A DNA stretch of 20,468 bases. Source: a virus. How positions within the stretch are numbered: position 1 is the first letter of the stretch; the number at the start of each line of letters is the position of its first letter. The notes under the pieces are model-generated. The model saw only the letters and a list, made by a program, of their open reading frames with translations, was not told the origin of the DNA and searched no databases. Shown here one piece after another: positions 1 to 20,468 of the stretch. The stretch lies in the IMG/VR virus record IMGVR_UViG_3300043466_001880, positions 1 to 20,468 of that record; one strand, 5' to 3'. A program made the translations under genes and the position numbers.

Positions 1-522
1 CTTCAAATCCCTCTCCACCAAATCCCCCAACCACTTCGCAGGCATCACCCTCGTCGCACTCACCTCAAACCAATGACTGTTCAACGACATCGATAACCAC
101 TTCGTAATCTCCGCCCACGTCACCGACCTCAACTGCGGCTCACTGTTCGCCGAAATAATCGTCGTGCTCCCAATCCTCGTACTCAACATCCACAACACCA
201 CCCACGACACCAACGCCGACTTCCCAATACCACGCCCAGAACTAACCGCCATCCTCAAAATCTTGTAACTAAGATCGTCCTCGCTCTCATTCGGCTTCCT
301 CGCATCAGATAAAACCCTGTTCGCCTTGATGTGCTCCGCCATCTCCGTTAACACCTCCCTCTGCCACTTCCGCGGACCCCTAAACCGCTCCAGCGGCGTA
401 CCCGCCTCACCCCACGGAAACGCATACATCACAAACGCCAATGGGTTGTCCCGGACCTGAGGACTCCAAATCTGCGCCATTAACTCCTGTTCTTCTTCGA
501 CTTTATAGATTGGTGTTTGCAT
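1..522 (-). CDS. terL: Phage terminase large subunit (N-terminal part, cut by window edge)
   Basis: This is the ATPase-nuclease motor that packages phage DNA into the procapsid. Only the first 174 codons are in the window, read leftward from an ATG at 522; no stop is reached. The N-terminus has the adaptor-like stretch seen in many large terminases (residues 26-56, with AFPWG at 34-38 and GPRKWQRE at 49-56). A Walker A motif follows at 94-102 (SSGRGIGKS, with Lys101 as the ATP-binding lysine), then the hydrophobic strands of the ATPase fold. The Walker B motif and nuclease domain would lie outside the window. The ribosome site is weak (AAGAG, eight bases upstream). From about codon 27, third positions are strongly G-biased, and 9 of 13 arginine codons are AGG, unlike the other genes here. 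The family call is firm; the rest of the protein cannot be seen. Confidence 0.93.
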   Translation of the reverse strand, partial: MQTPIYKVEEEQELMAQIWSPQVRDNPLAFVMYAFPWGEAGTPLERFRGPRKWQREVLTEMAEHIKANRVLSDARKPNESEDDLSYKILRMAVSSGRGIGKSALVSWVVLWMLSTRIGSTTIISANSEPQLRSVTWAEITKWLSMSLNSHWFEVSATRVMPAKWLGDLVERDLK

Positions 523-740
523 AGTTAACTCTTGGGTGTTATGGAAGTGATGTTAACTGAAAATTAAAAATAAAAATTTGTGTGGGGGTAGGCTCCAGCG
601 TGGCCGGTCGGCTCGGCCCTCCCCCCCCCCTTGATTTTGCGGGCAGGATCTGTTCTGCCCGGCTCGGGGTGATCGAGCAGCATGTGGTGGGGTGGGTGGG
701 GGGTGAGGGGGGGCGAGTAGCCCCCAACCCCATGGGATGA
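523..740. other. Non-coding G-rich stretch upstream of terL
   Basis: No convincing gene lies here. Next to terL is an A/T-rich stretch (about 555-580) that could hold a terL promoter, although no clear hexamer pair is visible. Further on are a run of ten C (621-630), a 7-bp stem with an 8-base loop (CGGGCAG at 640-646 pairing with CTGCCCG at 655-661, no T-run on either strand), and a run of G blocks (689-713, listed separately). A minus-strand open frame across 539-760 is low-complexity and lacks a ribosome site. The position between the terminase genes would also suit a packaging site, but nothing in the sequence proves that. Confidence 0.5.
689..713 (+). repeat. Candidate G-quadruplex motif
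   Basis: Four G blocks of 4, 3, 6 and 7 bases are separated by loops T, T and TGA. This meets the usual G3+N1-7 pattern with very short loops, which favours a stable four-stranded fold on the plus strand, or C-rich structure on the minus strand. It lies between the 45-codon minus-strand gene and terL, so a minus-strand transcript through it would be C-rich and not G-rich. Any effect would therefore be at the DNA level or on a plus-strand transcript. Confidence 0.6.
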
Positions 741-878
741 TTAGCGGTACAAAGGGGCAATTAGCCCACGCCCATGCATAAAGGCCTCATGACGCGCGGC
801 TTCCTCACTCTTGAAATAAGCGCGGGCTCCGTTTGTATAGATAACGGTCCAGTGATCAAAATGTTTTGCGTATTTCAT
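741..878 (-). CDS. Small phage protein, 45 aa, unknown function
   Basis: This short gene begins MKYAKHFDHW and ends IAPLYR, with no membrane segment. It is supported by a good ribosome site (AAGGGAAAGC directly before the ATG at 878) and by a promoter-like pair upstream on the same strand (933-961). The middle (WTVIYTNGARAYFKS) alternates aromatic and polar residues like a small beta-sheet protein, followed by a likely helix (EEAARHEAFMHGRG). It lies 218 bp upstream of terL on the same strand, so both may share a transcript. I do not recognise the family with certainty. Confidence rests on start signals and protein-like composition. Confidence 0.65.
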   Translation of the reverse strand: MKYAKHFDHWTVIYTNGARAYFKSEEAARHEAFMHGRGLIAPLYR

Positions 879-932
879 GCTTTCCCTTGGTGTCTGCACC
901 GGTCAGCGACTGCTGTTTGATGCGATGAATGA

Positions 933-961
933 ATTGTGAATGAAATGATGTCGGATGTCAA
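933..961 (-). promoter_or_regulatory. Sigma70-like promoter driving the 45-aa gene
   Basis: On the minus strand, TTGACA (956-961) is followed by exactly 17 bp and CACAAT (933-938). The -35 is perfect; the -10 is a weaker form that recurs at two other promoters in this window. It points at the 741-878 gene and possibly terL beyond it. Confidence 0.6.
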
Positions 962-1000
962 GCAATCAACATCCTAGTGTTTTCCCTAGTGCAACAATGC

Positions 1001-1030
1001 TTGACGCGAACGCTAGACATACGCTATAGT
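1001..1030 (+). promoter_or_regulatory. Sigma70-like promoter for the small-gene cassette
   Basis: TTGACG (1001-1006), an 18-bp spacer and TATAGT (1025-1030) sit about 60 bp upstream of the first plus-strand start codon. A direct repeat CCTAGTG (973-979 and 985-991) lies just upstream, between this promoter and the minus-strand one, and may be a protein-binding site. Confidence 0.65.
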
Positions 1031-1089
1031 TCAATCACTGCGCGACATGAATGACAGACGGCGCGGCAACCAAACAGGAGATAGACAAC

Positions 1090-1278
1090 ATGCAAGCAAC
1101 CCGCCACTCACAGACCACTGGAATCTTTTACCAACACCTGCGCGGCATCGGATGGCAACACCTTGACACGAACGATGGCAAGGCTAGACAAGTCGGCCCT
1201 TGGTACAAAACTCAGGCTGAGCTGCTGGCAGATCATACCGACTACCTTCAGCGTGCCGGCTGGATCCGCAGCGCTTAA
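1090..1278 (+). CDS. Small phage protein, 62 aa, unknown function
   Basis: First gene of the plus-strand cassette. I place the start at 1090 (MQATRHSQ), where AGGAG at 1076-1080 gives a normal ribosome site; the same frame is open upstream to an ATG at 1051 without such a site. The protein is small and soluble, with aromatic and polar stretches (IFYQHLRGIGWQH, then VGPWYKTQAELLADH) and a probable C-terminal helix ending in GWIRSA. No catalytic motif is visible. Small proteins of this look are common in phage accessory regions, but I cannot name a family. A strong short hairpin follows the stop codon. Confidence 0.7.
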   Translation: MQATRHSQTTGIFYQHLRGIGWQHLDTNDGKARQVGPWYKTQAELLADHTDYLQRAGWIRSA

Positions 1279-1286
1279 TCACCCAC

Positions 1287-1300
1287 GGGGCTCCGGCCCC
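1287..1300 (+). other. Stable intergenic hairpin with UNCG-type tetraloop
   Basis: GGGGC, loop TCCG, GCCCC. In RNA the loop UCCG closed by C-G belongs to the unusually stable UNCG class. It starts 9 bases after the stop codon of the first cassette gene and has no T-run, so it is more likely an mRNA stability or processing element than a terminator. Confidence 0.5.
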
Positions 1301-1310
1301 TCACAAAAGC

Positions 1311-1340
1311 CAACACAAGCCAACACAAGCCAACACAAGG
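1311..1340 (+). repeat. Tandem repeat, three copies of a 10-mer
   Basis: CAACACAAGC occurs at 1311-1320 and 1321-1330, with CAACACAAGG at 1331-1340; a degenerate copy precedes them (1301-1310). The last copy runs into the ribosome site of the next gene, so copy number would change the leader length. Slippage during replication is the likely origin. Confidence 0.85.
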
Positions 1341-1350
1341 AGAACACACC

Positions 1351-1650
1351 ATGCCCAACAAACAATCCGCCCACACTCCCGGACCGTGGAACTGCAACCG
1401 GGCCAGCGCGGCAGGCCGCGAAATCATTGTCTCTGAAGTGTCGCCGGTCGATGTTGCTGTACTTAGTCACAGAGACAAGTCGCAATCAGAGATTAACGCC
1501 AACGCCCGCCTAATCGCCGCTGCGCCTGAATTGCTCGAAGCTCTGCAGAGCATGACATCGGCCTACCAACAGCACTTTGACGTTATGCCCGTTGCATGGC
1601 AAACATTCGACAATATCGCCCGCGCCGCCATCGCCAAGGCCACCGAATAA
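1351..1650 (+). CDS. Phage protein of the HTPGPW / NARLIAAAPELLEAL type, 99 aa
   Basis: The protein has two hallmarks shared by a widespread class of small phage proteins of unknown function: an N-terminal HTPGPW (residues 8-13) and the helix ANARLIAAAPELLEAL (about 50-65). A second helix with IARAAIAKATE closes the C-terminus. Such proteins are frequent in early or accessory regions of proteobacterial phages and prophages; I know of no settled function. The start is fixed by a strong ribosome site (AAGGAGAACACACC before the ATG). The three-copy 10-mer repeat lies immediately upstream. No membrane segment or metal-binding motif is visible. Confidence 0.85.
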   Translation: MPNKQSAHTPGPWNCNRASAAGREIIVSEVSPVDVAVLSHRDKSQSEINANARLIAAAPELLEALQSMTSAYQQHFDVMPVAWQTFDNIARAAIAKATE

Positions 1651-1695
1651 ACGCTTAAACCCCCCACAACCACCAACCCACCCAAGGAGAACACA

Positions 1696-1791
1696 ATGAA
1701 AAAACGCCCCCTCACCCACATCATTCAAGACCTAGCCTTTGCAGCCATCCTGGGTCTGATCGGCGCAGCACTCCTTTTGGAGTACCTCTAA
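1696..1791 (+). CDS. 31-aa single-pass membrane peptide
   Basis: This very short gene starts at ATG 1696 with a strong ribosome site (AAGGAGAACACA). The basic N-terminus (MKKRPLTH) is followed by one hydrophobic segment at about residues 13-27, ending EYL. By the positive-inside rule the N-terminus would face the cytoplasm. Its stop overlaps the next start (TAATG at 1789-1793), which supports translation. Function is unknown; inner-membrane phage peptides of this size can be superinfection-exclusion, anti-defence or lysis-timing factors, but nothing here selects among these. Confidence 0.65.
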   Translation: MKKRPLTHIIQDLAFAAILGLIGAALLLEYL

Positions 1792-1985
1792 TGAACACTA
1801 CCGCCACCTATCGCGCCCAGTGCCGGACATTCAAGATTTTCAAGGAAATGTCCGGACTGTCCGGAAATGTTGCAACGAGCTTTCAGCATCCAGTCGCAAA
1901 GCTGCGGCTGTTACCAAACTGCAGGGATGCTGACTCGCTGGCTTTGAGGAAGCTTGTTGCGGATCTTGTTAGGGGTCAAAAATGA
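1791..1985 (+). CDS. Small basic protein, 64 aa, unknown function
   Basis: The gene is coupled to both neighbours, with TAATG at its start and ATGA at its end. It has no ribosome site of its own beyond the GGAG about ten bases upstream inside the previous gene. The product is basic, with three cysteines, and matches no family I recognise. Its coding sequence holds an unusual cluster: CCGGACATT (1823-1831) is the exact inverse of AATGTCCGG (1847-1855), and another TGTCCGG follows at 1859-1865. The hairpin may matter more than the protein, so the coding call is moderate. Confidence 0.5.
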   Translation: MNTTATYRAQCRTFKIFKEMSGLSGNVATSFQHPVAKLRLLPNCRDADSLALRKLVADLVRGQK

Positions 1986-2113
1986 CCCAGACGCGCCAAG
2001 CCTACCTGCTGGCCCTCCTTCGGGACGGCCATCAATTCAGGTTGGCCGTGATCCTCACGGCTCACTTTTTCAACGTTCCCGAGAGCGTCATTGAACGGGA
2101 GTTCTACAGATGA
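1982..2113 (+). CDS. Small protein, 43 aa, unknown function
   Basis: It reads MTQTRQAYLLALLRDG at the N-terminus and EREFYR at the end. Its start ATG overlaps the previous stop (ATGA at 1982-1985), and its stop overlaps the start of the zinc-ribbon gene (ATGA at 2110-2113), the packing typical of real phage operons. The sequence suggests two or three helices with no membrane span. The middle (FRLAVILTAHFFNVPESVIEREF) could be a small helix-turn-helix, but it is too short to be sure. Confidence 0.6.
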   Translation: MTQTRQAYLLALLRDGHQFRLAVILTAHFFNVPESVIEREFYR

Positions 2114-2418
2114 AGTTCTGCCCCCAATGCCAAGCCCCCGGGAAAGTGCTCGAGACCCGCTACAGCCCCAGGGAGGCGTGCAAGCGCCGTCGCATAGGGT
2201 GTACCAGCTGCGGCTTCAGGTGGTCAACCTGGGGCGACGTAGACCCAAGCGAGATAGACCAGAAGCTCGATGCCGACGGTCTACCCACATACACCGAGGC
2301 ACTCCAAGTTTTGGAGGCCCTGGTCCGATCCGCAGGGGGGTGCGCCACGATTGATCAGGTTGCCGTAATCAAAGCGTGGCGGCTCATAGACCGATTTAAG
2401 GCCCGTCAGAGCCCTTAA
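2110..2418 (+). CDS. NrdR-like zinc-ribbon protein, 102 aa
   Basis: Residues 4-34 form a four-cysteine zinc ribbon (Cys4, Cys7, Cys31, Cys34). The stretch between resembles the N-terminal DNA-binding ribbon of the repressor NrdR: an ETR motif, a basic patch KRRR at 25-28, then GCTSCGFRWSTW. NrdR proper continues with an ATP-cone domain that controls ribonucleotide reductase genes; that domain is absent here, and residues 45-102 are an unrelated, mainly helical tail. A DNA-binding regulatory role is therefore likely by family, but its target is unknown. It is the last gene of the cassette, its last 23 bp overlap the end of the oppositely oriented terS, and a terminator follows. Confidence 0.75.
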   Translation: MKFCPQCQAPGKVLETRYSPREACKRRRIGCTSCGFRWSTWGDVDPSEIDQKLDADGLPTYTEALQVLEALVRSAGGCATIDQVAVIKAWRLIDRFKARQSP

Positions 2419-2950
2419 TCTCCCCCTCCCCATCCAAGCCCTCACCCGAGGGCTTTTTTGCGTCTATGAGCTCCCTAGGCGCCTCCAGGGGCACCCCCTC
2501 AATGCTCGGTGCCTCCAGCTCCCTGGCCACTCCGTCAATAATATCTGCACTTAATACCCTATTTTTAGCAGATTCTAATGCGCCATTAATACTAATAGTT
2601 GTTTGAACTATTTCGTGTTTCTGAGTTTCTGCCCAACGCATTTGCGTCTTCGTCCACCAGATCAGCGAAGCTGTGTCGCCGTCCATCGCCTTCTGAAAAA
2701 GCTTCCCGCCGATCTTCGCATGTGCTTTTGCTTTTCCTAATTCTAATTCTTTTGAAAAATATTCGAATAATACATTCTTCGCAACTCCGTCGCGGATCAA
2801 CGCCGCAATCTGATCTTGCGACAATCCGAGTCCTGCGTATTTCTCAACAAGCTCACGGTCTTCGTCGGTCGGAACGAACGGCTTTCGACCCGCTCCCGGT
2901 CTCGCCCCACCCCACCCAGAAATTTCTTGTTTTCCTTTTTCAACGGACAT
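2396..2950 (-). CDS. terS: Phage terminase small subunit
   Basis: The small subunit recognises the packaging site and hands DNA to the large subunit. The 184-residue protein begins with the basic, glycine-rich leader GGARPGAGRKP (14-24) common in small terminases, followed by a helix-turn-helix region (about 40-75, LGLSQDQIAALI as the core). A central helical part then contains AKIGGKLFQKAMDGDT and WWTKTQMRW, which match the small-terminase pattern. The acidic tail is probably flexible. The start at 2950 has a perfect AGGAGG ribosome site. Unusually, terL does not follow it directly: about 1.9 kb with an opposite-strand operon separates them, and that operon's terminator lies inside this gene's 3' end. 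Confidence 0.85.
   Translation of the reverse strand: MSVEKGKQEISGWGGARPGAGRKPFVPTDEDRELVEKYAGLGLSQDQIAALIRDGVAKNVLFEYFSKELELGKAKAHAKIGGKLFQKAMDGDTASLIWWTKTQMRWAETQKHEIVQTTISINGALESAKNRVLSADIIDGVARELEAPSIEGVPLEAPRELIDAKKPSGEGLDGEGEIKGSDGP
2437..2459 (+). terminator. Intrinsic terminator of the plus-strand cassette, inside terS
   Basis: AGCCCTC (2437-2443), loop ACCC, GAGGGCT (2448-2454), then a run of T to 2459. The T-run faces plus-strand transcripts only. It lies 18 bp after the end of the zinc-ribbon gene and wholly within the coding sequence of terS on the other strand. Confidence 0.85.
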
Positions 2951-3002
2951 GTTAGTGCCTCCTAACTTAAAAATTTACCGTACCGTAATTGGCCCACTGA
3001 AT

Positions 3003-3128
3003 TTAGCGTAACAGCGTAACTCCCCTAAAGGGGGGAGTTACGTTACGTTACGCAAAAATGTCATCCTTGTCACATATCGTAACTGCGTAACAGTTACGCA
3101 AAAGTTACGCTGTTACGCTAAGAGTTAC
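3003..3128. repeat. Cluster of GTTAC/GTTACGC repeats: candidate origin or regulator-binding array
   Basis: In about 120 bp there are eleven GTTAC words counting both orientations: GTAAC at 3008, 3016, 3079 and 3087; GTTAC at 3037, 3042, 3047, 3093, 3104, 3112 and 3124. Seven are extended to GTTACGC or its inverse. They are arranged with symmetry: a 19-bp perfect inverted repeat (3003-3021 against 3103-3121) encloses an 11-bp-stem hairpin (3015-3025 with 3032-3042), three tandem GTTAC, and a perfect odd-centred palindrome (3085-3099). The array fills the gap between the primase-helicase stop and terS. Its position beside replication genes fits iterons of a phage origin; binding sites for a transcription regulator of terS are the alternative. 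Confidence 0.85.
3015..3042. repeat. 11-bp-stem inverted repeat within the GTTACGC array
   Basis: CGTAACTCCCC (3015-3025) pairs perfectly with GGGGAGTTACG (3032-3042) across a 6-base loop. No T-run follows on either strand, so it is not a standard terminator, although it could hinder polymerase or form a cruciform in supercoiled DNA. Confidence 0.75.
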
Positions 3129-5128
3129 TATGCTCTTAACAACATAGCCGAAGCTTGCACGGTGTCCAGAACGATCCACCCATGCTCATAGTGCCCGATG
3201 ATCTGCCCGGTCAGTAGCTCCCCGATTGGCTTGCCTTTGGCTGCGGGTCTGGCGTACATCTGTGCCGATGCTTCGGTCAATTCGAGGGTTTCGATCAGAT
3301 ATTGGATAAACCCTGACCTGCTCAAGTAGGGCTGCCCTGCTCTGGTTTCCTTGCCTGCTGATTCCCAAGCATTCTGAAATAACTTTCTATGTTTAGTTAA
3401 CTTATTATCCCCCTTATCAGATATTGGTTTATCTACTATTTGAATCACGGCGCTAGATACCTGTTCGCCGTCTTCGTCGATCCAGCCATTTATTGGGACG
3501 GATTGAATGCGTGCGAAGACCTCGGGAGCGAATTCGCTGTCCTTGGCTTTTCTTTGAACGATCTGCATCGGAGCTTCGTCTTTTGCGGGAATGATGCTCA
3601 CCTCAATGTCAAGGGCTCCGCGCCATGCGCTTGACCCTCGGGCTCGGTGCTGAGCTTCTTCGCTGACGCCGGTGTGATGGACTAGCAAAACGGAGCAGTT
3701 AAATTCCCGCATGAGCTGGGCGCAAGCGTCAAGCATGGTCTTGGCGTCCTGCGCGCTGTTCTCGTCGCCGGAGAGGAATCGGTGAAGGGTGTCGATAACG
3801 ATCAAGTCGGGGGGTTCGGGGAGCTGTTTGAGGTGGGTTGAGGTGGAGATGTAGCCCTCTGGCGTGTTCAAATCACACCCTGAACGGCTGAGCCACATTT
3901 GTAATGGGCCGGCTTGATTGTGCTGTTTCCAAGCTGCTATCCGGGCACGTAGACCGTGGTGACCTTCGCCTGCTAGATAAACAACTCTTGAATGCTTGAC
4001 TTTCTTGCCTGCCCATTCTGAGATGCCACTAGCCATTCTCAGGCACCAATCCAAGACCACGAAAGTCTTACCGCCACCTGACGGGCCGTGAACCATTATC
4101 AGGGCGTCTGACTGGAGCCAACCCTTTACTAACCACTTGATCGGTGCGGGTTGAGAACAATAATCGTCAGCGGCTATGAGCCAGGATTGCTGAGGTGGAT
4201 CTAGCAAAAGCGCCAGGTTGTTTCCAGCTTGCTGATAGTCATTCGCGTCGCCCTCGATCGGCGGAATCACATACGTGACACCATGCTTGGCGCAGGCCTG
4301 CTCGGCGTGTCGCTGGCCTACGCCGCTCTTATCGTTGTCGGCGACTATCACAATCTTTTGGCCTTGGTGCATCTGGACCAATGAGCCTGTGACAGGGATC
4401 AAGTTACTTGCGCTGTAAGCGACCACGCAAGGCCGTCCCGTCACTTCGTGGATTGTGGCCGCGGTGGCAAAGCCCTCTGCTACATATAAAACACCTGGGT
4501 GATCTAGCGTGCCGATCATCCAAAAGCGGCCACCCGTCTGACCCCCCGTGTGATAAAGCTTCCCGCCTGATTCGTCTATGTATTGCAGGCTTGAGAGTTC
4601 GCCATCTTCTGAGAAGAGTGGAACCATCAATCGACCGTCGCCCGTGACCCGAGCGCCGTGGGGTTGAACACCTTTGCGCTTGAGATACGGATGCTCGGGG
4701 CTGGCCTGGGCGCCGCTGCTCCAAATTGTCTCGACGGTACTAGCTGCAACGGAACGATCCCGCTCTATCTCTTCATCTCTGAGCCGCTTAGCCGCATTGA
4801 TGCGAGCGATGTGGGCCATTTCTTCGGCCGGGGTCCACCTCTTTTTCCCGATGTCAGCTTTGACCGTCTGAGTGAGATTGGCTCTCCAGCATCCGAACGT
4901 CAGGCAGGGGATGCCGTCGAGGTGACCAACGTACCAACCCGAACGGTCCAAAGTCTTGCGGCTGGACCCGGAGCGGAATCTATGAATCCTGCCGTCGAGG
5001 ATAAATTCCTCGGGAGCGTCGAGACCCGCCTCCTCAATAGCCCGGCTGAACTGCACTTCAATTGGGAGCGGGACGACTTCCTGGGGGGGAGACCAAGGGC
5101 CTCCAAGAATGTGCGTGAGATCAGCCAT
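3128..5128 (-). CDS. Toprim primase fused to RecA/RepA-type helicase
   Basis: A 666-residue phage replication protein. The N-terminal part (about 40-85: DGRIHRF, GWYVGHLDG) is the leader usual in phage Toprim primases. The Toprim fold supplies the catalytic glutamate (Glu218 in VLYVAEGF) and the metal-binding acidic pair Asp264/Asp266 (IVIVADND). The C-terminal half is a RecA-fold ATPase of the RepA/AAA_25 type: Walker A GPSGGGKT (348-355), Walker B LIVID (Asp446), and a sensor-like VLLVHHTG at about 480-487. No N-terminal zinc finger is visible. By family it primes and unwinds DNA at the phage fork. It starts only 4 bp after the upstream regulator's stop with no clear ribosome site, so translation is probably coupled. 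The GTTACGC array lies directly downstream. Confidence 0.9.
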   Translation of the reverse strand: MADLTHILGGPWSPPQEVVPLPIEVQFSRAIEEAGLDAPEEFILDGRIHRFRSGSSRKTLDRSGWYVGHLDGIPCLTFGCWRANLTQTVKADIGKKRWTPAEEMAHIARINAAKRLRDEEIERDRSVAASTVETIWSSGAQASPEHPYLKRKGVQPHGARVTGDGRLMVPLFSEDGELSSLQYIDESGGKLYHTGGQTGGRFWMIGTLDHPGVLYVAEGFATAATIHEVTGRPCVVAYSASNLIPVTGSLVQMHQGQKIVIVADNDKSGVGQRHAEQACAKHGVTYVIPPIEGDANDYQQAGNNLALLLDPPQQSWLIAADDYCSQPAPIKWLVKGWLQSDALIMVHGPSGGGKTFVVLDWCLRMASGISEWAGKKVKHSRVVYLAGEGHHGLRARIAAWKQHNQAGPLQMWLSRSGCDLNTPEGYISTSTHLKQLPEPPDLIVIDTLHRFLSGDENSAQDAKTMLDACAQLMREFNCSVLLVHHTGVSEEAQHRARGSSAWRGALDIEVSIIPAKDEAPMQIVQRKAKDSEFAPEVFARIQSVPINGWIDEDGEQVSSAVIQIVDKPISDKGDNKLTKHRKLFQNAWESAGKETRAGQPYLSRSGFIQYLIETLELTEASAQMYARPAAKGKPIGELLTGQIIGHYEHGWIVLDTVQASAMLLRA

Positions 5129-5132
5129 TTGG

Positions 5133-5321
5133 TCAGAGGATTGGTTGTGTTTGACGGATGAGATAGTCTGACAGGATAGTGATCGTTCGCAATGAGGGGT
5201 TCACATTCAACCCTTTTTTAATGTGATGCAAGGTGTTCGCGTGCAGTCCGGTAGCAGCTGCAACGGCACTGATACGCCGATCGGCCAAGGCCGCTTTGAT
5301 CTGTTCTAGACTCAACAACAT
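5133..5321 (-). CDS. Small helix-turn-helix regulator (Cro/CI-like), 62 aa
   Basis: This is probably the transcription switch protein of the early region. I start it at 5321 (MLLSLEQIKAAL) because AAGGAG lies eight bases upstream; the frame stays open further but would run into the promoter. The protein is essentially one DNA-binding domain: LEQIKAALADRRISAVAAATGLHANTLHHI is a helix, turn and recognition helix, followed by a short dimer-type tail (LRTITILSDYL). There is no cleavable C-terminal domain as in LexA-like repressors. It is divergently oriented to the early operon, and between them is an inverted repeat overlapping promoters on both strands. Autoregulation plus control of the early operon is the natural reading. 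Confidence 0.8.
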   Translation of the reverse strand: MLLSLEQIKAALADRRISAVAAATGLHANTLHHIKKGLNVNPSLRTITILSDYLIRQTQPIL

Positions 5322-5347
5322 TTTTATCTCTCCTTTTTGTTTGGGTG

Positions 5348-5376
5348 TTGACATTGTGGGGTGCAATCGTTTACAT
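5348..5376 (+). promoter_or_regulatory. Early promoter, plus strand
   Basis: TTGACA (5348-5353), 17 bp, TTACAT (5371-5376). The -35 is perfect and the spacing optimal; the -10 is moderate. It reads toward the 61-aa gene and the early operon, and lies inside the inverted-repeat operator. Confidence 0.65.
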
Positions 5377-5382
5377 TGTCAA
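5353..5382 (-). promoter_or_regulatory. Regulator promoter, minus strand
   Basis: On the minus strand, TTGACA (5377-5382), 18 bp, CACAAT (5353-5358). It reads toward the helix-turn-helix gene and the primase-helicase. The -10 shares CCCCACAAT with the promoter at 5637-5665. Confidence 0.55.
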
Positions 5383-5431
5383 CACTGCGCGAACGGAATC
5401 GCCGACGGTGCAGGTAAAAAAGGAGAACGAA

Positions 5432-5617
5432 ATGGAAATGATCTTCAAACAGGACTTCTACAAAGTGTGGGCTTGTCGCATTGGAGATTACGTGCTGATC
5501 TGGTCCAGTGACTACCCATCGCGCGCCAATCTGATTGGCACCTGTTTTAACATGGAGGACGCGATGGAATGGGCGAAGGATTGGGTGCAATGCAAAATTG
5601 AGGATGTACCTTTTTAA
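5432..5617 (+). CDS. 61-aa protein with SSB-tip-like C-terminus, unknown function
   Basis: First gene of the early operon. The start at 5432 (MEMIFKQDFY) is set by AAAAAAGGAGAACGAA; the open frame upstream to 5345 overlaps the promoter. The protein is compact, with a likely beta part (YKVWACRIGDYVLIWSSDYP) and a helix (MEDAMEWAKDWVQ). Its last residues, IEDVPF, resemble the acidic DDDIPF tip by which bacterial single-strand-binding protein recruits repair proteins. I do not recognise the family. The likeness of the tail is seen directly; any binding role is inference. Confidence 0.75.
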   Translation: MEMIFKQDFYKVWACRIGDYVLIWSSDYPSRANLIGTCFNMEDAMEWAKDWVQCKIEDVPF

Positions 5618-5633
5618 ATAATTTCACGTTGGG

Positions 5634-5665
5634 GTGTTGACAGGCTCACAGTCACGCCCCACAAT
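5634..5665 (+). promoter_or_regulatory. Second early promoter with operator half-site
   Basis: TTGACA (5637-5642), 17 bp, CACAAT (5660-5665), about 55 bp upstream of the 92-aa gene. GTGTTGACA at 5634-5642 repeats one arm of the operator at 5345-5385, so the same regulator may bind here with lower affinity. Confidence 0.65.
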
Positions 5666-5719
5666 ACATACATCGAGCGAACAGATTGTCTGAAGGCTCG
5701 ACAAACGAAAGGAAACACC

Positions 5720-5998
5720 ATGAAGAACAATGACCTGCAACTGACGCAAGCCGATCAACTGGGCGCATTGTTGGCCGAAATCGCCATCCTTGATGAAAAA
5801 GCCGAGGCGATCAAAAAGGCCATGAAGGAAGTCGGCGGAGTGCACGATGGCGTGCTGTTCCGCTCTACCGTGATTGAGTCAAACCGGTCCGTAACGGACT
5901 GGAAGGCCCTATGCGCCTCCCAGGGCATTGGCGTCGATGTGGTGGCCGCACACACCAAAGTGACGGCGGTCTATTCGGTCAAAACAACGTCGAAATAA
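5720..5998 (+). CDS. Phage early protein, 92 aa, helical N-terminus
   Basis: Start at 5720 with AAAGGAAACACC upstream. The N-terminal half is a long charged helix (LAEIAILDEKAEAIKKAMKE, about 19-38), probably coiled coil. The C-terminal half (GVLFRSTVIESNRSVTDWKAL, then VVAAHTKVTAVYSVKTTSK) has the TDWK and AAHTK signatures found in small phage proteins that sit near recombination genes. I know of no defined function. Its position just before the Sak4-like ATPase suggests an accessory role in recombination or replication, by context only. Confidence 0.75.
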   Translation: MKNNDLQLTQADQLGALLAEIAILDEKAEAIKKAMKEVGGVHDGVLFRSTVIESNRSVTDWKALCASQGIGVDVVAAHTKVTAVYSVKTTSK

Positions 5999-6023
5999 AG
6001 GAGTGGGGCCTAGCCCCCATCAC
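5998..6023 (+). promoter_or_regulatory. Ribosome site apparently bridged by a hairpin
   Basis: AAGGAG (5998-6003) is 20 bases from the ATG at 6024, too far for normal use. Between them GGGGC (6005-6009) pairs with GCCCC (6013-6017) over loop CTA. Folding out this hairpin leaves seven bases between AAGGAG and the ATG, an ideal distance. A folded leader of this kind is known for phage T4 gene 38. Confidence 0.45.
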
Positions 6024-6143
6024 ATGGAAACCCCTCCTCCTGGCTGGCCCTTCCCGACGTACAAGGGGGTTCCTTTACCAAAGCCCCCAAAAACCCCGTT
6101 CAAGCAAGAATCTTTACCACCTGCGCCACCGGCGCCTTTTTGA
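6024..6143 (+). CDS. 39-aa proline-rich microprotein (candidate)
   Basis: An open frame exactly fills the gap between the 92-aa gene and the Sak4-like ATPase. It encodes METPPPGWPFPTYKG, then a lysine/proline stretch (LPKPPKTPF), and ends PPAPPAPF. About 15 of 39 residues are proline, so the product would be extended and unfolded, perhaps a binding peptide. Support is the hairpin-bridged ribosome site and the tight fit between neighbours; its stop is 9 bp before the next start, whose own ribosome site is poor, so it may feed ribosomes to that gene. Without homologues it could be a non-coding leader. Confidence 0.45.
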   Translation: METPPPGWPFPTYKGVPLPKPPKTPFKQESLPPAPPAPF

Positions 6144-6152
6144 AAGTGAAAT

Positions 6153-6824
6153 ATGGCAATCAACCTCAAAACCACCAAGTCACTCGCAGCTTCTGGCGTC
6201 AAGCTTCTGGTCTACGGTCAGGCCGGTGCAGGCAAGACCTCGCTTATCCCCACCCTTCCAGCCCCCATAGTCCTGAGCGCCGAGGGCGGCTTGCTCTCAA
6301 TTGCAGGGGCTGACGTGCCCTACATAGAGATAAGCGACATGGCTTCATTGCGGGAGGCGTGGCAGTGGATAACAGAATCGTCCGAAGCTAAAGAGTTTCA
6401 ATCTGTGGCCCTGGACTCAATCAGCGAAATAGCCGAGGTCGTACTGAACGCAGAGAAGAAAGCGACCAAAGACCCCAGGCAGGCTTACGGCGCCATGCAA
6501 GAGCAAATGGCAGACATCATAAGAGCCTTCCGCGATCTGCCTGGGCGCCACGTTTACATGAGCGCAAAGTTGGAGAAGACACAGGATGAAATGGGCCGGG
6601 TTCTCTATTCGCCAAGTATGCCAGGCAATAAGACTGGCCAACAACTGCCATATTTTTTCGACGAAGTGCTTGCTCTGCGAGTTGAGCGAGATGCGGAAGG
6701 CAACACGCAACGTGCACTGATGTGTGATTCTGATGGGCTTTGGCTAGCAAAAGATAGGAGCGGCAAGCTTGAGATGTGGGAGGGCCCTGATCTTGGGGCG
6801 ATCATCAAAAAAATTGAGACTTAA
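6153..6824 (+). CDS. Sak4-like RecA-fold ATPase (AAA_24), phage recombination
   Basis: A 223-residue single-domain P-loop ATPase. Walker A is GQAGAGKT (22-29); the Walker B strand is SVALDSI (Asp88). The string YGAMQEQMADIIRAFRDLP and the sensor region HVYMSAKLEK fit the AAA_24 or Sak4 family of phage NTP-binding proteins. Sak4 is a shortened RecA-like core that anneals single strands, known to work with a partner single-strand-binding protein. That partner is plausibly the DUF669 protein encoded 1 kb downstream. Its own ribosome site is weak (GAAAG), and coupling to the preceding proline-rich frame is possible. Confidence 0.87.
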   Translation: MAINLKTTKSLAASGVKLLVYGQAGAGKTSLIPTLPAPIVLSAEGGLLSIAGADVPYIEISDMASLREAWQWITESSEAKEFQSVALDSISEIAEVVLNAEKKATKDPRQAYGAMQEQMADIIRAFRDLPGRHVYMSAKLEKTQDEMGRVLYSPSMPGNKTGQQLPYFFDEVLALRVERDAEGNTQRALMCDSDGLWLAKDRSGKLEMWEGPDLGAIIKKIET

Positions 6825-6830
6825 ACAATC

Positions 6831-7097
6831 ATGAACCGGCACGATATTTTCGAGATCTGGCAGTACACACAGCTTCAAAATCAGGACCAGGATTGGGGTC
6901 TGGTGGCTATTAAATTCGCTCAGGCAATAGCCCGCATTGAGCGAGAGCAGATAGCCAGGATGTGCGACGATTACGCCATGCAAGAAGACCCGACGGAGTT
7001 CCCTCGGGACAATTTTACGGGTGGAAAAGCGTTTGCTGCTCAGGATCTTGCGGAGAAGATACGTGCCCGGGAAGACCTTGGGGATTGCAATGACTGA
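6831..7097 (+). CDS. Phage protein, 88 aa, unknown function
   Basis: A mostly helical soluble protein: N-terminal MNRHDIFEIWQ, a central helix FAQAIARIEREQIARMCDDY, and a C-terminal part ending AQDLAEKIRAREDLGDCND. The ending resembles small phage proteins with a terminal helix such as AEAIRAR (compare the 103-aa gene at 9471-9782), but I cannot name a family. The start at 6831 lacks a clear ribosome site and follows the ATPase stop by 6 bp, so translation is probably coupled. The gene overlaps the next start by 8 bp. Confidence 0.75.
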   Translation: MNRHDIFEIWQYTQLQNQDQDWGLVAIKFAQAIARIEREQIARMCDDYAMQEDPTEFPRDNFTGGKAFAAQDLAEKIRAREDLGDCND

Positions 7098-7431
7098 AGA
7101 AACGCTAAAACTGGCCGGGCGTGCTGTGAACCTAGATGTTTGGTTCAATCATGAAGTGGGCTCGTACGGCTACGGTTCGCCGACATCGTTCACGAAATGG
7201 GACCCGCTACGTGACGACAGAGATGCATTCAGGCTCATGGTCGCACTGAAATTCAGTGTTCGACACAACTGGAATCTGAATGCGGTTGACGTGTCCGGGA
7301 ATGTCTATCACCAGCCAGATCGTGATGAGCGGATGGCGGAGTTTTACGGGCCAGAGAGTGGCCAAGATCCGTACACCGCAACTCGAACCGCGATCGTGAA
7401 CGCTGCCGCAACAATTGGAAGGTATCTATGA
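7090..7431 (+). CDS. Phage ABA-sandwich / DUF2591-like protein, 113 aa
   Basis: The start is placed at 7090 (MTEETLKLAG), overlapping the previous stop by 8 bp. The body carries the pattern of small phage ABA-sandwich proteins: KWDPLRDDRDAFRLMVALKFSV (the W-x-P-L-x-D-D-x-D-A motif at about 33-42), and a C-terminal DPYTATRTAIVNAAATIG helix. These proteins are common in phage early operons, and no enzymatic role is established to my knowledge. No catalytic residues stand out. Confidence 0.75.
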   Translation: MTEETLKLAGRAVNLDVWFNHEVGSYGYGSPTSFTKWDPLRDDRDAFRLMVALKFSVRHNWNLNAVDVSGNVYHQPDRDERMAEFYGPESGQDPYTATRTAIVNAAATIGRYL

Positions 7432-7814
7432 ACGATTTGGAAAAACTGGCGCATGACTGGGAGGAGGCGAAAGCTTTCGAGGCCCAGGCAATAGCAAGGC
7501 GCCGAGAGATTGAGGATCAACTCACCCAGGCTCTGGCGATCCCAAAGGATCTTGAAGGAACCAAAAACGAAGATGCAGGACAGTACAAAATAAAGATAGT
7601 TGGGAGGCTTGATCGAAAGGTCAATGCTGATAAACTGCAAGAACTCGCCCAGGAATCCGGTCTAACCGAACACCTGAGCAGTCTGTTCAGATGGAAGCCA
7701 GAGATCAACATGACAGCCTGGAAGGCTGCCCATGAGTCGATCACTGCTCCACTTCTGGACGCCATCACCACCACGGCCGGAAGGCCGTCCTATGCCATAA
7801 CCAGAAAGGACTAA
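7428..7814 (+). CDS. Phage recombination-cluster protein (DUF7173-like), 128 aa
   Basis: ATGA overlap with the previous gene and a GGAAGG ribosome site fix the start at 7428. The N-terminal helix (LAHDWEEAKAFEAQAIARRREIEDQL) is a likely coiled coil. The core has RLDRKVNADKLQELAQESGL followed by LFRWKPEINMTAWKAA and a C-terminal TTTAGRPSYAIT. This arrangement is typical of small phage proteins encoded beside single-strand-binding or annealing genes. The biochemical role is not known to me. Its place between the Sak4-like ATPase and the DUF669 protein suggests they act together. Confidence 0.78.
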   Translation: MNDLEKLAHDWEEAKAFEAQAIARRREIEDQLTQALAIPKDLEGTKNEDAGQYKIKIVGRLDRKVNADKLQELAQESGLTEHLSSLFRWKPEINMTAWKAAHESITAPLLDAITTTAGRPSYAITRKD

Positions 7815-7816
7815 TC

Positions 7817-8296
7817 ATGGCTCGCTTATCACAATCTTTTTCCGCTGAATCACTTCCACAACCTACAAACAACTACGGTGTTCTTCCCGCCGGCTGGTAC
7901 TCGGCAACGATCAGCCGCGCCGAGGTCAAGCCAACAAAGTCAGGCACTGGCGAATACATCAACATCATGTATACGGTGACAGGCCCGACCCACCAAGGCC
8001 GAGCAGTCTGGGGGATGATCAACATCAAGAATGCGAACCCGGAAACCGAAAAAATCGGAATGCAGCAACTGGGAGAACTCATTCGTGCAACCGGGGTCGT
8101 GCATCTGTCCGACACTGATCAGTTGATTGGCAAGGATCTGGTCATCAAGCTGAATGTCAAAGAGGACGAACGTTACGGTGAGCGCAACGAAGTGAAAGGC
8201 TTCAAGGCCGTCCAAGGCGGCTCAATTCCCTCTATGCCTACCGCAGCACCGGAGGCTCCCGCTGCCAAGGCCGCTCCCCCGTGGGCTAAGAAGTAA
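7817..8296 (+). CDS. DUF669 protein, candidate phage single-strand-binding protein, 159 aa
   Basis: The pattern GVLPAGWYSATISRAEVKPTKSGTGEY, then the strand IMYTVTGP and GRAVWGMINIKN, and the helix EKIGMQQLGELIRATG matches the DUF669 family. Members are encoded beside phage recombinases and are thought to bind single-stranded DNA. After about residue 130 the protein becomes a low-complexity tail of Ala and Pro ending APPWAKK. That tail is basic and lacks the acidic DDDIPF tip of cellular SSB. The gene lies in the block Sak4-like ATPase, helper, this protein, nuclease, which reads as an annealing and resection set. Confidence 0.85.
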   Translation: MARLSQSFSAESLPQPTNNYGVLPAGWYSATISRAEVKPTKSGTGEYINIMYTVTGPTHQGRAVWGMINIKNANPETEKIGMQQLGELIRATGVVHLSDTDQLIGKDLVIKLNVKEDERYGERNEVKGFKAVQGGSIPSMPTAAPEAPAAKAAPPWAKK

Positions 8297-8298
8297 GC

Positions 8299-8325
8299 AA
8301 AAAAAAGCCCCCTGCAAGGGGGGCT
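8299..8325 (-). terminator. Intrinsic terminator facing the minus strand, inside the plus-strand operon
   Basis: AGCCCCC (8306-8312) pairs with GGGGGCT (8319-8325) over a 6-base loop. Eight A (8299-8306) precede it on the plus strand, giving a T-run on the minus strand. It therefore terminates leftward transcripts. Plus-strand mRNA would carry the hairpin without a T-run, perhaps as a stabiliser. Confidence 0.75.
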
Positions 8326-8356
8326 AGCAACTCAAAAGGAGAGGAGACGGTTAATT

Positions 8357-9316
8357 ATGGCGCAAATTATAGTTCAAGACAAAATCGTTGAGGCAATAGA
8401 CGCTGCGCACGAGGCAGCGCAAGAACGCCCCAGGCCGCATATGGGGGCATCAATGCTGGGTCATCCGTGTGATCGGTGGCTGTGGTTGTCGTTCCGTTGG
8501 GCGGTGATTGAAAAGTTCCAAGGGCGGATTCTGAGACTGTTCCGCCGTGGCCAGATGGAAGAAGCCACAATCATCAGCGACCTAGAGGCTATCGGGATCG
8601 TATTCAAACAGACAGACGGGCAAGCCAGGGTGGAGTTTGGCTCTCATGTGTCTGGATCAGTAGACGGAATTATTGAATCTGGGGTTCCAGATGCCCCGAA
8701 AGCTCGACACGTTGCAGAGTTCAAAACACATGCATTGAGAAGTTTTGAGGATCTTTTGTCACAGGGGGTTCAGAAGTCTAAGCCGATGCACTGGGCGCAG
8801 ATGCAGGTTTACATGCATGGCCTGGGGATACATCGAGCGTTGTATGTAGCCATCTGTAAAAACGATGACAGAATTTACACAGAGCGGTTACACTACGATA
8901 ACAGCGCGGCCGAAAAGCTGGTTGACAGAGGCAGACGAATTGCGATAGCAGACAGGATGCCAGAGCCGTTGAGCAGTGACCCCACTTGGTACGAATGCAA
9001 GTTTTGTCCAGCTCGCAAGTTTTGCCATCAGACAAAGCTTACAGAGCAGGTGAATTGTCGGACATGCGCACATTCAACGGCAACCCCGTCAGGGGTTTGG
9101 GAGTGTGCGAAGTGGGGCAATGACATACCCGAGGACTGGCAGCACAAAGGCTGCTCCTCTCACGTCCTGCACCCGGATCTAGTACCGTGGAAGATGAAGG
9201 GAAGTGATGAGAACGGGTGGAGAGCGGTTTATCTAGTGAATGGGCGTGAGGTGGTGAATGGTGAAGCTGGGTCTGGAGTAACTAGCAGTGAGCGACTAAT
9301 AAAGGGGGTTATATGA
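8357..9316 (+). CDS. Cas4/RecB-like PD-(D/E)XK nuclease with Fe-S cysteines, 319 aa
   Basis: Start at 8357 after GGAGAGGAGACGG. The nuclease core shows Asp103 (GSVDGII), Glu121-x-Lys123 (VAEFKTH) and a downstream WAQMQVYMH helix, the normal order of the PD-(D/E)XK fold. One cysteine upstream (Cys38 in GHPCDRWLW) and three after the core (Cys214, Cys217, Cys223) reproduce the iron-sulfur arrangement of Cas4 and AddB. It is not linked to CRISPR here. A phage exonuclease producing single strands for the Sak4-like annealing protein is the likely role. Unusually, about 90 residues follow, with a further set Cys234, Cys237, Cys250 and Cys266 that may bind zinc. Confidence 0.85.
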   Translation: MAQIIVQDKIVEAIDAAHEAAQERPRPHMGASMLGHPCDRWLWLSFRWAVIEKFQGRILRLFRRGQMEEATIISDLEAIGIVFKQTDGQARVEFGSHVSGSVDGIIESGVPDAPKARHVAEFKTHALRSFEDLLSQGVQKSKPMHWAQMQVYMHGLGIHRALYVAICKNDDRIYTERLHYDNSAAEKLVDRGRRIAIADRMPEPLSSDPTWYECKFCPARKFCHQTKLTEQVNCRTCAHSTATPSGVWECAKWGNDIPEDWQHKGCSSHVLHPDLVPWKMKGSDENGWRAVYLVNGREVVNGEAGSGVTSSERLIKGVI

Positions 9317-9474
9317 CGATACTCACACGCAAAGAGATGATTGAAAGCGTCTTGAAAAGCGTCAATGAGGCGCTTGAAAAAATACCGGTTGAACGACAGG
9401 AGATTGTTTGCGCCGAGATGCTGAACTCAATAGCGGGGATTCCTGTTGTTTACGTTCCAGGAGAGAAGGAATGA
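9313..9474 (+). CDS. Small protein, 53 aa, unknown function
   Basis: Begins MTILTRKEMI and ends YVPGEKE. Both ends are coupled to neighbours by ATGA overlaps (9313-9316 and 9471-9474), and AAAGGGGG lies just upstream of the start. The sequence suggests one long amphipathic helix (KEMIESVLKSVNEALEKIP) and a short strand near the end (IPVVYVP). No recognised family. Confidence 0.65.
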   Translation: MTILTRKEMIESVLKSVNEALEKIPVERQEIVCAEMLNSIAGIPVVYVPGEKE

Positions 9475-9782
9475 ACCGAGACGACATCATCAGGATGGCA
9501 CGCGAGGCCGAATGCTCAGAGACATGGGGCGGAGATGCTTTTAAATTTACGGTTGAGGAGCTTGAGCGATTCGCCGCCCTTGTTGCAGCAGCAGAACGCG
9601 AAGCCTGCAAAGATTTGTGGGAAGCGCAAAAGTTAACGGATCGTCAAATTTCCGATCACATTGTGGCGGCTGTCGCTGCTGAGCGCGAGGCGTGTACGAA
9701 GGTGTGCGACGAACTGGAGTTGGCGAACCTCTACGGAGTTAAGGAATGCGCCGAAGCCATCAGAGCAAGGGGGAACACATGA
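9471..9782 (+). CDS. Phage helical protein with repeated AAEREAC motif, 103 aa
   Basis: Start at 9471 (MNRDDIIRMAREAE) with GGAGAGAAGGA upstream. The protein is helical and carries the motif AAEREAC twice (near residues 40-46 and 69-75, each followed by a few charged residues), then KECAEAIRARGNT. This architecture, with an N-terminal DDIIRMAREA and FTVEELERFAALV, is common in phages of proteobacteria and has no assigned function. The repeated Cys-containing helix might pack as a bundle or bind metal; neither can be shown from the sequence. Confidence 0.78.
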   Translation: MNRDDIIRMAREAECSETWGGDAFKFTVEELERFAALVAAAEREACKDLWEAQKLTDRQISDHIVAAVAAEREACTKVCDELELANLYGVKECAEAIRARGNT

Positions 9783-10324
9783 CCACGCTACGTGAAGCCG
9801 CGCTGATGGCGCTGGAGGCTCTTGAACACTTTCACAACACTAGCTCAGAGGCTCATTTGTATGGGTTCAATGATGCAATTGATTTTTTGCGCAAAGCATT
9901 AGACGCCGACAGCATGGCGAGTTTGCCGGAGCCGGTGGCAACGCTATGGCAGCAAAGTGGAACAGGACGGACTCGTGTGACACTGCCAGATTCAATCACT
10001 GACTGCGATGCTCGATGGCTCAAGGTTGGCGACCTCTACACCGCCCCACCCGCAGCACCTGTGCAGGAGCCTGTGGCATGCCAACACAAAAAACCTATCT
10101 GTGATTCGCAAGGCAAGACACTCGGATATTCCGATTGGAAAGACGGAAAAGGTCTTGCTTGGTGGCCGCATAGATCGCTCTACACCGCACCACCCCAACG
10201 CGAATGGCAAGGGCTGACAGATGAGGAGATCTGGTCTGACGGAAGCCGAATGGGCTTATCGGAGGGTGGGATACGCCGGTTCGCCAGAGAGATAGAAGCC
10301 AAGCTCAAGGAAAAGAACACATGA
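9779..10324 (+). CDS. Phage protein with paired LYTAPP motifs, 181 aa
   Basis: The start at 9779 is within ATGA overlapping the previous stop. The N-terminal helix (REAALMALEALEHF) is followed by two copies of an LYTAPP motif (near residues 89-94 and 133-138), each after an aromatic/acidic stretch; the first is followed by a proline-rich linker (APVQEPVA). The C-terminus (EWQGLTDEEIW, then RRFAREIEAKLKEKN) is a typical ending of this family. Such proteins are frequent in phages and prophages of Burkholderiales. The repeats suggest modular linkers rather than an enzyme, and I know of no function. Confidence 0.78.
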   Translation: MTTLREAALMALEALEHFHNTSSEAHLYGFNDAIDFLRKALDADSMASLPEPVATLWQQSGTGRTRVTLPDSITDCDARWLKVGDLYTAPPAAPVQEPVACQHKKPICDSQGKTLGYSDWKDGKGLAWWPHRSLYTAPPQREWQGLTDEEIWSDGSRMGLSEGGIRRFAREIEAKLKEKNT

Positions 10325-10518
10325 CAGTAAAACTGACAACAAGCTCAGTAGCCGTAGATCAAGATTACTTCTGGCAACCCATGGGTACTTGCCCGCTATC
10401 AGTAAAGGTTCAACTGCTAGGCGCTGGAGGCGTGGCAACGTACGGAAACTGGGATGGCTATAACAGTTTCTGGAAAGGTTGGGCACCGTTGCCCAAGAAA
10501 ATGGAGGCAGACAAATGA
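10321..10518 (+). CDS. DUF551-like small protein, 65 aa
   Basis: ATGA overlaps at both ends place it firmly in the operon. The core reads FWQPMGTCPLSVKVQLLG, then a glycine turn, YGNWDG, and FWKGWAPLPKK. This W-x-P-M start and W-A-P-L-P ending is the pattern of the short DUF551-type proteins found in many phages, in which a small beta-sheet displays tryptophans. Function is not established. Confidence 0.72.
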   Translation: MTVKLTTSSVAVDQDYFWQPMGTCPLSVKVQLLGAGGVATYGNWDGYNSFWKGWAPLPKKMEADK

Positions 10519-10685
10519 TCGAGGAGCCGATTAATCAAATCGCTTGGGAGTGTGGATTTCTAGAAGAAGATTTCGAGAAGCTAAAGAAGTTTGCAAGGCT
10601 AGTAAGAACACGCGCTTTTCTTGAAGGCTTCGATGCCGGGATGAATTACCAGCAGGTATTGAACGACAAGGAGCCGGATAAATGA
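10515..10685 (+). CDS. Small acidic protein, 56 aa, unknown function
   Basis: Start at 10515 within ATGA of the preceding stop, with ATGGAGG upstream serving as the ribosome site. It is mainly helical (CGFLEEDFEKLKKFARLV, then AFLEGFDAGMNYQQVL), soluble, and ends KEPDK. I do not recognise it. The tight coupling on both sides supports translation. Confidence 0.65.
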   Translation: MIEEPINQIAWECGFLEEDFEKLKKFARLVRTRAFLEGFDAGMNYQQVLNDKEPDK

Positions 10686-10993
10686 GAACAATGATTGCAT
10701 TTGTACTTCTGTTTGCCACTCAAGCCCAGGCTGAATCATGGGGAGGTAAAGACAAGTGGCAACACGCGCTTGTTGGAGCTGGCACTGGTGCCGTGTTCGC
10801 CAAGGCCACGAATGATTGGCGCTATGGTTGCGCCGCGGCTGCGGCTGTAGGGCTCGCCAAAGAGATTTACGACAGCACCAACCGCAACCGCCACACGCCA
10901 TCGTTCAAAGACTTTGCTGTTACCGCTGCCGCAGGCTGCGGATCTAGCATCGTCGTTGCGCCAAACTATATCGGCCTCAACATCAAATTCTGA
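10682..10993 (+). CDS. Exported YfiM-like (DUF2279-type) protein, 103 aa
   Basis: The N-terminus (MRTMIAFVLLFATQAQAES) is a short signal peptide with a probable cleavage after AQA at 18; there is no lipobox cysteine, so it is not a lipoprotein. The mature part has DKWQHALVGAGTGAVFA, a second small-residue segment (CAAAAAVGLAKEIYDS) and SFKDFAVTAAAGC. This matches the DKxxH and GxxKEIYD pattern of YfiM/DUF2279 periplasmic proteins. It sits in the early operon, away from the lysis genes, so an envelope role during early infection is possible, but no mechanism is known to me. Confidence 0.72.
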   Translation: MRTMIAFVLLFATQAQAESWGGKDKWQHALVGAGTGAVFAKATNDWRYGCAAAAAVGLAKEIYDSTNRNRHTPSFKDFAVTAAAGCGSSIVVAPNYIGLNIKF

Positions 10994-11000
10994 GGATCAC

Positions 11001-11567
11001 ATGCCAAGACCTGCACCCCCATGCAACAAGGGCCGCAAAATCATCAAGGTGAATGCACTGATGATGGCCCAGCTAATGAAGCATTTGATGGAAGGCGATT
11101 ACACGTGCCAGGAGCTGGCCGAGGAAACGGGCCTGCACTACGTGACCGTTCTTCATTACACCCGCGAGATGTACAGAGAGGGAGTGCTTCACATCTGTAA
11201 ATGGGACAAGCGGCCAGAATCAAAAGATCCAATAAGAATTTACAAGTTTGGATCAAAACCGGACGCAAAGAAGAAAATACTCACTGACATTGAAAAATCT
11301 CAACGGTACCGACAGAAGCAGAAACAACTGAAGTTGGTACAGATGATGGCAGGAGACACAACAAAAGGAAGCAGCATGAAGATTAAACTAGCACCCCCAA
11401 AAATGGATGCATTTGATGAGGATGACATCGCCGTTTTTACGATGGAACTAGTAGATGAGTCTGCCGCCAGCATTGAGATTAGGGCTTGGATTGATAGAGA
11501 TAATTGGCCGGTGATTCAACAGGCTGTGGCTGATGCTTTGGAAATGATGTTTCCGGAGGGCGGGTAA
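11001..11567 (+). CDS. Winged-helix protein with separate C-terminal domain, 188 aa
   Basis: Start chosen at 11001 (MPRPAPPCNKG), just after the previous gene; upstream frame extension would overlap it. Residues about 20-75 are a helix-turn-helix (DYTCQELAEETGLHYVTVLH as the core), probably a winged DNA-binding domain. A basic, glutamine/lysine-rich helix follows (about 95-112, YRQKQKQLK). The last 63 residues form a distinct acidic domain starting at an internal Met126 (MKIKLAPPKMDAFDEDDI). That Met has its own ribosome site (AAGGAA, five bases upstream), so the second domain may also be made alone. A transcription or replication regulator is likely for the first part; the second is unknown. 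Confidence 0.72.
   Translation: MPRPAPPCNKGRKIIKVNALMMAQLMKHLMEGDYTCQELAEETGLHYVTVLHYTREMYREGVLHICKWDKRPESKDPIRIYKFGSKPDAKKKILTDIEKSQRYRQKQKQLKLVQMMAGDTTKGSSMKIKLAPPKMDAFDEDDIAVFTMELVDESAASIEIRAWIDRDNWPVIQQAVADALEMMFPEGG
11376..11567 (+). other. Possible internal start giving a separate 63-aa product
   Basis: ATG 11376 is in frame with the 188-aa gene and is preceded by AAGGAA at 11365-11370, better than the ribosome site of the full-length start. The product would be the acidic C-terminal domain only (AVFTMELVDESAASIEIRAWI at its centre, with DRDNWP following). Confidence 0.4.
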
Positions 11568-13159
11568 TGCTCCGTGACTACCAGCAGCGCGCGATCGACC
11601 ATCTTTACCAATGGTTCCGCAACGGCCACGAGGGCAATCCTTGTCTTGTGCTTCCGACTGGCTCAGGTAAAAGCCACATCGTTGCGGCATTGTGCAAGGA
11701 TGCTTTGCAGAACTGGCCTGAGACCAGGGTTTTGATGCTCACTCATGTGAAAGAGTTGATCGAGCAAAACGCGGAGAAAATGCGTCTCCATTGGCCGGGA
11801 GCGCCAATGGGTATTTATAGCGCGAGCATCGGCAGAAGGCAACTGGGCGAGCCGATTACTTTTGCGGGAATTCAATCGGTGCGAGACAAGGCTCATCTGC
11901 TTGGTCACATTGACCTGTGCATCATTGATGAGTGTCACCTTGTTGGCCACAAAGACGAAGGAGGATACAGAACTCTGTTGTCTGATCTGAAAGACATCAA
12001 TGCAAATCTGCGGGTCATCGGGCTGACTGCAACCCCATGGAGGCTTGGTCACGGGCTTATCACTGATGCGCCCGCGATCTTCTCAGACTTGATTGAGCCG
12101 GTAAGTATTCAGGAACTGATTCAGAAAAAGCACCTGTCGCAACTTCGCTCAAAAGTAACCACGTCAAAGTTAAATGTCGATGGCGTACACAAAAGAGGAG
12201 GCGAATACATTGAATCCGAGCTGCAAGCCGCTGTGGACACGGACGAAAACAACATTGCCGCGGTCAAGGAAGTGATTGAACGCGCTGGAGATCGCAAGGC
12301 GTGGCTGTTTTTTTGTGCCGGTGTTCAACACGCTCAGAATGTTCGTGACGTTCTGAAAGGCTTCGGCATCGTTGCGGAGTGCGTGACAGGGGCTACGACA
12401 AAATCAGAGCGTGAACGCATTTTGGCGCTCTACAAAGCTGGCGAGATCAGGGCATTGACTAACGCGAATGTGCTAACGACCGGATTCGATTACCCCGATA
12501 TTGATCTGGTTGCGATGCTGCGACCGACGATGTCACCTAGCCTGTATGTGCAGATGGCAGGCCGAGGAATGCGCCCCAAGAGCCACACCGACAATTGCCT
12601 AGTGCTGGACTTTGCCGGAGTGGTGGCGACTCATGGCCCAATCACGGCAGTGCAGCCGCCCAAAAAGGCAGGATCAGGCAATGGCGAGGCTCCGGTGAAG
12701 TTATGCGAGGCTTGCAACGAGCTGTGCCCGATCTCCGCCAGGAAATGCCCAGCTTGTGGTGCTCCGTTCCCGGAGCCAGAAAAAAAGCCCCTGACGCTGC
12801 ACGTTGACGATATTATGGGCATCGAGGGCACAGAGATGTCCGTAAGGTCTTGGATCTGGCGTAAGCACACAAGCAAGGCCTCTGGCAAAGAGATGTTCGC
12901 AGTGACCTACTACGGAGCTTTAAGCGACCGTCCCGTGACTGAGTATCTGACAGTCACGCACGATGGTTATGCGGGAGAAAAAGCGATCAGGGCGTTTATG
13001 GACATGGCGAAAAAAGCAGGTGCGCCCATCGGGTCTCACGAGGATCTAGATGATTGCGCCAAGATCATGACGCAATCGAGGCCGCCTAGTGCGGTGGAAT
13101 ATCGCAAAGAGGGTAAGTTTGTTCGTGTCATCAACCGAGAATGGAGGGCCAATGAGTGA
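11567..13159 (+). CDS. SF2 helicase (DEAD/DEAH-box, RadD-like) with zinc motif, 530 aa
   Basis: A complete superfamily 2 helicase: RDYQQRAI (Q-like motif, 3-10), Walker A PTGSGKS (30-36), motif II DECH (121-124), motif III TAT (154-156), and motif VI QMAGRGMR (329-336). A treble-clef-like cysteine set follows (Cys380, Cys383, Cys387, Cys394, Cys397), then about 130 residues of a C-terminal domain. The layout of helicase core plus CxxC pairs resembles phage and RadD-type helicases involved in recombination. Its start overlaps the previous stop (TAATG). In this operon it could unwind DNA for the annealing and nuclease proteins. No nuclease motif is fused to it. Confidence 0.9.
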   Translation: MLRDYQQRAIDHLYQWFRNGHEGNPCLVLPTGSGKSHIVAALCKDALQNWPETRVLMLTHVKELIEQNAEKMRLHWPGAPMGIYSASIGRRQLGEPITFAGIQSVRDKAHLLGHIDLCIIDECHLVGHKDEGGYRTLLSDLKDINANLRVIGLTATPWRLGHGLITDAPAIFSDLIEPVSIQELIQKKHLSQLRSKVTTSKLNVDGVHKRGGEYIESELQAAVDTDENNIAAVKEVIERAGDRKAWLFFCAGVQHAQNVRDVLKGFGIVAECVTGATTKSERERILALYKAGEIRALTNANVLTTGFDYPDIDLVAMLRPTMSPSLYVQMAGRGMRPKSHTDNCLVLDFAGVVATHGPITAVQPPKKAGSGNGEAPVKLCEACNELCPISARKCPACGAPFPEPEKKPLTLHVDDIMGIEGTEMSVRSWIWRKHTSKASGKEMFAVTYYGALSDRPVTEYLTVTHDGYAGEKAIRAFMDMAKKAGAPIGSHEDLDDCAKIMTQSRPPSAVEYRKEGKFVRVINREWRANE

Positions 13160-13352
13160 GCCACATGTTGTCCAGGTGTACCGAGAGAAGTTGAGAGAAG
13201 CAAAGAAAGGTCTGTACCCGCCGAAGTGTTGTTACACATGCGACCATTTCGCCGAGCACGACTACTGCACGATGTTCGATGAGAAGGTGCCAAAAGATTT
13301 TGCCGGGTCAATAGACCAGTGCCCAAGTTGGTTTGAGGAGATCCCATTTTGA
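13152..13352 (+). CDS. Cysteine-rich phage protein, 66 aa, ending EEIPF
   Basis: The start at 13152 follows TGGAGGG and overlaps the helicase stop by 8 bp. Cysteines at 26, 27, 30, 39 and 57 (CCYTC, HDYCTMF, DQCPSW) form a likely zinc or iron-sulfur site, a pattern seen in many small phage proteins of unknown role. The last residues, FEEIPF, resemble the acidic IPF tip of bacterial SSB, as does the tail of the 61-aa protein at 5432-5617. It sits directly downstream of the helicase, which makes a replication or repair contact plausible but unproven. Confidence 0.75.
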   Translation: MSEPHVVQVYREKLREAKKGLYPPKCCYTCDHFAEHDYCTMFDEKVPKDFAGSIDQCPSWFEEIPF

Positions 13353-13528
13353 CCAAGAACGAACAACTCAAATTTCAAAGGCTTGAGCGATTGCTTGAGG
13401 CTGAGAGGCAAAGAGCGGAAAAAGCCTGGGTGGCATACAGAGAAACTCTTTATGAACTGGTGGATATACAAATGCGCCTGGAGGGTGTACAGAAGGCACT
13501 TGATGACAAGTTTGAGGACGACAAATGA
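13349..13528 (+). CDS. 59-aa coiled-coil protein with TTG start
   Basis: The frame begins at TTG 13349, overlapping the previous stop (TTGA), with GAGGAG eight bases upstream. It ends within ATGA overlapping the VRR-NUC start. The product is almost entirely a charged helix (QRLERLLEAERQRAEKAW, then YELVDIQMRLEGVQKAL) ending KFEDDK, with heptad-like leucines suggesting a coiled coil. Good ribosome signals and exact fit between neighbours support it despite the rare start codon. Function unknown. Confidence 0.65.
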   Translation: MTKNEQLKFQRLERLLEAERQRAEKAWVAYRETLYELVDIQMRLEGVQKALDDKFEDDK

Positions 13529-13887
13529 GAACAGAACACGAAGAACAACGCGAATTTGTGAAGTGGTTCCGCCAGAGCTTTCCGGCAACGCGGATCTTTG
13601 CTATCCCCAACGGTGGCGCCAGAACCATCACCACGGCAGCGAAGCTGAAGGCAGAGGGAGTGTGCAGAGGCATTCCCGATCTTTTCATCCCAGCCTGGGG
13701 GCTTTGGGTGGAGATGAAGCGGGAGAAGGGGGGAGTGTTGAGCCAAGATCAGAAAGACTGGATCAACTATCTAGAAGCAAACCAATATCACTGCCTTGTC
13801 GCGAAGGGATGTGATGACGCAAAGCAACAAATTGGGGAGTTTATCCTAGAACACCTTGACACGGAATGTGAACGCACTCACAATTGA
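13525..13887 (+). CDS. VRR-NUC domain nuclease, 120 aa
   Basis: A stand-alone nuclease of the PD-(D/E)XK superfamily. The family signature is present in order: an N-terminal EEQREFVKW helix, IPNGG (27-31), a KLKAEG helix at 40-45, GIPDL with Pro51-Asp52, Glu63-x-Lys65 (VEMKRE), and Gln76 before W79. Stand-alone phage VRR-NUC proteins cut branched DNA such as Holliday junctions or replication forks. It fits with the helicase and the Cas4-like nuclease upstream as a structure-resolving enzyme. Length is normal for the single-domain type. Confidence 0.9.
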   Translation: MRTEHEEQREFVKWFRQSFPATRIFAIPNGGARTITTAAKLKAEGVCRGIPDLFIPAWGLWVEMKREKGGVLSQDQKDWINYLEANQYHCLVAKGCDDAKQQIGEFILEHLDTECERTHN

Positions 13888-13920
13888 ACCCATCGCAACA
13901 CACAACCCGGAGCTTCCGAA

Positions 13921-14169
13921 ATGTGCTACATCACCAGCCAAACCAACAAATACCTCGATCAAATGGAACAAGACGAGCGCGAATATGAAGAACAATTTCA
14001 GTTTATTGCTGAATTTCGTATTGATGATGTGGCCGATGAAATGGAAAACGATACGCCAACTTTTGTTGAGGCTTGCAACAAGGTGGAGAAGGGTCTCATG
14101 ACCCTGGAGGATCTTGGCCGATTGGTGATGACTGCACGAAACGACATCATTGACTCTATGATCGACTAA
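13921..14169 (+). CDS. Acidic helical protein, 82 aa, unknown function
   Basis: Start at 13921 after CCGGAGC. Strongly acidic and helical (MEQDEREYEEQFQFIAEF, then DDVADEMEND and MTLEDLGRLVMTARNDI), with no membrane segment or motif that I recognise. Highly acidic small phage proteins can act as DNA mimics, but the spacing of charges here does not single that out. The next start is 56 bp away across a structured leader. Confidence 0.65.
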   Translation: MCYITSQTNKYLDQMEQDEREYEEQFQFIAEFRIDDVADEMENDTPTFVEACNKVEKGLMTLEDLGRLVMTARNDIIDSMID

Positions 14170-14176
14170 CAGATAT

Positions 14177-14217
14177 GGGGGTCTGAAAAGGTAAGTTCGG
14201 GTGAGCCCGACACCCCC
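14177..14217 (+). other. Structured leader with nested stems, unknown function
   Basis: GGGGGT (14177-14182) pairs with ACCCCC (14212-14217), enclosing an AAAAGG-containing strand and an inner hairpin TCGGG-TGAG-CCCGA (14197-14210). It fills the gap before the 14226 gene; its only Shine-Dalgarno-like word (AAAAGG, 14186-14191) lies inside the outer loop. It could mask or present the ribosome site. It matches no riboswitch that I recognise. Confidence 0.5.
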
Positions 14218-14225
14218 GCCAAATC

Positions 14226-14474
14226 ATGAATACAAAAGCCCTGAGACTTGTTAGAAAGCTGTGGAACAGCAGTTCGGTTTCACGGGATGTAAACCGGCAC
14301 AATCAACGTCAGTGGGTTCGTGCTGTTCGGCAACTAGGCAAGCGGTGGCTGCTTGCGGAGACTCAATCAAAAGGAAACGTATGTCAGACGTGGAAGGAAC
14401 ATTGCAGGAACGTGGCCAGAAGTACGGCAAGTTTTCGGGACATGCAGAGGTCTCACAAGATCTCAAGCTTGTAA
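14226..14474 (+). CDS. Small basic phage protein, 82 aa, with overlapping C-terminal extension
   Basis: The first 50 residues carry the pattern RLVRKLWNSSSVSRDV, then RHNQRQWVRAVRQLGKRWLLAE, typical of a small basic phage protein that usually stops soon after WLLA. Here the frame continues for about 30 more residues (to KISSL). These overlap the start of the next gene by 94 bp in a different frame and look less protein-like. Loss of an original stop is the simplest explanation. No good ribosome site is visible next to the ATG; translation may depend on the structured leader. Function unknown; tryptophan and arginine content suggests nucleic-acid contact. Confidence 0.6.
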   Translation: MNTKALRLVRKLWNSSSVSRDVNRHNQRQWVRAVRQLGKRWLLAETQSKGNVCQTWKEHCRNVARSTASFRDMQRSHKISSL

Positions 14475-14659
14475 TTCGGACACACCTCAAGCATCGAGGC
14501 AAGATCCTTGCCTTGGACCAGCAAGAGGCCCTGGAGATGATCTGTCACAAGATCGCCAGGATCATCAACGGGGACGCCGACTACGCCGATAGTTGGCACG
14601 ACATCGCAGGCTATTCAACTCTGATTGTTCAAAGACTGAAAGGGGACGATGATGTGTAA
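14381..14659 (+). CDS. DUF6378-like phage protein, 92 aa
   Basis: Start at 14381 (MSDVEGTLQERG) with AAAAGGAAACGT upstream. The pattern ERGQKYGKFSGHAEVSQ, then LDQQEALEMICHKIARIINGD, and DYADSWHDIAGY is characteristic of the DUF6378 family found in many phages. Conserved His, Glu, Asp and Asp-Ser-Trp-His-Asp residues recall the MazG-like all-helical NTP pyrophosphatase fold, so a nucleotide-related activity is possible; that is inference. It overlaps the preceding frame by 94 bp and the next start by 8 bp. Confidence 0.85.
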   Translation: MSDVEGTLQERGQKYGKFSGHAEVSQDLKLVIRTHLKHRGKILALDQQEALEMICHKIARIINGDADYADSWHDIAGYSTLIVQRLKGDDDV

Positions 14660-14816
14660 CGGTAACTGTGATCAAGGTCGTCAATGTGACTGTGTGCCGG
14701 ATTGGGAATGGAACGAGCCAACCGAGATTGAAGGCATCGCATCAATGGCCGCAAGCCTGTTGATGATTGTTCTAATCATCGCCAGCATCACCGGTATCGT
14801 GATGCTTTACGTATAA
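14652..14816 (+). CDS. Cys-rich single-pass membrane protein, 54 aa
   Basis: Two adjacent ATGs (14649, 14652) are possible; the second gives better spacing to AAAGGGG. The N-terminus has cysteines at 2, 6, 12 and 14 (MCNGNCDQGRQCDC), an acidic stretch (DWEWNEPTEIEG), then one membrane segment at about 30-53 to the very C-terminus. A metal site at the cytoplasmic or periplasmic face is possible. It is the last gene of the early operon and its end overlaps the end of the oppositely oriented endolysin by 45 bp, so these two transcripts converge with no clear terminator. Confidence 0.65.
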   Translation: MCNGNCDQGRQCDCVPDWEWNEPTEIEGIASMAASLLMIVLIIASITGIVMLYV

Positions 14817-15278
14817 AAGCCGTTCAGCAATACGACGCCGTTGTAACCCGGGCAGGACTTTCCCGCCTGCTCGGACAAACTTCAAAAACTCGCTGGCTGC
14901 TCCAGCGTAGTCTTTTCTGAGGTGCTTTCTTCTGAGCGTTGACCGCTGAAGGGCACCGAACCCCAGGTTGAAAGCGAAGCTAACCAGAGCATCAAATTGA
15001 GATTGCGTTGTGCTTCTTCCGCATAGTCTTTCAACACCCCGCTCAAACCGACGAAGATCATTTCTGAGTAGATCATTGACTTCCTCTTGTGTGAATGTCC
15101 GATTGTGAGCTGGAGCGAGCTGGAAATGCATACGCTCCTCGAGCGTTAGGTGATGCTGTCTCGGGTACAAAACGTGCCCAACGCCAACCGTCCAGAGCAA
15201 AGCAGGGCACCTATATGGCTTGAGCCTGACACCCTCAAAGTGTTTGATAAGGCTGATGCCGACTTCTGAAGTCTTCAT
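14772..15278 (-). CDS. Endolysin, lysozyme of glycoside hydrolase family 24, 168 aa
   Basis: Cell-wall-cleaving muramidase for host lysis. The catalytic triad is Glu15, Cys24, Thr30 (HFEG, YRCP, LWTVG): the spacing of T4 lysozyme Glu11-Asp20-Thr26, with the Asp replaced by Cys as in many phage lysozymes. The fold continues with FTQEEVNDLLRNDL, FDALVSFAFNLGFGAL and a C-terminal RRRIAERLL. Residues after the catalytic region are complete and length is normal. There is no signal peptide or anchor helix, so it should need a holin to reach the wall. Its start overlaps the upstream gene by ATGA. Confidence 0.92.
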   Translation of the reverse strand: MKTSEVGISLIKHFEGVRLKPYRCPALLWTVGVGHVLYPRQHHLTLEERMHFQLAPAHNRTFTQEEVNDLLRNDLRRFERGVERLCGRSTTQSQFDALVSFAFNLGFGALQRSTLRRKHLRKDYAGAASEFLKFVRAGGKVLPGLQRRRIAERLLYVKHHDTGDAGDD

Positions 15279-15790
15279 TTGCCGAAGGCTCTTCCGCCGA
15301 AGTGAAACGCTATCACGGAGGCAAATAGCGCCTGGGTGTTCTCATCCCAGAGCTGCGCAGCCACATCAACAAACGAAGCGCCAGCCGCTACCCCATAGAA
15401 GAAAATGCCGATGTCAATCAGAACCAGAAGGATGAAGAATCCATAGGTGACTACAGGCCGCACAGACGCGCGAATGTTAATCACCCACTGGCTAGCGCCC
15501 TCGCCGATGGCCGCGTCATGGGTGTAGATCGCTTTCATTTCGTCGCTCTGTGCGCCTATTCTGTCCTGGATCTCTCGGCTTGCAATCTCCATCTCCAGCT
15601 GAGCGGAGCGGATCTCCTCAAGCTTGGCCTCTGCATCAAATCCAATCTTTCGAAGTTCCAACTCCCTCTGAATCTGCATCCCCAACAGCTCAATCTCTTG
15701 TCGCTTGTCGCTGCGATCCTTCATAAACTCCAAGAACCTGGGCAATCCACCAGCCAGAAACGAGACGATTGTGCTGAGTAGAGTGAGCAT
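15275..15790 (-). CDS. Holin-like membrane protein with coiled coil, 171 aa
   Basis: The N-terminal end is hydrophobic (MLTLLSTIVSFLAGGL), followed by a long charged helix (about 27-80, RQEIELLGMQIQRELELRK as a sample). A strong membrane segment lies at about 113-137 (VVTYGFFILLVLIDIGIFFYG), and a weaker hydrophobic one near 153-167, ending FGGRAFGK. RPVVTYGFF matches the VRPxxT motif of phage holin-type or GTA-holin-like proteins. It lies directly upstream of the endolysin with overlapping codons, the normal holin position. The other candidate is the small membrane protein upstream; either or both may form the lysis pore. Confidence 0.72.
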   Translation of the reverse strand: MLTLLSTIVSFLAGGLPRFLEFMKDRSDKRQEIELLGMQIQRELELRKIGFDAEAKLEEIRSAQLEMEIASREIQDRIGAQSDEMKAIYTHDAAIGEGASQWVINIRASVRPVVTYGFFILLVLIDIGIFFYGVAAGASFVDVAAQLWDENTQALFASVIAFHFGGRAFGK

Positions 15791-16014
15791 TATTTTTTAT
15801 CCTCTTTATTGTCTAATTTGTCACTGATTTTGCCGAGGAGCGATTTCACTTCGTGCATATCTTCTCTATAGTCATCACGTCTGACGTACTTTGCAGGAGA
15901 AGATCTAGTCTCCTCCTCTAGTCGCTCAATCGCCTTGTAAATGTTGTTCAGAACCCATCCACCAAGGAACCCCGCAAGGCTTACGGCGGCGTTGAAAATC
16001 ATCTGATTGTCCAA
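15790..16014 (-). CDS. Small single-pass membrane protein with TTG start, 74 aa
   Basis: The start is TTG at 16014: ACGGAG lies seven bases away, whereas the first ATG (16002) would be 19 bases from it. One hydrophobic segment (about 6-25, FNAAVSLAGFLGGWVLNNI) is followed by a charged tail with a coiled-coil look (ERLEEETRSSP, DDYREDMHEVKSLLGKISD). This pattern is common in phage lysis cassettes, where it is often annotated as hypothetical or holin-associated. It overlaps the next gene by TAATG. A second holin, antiholin or spanin-like role is possible; no lipobox or signal cleavage site is visible. Confidence 0.72.
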   Translation of the reverse strand: MDNQMIFNAAVSLAGFLGGWVLNNIYKAIERLEEETRSSPAKYVRRDDYREDMHEVKSLLGKISDKLDNKEDKK

Positions 16015-16027
16015 TTGCTTGCTCCGT

Positions 16028-18220
16028 TTATTGACTCAATGCGTTTCTGTTTTCAGGTGCCAGATTATTAGATTGTGTTGTCACTGGCAAGGATCTCAAC
16101 CCGCCAGAAGTAGCCAGGATCCTTGAAACATAACTTTTATGTTCTTTTGGAACCTTATCCAAAAGCTCCTTCAAGCTTGCTCCAGAAGCAAAACCTTTTT
16201 CCAGCTCATTAAGAACTTTTGTTCCGAGCCTGCTTTGCATTTCTGCTAGAACGGCATTTGCGGCAGTTGACTTTGGAATGAAGGAGGGGATCCTCATCGC
16301 CCTTGTGTTTTGCTGGATGATTTCATCAAGGTAAGATTTTCCGGCTTGAGCTTGTTCGGCCATTGAAGCGGATCTCTCAACACCGGCGGCAATCGGGCGA
16401 ATTGTCTGAATTTTTGATCCCATTTCTCTAACTATGTCATAACTTCCTGGGCCAAAAATTGATTCAACTGCCGCAGGGTCATTGCCTTGCATCAACCTTA
16501 CGAAGCCCGGCTTATTGGTCTGATAAAGGTCCATCAATTGAGCGGCCATTTTGGTCTGATCAATACCTCTCATCCCCATTTCGTAAGAATGCAAATAATC
16601 TCTCCACGCTCTCCCACCTGCTCTCTGGATTGCGTCGTCAATCATCGGCTTGACTTCACTTAAAACACTTGCCGCGCGTGCATTTTTTGCACTCTGAGAG
16701 GCATTAGGCATTAGTTGTTCAATGACATCGTTAATTGCGCTTTTGCGAACTGCATATAATGCCTCTGCCGTTATGGTTCCATTTTCATCTGCCCATTCTC
16801 TTAATTTTGCAGAGACATTATTCAATGCTTTTGAATTGATGTCTGGAATTCCGACTTCAGGATTGGCCAACCTTCTTTCGATGTTGGAAACCATCCCATT
16901 GACGTTTAATGGCTCAAGTCCTGCTGCCCTAATAGAAGCCAAACGATCTTCTGCACTCCGTGCAGTTGCTAAGGCAACTTCTCTTTCTGTTGAGCCGGCT
17001 GGATACAAATAAGCATTGCCTCCGCCTGGAGGAACTCCAAATTCTCGCCCACGTCTTGAAATTTCTTCAGCTCTTTGAATGGTTGCCGTGGTTCTGTTTG
17101 CCTGCCCTAATGCCTCTTGCCTAATTGGTGCGGTTTGAGCATTCAGAGCGGCTTTCATGCGTTCCGCTTCTTGCATAGCTGCTGTTTGTGTTGGACCACC
17201 AGCCATTCTTGCTAACGTGTTTTGATTTACTTCTTCTTGACGAGCAAGCTTATTTCTAATGGTTCTTGTTGAATCTCTTGCTGCCAAAACTTCGCCTAAT
17301 GCTTGAAGCTGCGGTGCATCGGCTGCTGAAATTGCTTGGGCTGCCGTTTCAGTTTCTGGAGCTGCCCCTGCCATTGTTCTAACAATAGGCAACTGTTCAC
17401 CTGCCGCCTGTCTAACAATATTTGCGGCTCTTTGTTCTGCGGAAGGGAAAAAGTTTCGATATATGTTTCTTGTCCCTTGTACGGCTAAAGGCCCTAAAGG
17501 AAATATGGCTCCCAGTGCTGTACCGGCACCCACATCAACTTCCCCAATCGGAGCGGTGCTAACTGCCCCAGAAACTCCGCCTGCTGCTGAACGAGCAGCA
17601 ATGTCAGCGAAACGATTTTGAGCCACTCTGCCGCCAAACCCGCCAGATTCAATAGCGGTAGCAGCAGGAGTCAAAAATCTTGAGGCAGACGGAACTATTG
17701 TTGCGCCATAGCGCAATCCTTTTGCAACCAAAGAAGGGCCGCCCATAGTTCCAGCAATTTCAGCTCCAACCTTTCCAGACTTGTACCCAAAAGATTCTGG
17801 GCTGGCTCCTGTCAACTGTTGCAATGCTTCGTCCATTGCTTGACGACGCTGCACATTTTCTTCCGCCGTCTCAAATGGCCTAAGAATTGTTGCGCCAATA
17901 GATCCAGCGCCACGAACACCGCCCGCTGCAACTTCAATCAATGGGTTAGTTGCTTGCACAGTAGCAAATTTTGCCTGTTTCCGTTCTTCCGGGGTCATTG
18001 AAGCAAAGTCAACTCGACGCTTAGTTGGGATGCCTTCGGAAACTGTTTTAGTGGGCTGAGAAAGGTAACCTAAAATCTCGTCAGATTTATATCCTGCATC
18101 AATAGCAGTTTTTAACTTCGGCCCAAAGTCAGGGGTCTCCCCAAGAAACTTAACAATCTCGTCATCGTTGTAACCGGCGTCTCTTGCTTTAGTGATCTTT
18201 TCTTGAATTGACGTGGCCAT
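16028..18220 (-). CDS. Internal virion (DNA-ejection) protein, 730 aa
   Basis: A long structural protein. The N-terminus holds two copies of a short helical repeat (residues 11-28 and 38-55), each with DAGY followed by DEI and a hydrophobic end. A glycine/alanine-rich hydrophobic region follows (about 95-250, with GGVRGAGSIGATIL and GTALGAIFPLGPLAV as examples), then long charged helices to the C-terminus. This is the arrangement of podovirus proteins released from the capsid to line the DNA channel across the host envelope. No enzyme motif is visible. It overlaps the preceding gene by TAATG, and the lysis genes follow it. Confidence 0.75.
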   Translation of the reverse strand: MATSIQEKITKARDAGYNDDEIVKFLGETPDFGPKLKTAIDAGYKSDEILGYLSQPTKTVSEGIPTKRRVDFASMTPEERKQAKFATVQATNPLIEVAAGGVRGAGSIGATILRPFETAEENVQRRQAMDEALQQLTGASPESFGYKSGKVGAEIAGTMGGPSLVAKGLRYGATIVPSASRFLTPAATAIESGGFGGRVAQNRFADIAARSAAGGVSGAVSTAPIGEVDVGAGTALGAIFPLGPLAVQGTRNIYRNFFPSAEQRAANIVRQAAGEQLPIVRTMAGAAPETETAAQAISAADAPQLQALGEVLAARDSTRTIRNKLARQEEVNQNTLARMAGGPTQTAAMQEAERMKAALNAQTAPIRQEALGQANRTTATIQRAEEISRRGREFGVPPGGGNAYLYPAGSTEREVALATARSAEDRLASIRAAGLEPLNVNGMVSNIERRLANPEVGIPDINSKALNNVSAKLREWADENGTITAEALYAVRKSAINDVIEQLMPNASQSAKNARAASVLSEVKPMIDDAIQRAGGRAWRDYLHSYEMGMRGIDQTKMAAQLMDLYQTNKPGFVRLMQGNDPAAVESIFGPGSYDIVREMGSKIQTIRPIAAGVERSASMAEQAQAGKSYLDEIIQQNTRAMRIPSFIPKSTAANAVLAEMQSRLGTKVLNELEKGFASGASLKELLDKVPKEHKSYVSRILATSGGLRSLPVTTQSNNLAPENRNALSQ

Positions 18221-19557
18221 TATTTGCCCCCGAAAATATCGTTTAGAGATGGACGGTTTGTTGGCGCTGCTGCGGGGGCCGAAACTTCCCCAGCCGGGGC
18301 AATGCCCTCATTAGCCATTGCTTGATTGACAAATTGTCCTTGTCTGGCTTTCATTAACTTTACAAGAACTTCTGCAGCACTTCTTCTTGTCTCAATGGGC
18401 AAAGCTTCATTGGCAAGTTGCCCAGCGGCTTCTTTATAAGATTGGGTGTCTTTGTCAGACTGAGGGCCTTCAAATCTTGGAACCATTTTTAACCCAAGAT
18501 CAGCAATCGGTTTTAACGCCGCCGCCGCTTTAGCGCCTTCTGTATGTTTTCCAAAGAATGCCAGGCCAGTGTCTAACCTCTTACCTAATCCGCTGGCTGT
18601 GGATTTTTCTAGCAATCCGCCGGGCTTAATAGCATCTTCAATTTCAGTTATGGCCAAAGTAATGTCTCTAGACATCTGTTTTCTTTGAGCCTCTGCTTTT
18701 TCGGCAAAAGCAGTTGGTTTTGCTTTAATAGGTCCGCCGCCCTCTCCAGTTACAGGTTTTGCCACAGGAGGAACTCCCGGAGTTACTCTTGTAGGCAAAG
18801 CAATAATGTTACCTTGGGCATCTGTTTGATATGAAACGCCTTGGCCTGCAAGCTCTCTTTGCAGAACCATCTGCTCTTTTTGATATGGAGTAATAGGTTG
18901 CTCGTACTCGCTACCAGGAACAACGCCAACACGCCCAGAAATTGGTTCAACTGAAACAAGTCTATTTCCTTGTTGCATGACCGTTGGCTTACTCATTTCA
19001 AGATATTTTTGAACGCCACTAGCCATTCGGAGCTGCAAATCTCTAAATGCAGTTGTTGGATCAGGCGAGTTTTGAGCTTGTTCAATAGCTTTTAATCCAA
19101 CATTAACATCTCTCCCGGATTGTTTAAGCATTGGGCCAACCAATGGATCATTGAACATTCCTTGATAAATGTTTGCTATTTCTTTAAAAGAATGCGCTGA
19201 TCCAATTTGATTCAAATATCTTGATTGAATTTTGGACATTAGGTCTTCTTGAGACTTGGCCGCTTCGCGTTCTTCTTTCTTTGCGGCCATGACTCTTTGA
19301 GCCATTTCGGCGCCAGTTTTGCCAAAGCCATATAAGCCTTTTACAGTTTCTGGAGCAGTCAAGTTTGCGCCGCCAGACAGGTAATTTCTAACCTGTTCCT
19401 GCTCTTGAAGGCCGCGCCTGTTTTCTTGAGCTTGCATTTTTGCCAACTCATTTGCATACCTTGCTCGCTCTTGCCCAAGTCTTTGAGCCTCAAATTCTTG
19501 AGGCGTAGTAAATTCAGGCATTTGCACTTGAAGCGCCAACGGGAATGATTTTGCCAT
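18220..19557 (-). CDS. Internal virion (DNA-ejection) protein, 445 aa
   Basis: Second of three adjacent ejection-type genes. The N-terminal third is a long helix-rich coil (EFEAQRLGQERARYANELAK). The middle is more ordered (GNRLVSVEPISGRVGVVPG, then a proline-rich linker at about 245-275). The C-terminal part (about 310-410) has IADLGLKMVPRFEGPQSDKD and ANEALPIETRRSAAEVLVKL, a segment I associate with phage internal virion proteins. There are no membrane spans. The ribosome site is weak (AAAGAAAA); the gene lies 11 bp after the preceding one and overlaps the next by TAATG, which suggests coupled synthesis of a complex. Confidence 0.72.
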   Translation of the reverse strand: MAKSFPLALQVQMPEFTTPQEFEAQRLGQERARYANELAKMQAQENRRGLQEQEQVRNYLSGGANLTAPETVKGLYGFGKTGAEMAQRVMAAKKEEREAAKSQEDLMSKIQSRYLNQIGSAHSFKEIANIYQGMFNDPLVGPMLKQSGRDVNVGLKAIEQAQNSPDPTTAFRDLQLRMASGVQKYLEMSKPTVMQQGNRLVSVEPISGRVGVVPGSEYEQPITPYQKEQMVLQRELAGQGVSYQTDAQGNIIALPTRVTPGVPPVAKPVTGEGGGPIKAKPTAFAEKAEAQRKQMSRDITLAITEIEDAIKPGGLLEKSTASGLGKRLDTGLAFFGKHTEGAKAAAALKPIADLGLKMVPRFEGPQSDKDTQSYKEAAGQLANEALPIETRRSAAEVLVKLMKARQGQFVNQAMANEGIAPAGEVSAPAAAPTNRPSLNDIFGGK

Positions 19558-19568
19558 GATCGTTTTCT

Positions 19569-20468
19569 TTATCCGTATTTAATAGGATTCATGCCGCCGC
19601 CGATGTCTATATTGTCCGGAGCATAATATGTACTTGAACCACCTGGGGCAAGGCTATTAAATCCGCCGGCGCGTTGGTATTGGCCAATTGCATTTAACAA
19701 CGTATTTGCTCCGCCAACGTATGCGGATCCTTTTGCCATGCCCACATTTTGCAACGCTTGGCCTGCCCCCGATGCATAATTTTGGCCAGCAGTACCAAGG
19801 AGCTGAGCGGCTGTTTGGCTTCGACCCATCAATGATTCCAGCGGCTGAAGTTGGTTCGCTCGATTGGTCTGATAACGATTGAAGGCGTTCATGTACTCTT
19901 GGCTTGCAAGATCTTGCCCATATCGTTGAGAAGCCTTTAAAGCACCTCCAGAGATCAAGCCGCCGCGAGCAGCCGCCTGACGATCCAGCGCCTTTAAACC
20001 TTCGCTCATGCGGAAGGCATATCCAGGATCTTGCTCAAAGTCTTGCACCCCAAAGTCGCGCGTGTACTTGCCGAACTCCGGCGAAGCCTTCAAAGCTTCA
20101 TATTCTTGTCTTGCTTGAGCATCCTTAGCCATTTCCGCTTGAACTGCTGCGGATAGGCCAGCCTCATCAACTCCCTGAATTCCGCCCTCACCGATCCCCG
20201 GCTGCATGTACTGAGCAGCTAAAGCATTTCGGATTTCTTGTTCTGTGCGTGCCGTTGGAGATTGAGAGAGCCCCAAAAGGTTCATGTACCTTTGTTGAGC
20301 CGTGAGCCCAGCTTGTCTGAAAGGTTCTTGAAGCTCAATTTGCCTCTCAAACATTTCACGTTCTAGTTGAGCTGCTCTATTGGCGGCGTCAGCTTGAGAC
20401 TTTGCAGCCTTACTTGACGCCATCCCTCCAATTACGGCGCTGCCTAAAAGTGCTGCCCCTGTGCCAAT
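19569..20468 (-). CDS. Internal virion (DNA-transfer) protein, N-terminus cut by window edge
   Basis: The last 299 codons are visible; the frame stays open to the right edge, so the ATG at 20423 is probably internal and not the start. The residues upstream of it (GTGAALLGSAVIGGMASS) form a glycine-zipper hydrophobic stretch, a hallmark of podovirus DNA-transfer proteins that insert into membranes. Then come a long helix (KSQADAANRAAQLERE), FRQAGLTAQQRYMNLLGL, the segment YAFRMSEGLKALDRQAAARG and a glycine/serine-rich C-terminus with SGGALKAS. The string FEQDPGYAFRMSEG is typical of these phage proteins. It should act with the two proteins encoded just downstream. Confidence 0.82.
   Translation of the reverse strand: MGTGAALLGSAVIGGMASSKAAKSQADAANRAAQLEREMFERQIELQEPFRQAGLTAQQRYMNLLGLSQSPTARTEQEIRNALAAQYMQPGIGEGGIQGVDEAGLSAAVQAEMAKDAQARQEYEALKASPEFGKYTRDFGVQDFEQDPGYAFRMSEGLKALDRQAAARGGLISGGALKASQRYGQDLASQEYMNAFNRYQTNRANQLQPLESLMGRSQTAAQLLGTAGQNYASGAGQALQNVGMAKGSAYVGGANTLLNAIGQYQRAGGFNSLAPGGSSTYYAPDNIDIGGGMNPIKYG

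Follow-up and report, generated by a model that had tools for sequence, protein, structure and literature searches.

Which protein reads the dense cluster of short repeats found between the stop codon of the primase-helicase gene and terS in this virus, and does the cluster serve as an origin of replication? The window, which is the entire 20,468-bp virus record, carries 11 GTTAC words at 3006-3128 (within 125 bp), seven of them extended to GTTACGC. They had been described in a sequence-only reading of this DNA and all could be located by coordinate. On the plus strand seven read GTTAC (starts at 3037, 3042, 3047, 3093, 3104, 3112 and 3124) and four read GTAAC (starts at 3008, 3016, 3079 and 3087). 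CGTAAC is present in 10 copies in the array region, compared to a maximum of six copies for any 6-mer in 5000 dinucleotide shuffles, and no 6-mer has more than five copies in any other 230-bp stretch of the window. A chance origin of the array is excluded because its copy number exceeds both the shuffles and the rest of the window.

The elements that were initially distinguished inside the array are all present: a 19-bp perfect inverted repeat (3003-3021 and 3103-3121), an 11-bp hairpin stem (3015-3025 and 3032-3042), three tandem GTTAC (3037-3051) and a perfect palindrome (3084-3100). The outer inverted repeat was rejected as a functional or separate conserved unit. It is missing in relatives with other spacings, and its presence in the window phage and in L004-L006 results from two word pairs with the same 8-bp spacing. 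The real unit of the array is a pair of five-site modules, with three of the sites forward and two reverse, separated by a spacer of ~24 bp and with a hairpin inside module 2. The features observed are the following.

3124..3128, minus strand: 11th GTAAC word, overlapping the helicase stop codon (TAGTAAC) and outside the shared layout
3078..3118, minus strand: module 1, three forward and two reverse sites on the helicase strand
3054..3077, minus strand: inter-module spacer, with GTGACAAGG in the window and GGGGCAAAA in many relatives
3006..3053, minus strand: module 2, three tandem forward sites, hairpin and two reverse sites
3021..3036, minus strand: module 2 hairpin, TCCCCCCTTTAGGGGA on the helicase strand; its TTTA-type loop is kept and its stem compensated in relatives

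Elsewhere in the window, long C and G runs are found between terL and the first plus-strand gene (600-720), and three tandem copies of a 10-bp unit (AAGCCAACAC) lie at 1303-1340, just before the gene at 1351. The 102-residue product of a plus-strand gene at 2110-2418, convergent with terS, has an NrdR-like zinc ribbon (Pfam PF22811, marginally above the cut-off).

Relatives of the primase-helicase, confirmed by tblastn in viral contigs, bacterial genome contigs and named phages, number hundreds and most of them carry a two-module array straight behind the helicase stop. At least six copies of one 6-mer occur within 230 bp of this stop in 71% of 105 nonredundant loci. The corresponding figure is 0.34% for 3243 control windows taken from these loci, and zero for 2100 shuffles. 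About a fifth of the nonredundant loci have no clear array by count (22% score fewer than five copies behind the stop); among these low-scoring loci the array is positioned further down in some (L030, L059 and L078) and none was found in others. The layout observed in relatives, read on the helicase strand, starts with three forward and two reverse sites; after a spacer of ~24 bp come two to three forward sites and, beyond a hairpin of 14-17 bp, two reverse sites again. The word of 6-7 bp differs between relatives and is altered in all copies at once while the layout persists, a rewriting that is invisible from the window sequence alone. Words found include GCGTAAC, GCGCAAC, GGGAAC, CGGAAC, GGTAAC, CGTATC and CGTACC, and further CGGACC, GGTACA, GGGACA, GGTTCA, TGGACA, TGACCC and GCCCCT. 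Named isolates have arrays as well: CGphi29 (GGGACA), 1N2-2 (GGTACA), PB15 and XX1924 (GGTTCA). Related phages, in which a search for GTTACGC clusters at the same place had been proposed as a check of the sequence-only reading, keep the position and layout of the array with words that differ. The spacer motif GGGGCAAAA recurs independently of the word (e.g., in L116 and L141).

The arrays are not restricted to one helicase type. The helicases of L044, L045 and L048 are chimeric, with a window-like Toprim half and C-terminal winged helix flanking a different helicase core, and arrays are also found in L044 and L048. Proteins with another C-terminal domain (the L051 group and prophages such as L150, L152 and L157) are associated with arrays of other words. 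Distant prophage helicases (L146, L148, L150, L152, L153, L155, L156, L157 and L160) have another C-terminal domain and arrays behind the gene or at its end, so the plan extends beyond the helicase family of the window. In L042, L047, L163 and L171 the helicase frame stops near residue 599 and is followed by a separate small frame of different sequence; no array was found nearby in these four loci.

The protein encoded next to the array, which is the main candidate for its recognition, has the following organization.

3128..5128, minus strand: primase-helicase, proposed initiator (Pfam Toprim_3 2e-11 and AAA_25 5e-37; PHROG DNA primase families)
3131..3451, minus strand: C-terminal winged-helix domain, residues 560-666, proposed array binder (AlphaFold2 pLDDT 89.6; no Pfam family)
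3224..3283, minus strand: recognition segment, residues 616-635 (ELTEASAQMYARPAAKGKPI), peak of a sliding partial Mantel scan (0.556; M624 column 0.472)

AAA_25 is the only helicase domain reported in the helicase region, with no SF3, DUF927 or D5/Primase_Cterm domain. The model of residues 560-666, built with 66 relatives in the alignment, shows its elements in winged-helix order, and the recognition segment is predicted to form a short helix (619-625) and the loop that follows it. The C-terminal domain matched no Pfam family in the 70 members searched, and its only match in a PDB sequence search was at chance level. Structural comparison of the domain model with Foldseek and VIA-align 2 retrieved no more than generic winged helices, none of them an informative relative, with a best Foldseek E of 0.12 and a best Z of 7.3.

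The coupling between array and protein was assessed by sliding a 20-residue frame over the 666-residue protein and correlating frame distance with word distance, helicase-core distance being partialled out. One peak only was observed, at residues 616-635 (permutation p 0.0005), while the highest value for frames ending before residue 575 is 0.135. A column scan of the whole protein ranks M624 first, ahead of Y625 and R627. All eight GGGAAC or CGGAAC loci have V at position 624 and all four CGCAAC loci have I; M is present in seven of the eight CGTAAC loci, the remaining one having Q, and 19 of 20 GGTAAC loci have Q. Residue 624 is not a complete code by itself, K and N each accompanying several words. 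Two extra scans supplied an out-of-sample set of 76 new distinct loci with a detectable word, which was predicted from the nearest known 18-residue segment or from the nearest helicase core. The segment gave the correct word in 73 of 76 cases, against 52 for the core; of the 22 loci for which their predictions conflicted, the segment had 21 correct and the core none. Two of the three segment misses are arrays that mix GGGAAC and CGGAAC. This test covers fewer words than the whole set because the new loci come mostly from two clades. Note that the loci are related and that the permutation test preserves only part of this relatedness, a caveat which is answered by the localisation of the peak, by the out-of-sample test and by the natural pairs of close relatives presented below. 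The covariation reveals coupling of word and segment; it does not report on binding strength or on replication. The primase-helicase, one of the three ligands considered at the outset, is strongly supported by covariation and out-of-sample prediction, in the absence of a binding assay.

Two further features of the relatives concern the function of the site. The hairpin was tested centred on the loop C(TTTA/TATA/TTAA)G, four loci whose centre is probably wrong being kept in. Over 30 distinct hairpins the covariation of the stem is 0.692; shuffling lowers it to 0.231 +/- 0.039, and sliding gives no value above 0.303. Each of the five stem pairs of the module 2 hairpin varies on both sides and the TTTA-type loop is retained. 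DnaA boxes (TTATNCACA) are observed at 1.03/kb near arrays and at 0.025/kb elsewhere, with 51 boxes in total against no more than 10 for any of 300 scrambled motifs. In 102 further loci their density is 4.36/kb near arrays versus 0.066/kb, and their offsets are fixed, with two boxes between the helicase stop and the array, close to the stop, and a third beyond the array, ~190 bp from the stop. The window and its nearest clade lack canonical DnaA boxes. The boxes of relatives are the main protein-independent evidence for the site as an origin, a support that is indirect and, like the covariation, drawn from sequence comparison. GC skew is not decisive for the origin position: of three named phages, two isolates have their skew minimum close to the point of divergent transcription, at 1-3 kb from the array, and the third has it elsewhere.

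The array is very probably a phage replication origin, an iteron-type landing pad to which the C-terminal domain of its own primase-helicase would bind. The initial proposal of an origin is strongly supported by the covariation, the out-of-sample prediction and the DnaA boxes of relatives; binding in vitro, ring loading, strand opening and the start of replication are inferred. The C-terminal winged-helix domain would bind the word of 6-7 bp, residue 624 and its neighbours reading the bases. The ten sites of the two modules would gather the helicase, perhaps with one ring per module, a two-ring model that is inferred from the 5+5 layout and from analogy to SaPI. The hairpin and nearby DNA would then open and the fused helicase and primase start the fork, probably with the assistance of host DnaA in many relatives.

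Covariation attests coupling to a binding domain and not the effect of binding, which leaves room for the array being an operator rather than an origin, bound by the helicase C-terminal domain to repress its own or downstream genes. This is unlikely: the array is positioned behind the helicase gene, the next gene varies between relatives, and DnaA boxes surround the array in relatives. A promoter and terminator scan gave no match above chance at the array, with a single, weak promoter-like match in 2800-3400 that falls within the helicase gene. A packaging (pac) site bound by TerS, which had also been envisaged and is suggested by terS being the next gene in the window, is very unlikely since just 4 of 83 loci have a window-like TerS at 400 bp or less. 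The array remains at the helicase even where terS starts ~1.9 kb (Salicola phage CGphi29) or ~6 kb (Alteromonas phage PB15) from the helicase end, and its word follows the helicase domain. There is equally little to favour an RNA structure in the 3'-terminal part of the helicase transcript: the strong self-folding of the array (z -7.5 as single-stranded DNA) and its compensated hairpin would fit such a structure, but Rfam has no match in the array region and the words change in all copies, in both orientations, together with the protein segment, none of which is needed by pairing alone. The helix-turn-helix (Cro-like) regulator encoded just upstream of the helicase, the remaining ligand that had been put forward, adjoins the helicase gene, yet the possibility that the array is its operator can practically be discarded, its sequence being unassociated with the word (partial r 0.035 in 66 loci, versus 0.58 for the helicase segment in the same loci) and its divergent promoter region lying 2 kb from the array.

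The reading of the array as an origin addressed by its own primase-helicase raises the question of how word and domain change together. At least 31 changes of word are counted on the helicase-core tree, whose 74 tips have 18 words. L077 and L071 have helicase cores that are 96.8% identical and words that differ by one base (GGTAAC to GGGAAC). Their residues 560-666 show five differences, three of which are in the recognition segment (Q624V, S630A and P631T). Their DNA identity is mostly 92-97% up to the helicase end, 68-71% across the array and 94-95% behind it. Pairs of this type isolate three segment changes and one word base, making the recognition code directly testable. In the pairs L088/L081 and L204/L203, identity drops over the end of the helicase gene and the array alike, the pattern that a joint exchange of domain and array would produce. 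A tentative reading, plausible but falling somewhat short of probable, is that the array is a hypervariable origin address whose domain and array are repeatedly rewritten or exchanged as a unit under antagonistic pressure from rival phages, satellites or origin-directed nucleases (cf. ICP1 Odn/PLE). This would provide a natural library for the residue-to-base code of an undescribed winged-helix domain.

Several known systems share parts of this organization. The C-terminal domain of SaPI Rep and of SCCmec Cch2 binds iterons located just downstream of their own gene (PMC7581432), and every PICI origin has an AT-rich region flanked by two sets of iterons, an arrangement described as unique to PICIs (PMC6092414). 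The likeness to the Rep-ori systems of SaPIs and PICIs resides in an initiator helicase with a C-terminal DNA-binding domain (binding being inferred here from covariation and prediction), in short iterons directly 3' of the initiator gene (by position, in the 71% of loci given above) and in two iteron sets, which correspond to the two modules of the window and its relatives. The differences are that the system belongs to a tailed phage and not to a satellite, that a RecA-like AAA_25 helicase and a Toprim primase replace the DUF927 or D5-type helicase, and that a hairpin with conserved loop is found within one set. An AT-rich melting region between the sets is not met here, the spacer being ~24 bp and, as read from its sequence, about half G+C in L116.

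The P4 alpha protein combines primase, helicase and an origin-binding winged helix in one polypeptide that targets repeats (PMC4234260, citing Ziegelin and Lanka 1995 and Yeo 2002). The window protein resembles it in the fusion of Toprim_3, AAA_25 and, in the model, a C-terminal winged-helix arrangement. The P4 alpha helicase belongs to SF3, in contrast to AAA_25 here. P4 has separate ori and crr sites; in the window, which is a fragment, there is one array only and no second, crr-like site could be identified. ORF904 of pRN1 is likewise a primase-helicase with a C-terminal winged helix and an origin directly behind its gene, in which the sequence of a stem-loop varies and its structure stays (PMC4234260); it differs by the lack of iterons and by the association of an archaeo-eukaryotic primase with an SF3 helicase. 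In PLE satellites of Vibrio cholerae the DNA-binding domain of RepA covaries with the origin and the two are exchanged as one module, probably in response to attack by Odn, a nuclease of ICP1 (PMC8263062). Their initiator is of the RepA_N type without helicase, and two alternative modules are known, compared to the 18 words reported here. The system described here works like these systems, SaPI/PICI Rep-ori and P4 alpha-ori among them, and is a member of none, because its helicase fold differs, its spacer is short and not consistently AT-rich, and its hairpin lies inside a module. No description of it was found in the literature searched, from which most subscription journals were absent.

The occurrence of a similar plan in a phage family whose helicase is unrelated suggests either convergence or exchange. 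In the literature accessible, an origin address that is rewritten repeatedly is otherwise documented only in a few satellites (PMC8263062). In a large and mostly uncultured group of phages, one putative origin, its initiator and the segment that would read it can be named from sequence alone, and the joint rewriting of the DNA word and of the protein segment reading it exposes how DNA recognition changes in nature.
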